Origin: Selenomonas dianae
GTDB lineage: Bacteria > Bacillota > Negativicutes > Selenomonadales > Selenomonadaceae
Direction: 5' to 3'
Assembly (NCBI RefSeq): GCF_030644225.1
Contig: NZ_CP128650.1
Location: 506,001 to 570,000 of the forward strand
Length of the DNA stretch: 64,000 nt
Under the pieces are notes generated by a model. It did no database searches. It worked only from the letters and a program-made list of their open reading frames with translations, and was not told the DNA's origin. The stretch's first letter is position 1. Each line of letters opens with the position of its first letter. The position numbers and the translations under genes were made by a program. This document shows positions 1-64,000 of this stretch, one piece after another.

Positions 1-1464
1 GGGATTCGCGTAGCCAACTGGCTCGTTTCCTATGATCTTTTCAAGACATTCGGGGCTTCATTTGATGAGGTTTTTGAGCGTGTTCTCGCCGCATCTGTAT
101 ATGATCATGGCAGACACATCATCCGCAATTTGGAGTATAGCCCGGCGTTTCGTTCTAATCATTACCTTTCAGATATTGCAGGGCTTCTGTTTGCTGCGCT
201 TCATCTGCCAACCTCCGATGAGACGGATGGTTGGCTTGCTTTTGCACTCCAAGAGCTTATCTCGGAGATGGCGCACGAATTTCATGAGGATGGCAGCAAT
301 TTTGAGGGGTCAACCAGTTATCATCGTCTCTCAACGGAGCTGATGCTGTATAGTGCCCTTTTTGCTGTGCAGATGGATCCGGCGCGACGCAATCGAGTGA
401 AGGATTATAAGTGTTCTCTTCATCATGCTCAGCCCCCATTAAAGCCGATAGAGGAGCAGGCATTCGATCTGGATGGTAATGAAATTTTCCCCGCATGGTT
501 TTGGGAGCGGTTGGCAAAGGCTCTGCGGTTTACCTCTGATCTCATGCATGAAGATGGGACGATCCCACAGGTCGGAGATAATGACAGCGGTCGTTTTTTG
601 AAACTGAACCCTGTCTATGATGTGCTGACGGAAGACGATGCAGTTGCGAAATATGGAAACCTCAAAGGTTTTCCCGCGATGCAAGATGTTTTATACTATG
701 ACGAGAACATCCTCAACCATGAGCATCTGAAAGGTGCATATCGTGTTTTGTGTGGTCTTGGCAATAATTCACCGATCGATTTTGAAATGGTACTCCTTCG
801 ATCTCTGGCAAAAAAAATACCCACAGGTCACCTTGCGGATAATGTTTTGTTATCGGATGACTCTGTGCGTGTGAAAGATTTTGTTGATGCGTTGCCTGTG
901 GCAGACCTTGATATGCAGGAATATCATTTTCCAAAGCCGAAAGAGCAGGTTTCGGCTTTACGTTGCTATCCATATGAGGGGATGGGGCTATATATCTTCA
1001 AATCCCCCCATCTTTACATGACCGTGCGTTGTGGTGAGATTGGTCAGAAGGGGAATGGCGGACATGCGCATAACGACCAGCTCTCCATTACTCTTCGGAT
1101 TGATGGGAAGGATATTATTGTCGATCCCGGAACATATCTTTATACACCTCTGCCCGAGCGGCGCAATGAATTTCGCTCAACAATGGTACATTTCACCGTA
1201 CAGAAAGATGGTGCAGAGCAGAATCCGTGGCATCCGGGGAGCGAAGGGCTTTTCTCGATGATGCATGAGGCTACCTCTGCTAAAGTTCTGCTGCTGACAC
1301 CAAACGCTATTGTTATGGAGCACAGCGGATTTGGCGATAAGGTTTATCGTGTGGTAGAAATCTTGGAGGATGAGGTGTGGATACGAGATTATGGTGATGG
1401 GATTACACGATGGTTGTCATCCGCAGCAATTTCCAATGGGTATGGAAAAATAATCGCAGAATAG
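1..1464 (+). CDS. Heparinase II/III family polysaccharide lyase-like protein, 5'-truncated by window edge
   Basis: The frame is open from base 1, so the true start lies upstream; 487 residues are visible. The N-terminal part (RVANWLVSYDLFK and the helical stretch after it) resembles the alpha-helical toroid of heparinase II/III proteins. The C-terminal half carries the beta-sandwich signature with GNGGHAHNDQLS and IIVDPGTYLY. Family members cleave uronic-acid polysaccharides or sit in exopolysaccharide loci; the substrate here cannot be told. It is followed 22 bases later by an acyltransferase fragment and then glf, which suggests surface polysaccharide synthesis or modification. Its base composition is visibly AT-richer than genes after about 4.4 kb, consistent with a transferred polysaccharide locus. 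An apparent TTG start at 130 is internal, because the homology continues upstream of it. Confidence 0.82.
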   Translation, partial: GIRVANWLVSYDLFKTFGASFDEVFERVLAASVYDHGRHIIRNLEYSPAFRSNHYLSDIAGLLFAALHLPTSDETDGWLAFALQELISEMAHEFHEDGSNFEGSTSYHRLSTELMLYSALFAVQMDPARRNRVKDYKCSLHHAQPPLKPIEEQAFDLDGNEIFPAWFWERLAKALRFTSDLMHEDGTIPQVGDNDSGRFLKLNPVYDVLTEDDAVAKYGNLKGFPAMQDVLYYDENILNHEHLKGAYRVLCGLGNNSPIDFEMVLLRSLAKKIPTGHLADNVLLSDDSVRVKDFVDALPVADLDMQEYHFPKPKEQVSALRCYPYEGMGLYIFKSPHLYMTVRCGEIGQKGNGGHAHNDQLSITLRIDGKDIIVDPGTYLYTPLPERRNEFRSTMVHFTVQKDGAEQNPWHPGSEGLFSMMHEATSAKVLLLTPNAIVMEHSGFGDKVYRVVEILEDEVWIRDYGDGITRWLSSAAISNGYGKIIAE

Positions 1465-1486
1465 CGTTTGCAAGAGGAGGATTCTT

Positions 1487-2200
1487 GTGCTCTTCAATTC
1501 TTACGAGTTTATCTTTTTGTTTTTACCGATCGTATTATGCTGTTACTTTATTTTTTCCTCCTATGGGAGAGTGCAGGGGCATATAGTTCTTGTCTTTGCG
1601 AGTCTGTTTTTTTATGGATGGTGGAATCCAAATTATTTGGCTCTGATTTTGTTTTCCGTATGTATGAACTTTACATTGGGGAAATATTGCATTCAGGTTG
1701 GAGAGCGTCGTTGGCTTGCTGCAGGTGTTGCGCTCAACCTGGCTTTGCTTGGTTATTATAAATATACGGATTTCTTTATTGAAAATATCAATGTGCTTTT
1801 TCATGCAGACTATGCGCTTTATCACCTAGTGCTTCCACTCGGAATTTCCTTCTTTACATTTACACAGATAGCGTATCTTGTGGAGACATATCGCGGGAAG
1901 GTTTTTCAACATCATTTTCTCAGCTATATCCTGTTTGTGACCTATTTTCCGCATCTGTTGGCGGGTCCCATTATTCATTATGAAAATATGATGCCGCAGT
2001 TTCTTGACCGCTCTTTGCAAAAGATCAATTATGATAATGTGGTTCGTGGCTTGTTTCTTTTCTCCTTGGGACTCTGCAAAAAAGTTTTGATTGCAGATTC
2101 TCTTGCGGGAAACTATGCTTTATATGGGGATCCCTATCATGCGGGTAAGGAAATTAAAGAGAATGTTATCTGTGTTGTATGGGGGGATCGCTGCCTATAA
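1487..2200 (+). pseudogene. MBOAT-family O-acyltransferase (AlgI-like), N-terminal half only
   Basis: A GTG start 6 bases after AGGAGG opens a 237-residue, strongly hydrophobic protein. It matches the first half of AlgI-like membrane-bound O-acyltransferases: an SYEFIFLFLP start, FYGWWNPNY, LGYYKYTDFF, PLGISFFTFTQIAYLVE and YFPHLLAGPIIHYENM. Full members are about 450-500 residues. Here the frame stops at 2200, before the region that normally carries the second conserved segment and the catalytic histidine. The other two frames also close by 2231, so one frameshift cannot explain the loss; the 3' half is missing. The glf start follows directly. It is probably inactive as an acyltransferase, though it still has a good ribosome site and may be translated. 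Confidence 0.75.
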
Positions 2201-2230
2201 TTCACTGAATACAACGGGAGGTATGTTCTG

Positions 2231-3340
2231 ATGCCGCAGTATGATTATTTGGTTGTTGGTGCAGGTCTCTTTGGTGCTATTTTTGCACATGAGATGAAAG
2301 CGCGTGGGAAACGTGTTCTTGTTATTGAGAAGCGTAGCCATATTGGCGGTAATGTCTATACGGAAAATATGGATGGCATTGAAGTTCACGTCTATGGAGC
2401 ACATATCTTTCATACGAACCAAAAGACTGTTTGGGATTATGTGAATCAATTCGTCTTTATGAAGCCGTTTGTCAACTCTCCTGTTGCGAACTATCGGGGA
2501 GAGCTCTACTCTTTGCCCTTTAATATGAATACATTCTATGCTCTGTGGAAGGTGCGAACACCGCAAGAGGCTGTGGAGAAGCTTGCGGTGCAACGGGCTG
2601 AGTTTGCGGATATTGAGCCGAAGAATCTTGCGGAACAGGCGTGTAAACTCGTGGGACGCGACATTTATGAGAAGTTGATTCGTGGCTATACGGAGAAACA
2701 ATGGGGCCGTAAGGCTGAGGAGCTTCCAGCTTTTATCATTAAGCGCATTCCGGTTCGACTCACATTTGACAATAACTATTTTAATGACACGTTTCAGGGG
2801 ATTCCGAGTGAGGGATATACTGCTCTTGTCGCGCGCATGCTTGAGGGAATAGATGTACGCTTGGATGTAGAGTTCTTTCATGATCGAGATGAGCTTGAAA
2901 AAATGGCACAAAAAATTGTTTTTACGGGACGCATTGACCAGTACTTTGATTCTTGCTATGGAAGCTTGGAATATCGTAGCCTTCGCTTTGAAAATGAGAG
3001 ACTATCTGTGGAGAACTATCAGGGAGTCGCTGTTGTCAACTATACAGACGCAGAAACTCCGTATACGCGCATCATAGAACACAAGCATTTTTCACCTGTG
3101 GAGACGAAGCATACGATTATCACACGTGAATATCCGGAGGATTGGACAGAGGGGCGTGAGCCCTATTATCCGGTCAATGACGAAGATAATATGCATCGTT
3201 ATGAAAAGTATCGAAAGCGTGCAGAAGAGATGTGTCCTCACTTGATCTTGGGAGGTCGACTCGGCACGTATCGTTACTACAATATGGATCAGATTGTGGA
3301 GCAGGCATTGGAAGCTGTTCGGTTGGAAAACGAATTCTAA
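2231..3340 (+). CDS. glf: UDP-galactopyranose mutase
   Basis: This 369-residue flavoprotein interconverts UDP-galactopyranose and UDP-galactofuranose, giving galactofuranose for surface glycans. The N-terminus holds the FAD dinucleotide motif GAGLFG (residues about 11-16), followed by RSHIGGN and the family block GAHIFHTN. Later family features are LIRGYTEKQWG, FTGRIDQYFD and, near the C-terminus, GRLGTYRYYNMDQ. Length is normal. The ATG has GGGAGG about 8 bases upstream and sits directly behind the truncated MBOAT gene. It belongs functionally with the polysaccharide genes to its left. Confidence 0.95.
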   Translation: MPQYDYLVVGAGLFGAIFAHEMKARGKRVLVIEKRSHIGGNVYTENMDGIEVHVYGAHIFHTNQKTVWDYVNQFVFMKPFVNSPVANYRGELYSLPFNMNTFYALWKVRTPQEAVEKLAVQRAEFADIEPKNLAEQACKLVGRDIYEKLIRGYTEKQWGRKAEELPAFIIKRIPVRLTFDNNYFNDTFQGIPSEGYTALVARMLEGIDVRLDVEFFHDRDELEKMAQKIVFTGRIDQYFDSCYGSLEYRSLRFENERLSVENYQGVAVVNYTDAETPYTRIIEHKHFSPVETKHTIITREYPEDWTEGREPYYPVNDEDNMHRYEKYRKRAEEMCPHLILGGRLGTYRYYNMDQIVEQALEAVRLENEF

Positions 3341-3355
3341 ATTGCAATATCAAAA

Positions 3356-3379
3356 GGTAGATTACAAGAATAAGTTGCA
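3356..3379 (+). repeat. Left terminal inverted repeat of IS30-like element
   Basis: It matches the reverse complement of 3925-3948 at 20 of 24 positions, with outer GGTAGATT and inner AAGTTGCA blocks identical. It lies 15 bases after the glf stop. Confidence 0.78.
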
Positions 3380-3895
3380 TGGTAAAAAAGACAAGCAGAT
3401 CGAAGCCTTACGACACTCATTCAGGAAACATTCCTGTGCAGTGTGGTAACCGAGTTTTTTGTGTGACAGACCTCTGAGCCATTCTTGTATCGCAATGATC
3501 TCATCTTCCGTGCAATCCTCCAAATGCCTTCCCTTTGGGATAAAACGCCGTATGATTCGATTCGTGTTCTCGATCATCCCTTTGTCACTCGGATCATATG
3601 GATGCGCGTAGTAGATGCGAAGATTACGACCTTCCTCAAGTTCCCGAAGCCGCGAAAACTCCGTCCCGTTATCCGTCGTAATCGTCTCAAAAAGTTCTTC
3701 GAAAGAGCAATCGAACTCTTCTTAGATGGAATGCAGTGCCTCCATGATAGAACTGCTCTTTTTGTCCTTCACCTTGCGTAAACATGGAAACCGGCTCTTG
3801 CACTCTGCAATGACGAGAAGCACTTCCTTCCCCCTGCATCCACCAAGCATGAGGTCGGTTTCTTGGTAGACTGGTCTGTTCAACTCTGTTTTACC
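3362..3895 (-). pseudogene. IS30-family transposase, N-terminally deleted and interrupted by a stop
   Basis: Read on the minus strand, one frame gives ETDLMLGGCRGKEVLLVIAE, then an in-frame TAA at 3722-3724. It continues in the same frame with TITTDNGTEFSRL, YYAHPYDPSDKGMIENTN and RIIRRFIPKGRHLED. The three acidic positions of the DDE catalytic triad can be recognised (ETD, TDNG, IEN). The stop is a nonsense change rather than a frameshift. Upstream of about 3895 the frame meets another stop, and the DNA-binding N-terminus is absent. No active transposase can be made from this copy. Confidence 0.8.
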
Positions 3896-3924
3896 ACAAG
3901 GCTTCCGCTATGGACTTTTTTATG

Positions 3925-3948
3925 TGCAACTTAATTTTACAATCTACC
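3925..3948 (-). repeat. Right terminal inverted repeat of IS30-like element
   Basis: Partner of 3356-3379. It lies 24 bases before the -35 box of the promoter that serves the small gene at 4040. Confidence 0.78.
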
Positions 3949-3972
3949 CCTCTGATTTACCGATCGAATATA

Positions 3973-4001
3973 TTGACAAACTTGCTTGATTGTAATATTA
4001 T
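3973..4001 (+). promoter_or_regulatory. Sigma-A promoter for the small gene at 4040
   Basis: TTGACA (3973-3978), a 17-base spacer and TATTAT (3996-4001), about 38 bases before the start codon. It lies just outside the IS remnant. Confidence 0.7.
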
Positions 4002-4039
4002 AAAAGAGTAAATTTTTTGATGTGAGGAGTGTGTGATTT

Positions 4040-4291
4040 ATGCCTAAATTTTCTTTTCCTGATCCTGATGATAGGTCTCCCAATAACCCACTTATAACAT
4101 TAGAGAATCGTCAAGTAATAGGTCTTTATAATCAGGCTCATCCAGATGAAGAGGACATGCAGAATGTAACAGCTAAAGTTCGGGAGTGGATTATACAAAC
4201 AGGTAAAGCCCATGGTTGGGACGAAGTTGAGTTTGCAGGGTCAGAAGGCGTGTTTAAGAGGACAGACTTCATATCAAAATGGAGAGATTGA
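4040..4291 (+). CDS. Small protein of unknown function (83 aa)
   Basis: I do not recognise this protein. It is soluble, acidic and proline-rich at the N-terminus (FSFPDPDDRSPNNP), with no membrane segment or signal peptide. The C-terminus HGWDEVEFAGSEGVFKRTDF looks like a compact folded domain. GAGGAG lies about 11 bases before the ATG. It has its own near-consensus promoter (3973-4001) and its own terminator (4299-4343), so it is transcribed as a single gene. It is AT-rich like the polysaccharide locus and lies next to the IS remnant, which suggests acquired cargo. An immunity or antitoxin-type role is possible, but nothing in the sequence demonstrates it. Confidence 0.7.
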   Translation: MPKFSFPDPDDRSPNNPLITLENRQVIGLYNQAHPDEEDMQNVTAKVREWIIQTGKAHGWDEVEFAGSEGVFKRTDFISKWRD

Positions 4292-4298
4292 TTTGGGT

Positions 4299-4343
4299 GA
4301 CTACTTTCAGTTTTAGGTAATAATACTGGAAGTAGTCGTTTTT
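4299..4343 (+). terminator. Rho-independent terminator
   Basis: GACTACTTTCAG pairs with CTGGAAGTAGTC (12 bp with one wobble) across a 15-base loop, followed by GTTTTTG. It ends the 83-residue gene. Confidence 0.85.
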
Positions 4344-4410
4344 GCTTTATTTCTCAAAGTATGCAGATAAAGCTTGAGTATTGTATGTAATCATAAGGAG
4401 TACTTGTATT

Positions 4411-5385
4411 ATGAACTACTATACGATTACATTCTCAAAGAACAGTCTTTTTCTCGTCACCGGCGGGGCGGGTTTCATTGGATCGAATCTGGCTGAGGCG
4501 GTTCTCGCGATGGGGCACAGGGTTCGTGTGCTGGACAATCTGTCGACGGGGTATGCGAAGAATATTGTGGGATTTCGGGAGAATCCGAACTTCGAGTTTG
4601 TCGAGGGGGATATTCGGGATGCGGCACTCTGCCATCGCGTCTGTGAGGGCGTGGACTATGTGCTGCATCAGGCGGCGGCGGTGAGTGTACCCGAGAGTAT
4701 CGAGCAGCCAGTGGAGTACACGCTGACGAACATCGTCGGTACGGTCAACATGATGGAGGCGGCGGCGAAAAACGGGGTGAAGAAGTTCACCTATGCATCG
4801 AGTGCTGCGGTCTATGGCGATGACGAGACGATGCCGAAGCGGGAGGAGATTGTCGGCAATCGGCTTTCAACGTATGCGGTGACGAAGTTTGTCGCAGAGG
4901 AGTACGCCTATCAGTATACAATGCACTATGGACTGGATTGCTATGGGATGCGGTACTTCAATGTGTACGGTCGGCGGCAGGATCCGAATGGCGCATATGC
5001 GGCGGTGATTCCGAAGTTCATCGAGTGTCTGCTCCACGATGAGCCGCCGACAATCAACGGCGATGGGGAGCAGTCGCGTGACTTCGTCTATGTCGAGGAT
5101 GTCGTGCAGGCGAATCTCCTTGCGTGCGTCGCGTCGCATGAGGCGGCAGGGCAGGCGTACAACGTCGCGGCGGGCAAGCGTTCAAGTCTCAATGAGATGT
5201 ATGCGGTGCTCAGTGCACTGTTCGAGAAGGACTTGAAGCCTATTTTTGGTCCTGAGCGCAAGGGAGATATTCGCCACAGCGGGGCGGACATCTCGAAGAT
5301 CCGAAAAAATCTCGGCTATGCGCCGGAGTATGATTTCGAGAAGGGAATCAAAGAGGCGATTCAGTGGTATAAAGAGAATCTGTAG
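4411..5385 (+). CDS. NAD-dependent sugar-nucleotide epimerase (SDR family, UDP-glucose/UDP-GlcNAc 4-epimerase type)
   Basis: A 324-residue extended short-chain dehydrogenase. VTGGAGFIGSNL near residue 20 is the glycine-rich NAD site; ASSAAVYG and STYAVTK supply the catalytic Ser and the Tyr-x-x-x-Lys pair. MRYFNVYGRRQDP and SRDFVYVEDVV are typical of the GalE/WbpP branch. It probably epimerises a UDP-hexose or UDP-N-acetylhexosamine at C4 to supply surface polysaccharide; which substrate cannot be settled here. The ATG at 4411 follows AAGGAG by 10 bases. An upstream in-frame TTG at 4381 lacks a ribosome site. The gene is GC-rich, unlike its left neighbours, so a composition boundary lies just upstream. 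Confidence 0.88.
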   Translation: MNYYTITFSKNSLFLVTGGAGFIGSNLAEAVLAMGHRVRVLDNLSTGYAKNIVGFRENPNFEFVEGDIRDAALCHRVCEGVDYVLHQAAAVSVPESIEQPVEYTLTNIVGTVNMMEAAAKNGVKKFTYASSAAVYGDDETMPKREEIVGNRLSTYAVTKFVAEEYAYQYTMHYGLDCYGMRYFNVYGRRQDPNGAYAAVIPKFIECLLHDEPPTINGDGEQSRDFVYVEDVVQANLLACVASHEAAGQAYNVAAGKRSSLNEMYAVLSALFEKDLKPIFGPERKGDIRHSGADISKIRKNLGYAPEYDFEKGIKEAIQWYKENL

Positions 5386-5395
5386 GAATAAAAAA

Positions 5396-5442
5396 GGCAG
5401 TATCGTGTTCCGTGATAGTGTGGAATACGATATTGCCTTTTT
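5396..5442 (+). terminator. Terminator of the epimerase gene
   Basis: A 16-bp stem (GGCAGTATCGTGTTCC with GGAATACGATATTGCC, two wobbles) is preceded by an A run and followed by TTTTT. Confidence 0.85.
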
Positions 5443-5446
5443 GTAT

Positions 5447-5479
5447 AAAGCCCGTCAACTTCGTTTGCTGACGGGCTTT
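5447..5479 (-). terminator. Terminator-like hairpin at the end of mtnA
   Basis: AAAGCCCGTCA and TGACGGGCTTT form an 11-bp perfect stem. It lies 15 bases beyond the mtnA stop codon and faces the epimerase terminator. The T run in the minus direction is short. Confidence 0.6.
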
Positions 5480-5494
5480 GATATTGGAAAAATT

Positions 5495-6550
5495 CTATTG
5501 TTTACGTGTAAGACCATGTGCGAAGTCTGTGATAATACCATCCTCCGTCACAATCGCGGTAATTAGCTCATGATCGGTGACATCGAACGCAGGATTGTAG
5601 ACGCTGATGCCCTCCGGTGCCATGCGTTCTTTGTACCACATATCGGTGACTTCGGCGGCGGGGCGCTGTTCGATGTGGATGTCGGCGCCTGTGGGGGTGT
5701 TCATGTCGATGGTGGAGGTGGGAGCGCAGACGTAGAAGGGGATTCGAAAGTGTTTGGCGAGGATGGCGACACCTGATGTGCCGATCTTGTTGGCGACATC
5801 GCCGTTGGCGGCGACACGGTCACAGCCGACGAAGACGGCATCGATCCAGCCGTTTTTCATGACGGTGGCTGCCATGCTGTCGCAGATGAGGGTGACATCC
5901 ATGCCGGCGGCACTGAGTTCGTAGGCGGTGAGGCGTGCGCCCTGGAGGAGGGGGCGCGTTTCGTCGGCGTAGATTTTGAAGTGGTAGCCTTTTTGGTGCC
6001 CAAGGTACATGACGGCGGTTGCAGTGCCGTATTTTGCGGTGGCAAGCTGTCCGGCATTGCAGTGGGTGAGGAGGCCGTATCCCGGCTTTACGAGGGTGAG
6101 TGCGTGCTCGCCTATTTTTTTGCAGATGTCGATGTCCTCCTGCTTGATGCGGAGGGCTTCGTCACGCAGGAGTGTTCGGATTTCGGGGATGGATTTGCCC
6201 GCTGCATTTTTGACGACAGCGTCCATGCGGTTCAGCGCCCACGAGAGGTTGACGGCGGTGGGGCGGGAGGAGTTTAGGTAGTCGGCTGCTTCGTGGAAAC
6301 GCCGTGCAAATTCGGCGTAGTCGTCGGTGTCGATCTCAAGTGCGGCGAGGTAGATGCCGATGGCGGCGGCATCGCCGATGGCGGGCGCACCGCGCACTTG
6401 GAGCTCGCGGATTGCTGTCCAGATTTCGCCCTGTGTTTTGAGGTGGAGGTATTCGGCGCGGTTCGGGAGTTTGGTCTGGTCGATGATGACGAGGGCTCGC
6501 TCCTCTTCGTCGAGGGCGAGGGTTTCCATGTCGAGGATGTTGGTGTTCAT
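5495..6550 (-). CDS. mtnA: S-methyl-5-thioribose-1-phosphate isomerase (aldose-phosphate isomerase MtnA)
   Basis: A 351-residue member of the eIF2B-like isomerase family. It converts 5-methylthioribose-1-phosphate (or 5-deoxyribose-1-phosphate) to the ribulose form. RGAPAIG (residues 53-59), THCNAG with Cys164 and [11 protein letters not shown] with Asp244 match the substrate loop and the catalytic Cys/Asp pair known for this family. The ATG at 6550 follows AGGAGG; the longer upstream open frame is not needed. The class II aldolase gene ends 10 bases upstream, so the two form an operon. No mtnK, mtnB or mtnC-type gene is seen nearby, which points to the aldolase branch instead of full methionine salvage. 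Confidence 0.93.
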
Positions 6551-6560
6551 TGTATTCCTC

Positions 6561-7208
6561 CTAAACCGTTGGATATTTCCACTTTGCCAGTTCGTCCGCC
6601 GGAATGGTCGCAGGTTCGTGTCCGAGGACGGTGAGGCATCGGTAGTAGATGTCGGCGAGTTCTTCGACGTAGCTTGCCTTGAGCAGGGCTTCTTTGAGAT
6701 TTTCGGCGACGGCGACGACACCGTGCGCCTGCATGAGCGCGACATCGGAGATAGCGAGCGGGGCGAGGACGTTCTCTGCCGCCGCGCGTGTGCCGGGGCG
6801 GCCGTAGGGGGCGACGGGGACATAGCCCTCCCTGCAGCCGAGGATGGAGAGTTCGTAGACGATGGCAGGGATGTTCTTGTTCATGACGGCGAATGCGGTC
6901 GCCGTGCGTGAGTGTGTGTGCGCAACTGCGTGTACGTCGCTGCGGCTTTGATAGATTGCCGTGTGCATCATCAGCTCGCTGGTCGGTTTGCGTCCATTCA
7001 ACGATTCAATTGTATGACCGTCCATATTGATGACGACGATGTCGCTTGCGGTCATTTCCTCACGATCCATACCCGTCGGCGTGATGCAGATGAGTCCGCT
7101 CGCCGTATCGCGCACACTGAAGTTCCCTGAGCGGTGTCGGCACAGCCCCGCACGGTCGGCTTCGAGTGCATAGCGGCGCACATCCTCCTTGATTTGTTCG
7201 AGCATCAT
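6561..7208 (-). CDS. Class II aldolase, probable 5-(methylthio)ribulose-1-phosphate / 5-deoxyribulose-1-phosphate aldolase
   Basis: A 215-residue class II aldolase/adducin protein. The zinc ligands of the fuculose-phosphate aldolase fold are visible: Glu78 in TSELMMH, His97 and His99 in AHTHS, and His162 in QAHGVV. SGNFSVR and [11 protein letters not shown] form the phosphate and substrate region. Family members cleave a ketose-1-phosphate to dihydroxyacetone phosphate and an aldehyde. Placement directly before mtnA points to the product of MtnA as substrate, as in the DHAP shunt or 5-deoxyribose disposal pathways; this is inference from context. Two adjacent ATGs (7206-7208, 7203-7205) follow AGGAGG; the second has the better spacing. 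Confidence 0.85.
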
Positions 7209-7319
7209 TGTCCTCCTGTCAATTTTCTATATTTTAGCGAAAATTTGCGCGTTATGGCAAGTGATTTTTACATCTGCACAAAATATTGTAGGAAAAGTGT
7301 TTCATTAAGGATAAAAGGT

Positions 7320-7347
7320 TTGACTTTTATTGGGAATGGTTTATAAT
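7320..7347 (+). promoter_or_regulatory. Promoter of the gap-pgk-tpiA-gpmI operon
   Basis: TTGACT (7320-7325), a 16-base spacer and TATAAT (7342-7347). The leader to the gap start is about 65 bases. No operator could be assigned. Confidence 0.8.
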
Positions 7348-7420
7348 ATAAATCGTATGAAGGGTGCGGCGGAAAAGGTACGCAGCGCCGAGAATAATGG
7401 ACTTAACAGGGGGTATTTCA

Positions 7421-8434
7421 ATGGCAGTAAAAGTTGCTATCAATGGTTTTGGCCGTATCGGTCGTCTCGCATTCCGTCAGATGTTCGATGCTCCCGGCTA
7501 TGAGGTCGTTGCGATCAACGATCTGACGAGCCCGAAGATGCTCGCCCATCTCCTGAAGTATGACTCCACGCAGGGGCGTTATAAGTATGCGGATTCGGTC
7601 GAAGACGGCGATGGTTTCATCAAGGTCAACGGCAAGCAGATCAACATCTATGCACAGGCGGATGCTTCCCAGATTCCTTGGGGCAAGCATGATGTCGATG
7701 TCGTGCTTGAGTGCACGGGCTTCTACACGGCAAAGGCAAAGGCAGAGGCACATCTGAAAGCCGGTGCGAAGAAGGTCGTCATCTCTGCTCCTGCGGGCAA
7801 TGATCTCCCGACGATTGTCTACAATGTCAACCACAAGAAACTGACGAAGGACGACAAGGTTATTTCGGCGGCATCCTGCACGACGAACTGCCTTGCGCCG
7901 ATGGCAAAGGCACTCAATGATCTCGCTCCGATCAAGAGCGGCATCATGTCCACGATCCATGCCTACACGGGCGACCAGATGCCGCTTGACGGTCCGCAGC
8001 GCAAGGGGGATCTCCGCCGCAGCCGTGCCGCAGCGATCAACATCGTTCCGAACTCCACGGGCGCAGCGAAGGCGATCGGTCTCGTCATCCCCGAACTCAA
8101 CGGCAAGCTGATCGGCTCGGCACAGCGCGTTCCGACGCCGACGGGTTCGACGACGCTCCTCTACGCTGTGGTCGAGGGCAAGGTGACGGTTGAGCAGGTC
8201 AACGCACAGATGAAGAAGGAAGCGACGGAGTCGTTCGCGTACAACACGGACGAGATCGTTTCCAGCGACATCATTGGAACGACGTACGGCTCGATCTTCG
8301 ATGCGACGCAGACGATGGTCAGCGACACGGGCGACGGCAACACGCTCGTTCAGGTGGTTTCCTGGTATGACAACGAGAACAGCTACACGAGCCAGATGGT
8401 TCGCACGATCAAGTATTTCGCGGAGCTCGGCTGA
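7421..8434 (+). CDS. gap: Glyceraldehyde-3-phosphate dehydrogenase, type I
   Basis: A 337-residue NAD-dependent glycolytic enzyme that oxidises and phosphorylates glyceraldehyde-3-phosphate to 1,3-bisphosphoglycerate. NGFGRIGR (8-15) is the NAD-binding loop, and Asp34 in AINDL favours NAD over [16 protein letters not shown] carries catalytic Cys153 and [10 protein letters not shown] carries His180. The C-terminal [13 protein letters not shown] is a family signature. The ATG at 7421 follows AGGGGG. It is the first gene of the lower-glycolysis operon and lies behind a strong promoter; a GC-rich hairpin separates it from pgk. Confidence 0.97.
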
Positions 8435-8515
8435 GACAAGTAAACAGAGATATGCGGGACACGATTCAGGATTGCTAGCGTTCTGATCGAGTTACCGTGT
8501 GCATACGATCTTTCA

Positions 8516-8547
8516 CGAGGTCCGGCCGACGTTTGGGCCGGATCTCG
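8516..8547 (+). other. Intercistronic hairpin between gap and pgk
   Basis: CGAGGTCCGGCC pairs with GGCCGGATCTCG (12 bp, one wobble) around an 8-base loop and ends about 10 bases before the pgk ribosome site. Only GTTT follows, so it is a weak terminator at best. It may be an mRNA processing or stability element that raises gap over pgk. Confidence 0.7.
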
Positions 8548-8568
8548 TTTCTTTATGGAGGGGACAAT

Positions 8569-9762
8569 ATGAATAAAAAGACAATGATGCACATTGATCC
8601 GCACGGGAAAAAGGTATTTGTCCGCGTGGACTTCAATGTGCCTATGGACGAGCATCAGCACATCACGAACGACACGCGTATCCGCGCGACCCTCCCGACG
8701 ATTCAGCACCTGCTGAATGCGGGCGCGGCGGTCATTCTTGCCTGCCACGTCGGTCGTCCGACGGAGGCGCGTGAGCCGCAGTTCTCGACGCGTCCGATTG
8801 TGGCACGTCTGGAGGAGTGTCTCGGGCAGACGGTGAAATGGGCACCGGATTGCGTCGGCCCCGAGGCGGAGAAGGCTGCCGCCGATCTGAAGCCGGGCGA
8901 GGTGCTGCTCCTTGAGAATCTGCGCTATCACAAGGCGGAGAAGAAGAACGATCCCGAGTTCGCAAAGCAGCTCGCGTCACTCGCGGACATTGCGGTGGAT
9001 GATGCGTTCGGTGTGGCGCACCGCGCACACGCCTCGAACGTCGGCATCACGGCATATCTTGAGACGGTAGCGGGCTTCCTCATGGAGAAGGAGATCAACT
9101 ACATCGGCAAGACGCTTGAGAATCCGAAGCGTCCGTTCGTCGCCATCATCGGCGGCGCGAAGGTCTCGGATAAGATCGGCGTGATCGAGAACATGATCGA
9201 CAAGGTGGACACCATCATCATCGGCGGCGGTATGGCACACACCTTTGACGCATCGAAGGGTTACCCCGTCGGCGATTCCCTCGTGGAGCGCGACAAGATC
9301 GAGCTTGCGAAGGAACTGCTCGAAAAGGCAGAGAAGAAGGGCGTGAAGGTTGTCCTGCCCGTGGATGTCGTTATCGCGGACAAGTTCGCGGCGGACGCGA
9401 ACACGAAGACGGTCGACGTGGACAAGATTCCCGACGGTTGGCAGGCACTCGACAGCGGTGCCAAGACTTCCGAGGAGTACGTCAACGCGCTGAAGGGCGC
9501 AAAGACGGTGATCTGGAACGGACCGATGGGCGTGTTCGAGTTCGATGCGTTCGCAAAGGGTACGGAGGCAGTCGCGCGTGCGGTGGCACAGGCGACGAAG
9601 GAAGGTGCAGTTTCGATTGTCGGCGGCGGTGACTCCATTGCGGCGCTGAAAAAGACGGGGCTGTCCGAGAAGATTTCGCACATCTCGACGGGCGGCGGCG
9701 CGACGCTGGAGTTGCTTGAGGGCAAGGTGCTGCCGGGCATCGCGGCACTCGCGGACGAGTAA
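8569..9762 (+). CDS. pgk: Phosphoglycerate kinase
   Basis: A 397-residue enzyme that transfers the acyl phosphate of 1,3-bisphosphoglycerate to ADP. KKVFVRVDFNVPMDE is the N-terminal signature; HVGRP, ENLRYHKAE and VDDAFGVAHRAHAS form the phosphoglycerate-binding domain. GGAKVSDKIGV and IVGGGDSIAALKK belong to the nucleotide domain. The ATG at 8569 follows GGAGGGG; the in-frame GTG at 8497 precedes the hairpin and is not used. It ends 28 bases before tpiA. Confidence 0.97.
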   Translation: MNKKTMMHIDPHGKKVFVRVDFNVPMDEHQHITNDTRIRATLPTIQHLLNAGAAVILACHVGRPTEAREPQFSTRPIVARLEECLGQTVKWAPDCVGPEAEKAAADLKPGEVLLLENLRYHKAEKKNDPEFAKQLASLADIAVDDAFGVAHRAHASNVGITAYLETVAGFLMEKEINYIGKTLENPKRPFVAIIGGAKVSDKIGVIENMIDKVDTIIIGGGMAHTFDASKGYPVGDSLVERDKIELAKELLEKAEKKGVKVVLPVDVVIADKFAADANTKTVDVDKIPDGWQALDSGAKTSEEYVNALKGAKTVIWNGPMGVFEFDAFAKGTEAVARAVAQATKEGAVSIVGGGDSIAALKKTGLSEKISHISTGGGATLELLEGKVLPGIAALADE

Positions 9763-9790
9763 AGCGTGTAGAGTAGAGGAGAACATATAT

Positions 9791-10540
9791 ATGGCAAGAA
9801 CACCGATTATTGCAGGAAATTGGAAGATGAACAACACGGTCGCGGCGGGTGTTGCGCTCGTGAAGGAACTCGCTCCGCTCGTCAAGGATGCGAAGGCGAC
9901 GGTTGTGGTCTGCCCGACGGCGACGGCACTTGCAGGTGTGACCGAGGCGGTCAAGGGCTCGAACATCGCGGTCGGCGCACAGAACGTGCACTGGGAGAAG
10001 AGCGGCGCCTATACGGGCGAGATCTCGACGGATATGCTCACGGAGCTGGGCGTTTCCTACTGTGTGCTCGGTCACAGCGAGCGCCGCGACTACTTCGGTG
10101 AGACGAACGAGGGTGTGAACAAGCGTGCTCATGCAGCGTACGTGGCGGGTATTACGCCGATCATCTGCTGCGGCGAGTCGCTTGAGATCCGCGAGGCGGG
10201 CACGTACCTTGCCTATGTCGCGTACCAGATCGAGGCGGCACTTGCGGGATTTGCGGCGGCAGACGTAGCGAAGCTCGTCATCGCCTATGAGCCGATCTGG
10301 GCGATCGGCACGGGTAAGACGGCGACGTTCGATCAGGCGGAGGAGGTCTGCGCCCACATCCGCAAGACCATCGAGGCGAAGTACGGTGCGGCGGCAGCCG
10401 AGGGCGTGCGCATCCAGTACGGCGGCAGCGTGAAGCCCGCGACGATTGCGGGGCTCATGGAGAAGCCGAACGTCGACGGCGCACTCGTCGGTGGTGCGGC
10501 GCTCAAGGCGAAGGACTTCGCGGCGATTGTCAACTTCTGA
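9791..10540 (+). CDS. tpiA: Triosephosphate isomerase
   Basis: A 249-residue TIM barrel that interconverts dihydroxyacetone phosphate and glyceraldehyde-3-phosphate. GNWKMNN gives Lys12, GHSERR gives electrophilic His95, and AYEPIWAIGTGKTA gives catalytic Glu167 and the flexible loop 6. GGSVKP and DGALVGGAAL bind phosphate. The ATG at 9791 has AGAGGAG about 8 bases upstream. It also rejoins the dihydroxyacetone phosphate expected from the mtnA-linked aldolase to glycolysis. Confidence 0.97.
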   Translation: MARTPIIAGNWKMNNTVAAGVALVKELAPLVKDAKATVVVCPTATALAGVTEAVKGSNIAVGAQNVHWEKSGAYTGEISTDMLTELGVSYCVLGHSERRDYFGETNEGVNKRAHAAYVAGITPIICCGESLEIREAGTYLAYVAYQIEAALAGFAAADVAKLVIAYEPIWAIGTGKTATFDQAEEVCAHIRKTIEAKYGAAAAEGVRIQYGGSVKPATIAGLMEKPNVDGALVGGAALKAKDFAAIVNF

Positions 10541-10553
10541 TTTACGCAAAAGT

Positions 10554-10620
10554 TCAATACATGCTTGGGTTGGCGCGGATTCTTCGCAGAGGTGAAGAGT
10601 CTGCGCCTCCTGAGTATTGA
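10554..10620 (+). other. Intercistronic nested hairpin between tpiA and gpmI
   Basis: An inner 14-bp stem (10572-10585 with 10594-10607, two wobbles) lies within an outer TCAATAC/GTATTGA stem (10554-10560 with 10614-10620). No T run follows. It occupies most of the 109-base gap and probably influences mRNA processing or stability. Confidence 0.7.
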
Positions 10621-10649
10621 GCGAAAGCTCTTAGAAAGAATCAAATATT

Positions 10650-12206
10650 ATGGCAAAACTTAAGAATGCGCCGGTCGCCCTTATCATCATGGACGGCTTC
10701 GGCAACGGCGACCCGAACGATATGAAGTACAACGCCATCGCCATGGCGAATACACCGGTCCTTGACGGGCTGAAGAAAAAATACAAATACAATCAGATCT
10801 TTGCCTCGGGTGAGTACGTCGGGCTGCCGGATGGGCAGATGGGCAACTCCGAGGTCGGTCACACGAACATCGGCGCGGGACGCATTGTCTATCAGCAGCT
10901 TACACGCATCACGCGCGACATCAAGAATGGCGATTTCTTCAAGAATAAGGCGCTGCTCACGATTGTGCGCGGTGTGAAGGAGCGCAGCGGCACCCTGCAC
11001 GTCATGGGACTGGTCTCGCCGGGCGGCGTGCACAGCCATGACGATCATCTCTTCGGCGTGCTCGAACTCGCCAAGCGCGAGGGACTGACCGAGGTTTGGA
11101 TTCACGCATTCCTCGACGGACGCGACGTGCCGCCCAAGAGCGCGACGGAGTATCTTGAGGCAGTGGAGAAAAAGGCGGCGGAGATCGGTGTCGGCAGGAT
11201 TGCAACGGTCAGCGGCCGCTACTATGCAATGGATCGCGACCATCGCTGGGAGCGCGAGCAGCTTGCCTACGAGGCGATTGCACACGCCAAGGCAAAGACC
11301 GTGGCAAAGACGGCGGTGGACGGCGTGCTCGCTTCCTACGCCGATACGAGCGAGAAGCCCGAGGGCGTGACGGATGAGTTCGTCGTCCCGTTTGTGGTCG
11401 AAGGTTACCCCGGGATGAAGAACGGCGACGGCGCGATCTTCTACAACTTCCGCCCCGACCGCGCACGTCAGCTCACGCACGCATTTGTGGATGAGAAATT
11501 CGACGGGTTCGCGCGTGACGAGTCGCTGAAGATCCCGTTTGCGACGTTCTCGCAGTACGAGGCGGGCATGAATGCGCTCGTGGCATTTCCGCCCGAGGAG
11601 ATCGACAACACCTTCGGTCAGTATGTACAGGATCTCGGGTACACGCAGCTGCGCATCGCCGAGACGGAGAAGTACGCACACGTCACCTTCTTCTTCAACG
11701 GTGGTGTCGAGGAGCCATACAAGGGCGAGGATCGCATTCTCGTGCACTCCCCGAAGGTCGCGACCTACGATCTGCAGCCCGAGATGAGTGCAATCGAGGT
11801 CACGGACAAGGTGGTCGAGGCGATCAAGTCGGAGAAGTACGACTTCATCATCCTCAACTATGCGAACTGCGACATGGTCGGACACACGGGCGTTGTGCCG
11901 GCAGTCGTGAAAGCGGTCGAGACGGTGGATACCTGCGTCGGACGCTTTGTCGATGCCATCCGTGAGGTGGGCGGCGAGGTCTGCATCACGGCGGATCACG
12001 GCAACGCGGACAAGATGTGGGACTACGAGACGAACCAGCCGTTCACGAAGCACACGACAAATCCCGTGCCGTTCATCGTGGTATCCGACCGCGTGAAGGA
12101 AGTCCACACGGGCGCACTCTGCGACATCGCGCCGACGCTCCTCACGCTCGCAGGCATCCCGATTCCGAAGGAAATGACGGGCAAACCGCTCGTTACCCTT
12201 GCGTAA
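10650..12206 (+). CDS. gpmI: 2,3-bisphosphoglycerate-independent phosphoglycerate mutase
   Basis: A 518-residue Mn-dependent enzyme of the alkaline-phosphatase superfamily that converts 3- to 2-phosphoglycerate. IIMDGFG gives a metal-binding Asp, and GQMGNSEVGHTNIGAGR contains the phosphorylated serine (Ser67). GLVSPGGVHSHDDH, DGRDVPP and ITADHGNADKM are further metal and substrate motifs. Length is normal. The ribosome site AGAAAG is weak for this genome and lies downstream of the nested hairpin, so translation may depend on that structure. It is the last gene of the operon; enolase is encoded 28 kb away. Confidence 0.97.
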   Translation: MAKLKNAPVALIIMDGFGNGDPNDMKYNAIAMANTPVLDGLKKKYKYNQIFASGEYVGLPDGQMGNSEVGHTNIGAGRIVYQQLTRITRDIKNGDFFKNKALLTIVRGVKERSGTLHVMGLVSPGGVHSHDDHLFGVLELAKREGLTEVWIHAFLDGRDVPPKSATEYLEAVEKKAAEIGVGRIATVSGRYYAMDRDHRWEREQLAYEAIAHAKAKTVAKTAVDGVLASYADTSEKPEGVTDEFVVPFVVEGYPGMKNGDGAIFYNFRPDRARQLTHAFVDEKFDGFARDESLKIPFATFSQYEAGMNALVAFPPEEIDNTFGQYVQDLGYTQLRIAETEKYAHVTFFFNGGVEEPYKGEDRILVHSPKVATYDLQPEMSAIEVTDKVVEAIKSEKYDFIILNYANCDMVGHTGVVPAVVKAVETVDTCVGRFVDAIREVGGEVCITADHGNADKMWDYETNQPFTKHTTNPVPFIVVSDRVKEVHTGALCDIAPTLLTLAGIPIPKEMTGKPLVTLA

Positions 12207-12221
12207 CTTTTTCTACAGCGG

Positions 12222-12254
12222 AGGGCAGCTGCCATTGTGCGGCTGTCCTTTTTA
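12222..12254 (+). terminator. Terminator of the glycolytic operon
   Basis: AGGGCAGC pairs with GCTGTCCT (one wobble) across a 12-base loop, followed by TTTTTAT. Confidence 0.8.
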
Positions 12255-12261
12255 TTTGCAT

Positions 12262-12290
12262 TTGAAAGAGCGTGGGCAGAATGGTATACT
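12262..12290 (+). promoter_or_regulatory. Promoter for the DUF1232-topB pair
   Basis: TTGAAA (12262-12267), a 17-base spacer and TATACT (12285-12290), about 34 bases before the DUF1232 start. Confidence 0.7.
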
Positions 12291-12323
12291 GTGCATAATG
12301 ACGTAACATGATCGGAGGTTTTT

Positions 12324-12683
12324 ATGCTGCGATTCTTGGTGCTGCTGCGTGCGCTGCGGCGCGACATCGCCGTGCTGCTCTTTGCAATGGTGCGGCGCGA
12401 TACGCCGCGCGCGGTGAAATATCTCTTTCCTCTGACGCTGCTCTATCTCGTCAGCCCGATTGACATTATTCCCGATACGATTCCACTGTTCGGTGCGGTG
12501 GACGATATGGTGATCCTGCCGGCGGCGACGGAGTTGCTCGTGCGTATGCTTCCTCCCGAGGCGCGTGAGGAGGGAGAGCGCAGCGTGGCGCGTTACGGGA
12601 CGCTTGTACTCGTTGTGGCATCCGTTGTGCTGATTCTCTGGCTCGTGCTCCTTGTCTGGGCACTCTCGAAGGTGTTTGCATGA
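12324..12683 (+). CDS. DUF1232 (YkvA-like) membrane protein
   Basis: A 119-residue protein carrying the DUF1232 core YLVSPIDIIPDTIPLFGAVD followed by DMVILPAA. A second membrane segment lies at the C-terminus (LVLVVASVVLILWLVLLVWA). The family has no agreed function; members are small inner-membrane proteins. GGAGG lies 7-8 bases before the ATG. Its stop overlaps the topB start by four bases (ATGA), so the two are translationally coupled. No functional link between them is known. Confidence 0.85.
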   Translation: MLRFLVLLRALRRDIAVLLFAMVRRDTPRAVKYLFPLTLLYLVSPIDIIPDTIPLFGAVDDMVILPAATELLVRMLPPEAREEGERSVARYGTLVLVVASVVLILWLVLLVWALSKVFA

Positions 12684-14824
12684 GGCTCTACATTGCGGAA
12701 AAACCCAGTGTCGGGCGTGCGCTCGCCGCGTGTCTGCCGCAGCCGCACCGCAAGGGGCAGGGGTGGATCGAGACGGGCGGCGGCGTGGTGACATGGCTCT
12801 TCGGTCACGTTCTCCGGCAGGCGGAGCCGGAGGAATACGATCCGAAGCTGAAACGATGGCGTGCGGAGGACCTGCCGATCCTGCCCGCCGAGTGGCGGCT
12901 CGTCGTGAATGAGAGTGCGGCGCAGCAGTTCGCTGTCGTAAAGGGGCTGATCGAGCGTGCCGATGAGATCGTGCACGGCGGCGACCCCGACCGCGAGGGG
13001 CAGCTACTCGTGGACGAGGTGCTCGACTTCCTCGGCAACGAAAAGCCCGTGCGGCGCATCCTCATCAACGCATTGGATGATAAAAGTATTCATGATGCGC
13101 TCGGCGATCTGCGCGATAATCGGGATTTTTTGCCGCTGAAACGCTCGGCACTGGCGCGGGCGCGTGCGGACTGGCTCATCGGGATGAATCTCTCGCGTGC
13201 CTATACGCTTGCGGCACGCCGTGCGGGGCATGACAGGCTCGTGCTGCCCATCGGGCGTGTCAAGACCCCGACGCTTGCGCTTGTTGTACGGCGGGAGCGC
13301 GAGATTGAGAACTTTAAGCCCGCGACATATTATTTGCTCGACGCGATGTTTCGTCACGAGAAGTCGGGTGAATCGTTCCGCGCACGGTGGAAGCCGTCGG
13401 AGGAGCGCACGCCGCTCGACCCCGAGGGGCGGCTTGTGGATGAAAATGCCGCACGCGCGGCACTTGCGGCATTTGGCGAAGAACCGCAGGACGCAAAGGT
13501 GACGCGCTACGAGCGCAAGAAGAAGGAAGAGCCGCCGCCGCTCCCGTTCTCCCTGTCCGCACTTCAGGTGCTTGCGGGCAAGCGGTACGGCTACGAGCCG
13601 CAGCAGGTGCTCGACACGGCGCAGAAGCTGTACGAGGAGAAGCTGACGAGCTATCCGCGCTCGGACGCGGAGTATCTGCCCATGAATCAGCACAAGGATG
13701 CAGTGAAGATCCTCGGTAATCTCGCCGCACTGGACGGCTCGGAGCTCGGCACGTGGGCGCGGGCGGCGGATGCGAAGAAAAAATCCCGTGCGTGGAACGA
13801 CACGAAGATCGCGGCGCACCATGCGATCATCCCGACGACCGTCCCCGTGAACCTCGCGCGGCTCAGTGCGGTGGAGCGAAACATCTACGAGCTGATTGCA
13901 CGCGCCTACATCGCGCAGTTTTACCCGAACTATGTCTACGATCAGACGAAGGTGGATGTTACCTACCACGGCGAGCTGTTTGCTGCGAGCGGACGTACGG
14001 AGCGTACGGCGGGGTGGCGTGCGATGTACCGTACGGCGAAAAACGAGGAGGATGCGGAGAAGGAGGACGAGGAGAGTGCTGTCCTGCCGCCGATGAAAAA
14101 GGGCGATGCGGCGGACTATGTGTCCGCAGAACTCGGCACGCGCCGGACAAAGCCGCCCACGCGCTTTACGCCCGCGACACTGTTGCAGGGCATGAAGGAG
14201 ATTCACAAATACGTGAAGGACGAGACGGCGAAGAAGATGCTGCGCGATGTCTCCGGCATCGGCACGGAGGCGACGCGTGCGAGCATCATCGAGGATCTGA
14301 TTCGGCGCAGATTCCTAAATGCGGCGGGCAAGAAGAAGATTCTCACGCCGACGGATGCGGCGTACCTCCTCATCGACGCGCTCCCCGATACGATGACGTA
14401 CCCCGATGCGACAGCGGTCTGGGAGGATCGGCTGCACTCGATGGCACAGGGCGATGGCACGCCCGAGGAGTTCCTTGCGGGACAGGCGGCGTTTGCGCGT
14501 GATCTCTGTGCAGCGGCGCAGACCGCGGCCATCGCGGGTGGTGGGGGCGTGCCCTGTCCCGCGTGCGGACGTGGCGTGATGCTGAAGCGAAAGGGGAAGC
14601 ACGGCGACTTTTGGGGCTGCTCGGCGTTCCCGCAGTGCCGCATGACGGCGAACGATGCGGGCGGAAAGCCGGACTTTACAGGGAAGCGGATGCCGCGCAG
14701 CGCAGGGGTGGCATCGGGAGCGCGTCCGTCTGCGTCTCCTGCGCCCACATACACCCCGCGCGGCAGTTATACGCCGACGGCGGACGAACAGGCAGAGATG
14801 GATGCGCTGTTTTTTGGTGACTGA
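12680..14824 (+). CDS. topB: DNA topoisomerase III
   Basis: A 714-residue type IA topoisomerase that decatenates and relaxes DNA by single-strand passage. Glu7 in IAEKPS and Asp102/Asp104 in GGDPDREGQLL form the Toprim metal site. Tyr325 in KLTSYPRSDAEYLP is the nucleophile that joins to DNA. The rest of the core is ordinary (GRVKTPTLALVV, GIGTEATRASIIE). Near residues 631-655 there is one four-cysteine zinc ribbon (CPACGRG, then GCSAFPQC). A Pro/Ala-rich linker ends the protein. It overlaps the DUF1232 stop. Confidence 0.93.
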   Translation: MRLYIAEKPSVGRALAACLPQPHRKGQGWIETGGGVVTWLFGHVLRQAEPEEYDPKLKRWRAEDLPILPAEWRLVVNESAAQQFAVVKGLIERADEIVHGGDPDREGQLLVDEVLDFLGNEKPVRRILINALDDKSIHDALGDLRDNRDFLPLKRSALARARADWLIGMNLSRAYTLAARRAGHDRLVLPIGRVKTPTLALVVRREREIENFKPATYYLLDAMFRHEKSGESFRARWKPSEERTPLDPEGRLVDENAARAALAAFGEEPQDAKVTRYERKKKEEPPPLPFSLSALQVLAGKRYGYEPQQVLDTAQKLYEEKLTSYPRSDAEYLPMNQHKDAVKILGNLAALDGSELGTWARAADAKKKSRAWNDTKIAAHHAIIPTTVPVNLARLSAVERNIYELIARAYIAQFYPNYVYDQTKVDVTYHGELFAASGRTERTAGWRAMYRTAKNEEDAEKEDEESAVLPPMKKGDAADYVSAELGTRRTKPPTRFTPATLLQGMKEIHKYVKDETAKKMLRDVSGIGTEATRASIIEDLIRRRFLNAAGKKKILTPTDAAYLLIDALPDTMTYPDATAVWEDRLHSMAQGDGTPEEFLAGQAAFARDLCAAAQTAAIAGGGGVPCPACGRGVMLKRKGKHGDFWGCSAFPQCRMTANDAGGKPDFTGKRMPRSAGVASGARPSASPAPTYTPRGSYTPTADEQAEMDALFFGD

Positions 14825-14904
14825 TGTCTATAATTCTGTATGCAGTGCGTGCTCCACGCGAACACCTCGTTACGCAAGCGATCATGTGCTTATTCGCCTA
14901 AATA

Positions 14905-14953
14905 CCGGCGCACTTCTTAAACGCGCTGCGCTTGGACGAAAGAAGTACGCCGG
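14905..14953 (+). other. Hairpin in the topB-helicase intergenic region
   Basis: CCGGCGCACTTCTT pairs with AAGAAGTACGCCGG (13 of 14) across a 21-base loop with no T run. The 240-base gap (14825-15064) holds no open gene or clear promoter. The hairpin may be a processing or terminator-like element. Confidence 0.6.
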
Positions 14954-15064
14954 GGGCGAAACGCACATTTTACTCGCTTGCTTCACTAGGGTTCGCTTAG
15001 GAGCATTGCGCTGTTGCCCTTGTACGAATCTGCCAAATTATTAATAATTCCGCAGGAGGAAACT

Positions 15065-16165
15065 ATGGATTTTACATCGCTCGGTGTGCCCGAGCATTTC
15101 ATCGCCGCCCTCGCAAAGCGTGGCATCACTGCGCCGACGGAGATTCAGGCGGCGTTTATCCCCGCCGCGCACGCGGGGGAGAACCTCATCGGCGAGGCAC
15201 CGACGGGGACAGGCAAGACGCTCGCCTACCTCCTGCCCATCATGAGGCGCATCGACCCCACCGTACGCGCGGCACAGGCACTTGTCCTCGCGCCGACGCA
15301 CGAGCTTGCGATGCAGATTGCGACGGTCGCGCGTGAGCTGGCACAGGCGGCAGGGCTTCCCATCGGGGTGCAGGCACTCATCGGTGGGGCGAACATCAAG
15401 CGGCAGATCGAATCGCTCAAGAAAAAGCCCGCGCTCATCGTCGGCTCTGCGCCGCGTGTGCAGGAGCTCCACCGTTTCGGCAAGCTGAAACTCGCGGGTG
15501 TAAAACTGCTCGTTCTGGACGAGTTCGACCGTCTGCTCGGAAAGCAGCATCTGGATGAGGTGCGTGCGCTTCTCCGTCTCCTGCCCGCCGAACGTCAGAC
15601 GCTCCTGCTCTCGGCGACGGCGGGAGCATCAGCTGTCCGTATGGCGGAGGAACTCTGTGCGCCGCGCCTCATCCGCATGGAGGGAACGGACGCAGCCTAT
15701 GAAAACTACTATCATATTGTACCGTTTCGTGATAAAATAAAAGCGGTACAAAAGCTGACGCGCCGTCTGCCCATCAAACGCGGGCTCGTCTTTGTCGGGC
15801 GCGGCTTCGATGCAGCTCATGCGCTTGAAAAGCTGCGTTTCGAGGGGATCAAGGCCGTTGCCCTCATCGGGCAGGAGCGGCGCGATCAGCGGCGTGCGGC
15901 ACTGGACGCCATTCGCGCGGGACGCGCCGAGCTCCTCATCTCCACCGATCTTGCTGCGCGCGGGCTCGACATCGAGGACGTGGACTATGTGATCCATCTC
16001 GACCTGCCCGAGGATGTGCGTACCTACCGCCATCGCGCGGGGCGTACGGCACGTGCGGGCAAGGCGGGCGCGGTCATCTCGCTCGTGGACGAGAAAGAAC
16101 AGGGCAAACTGAGAACGCTCGCCGCACGCATGGAGATCGAACTCGCGCGTCTGCCGCGTGCCTGA
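15065..16165 (+). CDS. DEAD-box family ATP-dependent RNA helicase
   Basis: A 366-residue two-domain helicase core with no C-terminal extension. Q motif TEIQ, Walker A APTGTGKT, motif Ib GSAPR, motif II DEFD (Phe in place of Ala), motif III SAT, motif V STDLAARGLDIEDV and motif VI HRAGRTARAG are all present and in order. It is expected to unwind short RNA duplexes, for example in ribosome assembly or mRNA decay. ATG 15065 follows GCAGGAGG; the upstream TTG at 15014 has no ribosome site. The DEFD variant occurs in some bacterial family members and should not abolish ATPase activity. Confidence 0.92.
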   Translation: MDFTSLGVPEHFIAALAKRGITAPTEIQAAFIPAAHAGENLIGEAPTGTGKTLAYLLPIMRRIDPTVRAAQALVLAPTHELAMQIATVARELAQAAGLPIGVQALIGGANIKRQIESLKKKPALIVGSAPRVQELHRFGKLKLAGVKLLVLDEFDRLLGKQHLDEVRALLRLLPAERQTLLLSATAGASAVRMAEELCAPRLIRMEGTDAAYENYYHIVPFRDKIKAVQKLTRRLPIKRGLVFVGRGFDAAHALEKLRFEGIKAVALIGQERRDQRRAALDAIRAGRAELLISTDLAARGLDIEDVDYVIHLDLPEDVRTYRHRAGRTARAGKAGAVISLVDEKEQGKLRTLAARMEIELARLPRA

Positions 16166-16207
16166 TCCCCTCGCGTTCCCACGCATTTCCAAAGGAGGAA
16201 TTTGTTC

Positions 16208-17551
16208 GTGGACATATTGCCCACATTGCTCGACATACTGCTTGTTGCCTTTTTGATCTTCATGAACGGCTTCTTTGTCGCGGCGGAGTTCTGCTGTGTG
16301 AAGATCCGCACCTCGCGCCTTGAGACGCTGATCGCGGAGGGGAGCAGCCGCGCCGGATACGCCAAGCAGCTCACGGAGCACCTGGACTACTCGCTCTCTG
16401 TGACACAGTTCGGCATTACGCTCGCCTCGCTCGGTCTCGGCTGGGTGGGCGAGCCTGCGATTGCGACACTCATCCTGCCTGTGACGCATATGTTTGGTCT
16501 GCCCGACGAGGTCGGGCACACGATTGCGCTCGCGGTCGCCTTTACGATCATCACCTCAATGCACATCGTGCTCGGCGAACTCACGCCAAAGTCGATGGCG
16601 ATTGCGAACGTCGAGGCCATCATGCTTGCGATTGCGTTCCCGATGGTGCTGTTCGGCCGCGTCATGCGTCCCTTTGTCTGGATCTTGAACACGGTTGCGA
16701 ACACGATCAGCCGTAAATTCGGCTACGATGTGAAGGGCGAGAACGAGGACGCGCACACGGAGGAGGAGATCCGGCTTCTGATGAAGGAGAGCTATCGACA
16801 GGGACTGATCAACAGCACGGAGGCGGACTTCGTCGACAATGTCTTTTCATTCACGGAGCTGAATGCACGCGAAATCATGGTGCCGCGGACGGATATGATC
16901 TGTCTTTATCTCGACGACACGCCCGCCGAGCGTATCAAGACCATCCTTGAGGAGCAGCAGACGCGCTATCCCGTCTGCTATGAGGACAAGGATCACATCA
17001 TCGGTTTTATCCATGTCAAGGATCTCCTGCCGCCGCTCGTGCGCGGGGAGCGGCTGAACCTGCGCCGCTACATCCGCAAGGCGCTCGTCGTGCCCGAGAG
17101 CATGGACGGCAGCGTCCTCCTGCGCACAATGCAGGAGCAGGGATCGCAGCTCGCCATTGTGGTCGATGAGTACGGCGGTACGGCGGGCATGGTCACAGTC
17201 GAGGATATTGTCGAGCAGATCGTTGGAGACATCCGCGACGAGTTCGACGAGGAGCGCGAGCGCGTGGAGTGGCGTGCGGGCGATCTCTGCTCTGTTGATG
17301 CGAAACTCCTGCTGGAGGAGTTGGACGACCTGCTCGGTGTCCGCATCGACGACGAGAATGTGGACAGTGTCGGCGGCTGGCTCTACGATCAGCTCGGCGA
17401 GACCCCGCGTGTAGGGCAGATGGCTGCACATACAGGTACGCTGCTCTACGTCGAGGAGGTGGACGGTATGCGCATCACGCGCGTTCTCGTTCATCTGCCG
17501 CACAGCGTGTTGGAGGCGCAGGAAGCACCTGCCTCCCATGAGGAGGAATAG
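16208..17551 (+). CDS. CNNM/CorC-HlyC family transporter-like protein with CBS domains
   Basis: About 447 residues. An N-terminal CNNM (DUF21) membrane domain (residues about 1-190, with FMNGFFVAAEF and LGELTPKSMAI) is followed by a CBS pair (ELNAREIMVPRTDM, then VVDEYGGTAGMVTVEDI). A C-terminal CorC_HlyC domain follows. Relatives are linked to Mg2+/Co2+ efflux or Na+/Mg2+ exchange; the name hemolysin is historical. AGGAGG at 16193-16198 gives 9-base spacing to GTG 16208 and only 3 to TTG 16202, so GTG is chosen. It lies alone between the helicase and secG. Confidence 0.88.
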   Translation: MDILPTLLDILLVAFLIFMNGFFVAAEFCCVKIRTSRLETLIAEGSSRAGYAKQLTEHLDYSLSVTQFGITLASLGLGWVGEPAIATLILPVTHMFGLPDEVGHTIALAVAFTIITSMHIVLGELTPKSMAIANVEAIMLAIAFPMVLFGRVMRPFVWILNTVANTISRKFGYDVKGENEDAHTEEEIRLLMKESYRQGLINSTEADFVDNVFSFTELNAREIMVPRTDMICLYLDDTPAERIKTILEEQQTRYPVCYEDKDHIIGFIHVKDLLPPLVRGERLNLRRYIRKALVVPESMDGSVLLRTMQEQGSQLAIVVDEYGGTAGMVTVEDIVEQIVGDIRDEFDEERERVEWRAGDLCSVDAKLLLEELDDLLGVRIDDENVDSVGGWLYDQLGETPRVGQMAAHTGTLLYVEEVDGMRITRVLVHLPHSVLEAQEAPASHEEE

Positions 17552-17627
17552 TACCTTTGGTGCTGTGGCATATGCGTGTATTCCATCGGCGTTTGCTCGG
17601 CAGCATCGCACGCTGCACTAAAAAATC

Positions 17628-17657
17628 TTGCCACTCCTGCGCTCTCTGTGCTATGAT
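17628..17657 (+). promoter_or_regulatory. Promoter of secG cluster
   Basis: TTGCCA (17628-17633), an 18-base spacer and TATGAT (17652-17657), about 38 bases before the secG start. Confidence 0.65.
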
Positions 17658-17695
17658 AACAAAATATAAATATTAGTGAAGGAAGGGGCTTTTTC

Positions 17696-17923
17696 TTGCT
17701 CACACTTTTAATGGTACTTGATGCAATCGTCGCGATCATCCTCATCGCGTCCGTACTCGGGCAGGAGGCGAAGTCCGCCGGCATGGGCGGTCTTGACGGC
17801 GGCGGGGATACGGTGTTCTCGGGCAAGGCACGCGGGATGGACGCACTGCTCGCACGTGTGACCATTGTGTTTGCGATTCTGTTCGGTGTGATCACCATTG
17901 TGATTGCGCGGATGTCGAGCTGA
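17696..17923 (+). CDS. secG: Preprotein translocase subunit SecG
   Basis: A 75-residue protein with two membrane helices (residues about 3-20 and 53-72). Between them is the conserved SecG loop containing MGGLDGGGDTVFSGKARGMD. It is an accessory subunit of the SecYEG channel. The best start is TTG at 17696, 7 bases after GGAAGGGG; an internal ATG at 17711 would remove part of the first helix. The order secG-esterase-rnr-smpB is common in Firmicutes and supports the call. Confidence 0.92.
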   Translation: MLTLLMVLDAIVAIILIASVLGQEAKSAGMGGLDGGGDTVFSGKARGMDALLARVTIVFAILFGVITIVIARMSS

Positions 17924-17933
17924 TCGACACGGG

Positions 17934-17971
17934 AAAATCCCTGCTGCCGCTGCGTCGGTGCAGGGATTTTT
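17934..17971 (+). terminator. Hairpin after secG
   Basis: AAATCCCTGC pairs with GCAGGGATTT, followed by TT. It may partly terminate, lowering transcription into the esterase-rnr-smpB genes. Confidence 0.7.
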
Positions 17972-18031
17972 CAGATGGAGGAATCATTGGGCGTATCCGA
18001 CCGAACTGCGTCGAAAAAAGGAGGAGTTATT

Positions 18032-18790
18032 ATGCACCTTGAGGGAGCAGAGCCGTTTTTTCTGCCGGGCGGGCGGCATGGTGTCCTCCTCATTCACGGA
18101 TTTACGGGACTGCCGGCGGAACTGCGCCTCATGGGCGAATATTTGAACGAGCGTGGCTTTACCGTGCTCGCGATACGGCTTGCGGGGCACGGCACGACGG
18201 TTGAAGATCTGAGCCGCATGGAGCACGAGGACTGGATGGACTCCGTGCGTGACGGTTTTTCCATCCTCAGCGGCGCATGTGAGCGCATCTCTGTGGTCGG
18301 GCACTCGATGGGCGCGGTCTTTGCCCTGCTGCTCTCCATGGAGGCGGAGATCGCCCACGTCGTCAGTCTCGGCGCACCGATCATGATTGCGCCCGAGCAG
18401 GGCATCGAGCACCTGCCGACGCGTGAGGCGTGCATCGACCGCTATGTGCCGAAGGCTCGCCGCAAACTCACGAACGTCCCCCCGGGGGCGAACAACACCT
18501 ATCGGCGGATGCCGCTCGTATCCATCCATGAGATGATGGATGTCATTGCCGTTCTCTGCGCACAGATCGAGGATGTGGATGCGCCGCTCCTGATCGTGCA
18601 TGGGGCGCGCGACCATACGGCAGATCCGAGGAGCGCGGACTATCTCTATGAGAATGTTCGAAGCTCTCGGCGCGAGAAGTTCATCCTGCCCGATGCGGGG
18701 CATCTGCTGCCGCTCGATACGGGGGTCAGGGAACACGTTTTTGCGCGCACGGTGGAATTTCTTCGGGATGGATCGGAAAGAGAAGAATAG
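18032..18790 (+). CDS. Alpha/beta-hydrolase carboxylesterase (Est30-like)
   Basis: A 252-residue monomeric carboxylesterase fold. LIHGFTGLP forms the oxyanion region, GHSMGA carries the nucleophilic Ser, HGARDH the acid Asp and DAGHLLPLD the catalytic His. Est30/YvaK relatives sit between secG and rnr in many Firmicutes and hydrolyse short-chain acyl esters; the natural substrate is unknown. ATG 18032 follows AAGGAGG and gives the usual length of about 250, whereas an upstream ATG at 17975 would add 19 residues. It ends 20 bases before rnr. Confidence 0.9.
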   Translation: MHLEGAEPFFLPGGRHGVLLIHGFTGLPAELRLMGEYLNERGFTVLAIRLAGHGTTVEDLSRMEHEDWMDSVRDGFSILSGACERISVVGHSMGAVFALLLSMEAEIAHVVSLGAPIMIAPEQGIEHLPTREACIDRYVPKARRKLTNVPPGANNTYRRMPLVSIHEMMDVIAVLCAQIEDVDAPLLIVHGARDHTADPRSADYLYENVRSSRREKFILPDAGHLLPLDTGVREHVFARTVEFLRDGSEREE

Positions 18791-18810
18791 AACGGAAAAA
18801 AGAGGGAATT

Positions 18811-21525
18811 ATGGAACAAGAACAACTGGATACGCTGAAAGCGCGCGTACAAGCCTTTATGCGGGAGGACGCCTATCGCCCGCTGCCCGAGGCAGAGGTG
18901 CGCACGGGGCTTGGACTGCCTGAGGCGGGCGAGCCGCTGCTTTCGTCTGCGCTGGCGGCACTTGAGGCAGAGGGGGCGATCATCCGCAACCGCAGCGGCC
19001 TCTACGGGCTGCCGAGCCGCATGAACCTCGTCGTCGGGCGGCTCTCCATGTCGCCGAAGGGGTTCGGCTTCATCATCCCCGATGTGCGTGCGACAGAGGA
19101 CGAATCGGATGTATTCGTACCGGGCTCCCTGCTCGCGAGCGCCATGCACGGCGACCGCGTCGTGGCGCGTGTCACACCGTCCGAGACAGAGGGACGTGCG
19201 CGTGAGGGCGAGATCATTCGCATTCTCGATCGTGCGAATACGCATATTGTCGGCACGTTTGAGCGCAGCAAGGCATTCGGCTTTGTCACACCCGACAGCA
19301 CGAAGATCGGGCGGGACATTTTTATTTTGAAAAAAGACTTTGGCGGCGCAAAGACGGGCAGCAAGGTCGTCGTAGAGATCACGAAGTGGCCCGAGGAACG
19401 ACGCAGCGCGGAGGGGCGCGTCGTCGAGGTGCTCGGCAGGGCGGGCGATCCCGGCGTGGATGTGCTCGCCGTCATGCGTGCGTACCATCTGGACGAGCAC
19501 TTCCCACCAGAGGTGGCGGCAGCCGCCGCACGCTGCCCCGAGAACCCACTGCCCGAAGAGTATTCAGGGCGGCATGACCGCCGCGACTTCCCCGTCGTCA
19601 CGATCGACGGCGAGGACACGAAGGACATCGACGATGGCATCTATGCCTACGAGAAGGATGGCGGCTTCTTCCTCGGGGTCTACATCGCCGATGTCAGCCA
19701 CTATGTCCGTGCGGGCGAACCGCTCGACGTGGAGGCGGCGCAGCGCGGGACGAGCGTCTACCTCGTCGATCGTGTGATTCCGATGCTGCCGCGTGAACTC
19801 TCGAATGGTATTTGCAGCCTCAATGAGGGCGTTGACCGTCTCTCGATGGCGTGCGAGATGGAGATCGGTGCGGACGGTGAAGTCAAAAACTATGAGATCG
19901 TACCCTGTGTGATTCATGTCGCACGCCGTCTCACCTATACGCTTGTGAATAAAATTCTCGCGGGCGAGGAGCCGTTTGTTTCGGACAACGAGGACATCCG
20001 CCCCATGATGGAGACCCTGCGCCGTCTGCGCGAGGTGCTGCGGGCAAAGCGCCATCGGCGCGGCTCGATTGACTTTGAACTGCCCGAGATTAAGGTGAAG
20101 CTCGATGCCGAGGGACATCCCATCGCACTCGTAAAGCGGACGGGCTCGATTGGTGAGTCCATCATCGAGGAGTGTATGCTCATCGCCAACGAGACCGTTG
20201 CACGTCACATGGAGCTGAAAGAAGAGCCCTTCGTCTACCGCGTGCACGAAACACCGAACAGTGAGAAGGTCGAGCGCTTCCAACGTCTCCTCGCCGCACT
20301 CGGGCTGCGCCTGAACGTGGGTGAGGACGGCAAGGTGCAGCCGCGCGACATCCAGGCGGTGCTCGACCGTGTGAAGGGCGCACCCGAGGAGCGCATCATC
20401 GGTGCGGTCGCGCTGCGCTCCATGCAGCAGGCACGCTACTCGACGCAGAGCCTCGGGCATTTTGGGCTTGCCGCACGCTACTATACGCATTTCACCTCGC
20501 CCATTCGCCGCTATCCCGATCTTCTGGTACACAGGCTGCTGCGCGAGACCTTTGCCACGGGTCACATCCCCGCAGAGAAGCGGGAGCGTCTGCGTGCCAC
20601 ACTGCCCGAGGCTGCGGAGCACTCCTCCGCGCGTGAGCGCATCGCCATTGAGGCGGAGCGTGAGACCACGGATATGAAGAAGATCGAGTACATGGCGCAG
20701 TTCGTCGGAGAGACCTTCGAGGGTGTGGTCAGCGGGGTCACGGCATTTGGCATCTTCGTCGAGCTTGAGAATGGCGTGGAGGGGCTTGTACACGTCTCGA
20801 CCATGGTAAACGACTACTATGCCTACGTCGAGGAGCAGTACGCGATGGTCGGCGAGCGCACAGGAACGCGCTACCGCCTCGGCGATCCCGTGACCATCAT
20901 CATCACGCGTGCCGATGTACAGGCGCGGACGCTTGACTTCGTGTTGAAGGATAACGGTGTCTACGAGCCGAATATGGTGAAAAACGTGAAAACATCCGCG
21001 AAACCCAAGGAAAGCGGCGAAAAATCCGCCTCCTCGGGCGGGCGCAGCCGTCGCTCACGCAAAAAGAAGGGCGAGAAGAAGGCAGAGCCGATCCTCGCCG
21101 ATGTCACGGCAACGCCCGCCGAGCGGCGCAAGAAAACGCGCGGCGCACACGGCTCGCGCGGCAAACGGGCGCAGGAGGGGGAGCGTGCGGCACGCAAGGC
21201 AGCCGCGAGCGTCCCCACGAAGCCGCGTGCCGCAACATCTAAGGTGGACGACGGGCGCGGACAGCGTCCCACACGCGCCGCGCAGGGCGGCGACCGTCGC
21301 GACCGCATACGTGGGCGCGGCAGATCCGACGATGGCGCGGATCGCGGGTCGCGCGACTACCATCGCGTCAAGGTGACGGGGCTCAACAGCGCCGTCTGGC
21401 CGGATCCGCCGGGCTACCGTTCGCAGAAGCCGGAGACGGATACCGCAGAGAAGCCGCGCCGTGCGCCGCGTCCCACACGCCGCATGAATCGCAAGACCGA
21501 GGGCGGAACGGGAAACGCCGAGTGA
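18811..21525 (+). CDS. rnr: Ribonuclease R with long basic C-terminal tail
   Basis: A 904-residue 3'-5' exoribonuclease. Order: N-terminal winged-helix region (about 1-65), cold-shock domains (FGFIIPDV, then FGFVTPD), RNB catalytic domain starting near DGEDTKDIDDGIY with the Mg-binding aspartates, then an S1 domain around FEGVVSGVTAFGIFVE. From about residue 735 to the end runs a low-complexity Lys/Arg/Ser/Ala tail. Typical family length is about 710-815, so the tail is unusually long. RNase R degrades structured RNA and works with SmpB/tmRNA on stalled messages, which fits smpB beginning 10 bases downstream. Confidence 0.95.
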   Translation: MEQEQLDTLKARVQAFMREDAYRPLPEAEVRTGLGLPEAGEPLLSSALAALEAEGAIIRNRSGLYGLPSRMNLVVGRLSMSPKGFGFIIPDVRATEDESDVFVPGSLLASAMHGDRVVARVTPSETEGRAREGEIIRILDRANTHIVGTFERSKAFGFVTPDSTKIGRDIFILKKDFGGAKTGSKVVVEITKWPEERRSAEGRVVEVLGRAGDPGVDVLAVMRAYHLDEHFPPEVAAAAARCPENPLPEEYSGRHDRRDFPVVTIDGEDTKDIDDGIYAYEKDGGFFLGVYIADVSHYVRAGEPLDVEAAQRGTSVYLVDRVIPMLPRELSNGICSLNEGVDRLSMACEMEIGADGEVKNYEIVPCVIHVARRLTYTLVNKILAGEEPFVSDNEDIRPMMETLRRLREVLRAKRHRRGSIDFELPEIKVKLDAEGHPIALVKRTGSIGESIIEECMLIANETVARHMELKEEPFVYRVHETPNSEKVERFQRLLAALGLRLNVGEDGKVQPRDIQAVLDRVKGAPEERIIGAVALRSMQQARYSTQSLGHFGLAARYYTHFTSPIRRYPDLLVHRLLRETFATGHIPAEKRERLRATLPEAAEHSSARERIAIEAERETTDMKKIEYMAQFVGETFEGVVSGVTAFGIFVELENGVEGLVHVSTMVNDYYAYVEEQYAMVGERTGTRYRLGDPVTIIITRADVQARTLDFVLKDNGVYEPNMVKNVKTSAKPKESGEKSASSGGRSRRSRKKKGEKKAEPILADVTATPAERRKKTRGAHGSRGKRAQEGERAARKAAASVPTKPRAATSKVDDGRGQRPTRAAQGGDRRDRIRGRGRSDDGADRGSRDYHRVKVTGLNSAVWPDPPGYRSQKPETDTAEKPRRAPRPTRRMNRKTEGGTGNAE

Positions 21526-21534
21526 GGAATTTCG

Positions 21535-22008
21535 ATGGGAAAGAAGAACGAGAGCATCAAGATCGCCTGTGAGAACCGTAAGGCGCGTCATGACTATTTC
21601 ATCCATGAAACATACGAGGCGGGGCTGGAGCTCGTCGGGACGGAGGTCAAGTCCCTGCGTGCGGGCAAAGCAAATCTGCGCGACAGCTATGCCTACATCA
21701 AGAACGGGGAGATCTTTCTCGATCACATGCACATCAGCCCGTACGATCAGGGCAATCGGTTCAACCACGACCCGCTGCGCGTCCGCCGTCTGCTCATGCA
21801 CAAGGCGGAGATTCTGAAACTCTTCGGCAAGACGCGAGAGAAGGGCATGACCCTCGTTCCGCTCAAGGTGTACTTTAAGCGCGGACGGGCAAAGCTCGAA
21901 CTCGCACTTGCCAGTGGCAAGCACAACTACGACAAGCGGCAAAGTCTGCGTGCAAAGGATGCCAAACGTGAGGTCGAACAGGCGTTAAAGGCACGGCAGC
22001 GCGGCTAA
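21535..22008 (+). CDS. smpB: SsrA-binding protein SmpB
   Basis: A 157-residue OB-fold protein that binds tmRNA and delivers it to stalled ribosomes. The N-terminus IKIACENRKARHDYFI, then GTEVKSLRAGKANLRDSYA and FNHDPLRVRRLLMHK, are family hallmarks. The basic tail KHNYDKRQSLRAKDAKREVE enters the decoding centre. It follows rnr by 10 bases. The tmRNA gene was not found downstream within this window. Confidence 0.97.
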   Translation: MGKKNESIKIACENRKARHDYFIHETYEAGLELVGTEVKSLRAGKANLRDSYAYIKNGEIFLDHMHISPYDQGNRFNHDPLRVRRLLMHKAEILKLFGKTREKGMTLVPLKVYFKRGRAKLELALASGKHNYDKRQSLRAKDAKREVEQALKARQRG

Positions 22009-22023
22009 GAATAAGGAGTTTTT

Positions 22024-23373
22024 ATGCAGGAACAGGAAGCATCGCCCGCCCTCCGGCGCGGGCTGAAGAACAGACATCTCCAGATGATCGCGCTCGGCGG
22101 GGCGATCGGGACAGGGCTTTTCTACGGCTCGGCATCCACCATTGCACTCGCAGGACCTGCGGTCATGCTTGCCTATCTTCTCGGCGGCATCATGATCTTC
22201 TTTATCATGCGGATGCTCGGCGAGATGGCGGTCGATGAGCCGGTTTCCGGCTCGTTCAGTTACTATGCGGGCAAATATTGGGGCGACTTTCCGGGCTTCC
22301 TCTCCGGTTGGAACTACTGGTTCAACTACATCATTGTTTCCATGGCGGAGCTCGCGGCGGTCGGCATCTATATGAATTTCTGGCTGCCCGATCTCCCGCA
22401 GTGGCTCTCGGCACTCATCTGTCTTACCGTTATCACCGTGCTCAATCTCATCAATGTGCGTGCGTACGGTGAGATGGAGTTCTGGATGGCGCTCGTGAAG
22501 ATCACGGCGATTGTCCTCATGATCGGGCTCGGCGGCTGGCTTCTCGTCACGGGCGCACCGTTTCCCGCGAACGTCAGCAACCTTTGGACACACGGCGGCT
22601 TTCTGCCAAACGGTTGGTGGGGGTTCCTGCTCGGGACGGCGGTCGTCATGTTCTCGTTCGGCGGCATCGAGCTCATCGGCATCACGGCGGGCGAGGCGGA
22701 GGATCCCGACCGCACAATCCCACAGGCGATCAATCAGGTTATCTGGCGCATCCTGATCTTCTACGTCGGCACAATGGCGGTGCTCATGGCACTCTGGCCG
22801 TGGAACGAGGTCGGCATGGAGGCGAGCCCCTTCGTGCAGATCTTTCAAAACATCGGCATCCCTGCCGCCGCGCACATCCTGAACTTCGTCGTGCTCACCG
22901 CTGCGATCTCCGTCTACAACTCCGCGATCTACAGCAACAGCCGTATGCTCTACGGCCTCGCGCAGCGCGGGGATGCGCCGCAGGTGCTCAAAAGCCTCTC
23001 CGTGCGCGGTGTGCCCGTGCTTGGCATCCTTATCTCCTCGGGCATCACGCTTATTGTCGTGCTTCTGAACTACTTCTTCCCGGGCGACGCATTCCTCTAT
23101 CTCATCTCGATTGCAACGTGCGCCGCCGTCATCAGCTGGGTGACGATTGTCGTAACGCATCTGAAATTTCGTCGGAAGATGACGTGCGAGGGGAAGCCTG
23201 TCAAATTCCGTGCACCGCTGTATCCGTGGATCAACTATATCTGCCTCGTATTCCTCGTCGGTGTCGTCGTCATGATGGCACAGATCCCGGGAATGCAGCT
23301 CGCCGTGCCGATCCTGCCCGTGTGGCTGCTCGTCCTCCGGCTCGGCTATCGGGCGAAGCAGAAGAAGGGATAA
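22024..23373 (+). CDS. Amino acid permease (APC superfamily, AAT family)
   Basis: A 449-residue protein with about 12 membrane helices. The AAT-family start is clear: RGLKNRHLQMIALGGAIGTG, then AGPAVMLAYLLGG. FWMALVKITAIV and FGGIELIGITAGEAEDPDR are also typical. Relatives import aromatic, aliphatic or basic amino acids with protons; substrate is not predictable from sequence. AAGGAG lies 8 bases before the ATG. It starts 15 bases after smpB and may be read from the same transcript; a terminator follows it. Confidence 0.9.
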   Translation: MQEQEASPALRRGLKNRHLQMIALGGAIGTGLFYGSASTIALAGPAVMLAYLLGGIMIFFIMRMLGEMAVDEPVSGSFSYYAGKYWGDFPGFLSGWNYWFNYIIVSMAELAAVGIYMNFWLPDLPQWLSALICLTVITVLNLINVRAYGEMEFWMALVKITAIVLMIGLGGWLLVTGAPFPANVSNLWTHGGFLPNGWWGFLLGTAVVMFSFGGIELIGITAGEAEDPDRTIPQAINQVIWRILIFYVGTMAVLMALWPWNEVGMEASPFVQIFQNIGIPAAAHILNFVVLTAAISVYNSAIYSNSRMLYGLAQRGDAPQVLKSLSVRGVPVLGILISSGITLIVVLLNYFFPGDAFLYLISIATCAAVISWVTIVVTHLKFRRKMTCEGKPVKFRAPLYPWINYICLVFLVGVVVMMAQIPGMQLAVPILPVWLLVLRLGYRAKQKKG

Positions 23374-23386
23374 GACCACATACATA

Positions 23387-23415
23387 CCTCTCTCGGAAAC
23401 GGGGGAGGCTTTTTC
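23387..23415 (+). terminator. Terminator after the permease gene
   Basis: CCTCTC and GGGAGG pair around a short loop, followed by CTTTTT. Confidence 0.7.
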
Positions 23416-23434
23416 ATGTATACCGCTGCTTTCA

Positions 23435-23464
23435 TTAGACAAATAAAATCATTTGTGTTAAGAT
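23435..23464 (+). promoter_or_regulatory. Possible promoter of the zinc-ribbon gene
   Basis: TTAGAC (23435-23440), an 18-base spacer and TAAGAT (23459-23464), about 35 bases before the start. Confidence 0.45.
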
Positions 23465-23499
23465 ATGAAATAAAATTTTGACAGTAAGGAGGAAACGAT

Positions 23500-24171
23500 A
23501 TGATTTGCAACGAATGCGGAGAGAAAATAGAGGGACTTACGCGTGTTTGCCCGCATTGCGGCAAGCGTGCCCTCATTGACGACGAACTGGAAACATGGAG
23601 CTTTCTTGCGGATACGGCAGCGGATCACAAAAGGGAAATGCCGCCGGAGATCGCTCTGAATGAGCCGAAGGCAATACCGACGGGACGGGCAGTACAGATC
23701 GAGGAGCTGTACCGGCTGAAGGACTACTTCGTCCGACACAGCAACCTCTATCAGGTCGTTGCGGATTTGGACTACATCGAGGAGGGAATGAGCCGCCCGT
23801 CCCTGCCCCTTTGGCTGCTCGTCGGCGGACTTGTCGCGGCACTCGTCTATTTACCGCTCTCGCCCTTCCTGCCGCATTTCATCTGGGCATACTACTTTGT
23901 CCTCTGGGGTGTAGTCACGACGGCGGGCTATCTGCGCTCCGGTCGGCGCTACGAGCGGAGCAAGGCGGAGTATGCGCTGCTGCGCCGCCATGCGGAGAAT
24001 GATCTGCACGCGATGTACAACCGCTGCGAGGGCTGTTTCCTTCCTCTGGCATGGACCCCGCCGCCGCAGATCAACCGTATGCTCGATGCACTCCGGTCGG
24101 GGGAGTTTTCCTCCGTCGGTGAATATATGCTGAAAAATGAGCCGGGCACGGGCAGACGGATCGCGGCGTAG
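23500..24171 (+). CDS. Zinc-ribbon membrane protein of unknown function
   Basis: A 223-residue protein. Cys3, Cys6, Cys17 and Cys20 (CNEC, then CPHC) form an N-terminal zinc ribbon. A linker leads to two membrane helices (about residues 107-127 and 129-146), followed by a soluble C-terminal domain rich in Arg and aromatics. The function is unknown; zinc-ribbon plus membrane layout is common in uncharacterised Firmicutes proteins. AAGGAGG lies 7 bases before the ATG. It is flanked by terminators on both sides, so it is a single-gene unit. Confidence 0.75.
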   Translation: MICNECGEKIEGLTRVCPHCGKRALIDDELETWSFLADTAADHKREMPPEIALNEPKAIPTGRAVQIEELYRLKDYFVRHSNLYQVVADLDYIEEGMSRPSLPLWLLVGGLVAALVYLPLSPFLPHFIWAYYFVLWGVVTTAGYLRSGRRYERSKAEYALLRRHAENDLHAMYNRCEGCFLPLAWTPPPQINRMLDALRSGEFSSVGEYMLKNEPGTGRRIAA

Positions 24172-24180
24172 AACAATAAA

Positions 24181-24222
24181 AAAACGGCATCGGTACGAAC
24201 ACAACGTACCGATGCCGTTTTT
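24181..24222. terminator. Bidirectional terminator
   Basis: AAAACGGCATCGGTACG pairs with CGTACCGATGCCGTTTT (17 bp perfect). It serves the zinc-ribbon gene on plus and the antiporter gene on minus. Confidence 0.9.
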
Positions 24223-25732
24223 ATTCTTCTGCCGAGCTCACGCGCGAGAAAACAAACGTCATCGTGAGGGCGAGGGCGGCGATGCCAACTCCAAGCCCGA
24301 TGTAGCCGTTCCCTGTGAACCCGTCGGTAATGTAGCCGAGGAGGGAGCAGCCGGCGACGACGGCGACATAGGGCAGCTGTGTCGCAACGTGGTCGAGGTG
24401 GTGGCACTGTGCACCTGCCGAGGCGAGGATGGTGGTGTCGGAGATGGGCGAGGCGTGGTCGCCGCAGACCGCGCCCGAGAGGATGGCGGCGACGGAGACG
24501 ACGAGAATGTCAGGGGCGGTCTGACCGAGGACGGCAATCGCAATCGGGATGAGGATGCCGAACGTGCCCCAGCTCGTGCCCGTGGCGAACGCAAGCCCCG
24601 CTGCAACGAGGAAGAAGAGCGGCGGCAGGAACATGACAACCCCTGCATTTGCCTGCACAACTGCGCCGACGAAGCCGCCGAGGTCGAGGTATTCCTTGCT
24701 GCAGATCCCCGAGAGCGTCCACGCGAGGCAGAGAATGAAGATGGCGGGGGTCATCGCCTTGAATCCCCAGCCGAAGCTGTCACAGAACACATTGAACGAC
24801 ACCACGCGGCGTGGGAGGTAGAGCAGCCCGGTAAAGACGAATGCGATGAACGAGCCGAGGACGAGGGATTTCGACGAGTCGCAGTCCGCGAACGCATCTG
24901 CAATCCCCTTGCCCTCGTGGATGCCGCCCGTATACAGCATCCCGTAGATGCACGCGCCGATGAGGACGAGGAGGGGGAGCATGAGATCGAGCATCTTGCC
25001 ACGCCCCTCGCTCGCCGCACTCGCCGATGCCTCCGCCGTGTCCTGATACTCCTTTGGAATCTCGAACTCCGCGTTCGACCTGCGGACACTCCTGCGCATC
25101 GCGCCAAAATCGCGTCCCGTACAGATAATGAACATCATGAAGATGAGGGTCAGCCATGCGTAGAGATTGAAGGGGATCGTCTGCAAAAAGAGCATGAAGC
25201 CGTCGATCTGCGAATTCTCGGGCAGTGACGAGCCGACTGCTGCCGCCCAGCTCGAAACGGGAGCGATGATGCAGATCGGTGCCGCCGTCGCGTCGATGAT
25301 GTAGGCGAGCTTCGTCCGCGCGATGCGGAACTTGTCCGTGACGGGACGCATGACCGTACCGACCGTGAGGCAGTTGAAATAGTCGTCAATGAAGATGACG
25401 ATGCCGAGCAGCACCGTGACGAGGGACGCGCTGCGCTTGCCCCGGATCGTCCGCGACGCCCAGTCGCCGTAGGCATTCATTGCTCCGGAGCGCGTGATGG
25501 CGGCGACGAGAATGCCGAGGATGACGAGAAAGACCAGAATGTTGACATTGCTGCCGACCTTGTCCGCCATCACCTGAAACATCGTCAGCGTCGCCTGGAG
25601 AAAGTTCCCGCCCGCGAAAAGCATTGCGCCCGCGAAGATGCCGATGATGAGCGACATATAGACTTCCTTCGTCCAGAGCGCGAGGACGATGGTAATAATC
25701 GGTGGCAGGATCGACCATGCGGTTGCTGTCAT
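24221..25732 (-). CDS. NhaC-family Na+/H+ antiporter
   Basis: A 503-residue protein with about 11-12 membrane helices. Family landmarks are IFIDDYFNCLTVGTVMRPVTD, ATAAPICIIAPVSSWAA, FATGTSWGTFGILIPIA and CGDHASPISDTTILASAGAQ. Members exchange Na+ for H+ or couple this to organic acid exchange (MleN type); which one cannot be decided. The gene has its own promoter (25778-25805) and ends in the bidirectional terminator. It is oriented away from the two-component genes next to it. Confidence 0.9.
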   Translation of the reverse strand: MTATAWSILPPIITIVLALWTKEVYMSLIIGIFAGAMLFAGGNFLQATLTMFQVMADKVGSNVNILVFLVILGILVAAITRSGAMNAYGDWASRTIRGKRSASLVTVLLGIVIFIDDYFNCLTVGTVMRPVTDKFRIARTKLAYIIDATAAPICIIAPVSSWAAAVGSSLPENSQIDGFMLFLQTIPFNLYAWLTLIFMMFIICTGRDFGAMRRSVRRSNAEFEIPKEYQDTAEASASAASEGRGKMLDLMLPLLVLIGACIYGMLYTGGIHEGKGIADAFADCDSSKSLVLGSFIAFVFTGLLYLPRRVVSFNVFCDSFGWGFKAMTPAIFILCLAWTLSGICSKEYLDLGGFVGAVVQANAGVVMFLPPLFFLVAAGLAFATGTSWGTFGILIPIAIAVLGQTAPDILVVSVAAILSGAVCGDHASPISDTTILASAGAQCHHLDHVATQLPYVAVVAGCSLLGYITDGFTGNGYIGLGVGIAALALTMTFVFSRVSSAEE

Positions 25733-25777
25733 GAGTTAGATACACTCCCTAAATAGTATTCTGCAAAACCGCTTTTC

Positions 25778-25805
25778 ATTATAACAAAAAAACGTGATTT
25801 AGCAA
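25778..25805 (-). promoter_or_regulatory. Promoter of the NhaC-family gene
   Basis: Minus strand TTGCTA (25800-25805), a 16-base spacer and TATAAT (25778-25783). It overlaps a possible terminator for the upstream response-regulator gene (ACGTGA at 25825-25830 pairing with TCACGT at 25792-25797, then a T run). Confidence 0.7.
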
Positions 25806-25824
25806 AATGTTCACAGGAAAAAAT

Positions 25825-26532
25825 TCACGTCTCTCCCACTGCCTCGTTGTTGAAGCGGTAGCCTGCGCCCCAGACCGTCTGAATCCACTGCGGATGTGCG
25901 GGATCGGGCTCGATCTTCTCACGCAGACGGTTGATATGGACAGCGACGGTAGAGGTGCTCCCCATAGCGTCCAGATCCCAGACGCGGTCATAGAGTGCCT
26001 CCTTGCTGAATACGATCTGCGGGTGTTCCGCGAGAAAGAGCAGCAGCTCAAACTCGCGCGTTGCGAGGCGCACCTCACATCCTGCGACAAAGACGCGGTG
26101 CGTCTGCGGCTGGATCTCAAGATCGCCGAAATGCAGCGCCGAAGGCATTTCCTGTGCGCTTCCCTTCAGACGTTCATAGCGGGCGATGTGTGCCTTGACG
26201 CGTGCGGCGAGCTCGCTCGGGCTGAACGGCTTCACGACGTAGTCGTCCGCACCGAGTCCGAGCGCACGGATCTTGTCCACATCCTCAAGACGCGCCGAAA
26301 CCATGAGGATGGGGATGTCGAGCTCCTTGCGCACCGCACGGCAGATCGCAAAGCCGTCCGCACCCGGCAGCATGACATCGAGCAGTATCAGGCTGTACCC
26401 GCCCGAGAGCGCGCGGCTTTTCCCCTCGTCTCCGTCGGTGCATATATCCACGGCAAAGCCGTCCGCCTCAAGATAGTCGCGTTCCAGTTCCGCGATGTCA
26501 CTGTCATCCTCAACCAGTAGGATCTTCTTCAT
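25825..26532 (-). CDS. OmpR/PhoB-type response regulator
   Basis: A 235-residue regulator. The receiver domain (about 1-120) has the acidic pocket EDD (residues 8-10), phospho-acceptor Asp in LILLDVMLPGADG, the conserved Lys in DYVVKPFSPSEL, and the switch Ser in VSARLED. The C-terminal winged-helix domain (about 135-230) ends with VWGAGYRF. It pairs with the histidine kinase whose stop codon overlaps its start (ATGA). It is a candidate to bind the direct repeat at 28119-28135 in front of the divergent PepSY gene. Confidence 0.93.
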   Translation of the reverse strand: MKKILLVEDDSDIAELERDYLEADGFAVDICTDGDEGKSRALSGGYSLILLDVMLPGADGFAICRAVRKELDIPILMVSARLEDVDKIRALGLGADDYVVKPFSPSELAARVKAHIARYERLKGSAQEMPSALHFGDLEIQPQTHRVFVAGCEVRLATREFELLLFLAEHPQIVFSKEALYDRVWDLDAMGSTSTVAVHINRLREKIEPDPAHPQWIQTVWGAGYRFNNEAVGET

Positions 26533-28019
26533 TCTGCATCTCCCTCATTTACAATGGGCAGCATCAGTACAACGCGAAGGCCGTTCATGGGCGACGGCTC
26601 GGCGTGTACGCTCCCGCCGAATGCCGTCACGATCTGACGTACAATGGCGAGCCCGAGACCGCTGCCGCCCGCGACATTCGTGCGTGCCGCATCCGTGCGG
26701 TAAAAGCTGTCAAAGAGCTTCGGCAGATCCTCGGCGCGAACGCCGATCCCGTTGTCGTCACAGCGGATGGCGAGGAAGCCGTTCACTGTGGCAAGTGACA
26801 GATGAACGTCCACGTCCGCATTGCGCCGATATTTGCCGCTGTTTTCCCACAGGTTTTTGAGCACGCGGGTGAACTCGTCGCAGTCGATGCAGACGGCGGG
26901 ATTCGTATCCCCGTCCTCCAGTGTGAGGTGAATTCCTTGCGCATTGCAATCGGGCGTATATTCTGCGATGACTGCGCCGAGGAAGTCCCGTGCACGAACC
27001 GTTTCCCATGCGAGTGGAAGCTGATCGCTTCCGAGCTGCAGGAACTCGCGCAGACGTGAGGTCAGACGCGCCATCGTCGCAGCAGAGCGATGGATGCGCT
27101 CTGCATAGGTGCGCTGCTTCTCGGGGGTGGAGGCGATGCCGTCGAGAATGCCGCTTGCATAGCCCTTGATCGCGGTCAGCGGCGTTGCAATATCGTGGAG
27201 GATGCCGATGAAGAGTGTACGGCGGCGCTCCTCCTCCGCCGCCTCGCGTGCGCGGGCACGTGCCAACTCCTGCCGCATCTCGTCGAATGCGCGGCAGGTC
27301 TCGCCCACCTCATCGCTGCCCATTGGCGGGAGCGCGTGCTCCAGATCGCCATGGCGGATGGCTGCGGCGGCTGTGCGCAGCTCTGCGAGCGGCGCGAGAA
27401 TTTGCGCCGAGAGAAGACGCGCGAGGAAGCGACCGAGGAGGAGAATCCCAACGGATGCCGTGCCGATGAGCAGGATGAGCACCGTATCCACGATGCGTTC
27501 GCGTACATCGTGCGGGAGCGGTGGCTCCTCCGCACCGCGCATCATGGGGACAGCACCCGCACCCATGAGAACAGCTCCACTGCGCAGTCCTTCATAGCGG
27601 AAGAAGAAACCGTCCCGATCCCATGTGAGCGCGGAGCCGCGTGCGCCGCATTTGAGCGTGACCATGCGGCGGATCTCCTCCGCATCTGCGCCCTCGGTCA
27701 GGTAGTGTGTGTCCTTTTGGTCGGCGCAGAGGCGGACTCCCGCACCTTCGAGCAGATGGATGTCGCTCTCGATATTGTGCAGCTTGAACTTTTTCTTCTC
27801 CACCTCGGTGCGCAGCGAGCTCAGGGCAAACTGCACGGAGAGCGTACTGCCCTGCTCCGGCCAGAGCATCGCGAGCACCTGATACTGGAGCGTTCCCGCA
27901 TGACGCAGCCCACCGAACAGTGCCGCGCCGACGGCGATGAGCACCGCAATCGGTATGACAACCATCAACGTATTTGCTGCTAGCAGCTTTGTCCTGAGCG
28001 ACAGATCGCGCAGATGCAT
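26529..28019 (-). CDS. Sensor histidine kinase
   Basis: About 496 residues. First membrane helix near residues 15-37, an extracytoplasmic domain of roughly 130-150 residues, a second helix (VLILLIGTASVGILLLG), then HAMP. The HisKA box is GILHDIATPLTAIKGY, and the HATPase motifs are NLWENSGKYRR and GGSGLGLAIVRQI. The sensed signal is unknown. ATG 28019 is chosen because GCGAGG lies 7 bases upstream; ATG 28025 is too close to it. It is transcribed with the regulator and divergently from the PepSY gene, the arrangement seen for PhoPQ-like systems. A minus-strand TATAAT at 28056-28061 is its likely -10. Confidence 0.92.
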   Translation of the reverse strand: MHLRDLSLRTKLLAANTLMVVIPIAVLIAVGAALFGGLRHAGTLQYQVLAMLWPEQGSTLSVQFALSSLRTEVEKKKFKLHNIESDIHLLEGAGVRLCADQKDTHYLTEGADAEEIRRMVTLKCGARGSALTWDRDGFFFRYEGLRSGAVLMGAGAVPMMRGAEEPPLPHDVRERIVDTVLILLIGTASVGILLLGRFLARLLSAQILAPLAELRTAAAAIRHGDLEHALPPMGSDEVGETCRAFDEMRQELARARAREAAEEERRRTLFIGILHDIATPLTAIKGYASGILDGIASTPEKQRTYAERIHRSAATMARLTSRLREFLQLGSDQLPLAWETVRARDFLGAVIAEYTPDCNAQGIHLTLEDGDTNPAVCIDCDEFTRVLKNLWENSGKYRRNADVDVHLSLATVNGFLAIRCDDNGIGVRAEDLPKLFDSFYRTDAARTNVAGGSGLGLAIVRQIVTAFGGSVHAEPSPMNGLRVVLMLPIVNEGDAE

Positions 28020-28118
28020 GGGCATACCTCGCTTTCGTGAGCAATGATCCCTGTCATTATAACCGAAGCACAGCAAAAAATCTTTGTCCATGAAAGAATT
28101 TCAAGAAAGTTATTTTGC

Positions 28119-28152
28119 TGTTTACACATTGTTTAATATTTCCCCCTATGAT
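28119..28152 (+). promoter_or_regulatory. PhoP-box-like direct repeat and -10 of the PepSY gene
   Basis: TGTTTA-CACAT-TGTTTA (28119-28135) is an 11-base-period direct repeat that matches the enterobacterial PhoP box form (T/G)GTTTA-N5-(T/G)GTTTA. TATGAT (28147-28152) follows after 11 bases and there is no good -35. That is the geometry of an activated promoter bound by an OmpR-family dimer. The regulator is inferred from its position. Confidence 0.6.
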
Positions 28153-28211
28153 GTACCCATCAGCAATGATACAACATATGTGAACGCCGAAAGGCAGAGG
28201 AGGAAATCATC

Positions 28212-28832
28212 ATGGAAATGAAGAATGTCAAGGATCAGGTCAAGAGCGTATTCACTCCCGCCCGTTTGAAGAAGGCGGCGGTGCTTGCCGTACTCGCCTG
28301 CGTCGTCAGTGCGGGCGGTACGTACTATTACAATCAGCGGGCGGAGGCGCGTTCTGCGCAGGAGAAACAGGCACGCTCCGAGATGATCGCGGCGCAGGCA
28401 GAGCAGCGCGGCATTGTCCTCATCGACGAGGATCATGTGCGGATGATTGCGTCGGACGCGATCGGAAAGGACGTAACAGAGCTGGACTTCCGCAAGGTCT
28501 ATCTGACGATGAAGGATCATGATGACCGCAATGGAAAACATGAGAAGAAACACAAAGATGATCGCAGACATGACTGTGACGGATTGCGGGAACATGACCG
28601 CGATCACCGCGAAATGATGTCGCCCCCTCCGGCGGAGATACCTGCAGATGCGGGAGCGTCCGCACCGACGGCATCGCCTGCACAGTCCGCCCCAATGACG
28701 GGACAGCCGGGATTCCACCCCGTCTACAAGGTGAAGTGCTATGTGGGGAATATGGAGTACAAGCTCCGCATTGACGCGGTAACGGGAGCCGTGCTCTCAA
28801 GCAAGGCGGAGATGGACGACGATCACTTCTAA
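28212..28832 (+). CDS. PepSY-domain protein with His/Asp-rich linker
   Basis: A 206-residue protein. A single N-terminal membrane helix (about residues 23-40, AVLAVLACVVSAGGTYYY) is followed by a short helical stretch and a first PepSY-like unit (LIDEDHVRMIASDAIG through FRKVYLTM). Next come a His/Asp/Lys/Arg-rich linker (about 97-135), a Pro/Ala linker and a C-terminal PepSY half (YKVKCYVGNMEYKLRIDAVTG). PepSY proteins are extracytoplasmic and often inhibit proteases or respond to envelope stress. The linker could bind divalent metals. It is divergent from the kinase-regulator pair, which probably controls it. GAGGAGG precedes the ATG. Confidence 0.82.
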   Translation: MEMKNVKDQVKSVFTPARLKKAAVLAVLACVVSAGGTYYYNQRAEARSAQEKQARSEMIAAQAEQRGIVLIDEDHVRMIASDAIGKDVTELDFRKVYLTMKDHDDRNGKHEKKHKDDRRHDCDGLREHDRDHREMMSPPPAEIPADAGASAPTASPAQSAPMTGQPGFHPVYKVKCYVGNMEYKLRIDAVTGAVLSSKAEMDDDHF

Positions 28833-28847
28833 ACAAGAAATACGATG

Positions 28848-28890
28848 GGACTGCTGTGCGGGGATGATAGTTTCGTACGGCAGTCCTTTG
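28848..28890 (+). terminator. Terminator-like hairpin after the PepSY gene
   Basis: GGACTGC pairs with GCAGTCC across a long loop with extra pairing, followed by TTTG. The remaining sequence to 29090 shows no gene and no clear promoter. Confidence 0.6.
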
Positions 28891-29090
28891 TCATGGATAA
28901 AAGACGGTTGACGCATGGAAATAAATAAAATTTTTCTGAAGGAAAAAACAGGGGCATGACGAATTAAAGCAGTGTATGAAGTATCATTTTCGGGCGGCGG
29001 CATGATCGTCGTCTTTATGCGCACGATATGTGGGGGATGGATGCCCTTTCTGCATGGGACAATCGTGCGTATGGGAAAGGAGAGAATATT

Positions 29091-31223
29091 TTGCAGGAAC
29101 AAGGGCAAAAGCAGGGAAGGGGGATCGGCTTTCAGCTGAATGCAATCACGCTCATCGGCGTGGTTGTCATGGTGACGATCCTTATCTCGTTCGTCGGCTA
29201 TCGTGCCTACGAGGAGCTTCTCAACATGGGGTCGCAGGCGCAGTACAACGAACTGGGCGACAAGGCACGTCCCGTGATTGGCAGCTATGAGTCGGTCAAG
29301 CAGTCGGGACTGGATCTGCGGCAGCACATCTACGCGCTGATGACGGCGCCGCCGGAGGCACGCAGCCGTGATGCGCTGAACGTCCTGCTCTCGGATGTCA
29401 TGGAGTCCAATCCGAACCTCGTCGGGGTGGGCGTGGTATTCGAGCCGAATGCGTTCGACGGGCAGGATGCGGCGCATGCGGCCGACCCGCTCTCCGACGG
29501 GACGGGGCGTGTGATTCCGTATTTGGGACGCGAGGGCGGTGTGCTTGAGTTCGAGCCGACGACCGGTTACGATACGGACTCGTGGTACACGGAGCCGGCA
29601 AAGACCTCGAAGCCGACGCTCACGCCGGCATACTATGATGAAGTCGGCGGCAAGAAAACACTCATGGCCTCCATCGGTCTGCCGATCCTTGTCGACGGCC
29701 GCTTTGTCGGTGCGATCACGCTCGACTTCGATATGGACAAGGTTCAGGAGATGTTCGAGAAGCTCAGTACGCCCGACAACATCTATATCATGATGGACAA
29801 TACCGGGCAGGTCATCGCACACGGTACGAGCCGGGATACGGTTATGAAGGACGCGTTCCAGTTGATGCACCTGGATGCGGCGGAGAAGCAGAGCATCTAC
29901 TCGGAGGGGCTTTACAGCAAGACGCAGGTTTCGCCGACGACGGGGAAGGACTCGGTCTACATCTACCACGAGATCAAGTACGACGAGATGAACACGTCGT
30001 GGGCGGTGTTCTCCATCACGGACAAGGATAAATTCGTCGGAACCGCGCGCGAGATGGTCATCTTCTCCGTTGTGCTGGCAGTGATTTGTACGGTGGCACT
30101 CGTGGTCGCGCTTGCGATGTTCGTTCAGCGCCGCCTCATCGTCCCGATCGGCGATGTGTCCGATACGCTCGCGCGCTTTGCGGATCTCGACATGGATCCG
30201 ACGAAGGGGGAGAAGGTGCGTGCACATGCGGCACGTACGGACGAGATCGGCTCGATGGTCGGATCTCTCACCCGCATGGCGAACAGTATGCGTGATATGA
30301 TCGGCAAGATCAACGGGGCATCCCAGTCGGTCGCCGCGACGAGCGAGGAGCTGACCGCGACGGCGCAGAATACAGCACACTCGGCGGAGACCGTGCGCAA
30401 GGGCATCCACGACATCGCCGACAGTGCGCGTGTGCAGGTGAAGGACACGCAGGATGCGGTCGATCATACAGAGCAGATTCTCGGGATGCTTGACAACAAC
30501 CGCAAGGTCATGGAGGAGATGAACGAGGCAACGGCGAACATCCAGAAGCGCCAGACCGAGGGCGCGGAGATCCTCGCCGACCTTATGAAGAAGTCCGCCG
30601 AGACCGCTGATGCCACACAGGAAGTTTCGCGCGTGGTCGAGGAGACGAATGAGCGTGCGGAGCGCATTGAAGAAGCGAGCGCGATGATCCAGTCCATCTC
30701 CGAGCAGACGAACCTCCTCGCACTTAACGCTGCCATCGAGGCAGCGCGCGCGGGCGAGGCAGGGCGCGGATTCGCTGTCGTCGCTGAGGAGATCCGCAAG
30801 CTTGCCGAGCAGTCGCGCGGCTTTACGGATGAGATCAACGGCATCATCGGCGAGCTCAAGACGAAGTCGCAGCAGGCAGTCGATACGATGGAGGTCTCCA
30901 AGAAGCTGGTCGAGGAGAGCAACGTCAATCTCGGACGCACGCAGCGTCGCTTTGACATGATTGCCGAGGCAGTCGAGGGCGCGAACAGCGTTGTTACGAA
31001 GCTGAACGAATCCGCCGAGAAGCTGACGGAGAAGAACAAGGCGATCGCTGCCGTCGCCAACAAGCTGATGGATATGGCGAACGAGAACGATGTGACGACG
31101 GACGAGGCAGAAGCCGCCGTCGACACGCAGACGCAGGCACTCGGCGACATCGCCGAGGCGAGCGAGAGCCTCGCGCAGATCGCAACGGATCTCCAGAACG
31201 AGATCGAGCGCTTCCGCGTCTGA
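29091..31223 (+). CDS. Methyl-accepting chemotaxis protein with Cache-type sensor
   Basis: About 710 residues. N-terminal membrane helix (about 17-37), a large periplasmic double-Cache-like domain (about 45-325; TGYDTDSWY, then [19 protein letters not shown]), and a second helix ([20 protein letters not shown]). HAMP follows, then a long coiled-coil signalling domain whose tip is [20 protein letters not shown] followed by [11 protein letters not shown]. It senses a small ligand and controls the CheA kinase, so the organism is probably motile. TTG 29091 follows AAAGGAG by 8 bases and starts just before the first helix; upstream in-frame ATGs lack a ribosome site. Confidence 0.93.
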
Positions 31224-31250
31224 TCGTCGGTTACCGGTATATTGACATTG

Positions 31251-31284
31251 AAAAGCCCTGCCGCAGGAATGCGGCAGGGCTTTT
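31251..31284. terminator. Bidirectional terminator
   Basis: AAAAGCCCTGCCGCA pairs perfectly with TGCGGCAGGGCTTTT around a 4-base loop. It ends the chemoreceptor gene and, on minus, the AEC transporter gene. Confidence 0.92.
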
Positions 31285-31298
31285 GCATACGGACGGTC

Positions 31299-32252
31299 TT
31301 ACCGCAGCAGGAAGAACAGTGCGGGATAGACGAGAAAGAAGAAGGCGATGCTCGTGGTGAGGAAGCCCGAAATGGTGTAGTCCACGTTGAGATGGTAGAG
31401 TTTCGCCGCCGTAACGGAGTTGATCGCACCCGGTGTGACGGAGAAGACGAGGATTGCACCGAGAAGGACGGGGTCACGGACGAACGGATAGGAAATCGCC
31501 ATCATAAACACAGGCAGGATGAGAAAACGCAAGGCAAAGAGGTCGAGGGTGTACGGTGCGTAGCGGCGTGCACGATGCAGGTTGACGAGTGCGCCGACGG
31601 GCAGCATACCGAACCACGCGCCGAAGTGGATCAGCCCCTCAAACGCCGTACCGACGGCGGCAGGGCGTTCGATGCCCGCCGCATTGAGTGCGAGCCCTGC
31701 CGCCATGCCGAGGATGCTGAGCTGATTCCACGAGAGAAAAATATCGAGGAAGCGCATATGGATCTTGCCGCCGCGCCCGTGATTCTTGTGCTGCAAATAG
31801 TAATACTGTGCCATGGGGAATACGGCGAGTACGAGCATGAGGGTTTGGAATATGCCCATGATCTGCGCGTAGGCAAAGCCCTGCTCCCCGTAGATGATGT
31901 AGGCGCAGACCCCGCCGAGGGTGGTGATGTTGGACATCATTGCGTTTGCGAGGTATGCGCCGCGATCGAGCGGACTCCGATATTTACGGATGAAGAACGC
32001 CCATCCGACAAGCCCCGGAACGAGGACGATAAGCACGCCGTAGATCGGGATGAGCGCGAGATCCCACGAGATCGGGAGTGTCCAACAGCTCATGAGGGCG
32101 AGCGTCGTGTAGATGATGATGACGTTCAGACGCAGGATGCGGCTGATGAGCGCGTCTGAGATTTTCCCGTGCCGATAGAGCAGATAGCCGACGATGAGCG
32201 GCGCGAGAAGATCGGTGAAAAGGTAGATGATGCGAAAATCGGAACTATCCAT
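31299..32252 (-). CDS. AEC (auxin efflux carrier) family transporter
   Basis: A 317-residue protein with about 10 membrane helices in two halves. The N-terminal half has LNVIIIYTTLALMSC and AYLANAMMSNITTLGG. The C-terminal half has MLPVGALVNLHRA, VFSVTPGAINSVTAAKLY and a final hydrophobic helix. Bacterial AEC proteins export or import organic acids such as malate, or amino acids; substrate unknown. It has its own promoter upstream on the minus strand. Confidence 0.83.
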   Translation of the reverse strand: MDSSDFRIIYLFTDLLAPLIVGYLLYRHGKISDALISRILRLNVIIIYTTLALMSCWTLPISWDLALIPIYGVLIVLVPGLVGWAFFIRKYRSPLDRGAYLANAMMSNITTLGGVCAYIIYGEQGFAYAQIMGIFQTLMLVLAVFPMAQYYYLQHKNHGRGGKIHMRFLDIFLSWNQLSILGMAAGLALNAAGIERPAAVGTAFEGLIHFGAWFGMLPVGALVNLHRARRYAPYTLDLFALRFLILPVFMMAISYPFVRDPVLLGAILVFSVTPGAINSVTAAKLYHLNVDYTISGFLTTSIAFFFLVYPALFFLLR

Positions 32253-32296
32253 GGGAAACGCCCCTTTCTATACGGATTTGCGAAAATACTGCGTTC

Positions 32297-32325
32297 ATCC
32301 TAGCACAAGTCTTTGGGATTGTAAA
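32297..32325 (-). promoter_or_regulatory. Promoter of the AEC transporter gene
   Basis: Minus strand TTTACA (32320-32325), a 17-base spacer and TAGGAT (32297-32302), about 45 bases before the start codon. Confidence 0.6.
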
Positions 32326-32643
32326 TTGCAAGAAAGATTGATTCATGTCTTTGAGTCTTTGTATAGGGGGGAAGAAGTGCCTTCAAATGTCGCCCAAGAA
32401 AGAACCTTTGATAATGCTTGAACATTTGGGAGTACGATTCCTTAAGGATCCGTTGTTATAACGTTTATCCATCTTTTCAAAGAAAAGTTCGTAAGATTTT
32501 GAAGTGACAAAGAGGAAAAATCCTGTCAGACGGCGAATAGTTATTTATATTGTTTAGTGTTTTGTTATGACCCGGAGGCTCACGGGAGCGGATGGGTGTA
32601 TATGGGACGCCGGACGGCGTACCCATGGAGGAGGGGACGTTAC
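32326..32643 (+). other. Intergenic region before the phosphohexomutase gene
   Basis: With the AEC promoter region this forms a 391-base gap. It is AT-rich in its first two-thirds and holds no convincing gene on either strand. Close to the mutase there is a GC-rich hairpin (TGGGACGCC with GGCGTACCCA, one bulge, 32603-32625) directly before the ribosome site GGAGGAGGGG. It fits no riboswitch class I know. No clear promoter was assigned. Confidence 0.5.
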
Positions 32644-33999
32644 ATGGCAGTGACAGACAAGGGTTTTGGCGCATACGATGTACGCGGTATCTATCCCGAC
32701 GAGGTGAACGAGGAGCTTGCCTATCGTGTCGGACGCAGTTTCCCCACACTGTTCGGCGCGAAGAAGGTCGCCATCGGTCATGACATCCGCCTCTCGGGTC
32801 CCGCGATCCGCGATGCGCTCGCGAAGGGGCTCACGGAGGCGGGCTGCGACGTTGTGGACATCGGGCAGTGCGGCACGGAGATGATCTACTTCGCGACGGC
32901 ACACCTCGGGCTCGGCGGCGGTATTATGATTACGGCAAGCCACAATCCGAAGCAGTACAACGGCATGAAGTTTGTACGTGAGGAGTCGCGTCCGATCTCA
33001 AGCGATACGGGGCTCAAGGACATTGCGGCAATGGCGGTCGGTGAGACCTATCCTGCGCCCGCAGCCGTTCCCGGAAAAATCGAGCAGGTGGATATTCTCG
33101 ATGAATATGTCAAGCACATCCTTACCTACGTCGATGTGAGCAAGTTGAAGCCCTACAAGATCGTCGTCAACACGGGCAACGGTGCGGCAGGTCCCATCAT
33201 CAATGCGATGGAGAAGCATCTCCCGTTCGAGCTGGTCAAGGTCTACAACGAGCCGGACGGCAATTTCCCGAACGGGGTGCCGAACCCGATCCTGCAGGAG
33301 AACCGTGAGGCGACGGCGAAGGTCGTGCGCGAGACGGGCGCAGACTTCGGCGTGGCGTGGGACGGCGACTTCGACCGCTGTTTCCTCTTTGACGAAAAGG
33401 GAGGCTTCATCGAGGGCTACTATATGGTGGGCTTCCTCTCCGAGGCGTTCCTGAAGAAGAACAAGGGGGCGAGCGTCATCTACGATCCGCGCCTCATCTG
33501 GAACACGATTGAGATTGCCGAGAGCCTCGGCGGCAAGCCTGTCATGTGCAAGAGCGGTCACGCATTCATCAAGGACAAGATGCGTCAGGTCAACGCAATC
33601 TACGGTGGCGAGATGAGCGCACATCACTATTTCCGCGACTTCTCCTACTGCGACAGTGGTCAGATTCCGTGGCTGCTTGTGGCGGAGCTGATGAGCGCAT
33701 CGGGTGGCAAGACCCTCTCCGCGCTGATGCAGGCGCGCATGGATCGCTATCCGACCTCGGGCGAGATCAACAGTAAGGTCACGGATGCAAAGGCGGTCAT
33801 GGATCGCATCGAGGCGAAGTACGGCGCAGCGGGCAAGGTGACGAAGGTGGATGGTCTCTCAATCGAGTTTGACAAATGGCGGTTCAACCTGCGTATGTCC
33901 AACACGGAGCCGGTCATCCGTCTGAACGTCGAAACACGGCAGGATAAGGCACTGCTGAAGGAAAAGACGGAGGAACTGCTCGCAGAGATTCGTGCCTGA
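32644..33999 (+). CDS. Phosphomannomutase/phosphoglucomutase
   Basis: A 451-residue alpha-D-phosphohexomutase. ITASHNP carries the phosphorylated active-site Ser, DGDFDRC is the Mg-binding loop, GGEMSAHH the sugar-binding loop, and RMSNTEPVIRLNVE the phosphate-binding loop in domain 4. It interconverts the 6- and 1-phosphates of mannose or glucose, joining glycolysis to sugar-nucleotide and glycogen synthesis (glgC needs glucose-1-phosphate). ATG 32644 follows GGAGGAGGGG; longer upstream frames run through the hairpin and are not used. pgi follows. Confidence 0.92.
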   Translation: MAVTDKGFGAYDVRGIYPDEVNEELAYRVGRSFPTLFGAKKVAIGHDIRLSGPAIRDALAKGLTEAGCDVVDIGQCGTEMIYFATAHLGLGGGIMITASHNPKQYNGMKFVREESRPISSDTGLKDIAAMAVGETYPAPAAVPGKIEQVDILDEYVKHILTYVDVSKLKPYKIVVNTGNGAAGPIINAMEKHLPFELVKVYNEPDGNFPNGVPNPILQENREATAKVVRETGADFGVAWDGDFDRCFLFDEKGGFIEGYYMVGFLSEAFLKKNKGASVIYDPRLIWNTIEIAESLGGKPVMCKSGHAFIKDKMRQVNAIYGGEMSAHHYFRDFSYCDSGQIPWLLVAELMSASGGKTLSALMQARMDRYPTSGEINSKVTDAKAVMDRIEAKYGAAGKVTKVDGLSIEFDKWRFNLRMSNTEPVIRLNVETRQDKALLKEKTEELLAEIRA

Positions 34000-34011
34000 G
34001 AAATTACAGAT

Positions 34012-34080
34012 AAAATGAAGGAATCGCTGACAAAATGAAGCCCGTCGATGGGGCGTTTTGATCGGTGCTTCCTTCATTTT
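34012..34080 (+). other. Hairpin enclosing a dispersed repeat, between the mutase and pgi
   Basis: AAAATGAAGGAA (34012-34023) pairs perfectly with TTCCTTCATTTT (34069-34080). Inside lie one copy of the dispersed repeat and a GCCC/GGGC stem. No T run follows beyond the stem, so it may be a terminator or a repeat-derived leader structure for pgi. Confidence 0.65.
34018..34046 (+). repeat. Dispersed intergenic repeat, copy 1
   Basis: Copy of the about 30-base repeat whose core reads CGCTGATAAAATGAAGTCCG; here CGCTGACAAAATGAAGCCCG. Other copies are at 38303-38332, 46677-46705 and 56825-56853. Confidence 0.75.
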
Positions 34081-34105
34081 CCAAGTACAGGGAAGGAGTT
34101 TTTTG

Positions 34106-35554
34106 ATGAGTCTTGTACTGAAATCCGGTTTTACATTTGATTATGACAATCTCTATGGCGAGGGCAAGGTGACGGATGCCGACCTCGCTGCATATCAGGA
34201 CGATCTCAAGAAAGCGCATGAGGCGATGAAGGTCATGCGCGAAAAGGGGTTCATCCGCGGCCACCTCTCGAAGGACGGCGAGCCGGAGAAGGTGCTCTTC
34301 TCGCAGACCCCGTACATCGCGGAGGGACATATCAACTCGCCCGCGTCGATTGCGCGTCTGAAGGAGCTCGGCAAACACGCGCAGGAGAACACGGATGTCG
34401 TGATCTCGCTTGGCATCGGCGGCTCGTTCCTCGGGAACAAGGTGCTGTTCGATGTGCATTGTGGTGAGCTCTGGAATTCGCTCTCGAATGAACAGCGCGA
34501 TAACTATCCGCGCATCTATTTCAGCGGCAACAACATCGACCCGCGCCGCACGGGCGACATCATTAACCATCTGAAGGATGTTGCACAGATCAAGAAGAAG
34601 AACGGCGCAGGACCGCTGCGCATCATGCTCCTCGTCATCTCAAAGTCGGGCGGTACGCTCGACACGATGTCGAACTTCATGGTGATGTACGATGCCTTTA
34701 CGAAGGCGGATAACATCGAGATCGAGGTCGTCGCTGTCACCGACCCGAACGAGGAGAAGCCGACCCTGCTCAAGAAGCTTGCAATCGACAAGGGGTGGAA
34801 ACAGTTCGCTGTGCCGGACGGCGTTGGCGGACGCTTCACCGTGTTCACCGAGGTTGGGCTCACGCTCGCCGCGTGCATCGGCTTTGACATCGAGAGCTTC
34901 CTCGCGGGCGCGCGCGATATGGATGCGGCATGTCAGAATGATGATCTCTGGCAGAACCCTGCCATGCTCAATGCGGCGCTGAAATTTGCGGCATCGGAGA
35001 AGCACGGGCGCGACATCGAGATCATGATGCCGTACGGCGACTATTTGAAATCCGTTTCCGAGTGGTACATCCAGCTGCTCGCCGAATCTCTCGGCAAGCA
35101 GTTCAACAAGGAGGGCAAGGAGGTCTGCTACGGGCGCACACCGGTCGTCGCCGTCGGTACGACCGATATGCACGCGCAGACGCAGCAGCATCAGGAGGGC
35201 AAGCTCAACAAGGTGGTGCAGTTCATCCGCATCGACAAATGGGCGGATGATCTCGTGATCCCGAATGCGTTCCCCGAGGTTCAAAAGCTCGCGGACATCG
35301 CGGGCGTGACGATGGGCGCGGCACTTGAGGTTGCGCGTCAGTCGAATGCGGACGCACTCGCATCGAACAAGCGCTACAGTGCCGTTTTTGCACTGCCGGA
35401 GCTGACCCCGTATCACCTCGGCGAACTGCTCTATCTGCTCGCGATGTCGATTGCCTACGAGGGCGAACTCGCGGATGTGGACGCGTTCGATCAGCCGGGT
35501 GTGGAGGCGTACAAACGCATCATGGGACCGAAACTCCGGGCACTCAAGGGATGA
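34106..35554 (+). CDS. pgi: Glucose-6-phosphate isomerase
   Basis: A 482-residue SIS-domain isomerase that interconverts glucose-6-phosphate and fructose-6-phosphate. SLGIGGSFLGNKVLFD and VISKSGGTLDT are the phosphate-binding SIS loops. GRFTVFTEVGL and the later TTDMHAQTQQHQEGK supply the catalytic Glu and His region. Length fits the bacterial family. ATG 34106 follows AAGGAG by 9 bases. A terminator-like hairpin follows. Confidence 0.95.
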   Translation: MSLVLKSGFTFDYDNLYGEGKVTDADLAAYQDDLKKAHEAMKVMREKGFIRGHLSKDGEPEKVLFSQTPYIAEGHINSPASIARLKELGKHAQENTDVVISLGIGGSFLGNKVLFDVHCGELWNSLSNEQRDNYPRIYFSGNNIDPRRTGDIINHLKDVAQIKKKNGAGPLRIMLLVISKSGGTLDTMSNFMVMYDAFTKADNIEIEVVAVTDPNEEKPTLLKKLAIDKGWKQFAVPDGVGGRFTVFTEVGLTLAACIGFDIESFLAGARDMDAACQNDDLWQNPAMLNAALKFAASEKHGRDIEIMMPYGDYLKSVSEWYIQLLAESLGKQFNKEGKEVCYGRTPVVAVGTTDMHAQTQQHQEGKLNKVVQFIRIDKWADDLVIPNAFPEVQKLADIAGVTMGAALEVARQSNADALASNKRYSAVFALPELTPYHLGELLYLLAMSIAYEGELADVDAFDQPGVEAYKRIMGPKLRALKG

Positions 35555-35577
35555 TTTCTTGTTATCTCCATGCGGAG

Positions 35578-35602
35578 AGGGGCTGCTGCGGCAGTCCCTT
35601 TC
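35578..35602 (+). terminator. Terminator after pgi
   Basis: AGGGGCTGC pairs with GCAGTCCCT around a 4-base loop, followed by TTCTG and later TTTT. Confidence 0.7.
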
Positions 35603-35624
35603 TGCGTTTTGGGAGGAGGTTCTT

Positions 35625-36179
35625 GTGCTCGAAACATTGCGTGCGCATTTGAGCACCCTGTCCCGACGCCAATGGGTACTCATCGGCGTTTTGTTATTGT
35701 GCGCTGTGTGCGGTGCGTATCTCTTAGGGGCGGATGCCGATGCGCCTGTCGTCATCGTGCAGCACAGCGAAACAACGCCGCCGCCCTCGTTGGAGATCAC
35801 AGGGCTTGCGGCTGCGGCAAAGCGCACGGCGCTGCGAAATCCGTTCTCGGAGGCGCATGAACGCATGGGGGAGTCCCCTCCCGCCGCTGTGCCGGAGCCC
35901 GTCAAGGGAACAGCGGCGGCGCCGCCGTCCCTGTCTGTTCCTGTATCGCCCGTACAGCAAGCTGTCGCCGCTTCGTCCGCGCCGCCTCCTGCTCCTCTCG
36001 TTCTGCGCGGTGTGGTGACGGGGGCAGACGGTACGCGCATCGCCATACTGGCACAGGGGGCGGACGGGGCGGCACTCGCTGCGGGCGAGACGTGGCACGG
36101 CTATACCCTCCGCACACTGACGGAGCGTACGGCAATATTGGATTCGGCCGCAGGGACGAGCACACTGACAAGGGAGTGA
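35625..36179 (+). CDS. PilP/GspC-like secretion or pilus accessory protein
   Basis: A 184-residue protein. One N-terminal membrane helix (about 17-34, WVLIGVLLLCAVCGAYLLG), a long Pro/Ala-rich linker (about 45-125), then a small beta domain (LVLRGVVTGADGTRIAIL through YTLRTLTERTAIL). That layout and the GVV...AIL pattern match the homology region of GspC/PilP proteins, which bind the secretin from the inner membrane. GTG 35625 follows GGGAGGAGG by 6 bases. Four bases separate it from the secretin gene, which strongly supports the call; sequence identity alone would be weak evidence. Confidence 0.7.
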   Translation: MLETLRAHLSTLSRRQWVLIGVLLLCAVCGAYLLGADADAPVVIVQHSETTPPPSLEITGLAAAAKRTALRNPFSEAHERMGESPPAAVPEPVKGTAAAPPSLSVPVSPVQQAVAASSAPPPAPLVLRGVVTGADGTRIAILAQGADGAALAAGETWHGYTLRTLTERTAILDSAAGTSTLTRE

Positions 36180-36183
36180 CGGT

Positions 36184-37461
36184 ATGAGACGATGGATGAT
36201 GACGGCGCTTCTTATCTGTCTGCTGCTTGCCACGAAACACACCGCCGCCGCACCCGTGACGATTGACGTGATGGGCGGCGATGTGCGCAGTGTTCTGCTC
36301 GCCGTGGCACGTATGGGCGAGATTCCCCTTGTCGTCGACGACAGCGTGACGGGGACGGTGACGGCGCATTTGACGGGGGAAGGGGAGGAAGTGCTGCGCC
36401 TTGTCGCCGCTGCACGCGGCATCCATGTGGAGCAGCACGGTGATGTTTTTATCGCACTTGCCACAGATACACGCGCAGAAAGTCGCGGTGTACATTCGTA
36501 TATCGTACGCTATGGTGATCCCGAGGAACTCGCACACGCTGCAAATTTATCCTTGATCGGTGAAGGAAAACGGGCAGTTGTGTCGAAAAGTAATGAAGAG
36601 AGATGGAATGAGGACTCTGATTCTGACGTACAGCGGCGTGTTCTTGTGGATCGCGCCACGAATACCCTTCTTTTTTATGGGACGGAATCGGAGGCTCTTG
36701 CCGTTCGCGAAATACTTTCCGCGCTTGATGCTGCCCCCAGGCAGGTATCGCTTGAGGCGCATGTGGTTGCTGTTTCAAAACAGGCGGCAAAGGAACTCGG
36801 CGTGGACTGGTCATGGTCGTCCCTGCCGCAGTATTCCAAGATGGAGCGCGATGCGGCGGAGCGTCATAACACCGGTGGAAACGATGCAGATGCACGTTTG
36901 GGCGGGCTCATCCGCTTTGGCAGAGGACCGGGGGGCGTTCCTTACGAGTTCCGTTACTCTGCTGCGATTCGCGCCCTCATCACGGACGGGCGGGCAAAGA
37001 TGCTTGCCCGTCCGAACATTACCACGGTACAGGGACATGAGGCGGTCATCAACATCGGCGCCGAAGTTCCTGTGCCGCGTGTTGTAAATTCCAACAGTGT
37101 CACGACGACGGGGATCGAGTACCGTGAGGCGGGGATCATTCTGCGTTATACGCCGCGTATCACGGCGGACGGCGGCATTGCCGCCCGTGTACATACGGAG
37201 GTCAGTACCCCCGTATTTGTCGAGGATATGAAGGCGTACCGGTTTCAAAAGAGAAGTGCGGACACCACCGTTCACCTCAGGGACGGTGAGACCATGGTGA
37301 TCGGCGGACTTATTGACAGCGACGAGTCGCGTTCTCTGGCGAAAATCCCGTTTCTCGGAGATATACCTGTCCTTGGGGCTTTTTTTCGCTCCGTACGGAC
37401 GAGCAAGACCGAGACGGAGCTCATGATTTTTCTCACAGCTCATGTGTTGGATGAAGGATAA
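36184..37461 (+). CDS. Secretin (PilQ/GspD family), short form
   Basis: A 425-residue outer-membrane channel subunit. Signal peptide (1-23), an STN-like domain (VTIDVMGGDVRSVLLAVARM), one N1-type domain (HSYIVRYGDPEELAHAANL), then the secretin core. The core shows VSLEAHVVAVSKQAAKELGV, ARPNITTVQGHEAVINIGAE, DGETMVIGGLID and KIPFLGDIPVLGAFFR. It is shorter than most GspD/PilQ proteins because it has few N domains. It forms a gated outer-membrane ring for a type IV pilus or type II secretion system. No ATPase, platform or pilin genes are nearby, so the rest of the machine must lie elsewhere. Confidence 0.9.
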   Translation: MRRWMMTALLICLLLATKHTAAAPVTIDVMGGDVRSVLLAVARMGEIPLVVDDSVTGTVTAHLTGEGEEVLRLVAAARGIHVEQHGDVFIALATDTRAESRGVHSYIVRYGDPEELAHAANLSLIGEGKRAVVSKSNEERWNEDSDSDVQRRVLVDRATNTLLFYGTESEALAVREILSALDAAPRQVSLEAHVVAVSKQAAKELGVDWSWSSLPQYSKMERDAAERHNTGGNDADARLGGLIRFGRGPGGVPYEFRYSAAIRALITDGRAKMLARPNITTVQGHEAVINIGAEVPVPRVVNSNSVTTTGIEYREAGIILRYTPRITADGGIAARVHTEVSTPVFVEDMKAYRFQKRSADTTVHLRDGETMVIGGLIDSDESRSLAKIPFLGDIPVLGAFFRSVRTSKTETELMIFLTAHVLDEG

Positions 37462-37535
37462 AGGAAAAACGGATCAGTGATGCACTCTCCGTGATTCCTG
37501 AAATTGCAGGATGCAATGGAAAAGAGGAGATGTCA

Positions 37536-38207
37536 GTGGCAATCAGGATATTACTTGCAGACGATCACGCACTGCTGCGGCAGGGCATCAAGCGTGTGCT
37601 GAACTTCGAGGACGACCTCGAAGTTGTCGGCGAAGCAGAGGACGGACAGGAAGCCCTTGCGCGGACGCTCATGCTCAAGCCGGACATCCTGCTCCTCGAC
37701 ATCAACATGCCGGGACTTACAGGGCTGGAGGTCACGAAGCAGCTCAAACAGGCGCGTTCGCGTACGAAGATTATCGCGCTCACGATCCACGACAGCGACA
37801 ACTACGTCCTCGAACTCCTCAAGAATGGCGCACTCGGCTACCTGCTCAAAGACGTTGAGCCGAACGTCCTCATCAAGGCGATCCACATGGTCAACGAGGG
37901 CAACCCGTTCGTTTATCCGAAACTCGCGGAGCGGCTTTTTGGAAGTTCTGCCGTCTGCGGTGATGTCAGCCGCATGGCAAAGGAGATCTGGGACGAGAGC
38001 CGCGGTGAACGCCTCACCCCGCGTGAGATGGACGTGCTCGGCTGCATCGCAAAGGGGCTCTCGAATCAGGACATCGGCAAGGCGCTCGGTCTGAGTGAAA
38101 AGACCGTCAAGAACCACCTCACGAGCATCTTCCACAAGCTCAAGGTCAACGACCGCACACAGGCACTCGTCTATGTGCTCAAGAACAAGATTGTAACGTT
38201 GGAATAA
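37536..38207 (+). CDS. NarL/LuxR-family response regulator (orphan)
   Basis: About 223 residues. The receiver domain (about 1-120) has DDH, phospho-acceptor Asp in ILLLDINMPGLTGLE, a Thr in ALTIHDSDN and the conserved Lys in YLLKDV. The LuxR-type helix-turn-helix (LTPREMDVLGCIAKGLSNQD, then LGLSEKTVKNHLTSIFHKL) is at the C-terminus. No kinase gene is adjacent. GAGGAG abuts the ATG at 37530 but is ideally spaced for GTG 37536, which is taken as the start. Targets are unknown; the secretin genes directly upstream are candidates by position only. Confidence 0.92.
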   Translation: MAIRILLADDHALLRQGIKRVLNFEDDLEVVGEAEDGQEALARTLMLKPDILLLDINMPGLTGLEVTKQLKQARSRTKIIALTIHDSDNYVLELLKNGALGYLLKDVEPNVLIKAIHMVNEGNPFVYPKLAERLFGSSAVCGDVSRMAKEIWDESRGERLTPREMDVLGCIAKGLSNQDIGKALGLSEKTVKNHLTSIFHKLKVNDRTQALVYVLKNKIVTLE

Positions 38208-38217
38208 GACGGAATAC

Positions 38218-38248
38218 GGCTCGCACACAATGATGGTGCGAGCCCTTT
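38218..38248 (+). terminator. Terminator of the response-regulator gene
   Basis: GGCTCGCAC pairs perfectly with GTGCGAGCC across a 9-base loop, followed by CTTTCTG. Confidence 0.8.
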
Positions 38249-38302
38249 CTGTATTGAGATAGGATGCGGGAGACATTGAAATATGTGCGAACTGATGGAA
38301 AT

Positions 38303-38332
38303 GACGGACTTCATTTTATCAGCGATTTCCTT
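38303..38332 (-). repeat. Dispersed intergenic repeat, copy 2
   Basis: On the minus strand it reads CGCTGATAAAATGAAGTCCG in its core. It is the loop of a hairpin with GGAAAT/ATTTCC and TGTGC/GCACA stems (38284-38337). It ends at the -35 box of the toxin-antitoxin promoter. Confidence 0.78.
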
Positions 38333-38359
38333 GCACAATATCCGCATTTCATCTATACT
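38331..38359 (+). promoter_or_regulatory. Promoter of the toxin-antitoxin pair
   Basis: TTGCAC (38331-38336), a 17-base spacer and TATACT (38354-38359). Confidence 0.72.
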
Positions 38360-38372
38360 AGTCATAAGAGAC

Positions 38373-38386
38373 GTGGGAAATCCCAC
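38373..38386 (+). promoter_or_regulatory. Palindromic operator before the antitoxin gene
   Basis: GTGGGA-AA-TCCCAC is a perfect 14-base palindrome between the promoter (start site near 38366) and the ribosome site at 38396. A repressor bound here would block transcription, as expected for antitoxin autoregulation. Confidence 0.65.
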
Positions 38387-38406
38387 TTTTGAAACGGAGG
38401 TAAATG

Positions 38407-38652
38407 ATGCAAGCTGTAATCAAAGGTCGCTATCAAGCTCATTTGGATGCAAAGAAGCGTCTGACGTTGCGTGGTGCAAAATATGATTATTATGAAGTTC
38501 GGGAATATGATAATGGAATCATTCTTTTAGAGCCCCGTGAATTAACATGTCCGACGGAAATATCGAGGCGAACCCTGCAGATGATGGATGAATCAATTCG
38601 CAATCTGGATGCGGGAAAAGTTTCTGCACCGATTGATCTCTCCGGCTTTTGA
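38407..38652 (+). CDS. Putative SpoVT/AbrB-like antitoxin
   Basis: An 81-residue protein. Its first half (IKGRYQAHLDAKKRLTLRGA, then YDYYEVREYDNGIILLEPRE) has the pattern of a swapped-hairpin AbrB/MraZ-type DNA-binding domain: a Lys/Arg-Leu/Ile-Thr-Leu strand followed by a Gly-Ile-Ile-Leu-Glu-Pro strand. The second half is a helix with a flexible tail (VSAPIDLSGF) suited to wrapping a toxin. GGAGG gives 6-base spacing to ATG 38407 and only 3 to ATG 38404. The next gene begins 3 bases after its stop. An antitoxin role is inferred from size, fold pattern, palindromic operator and pairing. Confidence 0.62.
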   Translation: MQAVIKGRYQAHLDAKKRLTLRGAKYDYYEVREYDNGIILLEPRELTCPTEISRRTLQMMDESIRNLDAGKVSAPIDLSGF

Positions 38653-38654
38653 AT

Positions 38655-39035
38655 ATGGACTTTTTGATTCGTATGGGGATTCCTGAAATCCTTGAACTAT
38701 GGATGCGTCTGCATCAAGAGAGTATGGATGGAAGTATTTCAAAAGCGGATGCCGCTCTCTACAAAAAATGGGGCAAAGCATTAAAACTTCTTTCTGCCGA
38801 TCCGTTCTACCCAAGTCTTCACACACATGAAATCCCGGATTTAACCAGACGATACGGACAAAAGGTTTGGCAGTCTTATTTGGAGAATCGAACCAGTCGC
38901 GCCATGCGAATGTATTGGGTGTATGGACCTGAACAGAAAGATATTACCATCATCGGATTGGAGCCTCATCCCGAGGATAAGAAAAACGGGGCATATGACA
39001 AGGTAACGCTATCAAAACTGGAGCCGTTCGCATAA
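38655..39035 (+). CDS. Putative RelE/ParE-like toxin
   Basis: A 126-residue protein with a helical N-terminal half. A C-terminal half fits the RelE/ParE fold: SADPFYPSLHTHEIPDLTRR is a helix-turn preceding beta strands, then MRMYWVYGP and ITIIGLEPHPED resemble the central strands that end with the active surface. ATG 38655 follows the antitoxin stop by two bases; a TTG at 38649 overlapping that stop is an alternative. It would act as an mRNA interferase or gyrase poison if the family assignment holds. Catalytic residues cannot be named with confidence. Confidence 0.58.
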   Translation: MDFLIRMGIPEILELWMRLHQESMDGSISKADAALYKKWGKALKLLSADPFYPSLHTHEIPDLTRRYGQKVWQSYLENRTSRAMRMYWVYGPEQKDITIIGLEPHPEDKKNGAYDKVTLSKLEPFA

Positions 39036-39080
39036 ACAGGTTGTTCACAGCAAAAAAATCCTCATACTCGAAAGATATAG

Positions 39081-39125
39081 TAATAAAAATTATTATTTGT
39101 TGATAAAAACGGAACGTGCTATAAT
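39081..39125 (+). promoter_or_regulatory. Promoter and possible metalloregulator site of the ZIP gene
   Basis: TTGTTG (39097-39102), a 17-base spacer and TATAAT (39120-39125). Immediately upstream, TAATAA-AAA-TTATTA (39081-39095) is an AT-rich palindrome where a Fur-family repressor or activator could bind. The regulator is not identified. Confidence 0.6.
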
Positions 39126-39146
39126 ATTCGGCATGAGGTGAATTTT

Positions 39147-39926
39147 ATGTCGGATATATTTCAAGGGCTGATGATACCGTTCATCGGCACAACACTCGGT
39201 GCGGGTTGCGTATTCTTTCTCAAAGGTGCGCTGAATCGCAACGTACAGCGCAGTCTGACGGGCTTCGCCGCCGGTGTGATGGTGGCGGCATCCATTTGGA
39301 GTCTTTTGATCCCTGCGATGGAGGGCGCGGCTGACATGGGGCAGTACGCCTTTGTCCCTGCGGTCGTCGGCTTTTGGGCGGGGACGCTCTTTCTGCTGCT
39401 GTTGGATCACATCATCCCGCATCTGCATATGAATGCACAAAAGGCGGAAGGACCGCACAGCCGCCTCTCACGGACGACGATGCTCGTGCTTGCTGTGACG
39501 CTGCACAACATCCCCGAGGGAATGGCGGTCGGCGCGATCTATGCGGGCTGGCTGAGTGGCAGCGAGAGCATTACCCTGGGCGCGGCACTCGCACTCTCGC
39601 TCGGCATTGCGATTCAGAACTTCCCCGAGGGCGCGATCATCTCCATGCCGCTGCGTGCGGCGGGGATGGGGAAGTGGCGTGCGTTTGGCGGCGGGGTGCT
39701 CTCGGGCGCAGTTGAGCCGATCGGCGGCGCACTCACGATTGCTGCGACGGCATTTATTGTGCCGATGCTGCCGTATGCGCTTGCGTTTGCAGCGGGTGCA
39801 ATGCTCTACGTCGTGGTGGAGGAACTGATTCCGGAGATGAGTGAGGGCGAACATTCGGATGTAGGGGTTGTTTCGTTTGGGGCGGGCTTCACGCTCATGA
39901 TGATGCTCGATGTTGCGCTCGGGTAA
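39147..39926 (+). CDS. ZIP-family divalent metal transporter
   Basis: A 259-residue protein with about eight membrane helices. TLHNIPEGMAVG (helix IV) and IQNFPEGAIISMPL (helix V) carry the paired His/Asn/Glu metal-binding residues of the ZupT/GufA branch. A short His-containing loop (DHIIPHLHMN) lies before helix IV. It imports zinc, iron or manganese. ATG 39147 has GAGGT 7 bases upstream; the in-frame GTG at 39138 overlaps that site. Confidence 0.9.
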   Translation: MSDIFQGLMIPFIGTTLGAGCVFFLKGALNRNVQRSLTGFAAGVMVAASIWSLLIPAMEGAADMGQYAFVPAVVGFWAGTLFLLLLDHIIPHLHMNAQKAEGPHSRLSRTTMLVLAVTLHNIPEGMAVGAIYAGWLSGSESITLGAALALSLGIAIQNFPEGAIISMPLRAAGMGKWRAFGGGVLSGAVEPIGGALTIAATAFIVPMLPYALAFAAGAMLYVVVEELIPEMSEGEHSDVGVVSFGAGFTLMMMLDVALG

Positions 39927-39936
39927 AAGAATACGG

Positions 39937-39973
39937 AAAAAGAGCCGCCGGTATATGCCGAGCGGCTCTTTTT
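39937..39973. terminator. Bidirectional terminator for the ZIP gene and the minus-strand sRNA
   Basis: AAAAAGAGCCGC pairs perfectly with GCGGCTCTTTTT around a 13-base loop, giving a T run in both directions. Confidence 0.9.
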
Positions 39974-40131
39974 CCTGGAAAGGGATGCGCGCAGGCCGGG
40001 AAAAACCTGCGGCTTGAGAAATGGGATGTAAGGGTTATTTGCCTTACAAGAGGAACGCAGGGAGACGTTCCTTTAGAGGGATGATCAACGGGGGAAAATG
40101 TCGGGGAGGACGTTTCTTGTTCCCCGTTGAT
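39937..40131 (-). ncRNA. Candidate structured small RNA with C-rich loops, about 195 nt
   Basis: Read on minus, an extended -10 (TGATATAAT, 40138-40146) would start RNA at about 40131, the first base of a 10-bp stem (40122-40131 with 40084-40093). Three more perfect stems follow: 40066-40072/40051-40057, 40042-40048/40027-40033 and 40006-40011/39990-39995. Then comes the terminator. Loops and linkers on this strand repeat UCCC: the apical loops are CCUCCCCG, UCUCCCUG and UUUUUCCCGG, and CAUCCC or AUCCC occurs in linkers. Such loops can pair with Shine-Dalgarno sequences, as in C-rich-loop sRNAs of Firmicutes. It matches no RNA family I know. On plus, the same loops would show many GGA motifs, as in CsrA-binding RNAs, but that strand has no promoter or good terminator. 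Confidence 0.55.
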
Positions 40132-40137
40132 GTTTGT

Positions 40138-40146
40138 ATTATATCA
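40138..40146 (-). promoter_or_regulatory. Extended -10 promoter of the candidate sRNA
   Basis: Minus strand TGATATAAT. There is no good -35, which the extended -10 can compensate for. Confidence 0.55.
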
Positions 40147-40287
40147 TATTTTGTTTGAAAATTTTGTAACCCAAGTCACACAATAGAAAAAAAGATGCAG
40201 TAATAATGATTTTTGCCGATTTTTTCGTGAACAAAGATGCCTGAAAAAAATCATAGAATATAATTGCGTTTGCCCGTACCTGCCGCA

Positions 40288-40316
40288 TTGCTTTTTTCTG
40301 AGAAAAAACGTATAAT
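40288..40316 (+). promoter_or_regulatory. Promoter of eno with palindromic spacer
   Basis: TTGCTT (40288-40293), a 17-base spacer and TATAAT (40311-40316). Within it TTTTTTC-TGA-GAAAAAA (40292-40308) is a perfect 7-bp palindrome that could be a repressor site or simply a flexible A/T spacer. Confidence 0.72.
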
Positions 40317-40337
40317 ATTGAGAAGGAGAGTACGCAG

Positions 40338-40382
40338 ATGGGTTTTGCGTATTCGGAAGGGATGCTCCCTTTGTTAGGATGA
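40338..40382 (+). CDS. Possible 14-residue leader peptide of eno
   Basis: ATG 40338 follows AAGGAG by about 9 bases and encodes MGFAYSEGMLPLLG. Its stop TGA (40380-40382) overlaps the start of the eno ribosome site GAGGAGG. The leader can fold TACGCA/TGCGTA and AAGGGA/TCCCTT stems. Translation up to the stop would place a ribosome on the eno start region, so coupling or attenuation is possible. It is too short for coding statistics. Confidence 0.4.
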   Translation: MGFAYSEGMLPLLG

Positions 40383-41699
<1,317 letters not shown>

Positions 41700-41718
41700 G
41701 ATCTCCCGTTACGGATGC

Positions 41719-41748
41719 AAAATCCCCCACCAACGGTGGGGGATTTTT
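41719..41748 (+). terminator. Terminator of eno
   Basis: AAAATCCCCCACC pairs with GGTGGGGGATTTTT around a 3-base loop. Confidence 0.92.
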
Positions 41749-41810
41749 GTGTTTTGGTATATGGTGCTGTGGTCATGTTCCTAAGCGTTCACGTCGGACA
41801 TACCACGTCG

Positions 41811-42323
41811 CTAGAGCACCTCTACAATCTCCACCGCAGCCTTGCGCTGTGTGTGACGTGCGGACGGAACGCCCTTCTCCGTGGCATAGCCGATGGGGAA
41901 GATGGCGATGAGATCGTAGTCCGCCATCTGCGGAAATGATTCTTTCATCTTGTTTACATCGAAATGTCCGACCCATGTCGAGCGCAGCCCCTCGTTGTGA
42001 ATGGCGAGCATGATGTAGGTTGCGACGATCGCGGCATCCACATCGGCAAAATTGCGCTCGTCATACTGCCGTACCCACGCGTCCTCGTTCTTTCCGCCGA
42101 CGACAAGGAAAACGCCCGCGCCGAAGGTGTAGTTCGTCGTCTCGGCGAGCTTTGCGCGTGCATCGGGACTTTCAACCGCCCAGACCTTGAACGGCTGCTT
42201 GTTGACGGCGGTCGGTGCAAGACGTGCCGCCTCGAAGATGCGTCCGAGCGCCTCGTGCGGGATCTCGCTGTCCGAGAGTGAGCGGCAGGAGAAGCGCTCC
42301 TGAATGAGCTCGTTAAATTCCAT
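41811..42323 (-). CDS. Nitroreductase-family FMN oxidoreductase
   Basis: A 170-residue member of the nitroreductase fold. RFSCRSLSD provides the FMN phosphate-binding arginines, ARLAPTAVNKQPFKVWAV is the flavin loop, and HNEGLRSTWVGHFD with IGYATEK completes the site. These short forms reduce nitro compounds, quinones or related acceptors with NAD(P)H; substrate unknown. It is convergent with eno and divergent from the M48 protease gene. Confidence 0.88.
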   Translation of the reverse strand: MEFNELIQERFSCRSLSDSEIPHEALGRIFEAARLAPTAVNKQPFKVWAVESPDARAKLAETTNYTFGAGVFLVVGGKNEDAWVRQYDERNFADVDAAIVATYIMLAIHNEGLRSTWVGHFDVNKMKESFPQMADYDLIAIFPIGYATEKGVPSARHTQRKAAVEIVEVL

Positions 42324-42455
42324 GGCAGTACCTCCTTTGATGATTCACCACAAGTATAGCACAGATCGGTGCGGACGGGGGCGATTTTCAGTCCCTTTTA
42401 GGAAATTTGTGCTATACTGAACCAATATCATATTGGATTGGATGTGAGGTGGATG

Positions 42456-44279
42456 ATGCGGAAAACGGGAAGCGCGCTGCTCGCGCTGTTCGTGATGGTA
42501 CTGGGGCTTTTCTTTCCGTCTGCGCGTGCCGAGGCAATCGACGCATGGGGGATTGCGGCGCAGGCACTCGGCGTGCTGGGGGCATATCACTCCGCACTTG
42601 GTGCAGTGCTCGCGCTCGGCAACGATGTCCATGCACAGGTGGAGAGCCGGCGGCAGGATCTTGCAGAAAATGGACGCGCACGCAACGTGCGGGATATTCA
42701 GCTCGTAGATGGGATCATGGAACGGCTCGTGCGCGATGGCGGCTATGTGCTCCGTGTGAACTCGCTGCCCTTCACATGGGCGCTCACGGACAGCCCTGTC
42801 TTTAATGCCGCCTGCTATCCGACGGACTACGTGACGATCAACCGCGGGCTCGTGCGTGGGTTGAACGGGAACGTGGATGAGCTTGCCGCCGTGCTCGGGC
42901 ACGAGATGACGCACGGCATCCGTCAGCACAGCGCACACAACTACGCGCAGGCAGCGGCGCAGTTCTACGGGATGAGCTTTCTCAACATGAATTTCGGGCT
43001 GATGGACTGGAACAAGCTCAATGCGCTTGTGGGCTACTCCGTTGCGAAGAATGTCACGCTGCCTACAGAGTACGAGGCGGATGAGGGCGGGTTTTATATC
43101 ATGACGAGCGCGGGCTTCAACCCGGGCGGCGGAGCGGCAGCGATGGCACGCATGGGCTACTATCTGACCTATGTGACGCAGGAACTTGCGGAGTATCAAG
43201 ATCCGAAGGAGAAGGATCTGCCGCAGGACGACTTCTCCGATCATCCCGCGACGGAGCGGCGCGAGGCAAAGCTCGTGGGTTATATGACGGACTACAGCGC
43301 GGGTCATGTCACCGTGCGCGACCGCAGGACGGTCTGCATCGACGGGACACCGCTCCTGACGGTGACATGGACGGATGAGGACTACGACAACAGCCCCGAG
43401 AATGCGTATCTCGTGGCAGGTGCGCTTGCCCGCGCCTTTCATGACTATGATCGTGCGGAGGACTGGCACATCGGTCTCACCGATGATGGCAGTGTGACCA
43501 TGGACGGCGACCCGCGTGTGAATGAGCTTCTTGTACATTTCCTCGCACGGGAGAAGGCGGGGGAGAGGCTGCTTACGCTTGTTCGCGATGCCTATACAGG
43601 TGAGGCGGAAAGCGGCGCACGGGAACAGCTGCGTGCCGTGGAAGAAAAGCGTGCGCAGGCGCAGGAGGCGGCGCGTGCGGAGGTGGAGAACGCCGATGCG
43701 AAGGCGATCCAAAAGATGCGTGAGAACAGCGATGCCTACAGCGACTACGGCGACAGTGTGCGTGCGCTCATGCTGATGGAACGCGTCTTTGCCGCACCGC
43801 ATGACGAGCACCGTGCGCAGAGTTACGTCATACGTGCGCGTGCCTACGCCGTGCAGGGCGATTGGGAACGCGCACGTGCGGATGCGGATCGGGGTGTTGC
43901 GGACGATCCGAAGGATGTGCTCACATGGCTGAACCGCAGCGATGTGCGGCGCATGATGGGCGACCGTGCGGGAGCGCTTTCCGATGCACGCAAGGCAATC
44001 GAGACGGATGCGAAGAATCCGTACGGCTATCTGATTGCGGCAGAACTCTCCGATGAGATGGGGAACACCGAGGAGGCGCAGGCGTATTTTAAGAAGCTCT
44101 ACGACGTCGAGCCGAAGGCACTCGGGCGCATCCCGGACGAATACCTCGAAGCCGTGGATCGGCGTGCCTATACAAAGAGGATGAAGGAAAAGGAGAAGGC
44201 GCGTGCGGAGCGCGAGAAGAACATCCGCGAAAAACGGAACGAGAAACATCGTTCCGCAGAGGAGGGCGATGCGGATTGA
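42456..44279 (+). CDS. M48-family metallopeptidase with TPR repeats
   Basis: About 607 residues. A cleaved signal peptide is likely (1-25, ending PSARAEA). The zinc protease domain has HEMTH at 149-153 and the third ligand region EYEADEGGFYIM about 50 residues later. A long Glu/Arg/Ala-rich coiled segment follows (near ERLLTLVRDAYTGE onward), then TPR-like repeats (AQSYVIRARAYAVQGDWERA, ADDPKDVLTWLNRSDVRRMM, AYLIAAELSDEMG-type units). The charged C-terminus is Lys/Glu-rich. BepA/YfgC-type proteins with this layout act in outer-membrane protein quality control, which suits a diderm cell. ATG 42456 is best placed after GAGG; ATG 42453 and a TTG at 42438 are alternatives. Confidence 0.85.
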   Translation: MRKTGSALLALFVMVLGLFFPSARAEAIDAWGIAAQALGVLGAYHSALGAVLALGNDVHAQVESRRQDLAENGRARNVRDIQLVDGIMERLVRDGGYVLRVNSLPFTWALTDSPVFNAACYPTDYVTINRGLVRGLNGNVDELAAVLGHEMTHGIRQHSAHNYAQAAAQFYGMSFLNMNFGLMDWNKLNALVGYSVAKNVTLPTEYEADEGGFYIMTSAGFNPGGGAAAMARMGYYLTYVTQELAEYQDPKEKDLPQDDFSDHPATERREAKLVGYMTDYSAGHVTVRDRRTVCIDGTPLLTVTWTDEDYDNSPENAYLVAGALARAFHDYDRAEDWHIGLTDDGSVTMDGDPRVNELLVHFLAREKAGERLLTLVRDAYTGEAESGAREQLRAVEEKRAQAQEAARAEVENADAKAIQKMRENSDAYSDYGDSVRALMLMERVFAAPHDEHRAQSYVIRARAYAVQGDWERARADADRGVADDPKDVLTWLNRSDVRRMMGDRAGALSDARKAIETDAKNPYGYLIAAELSDEMGNTEEAQAYFKKLYDVEPKALGRIPDEYLEAVDRRAYTKRMKEKEKARAEREKNIREKRNEKHRSAEEGDAD

Positions 44280-44309
44280 CAACGCCGAATGCGTTGGGAG
44301 GAATGGGGA

Positions 44310-45467
44310 ATGACGAAGATGGGGGAAAAGGCACAGGAGATCGGAGCGCGTGAGGCGAATGCGACGCGTGCGATCTTCTTTGTCAGCGGGTTTGGTGCGG
44401 CATCGTGGGCACCGCTTGTTCCGGTGCTGCGTGAGCGGTTGGCTGTCGGGGATGATCTGCTCGGGATTCTGCTCCTTTGCATCGGGATCGGCTCGCTCGT
44501 GGTGATGCCGCTTGCGGGCGTGCTCGCCGCGCGTGTCGGCTGTCGGCGCGTGCTCATCGCGGCGGCTGTCCTCTATGCGGCGGGGCTGCTCTCGATCTGC
44601 TTTGTGGATTCGTTTTGGATCGCTGTGCCGGTGATCTTTTTCTTCGGTGGTCTGATGGGCTGCGTGGATGTCGTCATGAACATCGCGGCGGTTGTGGTCG
44701 AGCAGGGGGTCGGGCGGCGCATCATGAGCGGGATGCACGCATTTTGGAGTCTGGGCGGGTTCGTTGGCGCAGGGCTCTACGGCGTGTGGGTCGCCCTTCT
44801 CGGGCTGACGGCGCTTCAGTCCACCGTGATCGCTGCGCTGCTCATGCTCGTGCTCACCGCCATTTTTGGAAAGAACCTCATTCCCTACGGCGGGGGCGGC
44901 GGGACGCTCATCGCCACCCCACGTGGTATTGTCGTCTTTATTGGTGCGGCGACCTTCATCGCATTTCTCAGCGAAGGTGCGGTGATGGATTGGGGCGGCG
45001 TCTATCTGACGACGGTGCGCGGGATGGATCTCTCGCTTGCCGGCATGGGGTTCTCTGTGTTCTCCGCGGCAATGCTTCTCATGCGCTTCCTCGGTGATCG
45101 TACGGTGCAGCATTTCGGGCAGTGTTCCGTCGCCGTCGGTGGTGCACTTCTCACCTTTGCCGGCATTCTGCTCGTCATGTTCGCACCTGTGGATATACTT
45201 CTTTATCTCGGATTTTTTTCCATCGGCATCGGCAGTGCGAATATCGTTCCTGTCTTTTTCTCGCTCATGGGGCGGCAGACGGTTATGCCCGTCGGTACGG
45301 CGGTCTCTGCCGTGAGTACGATGGGGTATCTCGGTATTCTCGCGGGTCCTGCCGCCATCGGATTCGTCTCCTCGGTGACAAGCCTTACCGCTGCGTTCGG
45401 TATGCTTGCCGCGCTCAGCGTCGTGCAGGCGGCAGTCGGCTTCTATGTCTTTCGCAGGGGCGTCTGA
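44310..45467 (+). CDS. MFS transporter (YbjJ-like)
   Basis: A 385-residue protein with about 12 membrane helices. GFGAASWAPLVPVLRERLAV begins helix 1, and GSLVVMPLAGVLAARVGCRR is the conserved loop 2-3. MNIAAVVVEQGVGRRIMSGM and HAFWSLGGFVGAGLYG match the YbjJ/fucose-permease-like branch. The substrate is unknown. ATG 44310 has GGGAGG 8 bases upstream; ATG 44289 lies before that site. It ends in a perfect terminator shared with rpsT. Confidence 0.85.
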   Translation: MTKMGEKAQEIGAREANATRAIFFVSGFGAASWAPLVPVLRERLAVGDDLLGILLLCIGIGSLVVMPLAGVLAARVGCRRVLIAAAVLYAAGLLSICFVDSFWIAVPVIFFFGGLMGCVDVVMNIAAVVVEQGVGRRIMSGMHAFWSLGGFVGAGLYGVWVALLGLTALQSTVIAALLMLVLTAIFGKNLIPYGGGGGTLIATPRGIVVFIGAATFIAFLSEGAVMDWGGVYLTTVRGMDLSLAGMGFSVFSAAMLLMRFLGDRTVQHFGQCSVAVGGALLTFAGILLVMFAPVDILLYLGFFSIGIGSANIVPVFFSLMGRQTVMPVGTAVSAVSTMGYLGILAGPAAIGFVSSVTSLTAAFGMLAALSVVQAAVGFYVFRRGV

Positions 45468-45476
45468 TGCGGGCAT

Positions 45477-45512
45477 AAAAAAACACCATTCCGTACGGAA
45501 TGGTGTTTTTTT
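45477..45512. terminator. Bidirectional terminator
   Basis: AAAAAAACACCATTCCG and its full complement form an uninterrupted stem. It ends the MFS gene on plus and rpsT on minus. Confidence 0.95.
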
Positions 45513-45516
45513 ATGC

Positions 45517-45783
45517 TTACTGTGCCAACGCATTGACCTTCTTGGCAAGACGCGACTTCTTACGGGCAGCAGCGTTCTTGTGATAGACGTTGTTTGCAGC
45601 CGCCTGATCGATGGACTTGTATGCTGCAACGAGGAGATTTTTCGCCTCGTCTGCATTGCCGGCAGCAACCGCGTCGTTGACGCTGCGGATGGCGCGGCGG
45701 ACGCGCGTCTTTTCCGCAACATTGCGTGCATGGCGCTTGGCGTCAGACTTTACACTCAGAATGGATGCCTTGATGTTTGGCAA
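45517..45783 (-). CDS. rpsT: Ribosomal protein S20
   Basis: An 88-residue basic three-helix protein of the small subunit. It starts LPNIKASILSVKSDAKRHAR and contains HKNAAARKKSRLAKKVNAL near the C-terminus. The start is TTG at 45783, 8 bases after GAGGAG; the GTG nine bases upstream abuts that site. Rare start codons are typical for rpsT and are tied to autoregulation in other bacteria. Length is normal for the family. Confidence 0.95.
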   Translation of the reverse strand: MPNIKASILSVKSDAKRHARNVAEKTRVRRAIRSVNDAVAAGNADEAKNLLVAAYKSIDQAAANNVYHKNAAARKKSRLAKKVNALAQ

Positions 45784-45818
45784 ATTGTTCACCTCCTCAA
45801 CGAAAAATGTACTGGGTC

Positions 45819-45847
45819 ATTCTATCACACGGCTCTCTAAAATGCAA
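45819..45847 (-). promoter_or_regulatory. Promoter of rpsT
   Basis: Minus strand TTGCAT (45842-45847), a 17-base spacer and TAGAAT (45819-45824). The -35 lies inside the end of the upstream ATPase-like gene. Confidence 0.7.
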
Positions 45848-46634
45848 ATTTTTTTTCGCGCGCACCGACGGCGCAGAGGCCTGCGGCGTTCAGGAGGAGT
45901 ATGAGTGCGGTCGCCAGATGCCAGAGCACGGCCGAAACCGGACTTAGGATGCCTGCCGCCGCAAGACCGACCCCGATGAACCCCAATGTATTTCCAAAGA
46001 TTTCGTTCTGTTCGATTTTTTCGCGCGTGCGCCGCGCCATGCGGACAAGTATCGGGAGCTTGTGCAGAGCACCGCCCCGAATCATGGCGTCGGCGGAGGC
46101 ATTGCTGCCGCTCAGCGTGAGGAGAAGGGTGCTTCCATGCACCGCGCATTGGTGAGAACGGACGTGTGCGGCGGGCGTGGAAGATCCTGCTGCGTGCGTT
46201 AGCTCTGCGTCGGTGCGCAGATCTGAAATACCTGCCGCCGCGCCGATGTGTGCTGCTGTCTCGCGATCCTTGTCTACGCGCAGGACGGGATGCAGTCCCA
46301 TGCGGCGCAGCACACTGACGGTCTGCGGGAACGCCGGGTCGAGGCTGCCCGTACGGCACAGCAGGGCAGTGTCAAACGCGATCACTTCCGCGCGTCCGAG
46401 ATCTGTGAGAACATCGCCCGTACGGATGAAAATGCCGCGCCGCGCCAGACTGAGCTCCGCTCCTGCCGCAGCTGCCGAACCCGCGAGGATATAGGCACAG
46501 GGCGTGAATGCGATGACCGCCGTCACGGCACGTATCACATCGCCCGTGCTCTGATAAATGAGCGCGGCGATACCAAGCAGCAGCAGATAGATGACCGCCG
46601 TTTGGGGAATTCCCTTTTGTCCCGTATGTGTCAT
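45837..46634 (-). CDS. Reduced P1B-type ATPase-like membrane protein
   Basis: A 265-residue protein that aligns by eye with the end part of heavy-metal P-type ATPases. Two helices (AVIYLLLLGIAALIY and VTAVIAFTPCAYILAGSAAA) match the pair that holds the CPC metal motif, here TPC. RRGIFIRTGDVLTDLGRAEV matches the link to the P domain. The phosphorylation loop reads AFDTALLCRTGSL, so the DKTGT signature is lost. A shortened P-like domain follows with no N domain. The last pair of helices (EIFGNTLGFIGVGLAAAGIL, then SAVLWHLATALILLLNAAGL) matches the final ATPase helices. The actuator domain and earlier helices are absent. AAGGAGGGG precedes the ATG, so it is expressed; ATP-driven transport is unlikely. 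Confidence 0.65.
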   Translation of the reverse strand: MTHTGQKGIPQTAVIYLLLLGIAALIYQSTGDVIRAVTAVIAFTPCAYILAGSAAAAGAELSLARRGIFIRTGDVLTDLGRAEVIAFDTALLCRTGSLDPAFPQTVSVLRRMGLHPVLRVDKDRETAAHIGAAAGISDLRTDAELTHAAGSSTPAAHVRSHQCAVHGSTLLLTLSGSNASADAMIRGGALHKLPILVRMARRTREKIEQNEIFGNTLGFIGVGLAAAGILSPVSAVLWHLATALILLLNAAGLCAVGAREKKFAF

Positions 46635-46646
46635 GTGTACCCCTCC

Positions 46647-46658
46647 TTGTCCGGACGA
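46647..46658 (-). promoter_or_regulatory. Operator-like palindrome near the ATPase-like gene
   Basis: TTGTCCGGACGA contains the 8-bp palindrome GTCCGGAC, 13 bases upstream of the ATPase-like start. It shares GTCCG with the tetR-side site. Confidence 0.5.
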
Positions 46659-46676
46659 AAAAATCTACGCCAATCG

Positions 46677-46705
46677 GACGGACTTCACTTTATCAGCGAT
46701 TTCTT
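46677..46705 (-). repeat. Dispersed intergenic repeat, copy 3
   Basis: On minus its core reads CGCTGATAAAGTGAAGTCCG, one base from the consensus. It lies between the divergent ATPase-like and tetR genes. Confidence 0.75.
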
Positions 46706-46715
46706 GAAAACGAAC

Positions 46716-46744
46716 TTGTTTCACTTTTGAACATATAGTACAAT
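46716..46744 (+). promoter_or_regulatory. Promoter of the TetR gene
   Basis: TTGTTT (46716-46721), a 17-base spacer and TACAAT (46739-46744). Confidence 0.65.
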
Positions 46745-46771
46745 AAAACTGAAAAAACCGTAAGAAACAGT

Positions 46772-46797
46772 TCGTCCGGAATGTCCGTTATCGGACA
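46772..46797 (+). promoter_or_regulatory. Operator of the TetR-family regulator
   Basis: TGTCCG-TTAT-CGGACA (46782-46797) is a perfect 16-base palindrome, with TCGTCCGGA directly before it. It lies downstream of the promoter and about 40 bases before the tetR start, suited to autorepression. The GTCCG half-site recurs at 46647-46658 on the divergent side. Confidence 0.65.
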
Positions 46798-46838
46798 AAA
46801 TACGCAATATGTTCAAATAAACGAGATCGAGGGATCGT

Positions 46839-47417
46839 ATGGAGCGACGCCGCCAAAAAACCAGACAGGCAATTCTCACTGCATTTCAGGAACTGCTCGC
46901 GCAGAAGCGCTATGAGCATATCATCGTGCAGGACATCATCGAAGCAGCAAACGTTGGGCGCAGCACCTTTTACACACATTTCGAGACGAAGGATATGCTG
47001 CTGCGTGCGATGTGCGAGGATATGTTTTCGCACGTCCTTGTGGATGTGACGGACGAGGGCAGTCACGACTTCTCCCATGATCCTGACAACCCGGCGGTCA
47101 TCATCTCGCATATGCTCTACCATATGCAGGATCAGCAGAAGAACATCCGCAGCCTCCTGACGTGTGAGAGCAGGGACATCTTTCTCCGCTACTTCCGCGA
47201 GAAACTGAGCGAGACACTGACCGCACGCGGACATGCCCTCCTGCACGAACACGCGTTGCCCGACGACTTTCTCATCAACCACATCACCGGCAGTTTTATG
47301 CTCATGGTGGAGTGGTGGATGCAGGGCGGCTGCCGCAGATCCCCCGAGGAAATGACGGAGATGTACACTGCACTCATTGTCCCCATCTTCCGCTCCGAAG
47401 ATGGGAAAAAACGATAG
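46839..47417 (+). CDS. TetR-family transcriptional regulator
   Basis: A 192-residue regulator. The N-terminal helix-turn-helix is clear (KTRQAILTAFQELLAQKRYE, then IIEAANVGRSTFYTHFETKD). The C-terminal half resembles TetR_C domains found in Firmicutes regulators, with conserved MLMVEWWMQGG. It probably represses itself and the divergent ATPase-like gene through the GTCCG palindromes. The ligand is unknown. GAGGGATC precedes the ATG. Confidence 0.9.
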   Translation: MERRRQKTRQAILTAFQELLAQKRYEHIIVQDIIEAANVGRSTFYTHFETKDMLLRAMCEDMFSHVLVDVTDEGSHDFSHDPDNPAVIISHMLYHMQDQQKNIRSLLTCESRDIFLRYFREKLSETLTARGHALLHEHALPDDFLINHITGSFMLMVEWWMQGGCRRSPEEMTEMYTALIVPIFRSEDGKKR

Positions 47418-47468
47418 AATCCCCGAAAATCAACGAGATTTCAGAATAAATTTTCTTTGCATTTCTTC

Positions 47469-47497
47469 TTGATTCGTGCATGAACATAGGGTAAAAT
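47469..47497 (+). promoter_or_regulatory. Upstream promoter of the glg operon
   Basis: TTGATT (47469-47474), a 17-base spacer and TAAAAT (47492-47497), giving a leader of about 300 bases. Confidence 0.6.
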
Positions 47498-47549
47498 AAT
47501 TGTATGATAAATACGAAACATGGAAGGTTCAAAAGTCCCTCCCGTTTTG

Positions 47550-47558
47550 TGATATAAT
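47550..47558 (+). promoter_or_regulatory. Second, extended -10 promoter of the glg operon
   Basis: TGATATAAT with no clear -35, giving a leader of about 235 bases. Confidence 0.6.
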
Positions 47559-47800
47559 TTGAAAAAAGCCTGAAAATACGGCGAAAATTTGCAGGAAAAC
47601 GGCGCTGTTTATCGAATTAAATATGTATCATAGAGTATCATAAAACGCGAAAAGGGAGGATAAATACGATAAAATGAGTTCTACCTCATTGAAATCGGCA
47701 GGAAAAAGGCGAAGCGGCCGGGTGTATGGCGAGCCCGACCGATTTGCCATTGCATATATGTTGGGGATACCACCCGGTATCCGTGAGGGGAGAAATACCT
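47559..47800 (+). other. Long 5' leader of glgC
   Basis: The gap from 47418 to 47800 holds two promoters and this leader. TATCATA occurs twice, one helical turn apart (47626-47632 and 47636-47642), and may bind a regulator. GGATACC-ACCC-GGTATCC (47765-47782) is a perfect hairpin just before the glgC ribosome site GAGGGGAG. An out-of-frame ATG at 47674 opens a frame into glgC but has a poor ribosome site. No known riboswitch class was recognised. Confidence 0.5.
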
Positions 47801-48955
47801 ATGAGAAAAACAGAGTGCTTGGCAATGATTTTGGCGGGCGGACAGGGCAGCCGTCTGGGTGCACTGACCAAGCGTGTCGCAAAGCCGGCGGTTCCGTTTG
47901 GGGGGAAATACCGCATCATTGACTTTCCGCTCAGCAACTGTGTCAACTCCGGCATCGAAAAGGTCGGTGTCCTGACCCAGTACCGTCCGCTGGAGCTGAA
48001 TCAGTATCTCGGTTCGGGCAGCGCATGGGATCTCGACAAACGTGACGGCGGACTCTTTGTCCTGCCGCCCTATGCGCGTGAGAAGGGAGCGGAATGGTAT
48101 CGCGGCACGGCAGATGCGATCTACCAGAACCTCAACTTCATCGACATGACCGATCCCGACTATGTTCTCATCCTCTCGGGGGATCACATCTACACGATGG
48201 ACTATGCGTGGATGCTCGAATCCCACAAGAAGAACAAGGCGCAGGCGACCATCGGCGTCTTTGAAGTGCCGTGGGACGAGGCGCCGCGCTTCGGCATCAT
48301 GAATACGGACGAGAGCGGACGCATTGTCGAGTTTGAGGAAAAACCGGCAAAACCGAAGAGCAACCTTGCCTCCATGGGCATCTATATCTTCAACCGCGAC
48401 TATCTTGAGGAATACCTTACGGCAGACGCAAAGAGCGAGACATCGAGCCATGACTTCGGCAAGGACATCATTCCGAAGATGCTCGCGGACGAAGGCCGTC
48501 TTTACTCCTACGCCTTTAACGGCTACTGGAAGGATGTCGGAACGATCGAGAGCCTCTGGCAGGCGAACATGGATCTCCTGCAGGATGAGCCGCCGTTCGA
48601 ACTCTCGGGCAAATGGCGCATCTACTCGTTCAATCCGTCCATGCCTCCGCAGTTCGTCGGCAAGGAGGCAAAGATCACGCGCTCGATGATCAGCGAGGGA
48701 TCGATGATTCTCGGCACGGTCGAGAACTCCGTGATCTTCCCCGGGGTGCGCGTCGGCAAGGGTGCCGTCGTACGCAACTCCGTTCTCCTGCCCTCCGCTG
48801 TCGTCCATGACGGCGCAGTCGTTGACTATGCGATTCTCGCGCAGCGTGCTGTTATTGAAGAAGGTGCGCAGGTCATCGGCGCGGAGTCGCAGATCACCGT
48901 CATCCCCGAGGGGGAGACCGTGACGGCGGCATCAACCGAGCAGCGTGTCGGCTGA
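47801..48955 (+). CDS. glgC: Glucose-1-phosphate adenylyltransferase, catalytic subunit
   Basis: A 384-residue enzyme that makes ADP-glucose from glucose-1-phosphate and ATP, the committed step of glycogen synthesis. [20 protein letters not shown] is the nucleotidyl-transfer motif, then [34 protein letters not shown] and [11 protein letters not shown]. The C-terminal left-handed beta helix has hexapeptide repeats ([14 protein letters not shown]). ATG 47801 follows GAGGGGAG. It is the first gene of glgC-glgD-glgP-glgB-glgA; the GlgC/GlgD pair is the Firmicutes form of the enzyme. Confidence 0.97.
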
Positions 48956-48985
48956 ACGATCGAAAGAGAATGGAGTGAAAATAGA

Positions 48986-50092
48986 ATGAACAGCGTGATG
49001 GGTCTCATCAACCTGCAGGAGGATGGCAGCCTCATTCGAGAACTTGCCGACCGGCGTGCCGTTGAATCCATTCCCTTTGCCGGACGCTATCGCCTGATCG
49101 ACTTTGCGCTTTCGAGCATGGTCAACTCCGGCATCAACAAGGTGGGCATTATGCTCCCCGACGAACCGCGCTCCGTGCTCGATCATCTGCGCTCCGGCAA
49201 GGACTGGGATCTGGCGCGTCGGCACGACGGACTGTTCTACCTGCCGGCGGCGCAGGACGATGCCCAGCGGCATAAGGGCGACCTCAAGAATTTCTATCAG
49301 AATCTGGATTTTATTGAACACGCCTCTGCGCGCTACATCCTCCTTGCGAACGGCAGCTTCGTCTACAACGTGGACTTTGGCAAGGTGCTCCGCTTCCACC
49401 AGAATACGGGCGCAGACATCACCCTCGTTTCACATACGACGGTTGATGAGAATACGGGGAACAACATCGTTCTCGATACGGCGGAGAACGGACTTATCCT
49501 CGACATTGCGGAAAAGCCCGTCGCCTATCAGGGAATGAAGGTTTCCATGGGCATCTATCTCATGGATAAGCGTGCATTCGTCGAGATTGTCCGCCATGCT
49601 TACGAGCGCGGCGGCCTCGACTTCATACTGGACGGGATCATCCGCCGCGCCGCCGACTACACGATGTTCGCATACGAGCACGACGGCTACATGGCACATG
49701 TGGACTCCATGTCAACCTACTATCGGGCGAATATGGAGATCCTCGACCCCGAGGTTTGGCAGAACCTCTTTATGGGCGAGCGTCCCATCTATACGAAGAT
49801 CAAAGACGGCGTACCCGTACAGTACAAGGAGACGGCAAAGGTTGAAAACTCTCTCGTCGCAAACGGCTGCATTGTGCGCGGCGAGGTGGAGAACAGCATC
49901 CTGTTCCGCGGGGTCAAGGTGGGCAAGGGCGTGAAGATCCGAAATTCGATTATCATGCAGAAATGTGACATTCAGGATGGCGCGCTTGTCGAAAATGTCA
50001 TTTGCGACAAGAATGTCACCATTACGGCGGAAAAGTGGCTCAAGGGGGCTGCGGAGTATCCGCTCGTGATCAAGAAGAATATCACCATCTGA
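48986..50092 (+). CDS. glgD: Glucose-1-phosphate adenylyltransferase, GlgD regulatory subunit
   Basis: A 368-residue GlgC paralogue that forms a heteromer with GlgC. The start MNSVMGLINLQED replaces the catalytic GGxGxRL loop, so it is not expected to be active alone. FAGRYRLIDFALSSMVNSGI and DSMSTYYRANMEIL are typical GlgD blocks, and the C-terminus is a beta helix (NSILFRGVKVGKGVKIRNS). In Firmicutes GlgD raises activity and alters regulation of GlgC. It lies 30 bases after glgC; a large hairpin separates it from glgP. Confidence 0.95.
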   Translation: MNSVMGLINLQEDGSLIRELADRRAVESIPFAGRYRLIDFALSSMVNSGINKVGIMLPDEPRSVLDHLRSGKDWDLARRHDGLFYLPAAQDDAQRHKGDLKNFYQNLDFIEHASARYILLANGSFVYNVDFGKVLRFHQNTGADITLVSHTTVDENTGNNIVLDTAENGLILDIAEKPVAYQGMKVSMGIYLMDKRAFVEIVRHAYERGGLDFILDGIIRRAADYTMFAYEHDGYMAHVDSMSTYYRANMEILDPEVWQNLFMGERPIYTKIKDGVPVQYKETAKVENSLVANGCIVRGEVENSILFRGVKVGKGVKIRNSIIMQKCDIQDGALVENVICDKNVTITAEKWLKGAAEYPLVIKKNITI

Positions 50093-50106
50093 ATTTTGTT
50101 TGTTTT

Positions 50107-50160
50107 GCCGTTAGCGGTCTCTCCCGCTTCGTCTGACGGAGCGGGAGAGACTATAACGGC
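50107..50160 (+). other. Large hairpin between glgD and glgP
   Basis: An outer GCCGTTA/TAACGGC stem and an inner perfect 12-bp stem (GTCTCTCCCGCT, 50117-50128, with 50140-50151) form a stable structure with no T run after it. It may protect the glgCD message or reduce readthrough, giving different levels of synthesis and breakdown enzymes. Confidence 0.75.
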
Positions 50161-50256
50161 TTCTTGTTTCTGATACTTCTTACGGGGAGTCCTGTGACAC
50201 ACAGGAGAAAGAAGAGCGGGGGAGAAGCAGGAGCGTTTGGAAAAGGAGTGGACGAT

Positions 50257-52722
50257 TTGGCACAGAAGGATCAGGTCAACCGACCGACAGGGAAAGCTCT
50301 TGAAACGATGAAAAAGATCCTCAAGAGCCGTTTTATCACAACCGCGCATGTTATGTTTGGCCGCGAGGTGGAGGAACTGACGGAAGTTGAGATCTATAAG
50401 ACGATCGCGGCGACCGCCAAACAGTCCATTTCGGATAATTGGATCAAGACGAACAAGCAGTACGCCGAGCGCAAGGAGAAGCAGATCTACTACTTTTCCA
50501 TTGAGTTCCTGCTCGGTCGCCTCCTGAAATCCAACCTTATCAACCTCGGCATCGAAGAGGCGCTGAAGGAAGTCCTCGGCGACTTCAAGCTGAACCTCTC
50601 GGATGCGTACGAAGTGGAGCCGGATGCAGGTCTCGGCAACGGCGGTCTCGGTCGTCTTGCGGCGTGCTTTATCGACTCGCTTGCGGCGCACCGCCTCCCG
50701 GGGCATGGCTGCACGATCCGCTATCAGTATGGACTTTTCGAGCAGAAGATCGTCGGCGGCAACCAAGTCGAGATTCCCGACAACTGGCTGCGCGACGGCT
50801 TCGCGTGGGAGTATCGCAAGCCGGACAAGTCGGTCGATGTCAAGTTCGGCGGCAACGCCTATATGCGTGACATGGGAAATGGCAGACTTGAGCTTGTCCA
50901 TGAGAACCCGATGATCGTCATGGCGGTACCGTACGATATGCCGATTGTCGGCTACCACAACGCGACGGTCAACACGCTGCGTATGTGGAACGCCGAGGTC
51001 AATCGGGACTTCTCCGACTACGGTATGCTGACGCAGGAACAGATCCAGCAGCGTAATGACTACCGTACGTTCGTCGAGTCCATCACGCGCTATCTCTACC
51101 CGGACGACAGTACGTTCGAGGGACGGCGTATGCGCCTCATCCAAGAGTATTTCTTCGTATCGGCAGGCGTGCAGAGCATTGTCCGCCACTACAAGAAGAC
51201 GGGCATGAGCATCTACGACTTCGGCAAGAAAATCGGCATTCACATCAACGACACGCATCCCGCGCTCTGCGTTGCGGAGCTCATGCGCATCCTCGTCGAT
51301 GAGGAGCAGCTGACATGGGAGGATGCGTGGGCGATCACGCGCGATACCATCGCCTATACGAATCACACGATCATGCCGGAGGCGCTTGAAACGTGGGGCA
51401 TTGATATGTTCCGCCCGCTGCTTCCGCGCATCTACATGATCATCGACGAGATCAACCGTCGTCACATGGAGGAGGTGCGCCGCCGCTATCCGAACAATGA
51501 GGACAAGGTGCGTGCGCTCTCCATCATTCAGGACGGCGTGATCCATATGGCGCGCCTCTCCATCGTCGGCGGACACAGCGTCAACGGTGTGGCGAAGATC
51601 CACACGGGCATCCTGAAATCCACGACGCTGAAGGATTTCTATGACTACACCCCGCGCAAGTTCAACAACAAGACCAACGGCATCACGCACCGTCGCTGGC
51701 TCATGGGGGCGAATCCGGAGCTTGCGGCTCTCATCGACACGATGCTCGGCAACCGCACGTGGCATCGTCATCCCGAGAAGATGGACGGTCTGCACGATCA
51801 CGTCGGCGACAAGAACTTCCTTGAACAGCTCATGAAGATCAAGCGTCTGCGCCGCGAGGGGCTTGCGCGCTACATCGAGCACCACAACGGCGTAAAGCTC
51901 GATCCGGATTCGATGTTCGACATTCAGGTTAAGCGCATTCACTCCTACAAGCGGCAGCTGATGAACATTTTGCACATCATGTACCGCTACCAGCGCGCGC
52001 TTAGTGAGCCGGGATTTCTCACGCAGCCTGTGACCTACTTCTTCGGCGGCAAGGCGGCGCCCGGATACTACATCGCGAAAGAGACAATCCGTCTCATCAA
52101 TGTGGTTGCGGATCGCATCAACAAGGATAAGCGCGTCAATGACTTCATGAAGGTCATCTTCATCGAGAACTTCGGCGTTTCCATCGGCGAGCTGGTCTAT
52201 CCTGCGGCGGATGTCAGCGAGCAGATCTCGACAGCGTCGAAGGAAGCCTCGGGGACGGGCAACATGAAGTTCATGATGAACGGTGCGATCACGCTCGGCA
52301 CGCTCGACGGCGCGAACGTCGAGATCCGCGATGCGGTCGGCAATGAGCACTGCGTCATCTTCGGGCTGAAGGCGGAGGAGGTCATGAACTACTACGCGAC
52401 GGGCGCGTACTCGGCGTGGGATGAGTACCACACGAACGAGAAGGTGCGTACGGTGATGAACCAGCTCGTTGACGGCACTTATGGGGATTTCCGTTCGCTG
52501 TATGACTATCTGCTGCACGCGAACGATGAATTCTTTATCTTGAAGGATTTCAATGCGTACGACAACGCACGCATTGAGGTCATGCGGCGGTTCAAGGACA
52601 AGGACGGCTGGGCGCGTTCGGCGGCAATGAACGTCGCGCACTCCGGCGGGTTCTCGTCCGACCGCACGATTGACGAATATGCACGGGAGATTTGGGACAT
52701 CCATCCCGTTATCATCTCGTAG
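50257..52722 (+). CDS. glgP: Glycogen/maltodextrin phosphorylase
   Basis: An 821-residue PLP enzyme that releases glucose-1-phosphate from glycogen ends. YFSIEFLLGRLLKSNLINLG, EPDAGLGNGGLGRLAACFID, then VKRIHSYKRQLMNILH run along the catalytic cleft. EASGTGNMKFMMNGAITLGT contains the lysine that binds PLP. TTG 50257 is the best start: it follows AAAGGAG and gives the usual length, whereas the longer frame back to 50164 begins inside the hairpin region. A 931-residue open frame on the opposite strand is a shadow of this gene. Confidence 0.95.
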   Translation: MAQKDQVNRPTGKALETMKKILKSRFITTAHVMFGREVEELTEVEIYKTIAATAKQSISDNWIKTNKQYAERKEKQIYYFSIEFLLGRLLKSNLINLGIEEALKEVLGDFKLNLSDAYEVEPDAGLGNGGLGRLAACFIDSLAAHRLPGHGCTIRYQYGLFEQKIVGGNQVEIPDNWLRDGFAWEYRKPDKSVDVKFGGNAYMRDMGNGRLELVHENPMIVMAVPYDMPIVGYHNATVNTLRMWNAEVNRDFSDYGMLTQEQIQQRNDYRTFVESITRYLYPDDSTFEGRRMRLIQEYFFVSAGVQSIVRHYKKTGMSIYDFGKKIGIHINDTHPALCVAELMRILVDEEQLTWEDAWAITRDTIAYTNHTIMPEALETWGIDMFRPLLPRIYMIIDEINRRHMEEVRRRYPNNEDKVRALSIIQDGVIHMARLSIVGGHSVNGVAKIHTGILKSTTLKDFYDYTPRKFNNKTNGITHRRWLMGANPELAALIDTMLGNRTWHRHPEKMDGLHDHVGDKNFLEQLMKIKRLRREGLARYIEHHNGVKLDPDSMFDIQVKRIHSYKRQLMNILHIMYRYQRALSEPGFLTQPVTYFFGGKAAPGYYIAKETIRLINVVADRINKDKRVNDFMKVIFIENFGVSIGELVYPAADVSEQISTASKEASGTGNMKFMMNGAITLGTLDGANVEIRDAVGNEHCVIFGLKAEEVMNYYATGAYSAWDEYHTNEKVRTVMNQLVDGTYGDFRSLYDYLLHANDEFFILKDFNAYDNARIEVMRRFKDKDGWARSAAMNVAHSGGFSSDRTIDEYAREIWDIHPVIIS

Positions 52723-52782
52723 TGACGAGGGGATATGCGCCGAGGAAACGCATATCCCGAGGAACATACAGGAGGGGATCGT

Positions 52783-55131
52783 ATGAAAACATCAACGCTC
52801 AGCGAGTTTGATCTGTACCTCTTTCACCAGGGCACGAATTATCACGCACAGGAAATGCTCGGTGCGCATTTTGTGGAGCAGGACGGCAAAAAGGGCGTCC
52901 GATTTACGGTATGGGCACCGAATGCGAAGTCGGTCAGTGTCGTTGGCGAATTCAATGACTGGAACGTGTTCATCCATCCGATGAACCGCATCGACGACGG
53001 CGAAATCTGGGAGGCGTTCGTCGAGGGGCTTGGCGAGGGCGAGATCTACAAGTACGCGATCGAACCACAGTGGGGCGGTCCCCGCATCATGAAGGCAGAC
53101 CCCTACGGATTCTATGCGGAGAAGAAACCGCATACGGCATCCCGTACCTACGATATGAACCACTATGAGTGGCAGGATGCGGCGTGGCAGAAACGCAAGG
53201 CGGAGGAGTCCTCCTACGAACGTCCCATGCTCACCTACGAGGTACATGCGGGATCGTGGCGGCGCACGCTTGAGGGCGATTACCTCTCCTATCGGGAACT
53301 GGCGGATCAGCTCATCAGCTACGTAAAGGACATGAACTACACACACATTGAGTTCATGCCTCTGTGCGAGCATCCCTACGACGGCTCGTGGGGGTATCAG
53401 GCGACGGGGTACTTCGCCGTGACAAGCCGCTACGGAACGCCGGACGACTTCCGCTATCTGGTCGATACCGCGCACCGGAACGGCATCGGCATCATTATGG
53501 ACTGGGTGCCGGGGCATTTCTGCAAGGACGAGCAGGGGCTGCGCCATTTCGACGGCAAGAACCTCTACGAGTCCGACAACGAGACGCGTGCGGAGAACTG
53601 GGAGTGGGGTACGACCAATTTTGACTATGGGCGCACGGAGGTGCAGAGCTTCCTCATCTCGAACGCACTGTTCTGGTTCGAGGAGTTCCACATCGACGGT
53701 CTGCGCATCGATGCGGTCGCGAATATGCTCTATCTCAACTACGGGCGCAAGGACGGCGAATGGCAGCCGAACAAGTACGGCGACACGGGCAACCTTGAGG
53801 CGATGGACTTCCTCAAGAAGCTCAATGAGACCATCTTCAAGTATCATCCGAATGCGCTCATGATCGCCGAGGAGTCAACTGCATGGCCGCTCATCTCGAA
53901 GCCCGTTTATATGGGCGGTATGGGATTCAACTACAAGTGGAACATGGGCTGGATGAACGATATGCTCTCCTACATGAGCCTTGACCCGATCTACCGCAAG
54001 TGGAATCAGGACAAGATCACGTTCTCCCTCATGTACGCGTTCTCCGAGAACTTTGTCCTGCCGCTCTCGCATGACGAGGTCGTGCACGGCAAGTGCTCGC
54101 TCATCAGCAAGATGCCGGGCGACTACTGGCAGAAGTTCGCGGGTCTCAGAGCCTTCTTCGGCTACTGGATCGCGCATCCCGGCAAGAAGCTGCTCTTCAT
54201 GGGCGGCGAGTTCGGACACTTCATCGAGTGGAACTTCGACGACAGCATGGACTGGCATCTCGTCGAGCAGTATCCGATGCACACGAAGATGCTCGCCTAC
54301 TCCAAGGCTCTCAACAAGTTCTATGTGGACAACAAGGCATTCTGGCAGGTGGACTTTGACTGGAACGGCTTCCAGTGGATCGACTGCAACGACAACGAGA
54401 ACAGCATCATCGCGCTCGTCCGCCGCGCCGAGGATCGAAACGACTTCATCATCTGTGTCCACAACTTCACCCCCGAGGTGCGTCACGGCTACCGCATCGG
54501 CGTACCGACCAAGGGGACGTATGTCGAGGTATTCAACTCCGACGAGGAGGCGTACGGCGGCAGCGGCGTGCGCAATGCGGGCGATATTGTGAGCGAGGAC
54601 TACGCTTTCCATGGACGCGAGCAGTCCGTCGTCATTACCGTGCCGCCTCTGGCGAGCACGTTCTACCGCCTGAAGCGGCAGAGCGGAGCGGGGACACCCG
54701 ACCACGAAATAGCCGAAGCGGCAGAGGTTGTTGCAAAAAAAAAAGCAGTAATCCCTAAGGTTGCGGCTGCTGCGGCAGTAAAGGCGGAAACGCCCGAAGC
54801 ACCGAAACAGGAAGACGGGGGGCAAACCGCAGCACCAAGGACACCTGCGTCGAAGGAGCGCACGCCGGCGGCAAAAGTTTCTGCCGGCAAAGCCCCCGCA
54901 AAATCCGCCGCGAAAAAAACGACGCGCACGCGTACGGCGCAGAAGGCGGAGGAAAAACCCGTAAAGAAGGCTGCTGCGAAGAAGGCATCGTCCAAGTCCG
55001 TCAAGGCGGCCGCCAAAACCGCAGAAAAAACATCGAAAACAGCTTCCATGACAGCAGCAAAGAAAACGTCCGTACGTAAGTCGTCGGCGGAATCCGGTGA
55101 CAAGCCGAAGAAAACGCGTGCGGCGAAGTAA
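52783..55131 (+). CDS. glgB: 1,4-alpha-glucan branching enzyme with histone-H1-like C-terminal tail
   Basis: A 782-residue protein. CBM48 domain (about 35-125, GVRFTVWAPNAKSVSVVGEF), then the GH13 barrel. IDGLRIDAVANMLYL has the nucleophile Asp, MIAEESTAWPLI the acid Glu and LSHDEVVHGK the transition-state His/Asp. A C-terminal beta domain ends near residue 640. It makes alpha-1,6 branches in glycogen. Residues about 651-782 form a low-complexity Lys/Ala/Pro/Thr tail (KKAAAKKASSKSVKAAAKTA in its middle) like histone H1 or AlgP tails, which is unusual for GlgB. An A10 tract (54735-54744) opens the tail. ATG 52783 follows GGAGGGG. Confidence 0.93.
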   Translation: MKTSTLSEFDLYLFHQGTNYHAQEMLGAHFVEQDGKKGVRFTVWAPNAKSVSVVGEFNDWNVFIHPMNRIDDGEIWEAFVEGLGEGEIYKYAIEPQWGGPRIMKADPYGFYAEKKPHTASRTYDMNHYEWQDAAWQKRKAEESSYERPMLTYEVHAGSWRRTLEGDYLSYRELADQLISYVKDMNYTHIEFMPLCEHPYDGSWGYQATGYFAVTSRYGTPDDFRYLVDTAHRNGIGIIMDWVPGHFCKDEQGLRHFDGKNLYESDNETRAENWEWGTTNFDYGRTEVQSFLISNALFWFEEFHIDGLRIDAVANMLYLNYGRKDGEWQPNKYGDTGNLEAMDFLKKLNETIFKYHPNALMIAEESTAWPLISKPVYMGGMGFNYKWNMGWMNDMLSYMSLDPIYRKWNQDKITFSLMYAFSENFVLPLSHDEVVHGKCSLISKMPGDYWQKFAGLRAFFGYWIAHPGKKLLFMGGEFGHFIEWNFDDSMDWHLVEQYPMHTKMLAYSKALNKFYVDNKAFWQVDFDWNGFQWIDCNDNENSIIALVRRAEDRNDFIICVHNFTPEVRHGYRIGVPTKGTYVEVFNSDEEAYGGSGVRNAGDIVSEDYAFHGREQSVVITVPPLASTFYRLKRQSGAGTPDHEIAEAAEVVAKKKAVIPKVAAAAAVKAETPEAPKQEDGGQTAAPRTPASKERTPAAKVSAGKAPAKSAAKKTTRTRTAQKAEEKPVKKAAAKKASSKSVKAAAKTAEKTSKTASMTAAKKTSVRKSSAESGDKPKKTRAAK
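54735..54744 (+). repeat. A10 homopolymer tract at the start of the GlgB tail
   Basis: Ten adenines encode Lys-Lys-Lys after GCA. Loss of one A gives a stop after Lys-Lys-Lys-Gln; gain of one gives a stop after Lys-Lys-Lys-Ser-Ser-Asn-Pro. Either slip would make a branching enzyme without its basic tail. Confidence 0.85.
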
Positions 55132-55238
55132 GCGCCACGCATTGAACAGGAGAATGCCGAACGCTGCGAACGACAGAATGATTAACTTATGGCACGGTAG
55201 ATTACGGCACTGTCCATGAGAATAAGGAGGATATTGGG

Positions 55239-56684
55239 ATGAAGGTACTATATGTAGCATCGGAGGCAGTTCCGTTTGTAAAGACCGGCGGGCTTGCGGA
55301 TGTGGCGGGCTCACTTCCTGCGGCACTCGTCAAGGACGGGGTGGATTGCCGTGTCATTCTGCCGAAGTACGGCGCGATTTCCGAGGAGATCCGCAACGCG
55401 ATGGAGCATGTCTATGACGGCATCCTGAATGTCGCATGGCGGGACAAGTTCGTCGGCATTGACAAGTATGTGCTCGACGGCGTGACCTACTACTTTGTGG
55501 ACAACGAGGAGTATTTCAACCGCGAGGGGTTCTACGGCTACCCGGACGATGCGGAACGCTTCTCGTTCTTCAGCCGCGCCGTGCTCAACCTCCTGCCCGC
55601 GCTCGACTTCTGGCCGGACATCATCCACGCGAATGACTGGCACTCTGCGCTCGTGCCCGTATTCCTCAAGCTTGAGCATATGGACGATGCACGCTATGCC
55701 GGCATCAAGTCGCTCTTTACCATCCACAACCTCAAGTATCAGGGCGTATTCCCGAAGGATGTCATGACGGATGTGCTGGGGCTCGACTGGAAGTACTTCA
55801 ACAACGGAGACTTTGAGTTCTTTGATGCGGTCAACTTTATGAAGGCGGGCATCATCTACGCCGACTATGTATCGACCGTCAGCAAGACCTACGCCGAGGA
55901 GATCCAGTACGACTACTACGGCGAGCATCTGGAGGGTCTGCTGCGCAAGCGCCGCGAGGAACTCTTCGGGATCGTAAACGGCATTGACTATGATGTCTAC
56001 AACCCGGAGACGGACAAAAACCTCTATGTCAACTACGGTGTCAAGAAGGCAGTCGAGGGAAAGAGCGATAACAAGGTCGCTCTGCAGCGTGATCTCGGGC
56101 TTCCGGAGAACCGTCGTACGCCGATGATTGCGATGGTCACGCGCCTTGTGGCAAACAAGGGGCTGGATCTTGTCGTGCGTGTACTCGACGAGATCCTTCA
56201 GCATGAGAACGTACAGTTTGTCATCCTCGGCACGGGCGACCGCAGCTATGAGGATTGGTTCAAGGAACTGGCATGGCGTTTCCCAAACAAGGCGTCCGTC
56301 AACATCCGTTTCTCGAATGAGCTGGCGCAGCGCATCTATGCAGCATCGGACATCTTCCTCATGCCGTCCATGTTCGAGCCCTGCGGACTTGGACAGCTCA
56401 TCGCCATGCGCTACGGCACAATTCCCGTCGTGCGTGAGACGGGCGGTCTCAAGGATACTGTCGTCCAGTTCGATCGCTCGGACGTGGACAAGGGGAACGG
56501 CTTCCTGTTCTACGAGTACAATGCGCATGAGATGATGTACGCCCTCAAGCGTGCGCTCGCTGCCTACGGAAACCTGCGTGAGTGGCGGCAGCTCATCTTT
56601 ACGGCGATGCACAGCGACTTCAGCTGGAAACGCTCGGCGAAGGAATATGAAAAACTCTATGAGCGACTGCTGTTCGAAAGCTGA
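55239..56684 (+). CDS. glgA: Glycogen synthase (ADP-glucose type)
   Basis: A 481-residue GT5 enzyme that adds glucose from ADP-glucose to glycogen. VKTGGLADVAGSLPAAL is the N-terminal ADP-glucose loop; IIHANDWHSALVPVFL, FTIHNLKYQGVFP and VSTVSKTYAEEI follow. FLMPSMFEPCGLGQLIAMRY and VVRETGGLKDTV form the C-terminal nucleotide site. AAGGAGG lies before ATG 55239. It comes 107 bases after glgB, with no structure seen between. Confidence 0.96.
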   Translation: MKVLYVASEAVPFVKTGGLADVAGSLPAALVKDGVDCRVILPKYGAISEEIRNAMEHVYDGILNVAWRDKFVGIDKYVLDGVTYYFVDNEEYFNREGFYGYPDDAERFSFFSRAVLNLLPALDFWPDIIHANDWHSALVPVFLKLEHMDDARYAGIKSLFTIHNLKYQGVFPKDVMTDVLGLDWKYFNNGDFEFFDAVNFMKAGIIYADYVSTVSKTYAEEIQYDYYGEHLEGLLRKRREELFGIVNGIDYDVYNPETDKNLYVNYGVKKAVEGKSDNKVALQRDLGLPENRRTPMIAMVTRLVANKGLDLVVRVLDEILQHENVQFVILGTGDRSYEDWFKELAWRFPNKASVNIRFSNELAQRIYAASDIFLMPSMFEPCGLGQLIAMRYGTIPVVRETGGLKDTVVQFDRSDVDKGNGFLFYEYNAHEMMYALKRALAAYGNLREWRQLIFTAMHSDFSWKRSAKEYEKLYERLLFES

Positions 56685-56711
56685 GATCGCTCCCGGCACA
56701 CATCCGATTTG

Positions 56712-56809
56712 TACGTGAATTCGCTGTAGTTTGGCAGTTCACGACGTACCCATTGTGAAACCGCTGATGAATTCAGTTCAAATAAGAACGTTTGATTCAT
56801 CAGTGGTTT
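56712..56809 (+). other. Two hairpins between glgA and the GH13-GH77 gene
   Basis: GTAC-GTGAA pairs with TTCAC-GTAC (one bulge) in 56712-56750. AAACCGCTGATGAAT (56758-56772) pairs with ATTCATCAGTGGTTT (56795-56809) at 14 of 15 positions. No T run follows. The second stem partly resembles the nearby dispersed repeat. Confidence 0.65.
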
Positions 56810-56824
56810 CTGTGCGTTTAGTTT

Positions 56825-56853
56825 TAGGAATCACCGATGAAATGAAGTCCGTC
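56825..56853 (+). repeat. Dispersed intergenic repeat, copy 4
   Basis: Core CACCGATGAAATGAAGTCCG, four bases from the consensus. It lies about 50 bases before the GH13-GH77 start. CACCG and CGGTG (56832-56836 and 56859-56863) can pair around it. Confidence 0.68.
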
Positions 56854-56903
56854 AGTGACGGTGCTGCATTTATCCGTGATCCGTTAGGAAAGGAGAGGGT
56901 GGT

Positions 56904-59900
56904 ATGCTGGAATCCTATCAGGTGGAGCACAACTCGCAGAATATTTATTTCCGCTCCATTGTCGGGGCGGCAGAGGCGGGAAGCCGACTGCGTCTTGGCA
57001 TTCGCATCCGAACATATGAGCCGATTCATCAGGTGCTCGTGCGCCTCTGGCAGGATCAGACGGGGGAGCGTCTGATTCCCTTGGAAACACGGGATACACA
57101 GGGAGAGCAGAAATTTTATACGGCGTGGTTCGAGCTGCCGGACTATGGCTGTCTTGTGTGGTACTACTTCATCATCACAATGGAGAGCGGCACCTATTTC
57201 TACGGGAATAATCCGGAGATGCTCGGAGGTGTCGGTGCGCTGAGCACCGCAGCGCCTGCGTCCTATCAGATCACGATCTACAACAAGGGCGCACGTACGC
57301 CGGACTGGTTCAAGAACGTCGTCATGTACCAGATCTTCCCGGATCGCTTCGCGCGTTCGGGCGATATGATCATACGCAAGAAGGGGGCGGTCATCCGTAC
57401 GGATTGGACGGACGACCCCATGTACCTCAAGGATCCCGACACGAAGGAGATCATCGCCTATGACTTCTTCGGTGGGAATCTGCGCGGGGTCATGGAAAAG
57501 CTCGACTATCTGAAGGATCTTGGCATCTCGTGCATCTATTTCAATCCCGTCTTTGAGTCCGAGAGCAACCATCACTACGACACGGGGGACTATCACAAGA
57601 TCGACCCCGTGCTCGGCGACATCGAGGACTTTCGTGCGCTCGTCACGGCGGCAGCACAGCGCGGCATCCGCATCATCCTCGACGGTGTATTCAGTCATAC
57701 GGGCAGCAACAGCATCTATTTCAACCGCCAGCATCAGTACGCATCCATCGGTGCGTACCAGTCAAAGGAGTCGCCGTACTACTCGTGGTACCATTTCCGC
57801 AGCTACCCGAACGAGTATGACTGCTGGTGGAACTTCGATACCCTGCCGAACGTCAACGAAACGGATCCCGCCTACATGGATTTTGTCATCACGGGCAAGG
57901 ACAGCGTTCTGCACCACTGGATGAACGAGGGAATCGCGGGATGGCGGCTCGACGTGATCGACGAACTGCCGCCGACGTTCTCTAAGAAGTTCTTCGCGGA
58001 GCTCAAAAAGCACAACCCCGATGCCGTCATGATCGGCGAAGTCTGGGAGGATGCCTCGAACAAGGTCGCCTATGGCACGCCGCGCGAATATCTGTCGGGC
58101 AACGAGATGGACTCGGCGATGAACTACCCGCTGCGCACGATGATGTTTGACTTCCTCACGGGTGTGGTGGACGGACGGCAGACCGCACGGCGGCTTGCAA
58201 GCCAGATCGAGAACTATCCGAAGGAAAATCTCTACGCGATGATGAACCTCATCGGCAGTCATGACGTGCAGCGTGCGATCACGGTGCTTGCGGGCGTGCC
58301 ATACTACGAGGGGATGCCCGCCATCGAGCAGTCGCGTCTGCGCATGACCGATGAGCAGTTCGACCTCGGCTCGCGCCGTCTTCTCATGGCGACCCTCTGG
58401 CAGATGACCTATCCGGGTGTTCCGAGCGTCTACTACGGTGACGAAATCGGAATGCAGGGATTCAAGGATCCGTTCAACCGCCGTCCCTATGACTGGGAGC
58501 ACGGCAACAAGGACATTCGCCGTTGGTTCGAGCGTTTTATCGCGCTGCGCAACGAGAACGATGCGCTGCGTACCGGCGACATCCTGCCGCTCTATGGTGC
58601 GGGCGATGTCATCGCCTATGCGCGTACGATCCGTTCGGGCTACGACGTGTTCAACAACGAGAAGGAGGACGGCGTCTTTATCGCCGCATTCAACCGCAAC
58701 CTGACGGAGACGCTGACAATCGAGGTGGATGTGAGCGACTTCGCCTGCGGTATCTTTGAGGATGCGTTCAAGCCCTCGCGTACCTATGAAGTGGAGCGCG
58801 GGCGGCTGCGCATCAAGATCCCGCCGCTCTTCGGGCTGCTCCTGCGTGAGCGCAAAGAACCGCGCCGCTACGAGCGCAAGGCGGGCGTTCTCCTCCATCC
58901 GACGTCGCTGCCGTCGAAATACGGTGTGGGCGACTTCGGCAGGGAGGCATACCGCTTCCTCGACTTCCTCGCGGAGGCGGGGCAAAAGGTATGGCAGATC
59001 CTACCGCTCAGCCCCGTAGGGGTCAGTTACTCGCCCTATCAGTCCATCTCCGCATTTGCGGGCAACATCATGATGATTGACCCCGAGGATCTCGTTGGGC
59101 GCGGATGGCTGACGGAGAAGGACGTCTACCTGCCGTACGAGGCGAATACCGCCTTTATCGACTTCGAGCGCGTGAAGGCGTTCAAGAAGGAACTGCTCGA
59201 AAAGGCATTCCGCGCCTTCCGTAAGAAGCACGCGCAGGACAAGGATTACCTCGCATTCTGTGAGAAAGAGGCGTACTGGCTCGACGACTACGCGCTCTTT
59301 CACGCGGCAAAGAAGGAGTATGGGCGCACAGCATGGACGGAGTGGCCGGCGGAGATCAAACGCCGCGACCCCGCAGCACTCAAGGCACTTGCCGAGCGGC
59401 AGAAGGACGAGGTGGAGCTGGATCGGTTCAAGCAGTATGTATTCCACACGCAGTGGGATCGCCTGCACGCGTACGCAACGAAGAAGGGCATCAAGATCCT
59501 CGGCGATATGCCCATCTTCATCGCACAGGACAGCGCGGACGCATGGGCGCATCAGCATCTCTTTGACCTGAGCGAGGACGGCACGCCGCGCACCGTCGCG
59601 GGCGTACCGCCCGACTACTTTTCTGCCAGCGGGCAGCTCTGGGGCAACCCACAGTACAACTGGGACGCGATGAAGGCGGAGAACTATGCGTGGTGGAAAC
59701 GCCGTTTCCGCAAGCTGCACGAACAGGTGGATATTCTGCGCATCGACCACTTCCGCGCCTTTGAGGCGTACTGGTCGGTGGACGGCAAGGCGGAGACGGC
59801 GATCAACGGGCACTGGATCAAGGGACCCGGCAAGCCGTTCTTCGACGAGATCGAACGCGAACTCGGCACACTCGACATCGTCGCCGAGGATCTCGGCATC

Positions 59901-60353
59901 ATCACGAGCGAGGTGGAGCGTCTGCGCGACGACTGCGGCTTCCCCGGGATGAAGATCGTGCATTTTATGCTCGAACCGAACGAGTCGGGGCGCGTCGGCT
60001 TCGTTACCCCCGAGAACAGCATCGTCTATACGGGAACGCACGACAACAACACCACCGTCGGATGGTTCACACGCGACATCGACGAGGTGCTGCGTGAGAC
60101 ATTGGCGAATATGACAGGGACGACCTCCGACCGTCCGAAGACCATCTGCAGGCGGCTCATCAAGATGGCATACGCGTCAAACGCACGCATGGCGATCATT
60201 CCCATGCAGGATCTCCTCGCACTCGACGAGCGTGCCCGTATGAATACGCCCGGCACGGTCGGCATCAACTGGCGTTGGAGCCTCAAGAAAGACTACCTCC
60301 TCGAACTCGATTCGAAAAAGCTCAAGGCACTTTGCGTGCGATACCATCGGTGA
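56904..60353 (+). CDS. Bifunctional fusion: GH13 alpha-amylase/pullulanase plus GH77 4-alpha-glucanotransferase
   Basis: A 1149-residue fusion. Residues about 1-125 form an N-terminal carbohydrate-binding beta domain of the CBM34 type. Residues about 135-650 are a GH13 barrel of the neopullulanase/cyclomaltodextrinase type: MYQIFPDRFARS, GWRLDVIDELPP with the nucleophile Asp, GEVWED with the acid Glu, and GSHDVQR. From about residue 655 a MalQ-type GH77 enzyme begins (GVLLHPTSLPSKYGVGDFGR), with ILRIDHFRAFEAYW, IVAEDLGIIT and GTHDNNTTVGW. The first half trims or debranches glycogen fragments, the second disproportionates maltodextrins for GlgP. GGAAAGGAGAGG precedes the ATG. It follows glgA behind two hairpins and a repeat. 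Confidence 0.92.
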   Translation: MLESYQVEHNSQNIYFRSIVGAAEAGSRLRLGIRIRTYEPIHQVLVRLWQDQTGERLIPLETRDTQGEQKFYTAWFELPDYGCLVWYYFIITMESGTYFYGNNPEMLGGVGALSTAAPASYQITIYNKGARTPDWFKNVVMYQIFPDRFARSGDMIIRKKGAVIRTDWTDDPMYLKDPDTKEIIAYDFFGGNLRGVMEKLDYLKDLGISCIYFNPVFESESNHHYDTGDYHKIDPVLGDIEDFRALVTAAAQRGIRIILDGVFSHTGSNSIYFNRQHQYASIGAYQSKESPYYSWYHFRSYPNEYDCWWNFDTLPNVNETDPAYMDFVITGKDSVLHHWMNEGIAGWRLDVIDELPPTFSKKFFAELKKHNPDAVMIGEVWEDASNKVAYGTPREYLSGNEMDSAMNYPLRTMMFDFLTGVVDGRQTARRLASQIENYPKENLYAMMNLIGSHDVQRAITVLAGVPYYEGMPAIEQSRLRMTDEQFDLGSRRLLMATLWQMTYPGVPSVYYGDEIGMQGFKDPFNRRPYDWEHGNKDIRRWFERFIALRNENDALRTGDILPLYGAGDVIAYARTIRSGYDVFNNEKEDGVFIAAFNRNLTETLTIEVDVSDFACGIFEDAFKPSRTYEVERGRLRIKIPPLFGLLLRERKEPRRYERKAGVLLHPTSLPSKYGVGDFGREAYRFLDFLAEAGQKVWQILPLSPVGVSYSPYQSISAFAGNIMMIDPEDLVGRGWLTEKDVYLPYEANTAFIDFERVKAFKKELLEKAFRAFRKKHAQDKDYLAFCEKEAYWLDDYALFHAAKKEYGRTAWTEWPAEIKRRDPAALKALAERQKDEVELDRFKQYVFHTQWDRLHAYATKKGIKILGDMPIFIAQDSADAWAHQHLFDLSEDGTPRTVAGVPPDYFSASGQLWGNPQYNWDAMKAENYAWWKRRFRKLHEQVDILRIDHFRAFEAYWSVDGKAETAINGHWIKGPGKPFFDEIERELGTLDIVAEDLGIITSEVERLRDDCGFPGMKIVHFMLEPNESGRVGFVTPENSIVYTGTHDNNTTVGWFTRDIDEVLRETLANMTGTTSDRPKTICRRLIKMAYASNARMAIIPMQDLLALDERARMNTPGTVGINWRWSLKKDYLLELDSKKLKALCVRYHR

Positions 60354-60371
60354 CATTTCTCTGAACAAAAA

Positions 60372-60417
60372 AACTGCGGTACGAAGACCGGATACCTTCG
60401 TACCGCAGTTCCTTTTA
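60372..60417 (+). terminator. Terminator of the glycogen locus
   Basis: AACTGCGGTACGAAG pairs perfectly with CTTCGTACCGCAGTT, followed by CCTTTT. Confidence 0.9.
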
Positions 60418-60535
60418 TTATCGTCGCATATGGCGCCGCACTGTGCGTTGACAGATTTTTATGGTGGTGCACGAACTTTCTTTTTTCCTCGGTTTGTGCT
60501 ATGCTAAGAAGGTCTTTTGGTAGGGAGGAAGTACG

Positions 60536-61234
60536 ATGGCGGAGTATACGTATTCGGTGGAGAAGCCATGTCCGGTCTGTGGGCAAAAGACCCATGCAAC
60601 GAAGATGAAGGCGCGTCTTATCACGCTGGGGACGGATGAGGATTTTTGTGTCCATTACGAAGGGGTGTGTCCCTATCGCTATCGCGTCTGGCTGTGTGAG
60701 CACTGCGGTTTTGCCGCCGATGAGAAGCAGTTCACCGAGGAGCCGCTGAGTCCGCGCGACAAGGCGAAGATACAGGAACTTCTTGAGGGACGTACGATCA
60801 ACCTCCCCTACCACGAGGAGCGTACGGTGGAGGAGGCGATCCGCGCCTATCGGCTCGGCATCTACTTTGTCGAGCGTCTTGGATGGACGCTGCAAAAGAA
60901 GGCGGGCTACTGTATGGGCATGGCTTGGGTCTACCGCGATGCGGGGGAGCATGAGAAAGAAGCGGAGATCCTGCGCCGTGCCGCCGAGCTCTATGAGGAA
61001 TCGGTGATGACCGAGAAGTACCCGATCCATGGGATGAGCGACAGCATGGCGCTCTATATTGCGGGTGCGGCGTACTATCGCCTGGAGGACTATGAGAAGG
61101 CGACACAGATGCTCTCGCAGATCATGAGCGACCAAGAGGTACGCAAGAACGATGTGAAACTCTTTGAGCGTACGCAGAACCTCTGGCTTGAACTGCGTGA
61201 GAAGAAGGCGGAAGCGGAGAAGGCGGGCAGCTGA
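60536..61234 (+). CDS. DUF2225 protein with N-terminal zinc site and TPR-like repeats
   Basis: A 232-residue protein. CPVCG (12-16) and a second cysteine pair in LCEHCG (about 53-58) form a zinc-binding N-terminal region, with a further Cys in EGVCPYRYRV. The rest is helical and repeat-like (AYRLGIYFVERLGWTLQKKA, then YCMGMAWVYRDAGEHEKEAE), matching DUF2225 proteins of Firmicutes. No biochemical role is established. GGGAGG lies 9 bases before the ATG. Its stop overlaps the next start (TGATG), so the genes are coupled. Confidence 0.82.
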   Translation: MAEYTYSVEKPCPVCGQKTHATKMKARLITLGTDEDFCVHYEGVCPYRYRVWLCEHCGFAADEKQFTEEPLSPRDKAKIQELLEGRTINLPYHEERTVEEAIRAYRLGIYFVERLGWTLQKKAGYCMGMAWVYRDAGEHEKEAEILRRAAELYEESVMTEKYPIHGMSDSMALYIAGAAYYRLEDYEKATQMLSQIMSDQEVRKNDVKLFERTQNLWLELREKKAEAEKAGS

Positions 61235-61965
61235 TGGTGATAGACATTCCTGCAAATTTCATCGAGCAGGTCAAAAATATTGATTGGAGCGGCATCCGCG
61301 GGGCGGTGAAGGACTACGGTCCTGTGCTCACGGTGCTGCGTGATACGTGGGATCGCGAGACGCTGGCGCAGATCGCCGAGGGACATCTCTTTGTGCGCGA
61401 CGCGATCCTCAATGAGGCAATCGCAAAGAATATCGGGACGGATGGGACACTCCGCAGCGTTGTGCTGCGCTCCCATGCGAACGGACGGCTGGATCTCATC
61501 TGCACAACGAATAAAAAATATAAGAAGGTCGAACTTTCCGGCACAATCGAGGAGTTTGTGCACGATGGGGCAAAGTCCTATGCGGTCTACCGTGTGCGGG
61601 AGAAGAACATCCCCGATCATGGATTCGTTTCATGGGTGTTCTCGCGTATCTCAATCTCGATGGTCGAGCGGCTGATGGGGCATTTTGATGTGTCCGACCG
61701 GCTGCCGGTGGACATCCACGGCAACAAGATCCATGTGGATTTTCATGAGGTGCTCGCCGCCTCCCGGCTCGGTCAGACGGAGTTTCAGGGGCATAAGCTG
61801 ACGGATCTGATCGAGATTGAGGGAGCGACGGTACAGGAGGGCGGCATCCTGTTCGATACGAAGCTGAATGTGCCCGCCGATGTGCGGGAGGCGCTTCGGA
61901 CGATGCTGCATGAGAAAAGCCCGTCTGAAGCGCAGACGGGTTCGGCAGAGGGAGGAGAACATTGA
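61234..61965 (+). CDS. Protein of unknown function (243 aa)
   Basis: I do not recognise this family. It is a soluble protein without a signal peptide. The first 60 residues are helical (NFIEQVKNIDWSGIRGAVKD). The rest alternates strand-like segments (GRLDLICTTNKKYKKVELSG, then ISISMVERLMGHFDVSDRLP) and ends with a charged flexible tail. One base overlaps the DUF2225 stop, and the DUF4127 start lies in its own stop, so the three are translated as a coupled set. Nothing indicates a catalytic site. Confidence 0.7.
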   Translation: MVIDIPANFIEQVKNIDWSGIRGAVKDYGPVLTVLRDTWDRETLAQIAEGHLFVRDAILNEAIAKNIGTDGTLRSVVLRSHANGRLDLICTTNKKYKKVELSGTIEEFVHDGAKSYAVYRVREKNIPDHGFVSWVFSRISISMVERLMGHFDVSDRLPVDIHGNKIHVDFHEVLAASRLGQTEFQGHKLTDLIEIEGATVQEGGILFDTKLNVPADVREALRTMLHEKSPSEAQTGSAEGGEH

Positions 61966-63605
61966 CAAGGGGATTGATGATTCGTATTCTTTGTTTTGCG
62001 GTGCTGACGGTGTTTCTCGTGCCGCAGTGGGCGGACGCGGCAAAGAAGGAGCCGGTCACGGAGAAAATCGTGTTCATCCCGCATGACAGCCGTCCGATCT
62101 CAAGCAAGCAGACGGCGGATGTCGTGCAGCGCACGGGCTATGAGGTCGTCGTTCCGCCGACGGAGCTGCTGGGCAGCAGGGACGACTGGGGACATCCCGA
62201 GGAACTCTGGACATGGGTGGAGGAAAACCTCGCACAGCCGGGGGTAAAGGCGGCGGTCATCTCCTCGGATGCCATGATCTACGGCAGCCTCGTCGGTTCG
62301 CGCAAGCACGCCTATACCCGCAGTCAGGTGCTCACACGCGCACAGCGTTTTGATGGGCTGCAGCGCACCTGCCCCAAAGTACCGCTCTACGTATTCGGTT
62401 CGATCATGCGCACGCCGCGCACGGGCGAGGCATCGGGGCACGAGGAGCCCGAGTACTACCGCCGCTACGGTGCGGATATTTTTCGCTACACGGTTCTGCG
62501 GGACAAAGAGGAGATCGAGGGGCTCACGCGCCGTGAGCGCAAGGAATACGATTTCCTCGGGCGACTGATTCCGAAGGAGGCGCTGTCCGACTGGATGGGC
62601 AGACGGGAGACGAACTATGCAGTCAATGAGTATCTGATCGAACTCATGCGAACGCACAACACGTTCCGCTACCTGACACTCGGACGCGACGACAATGCGC
62701 CGTTCTCGCAGACGCATCTGGAGAGCCGTCACCTGACGGAGGCGGGGGCGGATCTCGGCAAGGCGCGGTTTCAGACGATGGCGGGCATCGACGAGATCGC
62801 CCTGCTCATGCTCACGCGTGCGGTGAACGAGCAGCGGCACGAGATCCCGTTTGTCTTTGTCCGCTACAACTGGGGGAGCGGGCCTGATACCGTTCCTGCG
62901 TATTCGGATGAGAAGATCAGCACGTCGATCTCGGATGCCGTGCTTGCTGCGGGCGGGATGATGGTGCGTGCGCCGGAGAAGGCGGATGTTGTGCTCGCGG
63001 TGAATACGAATCCGGATGGGCGCACCTACGAGGCAAATGCGCCGCTCAACGATGGTGCGCAGCGCGAGGGGACGATGTACTTCGCGGACACGGTCGCGGA
63101 CTATGTGGCGAAGGGATACCCCGTCGCCATCGCCGACATCGCCTTTGCCAACGGTGCGGACAATGCCCTAATGGCGGAGCTGCAGCGGCGCGGACTGCTC
63201 TATAAAATTCACGCCTATGCGGGGTGGAACACGCCGACGAACAGCTCGGGCTTTGCCCTCGGCGAGGGGATGCTCGTGCAGCATATGGACGGGGATGCCG
63301 TCGATCATCTCCTCACCACACGTTATCTCGACGACTGGGCGTATCAAGCAAATGTGCGCAATATCATCGCACGCCAGCTCACATGGCTGCGCGGGGATGG
63401 ATTCTATGGCAGCCTCGGCTCGAAGATGGATGCGGTCGCCATGCGCTCCACGCGGATGATGAACCGATTTATCGAGGAAAATCTGCCGCCGATTGCGGAG
63501 ATTGACACCGTGACCGTGACATTCCCGTGGAATCGGATGTTTGAGTCGGACATCCTGCCCGAGGATCCGGGCTTTGCGGAGGAATATCTAGCGAGGAGGA
63601 AATAG
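61962..63605 (+). CDS. DUF4127 family secreted protein
   Basis: A 547-residue protein with a signal peptide (1-26, [17 protein letters not shown]). Family blocks are [72 protein letters not shown] and [20 protein letters not shown]. Conserved Asp, His and Asn residues in these blocks suggest an enzyme, possibly acting on envelope material, but the function is unknown. TTG 61962 follows GGAGGAG and overlaps the upstream stop; ATG 61977 is an alternative that keeps the signal peptide. The flavodoxin gene follows one base later. Confidence 0.85.
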
Positions 63606-63606
63606 C

Positions 63607-64000
63607 ATGTATGGGAAAATACTGATTGCCTACTTTTCCGCATCACCCTCACGGCGGACGGAGCAGATCGCACACAAGATTGCCGATGTGATCCGTGCGG
63701 ATCTCTATGAGATCGCGCCCGCCGTCCCCTATACGCAGGAGGATCTCAACTGGAATGATGATCAGAGCCGTTCCAGTGTGGAGATGCGCGACCCGCACAG
63801 CCGTCCCGCGATTGCGGGCGAGCCGCTTGACCTGACGCAATATCCCGTGATCTTCGTCGGGTTTCCGATCTGGTGGTATGTCGCGCCCCATATTATCAAT
63901 ACGTTCCTTGAAAGCTATGATCTGACGGGCAAGACCGTCGTTCCGTTTGCGACATCGGGCGGCAGCTCCATGGGGCAGACGACCGCCCACCTGCGACCCT
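63607..64000 (+). CDS. Flavodoxin-like protein, cut by window end
   Basis: 131 residues are visible. [19 protein letters not shown] gives the FMN phosphate-binding loop region, and [20 protein letters not shown] with [10 protein letters not shown] gives the isoalloxazine loops. This pattern is typical of short-chain flavodoxins annotated as NAD(P)H-dependent oxidoreductases in Firmicutes. ATG 63607 follows GAGGAGG and lies two bases after the DUF4127 stop. The C-terminus is outside the window. Confidence 0.88.

Follow-up and report, generated by a model that had tools for sequence, protein, structure and literature searches.

The enterobacterial small RNA (sRNA) FnrS is transcribed under an activator of the CRP/FNR family and contributes an RNA arm to an anaerobic regulon, and the titrating RNAs CsrB and RsmZ carry many copies of one short motif distributed over their loops and linkers. 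In several other sRNAs, namely LhrC, RNAIII, RsaE, SprD, and FsrA, UCCC is described as the seed that pairs with the Shine-Dalgarno (SD) region of mRNAs (PMC4132741, PMC9217828). The RsaE/RoxS RNAs of Staphylococcus and Bacillus, whose C-rich seeds are of this kind, are portrayed as being linked to the redox and nitric-oxide response in B. subtilis, with RsaE carrying two UCCCC motifs in the account given (PMC9217828). In the LhrC1-5 RNAs of Listeria, the UCCC sites that pair with the SD region are placed in one loop, in a linker, and in the loop of the terminator (PMC4132741), and the published account has LhrC induced by cell envelope stress via LisRK. The sRNA described here resembles RsaE/RoxS in its C-rich motifs, the putative seeds for SD regions, but carries 4–7 UCCC motifs, against two in RsaE and three UCCC sites in the account of LhrC.

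The sRNA gene lies between a ZIP metal transporter gene and eno in the window, by which we mean the whole 64,000-nt stretch of Selenomonas dianae DNA that was analysed (Table 1). A preliminary description of this locus had placed four perfect stems and a perfect terminator in the intergenic region, on a minus-strand RNA of about 195 nt preceded by an extended -10 box. Both flanking genes were confirmed by Pfam, the box is present with the RNA downstream of it, and the RNA measures 195–196 nt when counted from the inferred start. The four hairpins and the terminator were likewise borne out, with a minimum free energy (MFE) of -76.9 kcal/mol against -43.9 ± 3.65 kcal/mol for 200 dinucleotide shuffles (z = -9.0), none of which equalled it. 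Some details need correction: stem 1 contains inner pairs, and hairpin 4 and the inner part of the terminator are bulged. In the MFE structure, the last linker may also fold on itself into a weak hairpin of 3 bp. A simple pattern scan listed neither the terminator, because its loop exceeds the 3–8 nt allowed, nor the -10 box together with a -35 box (the only minus-strand output was GTTACA-16-TATGAT). We noted that the terminator is palindromic, with A5 before the stem and U5 after it, and it may therefore be common to the sRNA and the convergent ZIP gene, ending both transcripts.

Table 1. Features of the sRNA locus, in coordinates of the window.
Feature	Position	Strand	Basis or remark
ZIP metal transporter gene	39138..39926	+	convergent neighbour; Pfam PF02535
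Intrinsic terminator, 12-bp stem, U5	39937..39973	-	sequence and fold; rumen-clade counterpart covaries
Small RNA, ~196 nt, apparently non-coding	39937..40132	-	match to covariance model R1, positions 1-196 (the window sequence is one of those used to build R1)
Linker AUCCCUUUCCA	39976..39986	-	weak 3-bp pairing in MFE; rumen-clade counterpart AUCCCUUCC
Hairpin 4, UUUUUCCC in loop	39987..40013	-	fold and genus alignment
Linker UCCCAUUUCUCAA, unpaired, common to oral and rumen clades	40014..40026	-	alignments, pattern scan
Hairpin 3, loop without UCCC	40027..40048	-	fold and genus alignment
Hairpin 2, UCCC in loop	40051..40072	-	fold and genus alignment
Linker CAUCCCUCUAA, unpaired	40073..40083	-	fold
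Hairpin 1, 10-bp outer stem; loop with CGUCCUCCCCGACAU (40112-40098) and UUUUCCCCC	40084..40131	-	fold
Extended -10 box TGATATAAT	40138..40146	-	sequence, genus alignment; clear -35 not seen
CRP/FNR-type operator (predicted) TGTGACTTGGGTTACA	40165..40180	-	centre about -41.5 from inferred start
Enolase gene (eno)	40395..41699	+	divergent neighbour; Pfam PF00113, PF03952

None of the 4227 Rfam families matched the window, or the loci L103, L105, and L110, at its gathering score, in agreement with the earlier statement that no family with this layout was known. Below gathering, 11 matches were listed (E 0.0081 to 7.6). Those on the minus strand included rli60 (20.9 bits against a gathering score of 60), RsaE (17.5 against 79), RcsR1 (16.6 against 60), and IsrM (8.4 against 376), the first three with E of 0.97 or more; with the RsaE score given and its E of 2.7, the RNA falls outside the RsaE/RoxS family (RF01820). 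Two matches on the plus strand, RcsR1 (E 0.0081) and Thr_leader (E 0.05), had lower E and reach to the ZIP 3′ end and the possibly shared terminator. In limited literature searches, judged by title and the start of the abstract, we found no sRNA of Selenomonas or Negativicutes (including Veillonella) and no publication on the zip-eno sRNA among the matches listed. The sRNA family is new, and its functional kind, the UCCC sRNA, is already known: as in the Firmicutes class of C-rich, SD-blocking sRNAs, the UCCC motifs lie mostly unpaired in loops and linkers. If the reading is true, this is a comparatively supported sRNA family for Selenomonas and, within the same limited searches, for Negativicutes.

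A DNA search found the element in all 14 genomes of the genus (hereafter the oral set), as a single copy aside from self-matches of the palindromic terminator. In the genus alignment (A3), the unpaired stretches are among the most conserved, and parts of stem 1 and the terminator are variable; CGUCCUCCCCGACAU and CAUCCCUCU, the latter in the linker after hairpin 1, are invariant in the 14 oral copies, and UCCCAUUUCUCAA is kept in 13 of them, with one change in genome G004. Covariance model R1 matched 18 of 189 genomes of the family, comprising the 14 oral genomes, three of a second genus (G070, G136, and G138), and G029, which we rejected as a homolog as its match covers the terminator only. 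Shorter homologs are found in the S. ruminantium group (the second Selenomonas clade), where the rumen RNA is ~160 nt long, and in a third genus.

Public genomes were scanned with a pattern made of the two linkers common to both clades, joined, which returned 36 stretches. Thirty belong to Selenomonas or Centipeda, nine of oral type (including S. artemidis, S. noxia, S. flueggei, and C. periodontii) and 21 of rumen type (mainly S. ruminantium). The remaining six (L099, L108, L111, L114, L117, and L130) are without the palindrome described below and, by eye, without the RNA layout, and were put down to chance. Alignment A4 and covariance model R2 were built from 19 of the 21 rumen-type sequences, L116 and L120 being omitted as identical to L112 over the RNA. 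Although R2 contains zero oral sequences, the sRNA was its top-scoring match at each of the 14 oral loci (E 7e-8 to 9e-4 in 44,886 bases). Over 380 genomes of the class, R2 matched 42, namely 12 of the 14 oral genomes, 20 of the S. ruminantium genus, six of the third genus, and four outside the family (G258, G312, G351, and G364). On reading, the RNA layout is absent from these last four, which are not homologs; the RNA family is therefore seen, under strict search filters, in three genera only.

Covariation, which the preliminary description had named as a check, is present in both alignments when compared to shuffled and slid controls. In A4, changes on both sides occur at 14 of 29 pairs, in 64 cells versus 18.7 ± 3.3 in shuffles (0 of 500 as high) and 9–16 in slid controls. 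The signal is smaller in A3 because the oral set is closer: both-side changes affect 6 of 54 pairs, a number reached by 4 of 500 shuffles, and 16 cells versus 6.5 ± 2.0 shuffled (0 of 500) and 0–8 slid, with 2 of the 10 outer pairs of oral hairpin 1 changed on both sides. The number of pair types showed no excess over shuffles in A4 or A3. The minus strand, preferred from the outset, is also favoured by the kind of exchange seen, as G-U pairs can form only in the minus-strand RNA and A-C cells become pairs only in the plus-strand RNA: G-U exceeds A-C by 73:7 and 51:6 in the two sets, ratios carrying some bias because the minus strand served to derive the pairs. The -10 box and the palindrome are conserved on that side as well, and this promoter and the intrinsic terminator are conserved together with the RNA. 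We regard it as very probable that the element is a real RNA gene, and hold with the same high confidence that the functional RNA lies on the minus strand.

It is correspondingly very improbable that the element is a CsrA-titrating RNA read from the plus strand, with GGGA(UG) in its loops and linkers. The reverse complement of CAUCCC is GGGAUG, which the CsrA site consensus resembles, and a stable fold is predicted for the plus strand too (z = -5.6). However, besides the G-U to A-C asymmetry, the -10 box and palindrome sit upstream of the minus-strand RNA, and the T run of the rumen-clade terminators is at the 3′ side of the minus strand; on these three grounds, we set the plus-strand sponge aside. 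The pattern scan also gave no promoter-like plus-strand site near 39930–39960, at the 5′ end of such an RNA, in keeping with the earlier remark that this strand lacks a promoter. CsrB and RsmZ have GGA in the loops of the transcribed strand, whereas the loops here carry UCCC on the supported strand, the likeness to these RNAs lying in the repetition of a short motif.

The neighbourhood bears on whether the element might act in cis on an adjoining gene. It is intergenic, its terminator is perhaps common to ZIP, and the neighbourhood is partly kept: at the three rumen loci that were read, the gene from which the sRNA is directed away encodes a HEMTH motif like that of zinc proteases (a name given on sequence alone), and a gene similar to it lies past eno in the window (42438–44279). 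However, the RNA is directed away from eno and toward the ZIP 3′ end, it comes with a -10 box and a terminator of its own, ZIP was not seen beside it in two oral genomes (L018 and L021), and neither ZIP nor eno adjoins it at the three rumen loci, all of which makes a cis-acting element highly unlikely. A small mRNA for a short peptide is harder still to credit: while single members hold open reading frames (ORFs; 14 a.a. in 2 of 14 oral copies, up to 29 a.a. in some rumen copies), no ORF is conserved across the members of the oral and rumen sets, and a coding RNA was rejected on this ground.

In the window copy, apical loops 1, 2, and 4 and three linkers contain UCCC, in line with the first description of three such loops in four. 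The oral RNAs (n = 14) contain 5–7 UCCC (mean 6.6), with a mean unpaired probability of 0.86 versus 0.41 for all bases, and the rumen RNAs (n = 21) contain 4–7 (mean 6.5), with 0.96 versus 0.48 in a set that L113 and L122 entered with wrong ends (4 and 6 UCCC once corrected for A4). The least exposed motifs were those of L122 (0.66, with the start mis-set in that set) and G006 (0.78). The window copy has seven UCCC versus 3.0 ± 1.26 in 300 shuffles (maximum 7), and shuffles of a second, rumen member have 3.4 ± 1.23. Exposure exceeded that of shuffles in the rumen member tested (0.3% as high) but was unexceptional in the window copy, at 0.80, a value reached by 17% of its own shuffles. Conservation of the motifs, another check proposed earlier, was found in both clades: loops and linkers are kept within the genus, and in the rumen clade, where no counterpart of oral hairpins 3 and 4 was seen, UCCC is displayed on different stems, in loop 1, the loop of hairpin 2, and, in many members, the terminator loop, as in LhrC. 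This amounts to a testable selection pattern, in which exposed UCCC is retained and the scaffold of stems is rebuilt between clades.

A feature overlooked in the preliminary description is a CRP/FNR-type palindrome upstream of the -10 box, its centre 35 bp upstream of the box end, which is a class II activator position. With zero mismatches, TGTGACNNNNGTYACA occurs at two places in the window's genome, the sRNA promoter and the fnr-narK intergenic region. All 13 readable oral sRNA loci have the palindrome, spaced from the -10 box by N21 in 12 and N22 in one, and in the 14th genome (G007), which has an assembly gap at the locus, a like promoter is found beyond the gap. The same layout, palindrome-N21-TATAAT/TATACT, precedes narK in all 13 genomes with Fnr; the narK product scored 305 bits with the NarU and 254 bits with the NarK family model, both under their cut-offs, and narK in the other genomes was identified from its sequence. 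The CRP protein encoded beside narK in the window's genome (P0001) has cNMP_binding and HTH_Crp_2 domains and ends in CX2CX4C as in Bacillus Fnr, and we take it to be Fnr. A scan of the 14 genomes for the layout with up to two mismatches gave 87 matches (some being one site read both ways) versus one for the reversed pattern, and its 19 exact matches were eight sRNA and 11 narK promoters. Weaker members of the layout were seen before four further genes. Three of these belong to the window's genome and encode NarG (TIGR01580, above cut-off), a Mop/TOBE protein, and a cupin; the fourth, in G005, encodes a protein like thioredoxin reductase. With narK, these genes (G000:C1 1650133, 2171548, 2301826, and 1499514; G005:C1 642037) form a small regulon with the palindrome-N21 -10 arrangement, which all but narK show at 1–2 mismatches. 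It is very likely that the sRNA is under CRP/FNR-type control, a point of difference from RoxS, which is controlled by Rex.

Three candidate regulators were considered. Fnr is present in 13 of 14 oral but only one of three rumen genomes, an HcpR2-like protein (RPSLS helix, Pro after the specificity Arg) in all 14 oral and all three rumen genomes, and a third CRP-like protein with the helix TAREVV in 13 of 14 oral genomes by pattern (that of G005 deviates) and all three rumen genomes. The sRNA half-sites read TGTRACYY. At position 4, the 28 oral half-sites divide into 18 with G and 10 with A, and 39 of the 42 rumen half-sites have A; for the four rumen loci lacking a clear left half, the best window was counted. 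A pyrimidine occupies position 7 in all 28 oral and in 41 of 42 rumen half-sites, versus 10 of 26 for narK and 0 of 24 for the 12 hcp sites compared. Overall, the rumen sites take the form GTAAC-N4-GTTAC and the oral sites GTGAC-N4-GTYAC. The rumen form is that of the hcp promoter, where GTAAC-N4-GTTAC occurs in all 14 genomes (N21 in 12, N22 in two) and is reported as the HcpR2 motif (PMC1274295). Of the 21 rumen-type sites, 17 agree with the HcpR2 operator at 11 or 12 of its 12 positions, but every one of the 14 oral sRNA sites carries GTGAC in one or both halves. Only one half-site is retained in four of the 21 rumen-type loci. The Fnr-type operator used for comparison was TGTGA-N6-TCACA at about -41.5.

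The palindrome thus appears compatible with Fnr, the HcpR-like protein, or the third CRP-like protein, and singles out none of them. Genome G009 lacks Fnr at E ≤ 1e-20, yet retains the palindrome at the sRNA and at the Mop/TOBE-like gene (L167), which suggests that another regulator may read these sites there. Control by Fnr alone was dropped in view of G009, the presence of Fnr in one of three rumen genomes, and the half-site differences. A third CRP-like regulator, or a change of regulator between the clades, is possible. Judging from promoter anatomy, the predicted regulator class (CRP/FNR) and the activator position are well supported.

In the mechanism we propose, a CRP/FNR-superfamily protein would bind the palindrome, centred at about -41.5, and recruit RNA polymerase, and the promoter with its extended -10 box would fire in step with genes for nitrate respiration and nitrogen-oxide defence. 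The resulting RNA (~195 nt in oral and ~160 nt in rumen members) would serve as a scaffold of stems displaying 4–7 mostly unpaired UCCC motifs, and these, as in known UCCC sRNAs, would pair with the G-rich SD regions of several mRNAs and keep these from being translated. UCCC is a documented SD-covering seed of Gram-positive sRNAs and RsaE/RoxS is tied to nitric oxide, therefore a like action is most likely here. By this analogy, repression of mRNAs through UCCC is rather likely, and the sRNA would most likely serve a nitrogen-oxide or anaerobic regulon as its RNA arm. The analogy with FnrS extends to the activator family and the regulon arm, the differences being another phylum, the UCCC array, and the lack of an Rfam match. 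Taken as a whole, the element is probably a stand-alone, trans-acting UCCC sRNA that blocks SD regions and is activated by a CRP/FNR-type protein together with nitrate and nitrogen-oxide genes. If true, RNA control would be tied, through a testable regulator class, to the reduction of nitrate in oral and rumen bacteria.

Neither the search with the linker complement nor the duplexes with the eno and hcp leaders gave a convincing target. With zero mismatches in the 14 genomes, the 13-nt linker complement was found at the sRNA itself (13 of 14) and at one place in G004, and the places with one mismatch were mostly intragenic (contexts at 17 of 30 loci). It stands before a gene start in G004 with zero mismatches and in G007 with one; this gene is presumably mnmE. 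Duplexes of the sRNA with eno leaders did not surpass shuffles in 12 of the 14 genomes, and in the other two (G007 and G009) at most three of 60 shuffled leaders were as good; with hcp leaders, the real duplex was never among the best 3 of 60, with 4 to 39 shuffles as good.

The result is one that a multivalent sponge would also explain, in which, as with CsrB or a sponge RNA, the partner of the UCCC repeats would be a protein or a G-rich sRNA and not mRNAs. Several near-identical exposed motifs on a variable scaffold fit such a role, although we know of no bacterial UCCC-binding protein. The UCCCC motifs of RsaE are described as pairing with the G-rich sRNA RsaI (PMC9217828). However, conservation exceeds UCCC, with UCCCAUUUCUCAA kept in both clades and CGUCCUCCCCGACAU in the oral clade, which is more than a motif binder should need, and we consider a sponge unlikely. 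We put forward only tentatively, as a doubtful extension, a general, polyvalent anti-SD array in which UCCC, repeated four to seven times on a scaffold free to re-evolve, would let a single molecule bind several mRNAs simultaneously (or a cognate G-rich RNA or protein) and so brake translation under a nitrogen-oxide or anaerobic switch of the CRP/FNR family; if true, this would join the layout of CsrB to the pairing chemistry of RsaE. The SD-blocking sRNA set out above is the reading we retain.

Some members of the family and one neighbouring leader deserve separate mention. In four S. ruminantium-type genomes, second and weaker matches (42–47 bits) were noted (G112, L240; G104, L241; G088, L242; and G134, L243). 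No CRP palindrome was seen by eye at these second RNAs, which have UCCC in two hairpin loops and a linker, as well as a -10-like box, and look like paralogs. In G091 of the third genus (L244), R2 matches the 5′ half only, other sequence replacing the 3′ half after the start of hairpin 2, possibly through natural truncation or an assembly join. G064 contains two identical copies with identical flanks on one contig (L245 and L246), the second near the contig end, possibly an assembly duplicate. Finally, many of the 14 eno leaders (40330–40395 in the window) contain a GGGATGC...TCCC hairpin, from which several genomes deviate, G001, G002, and G006 among them, and the SD region GAGGAGGAA is present in all 14.
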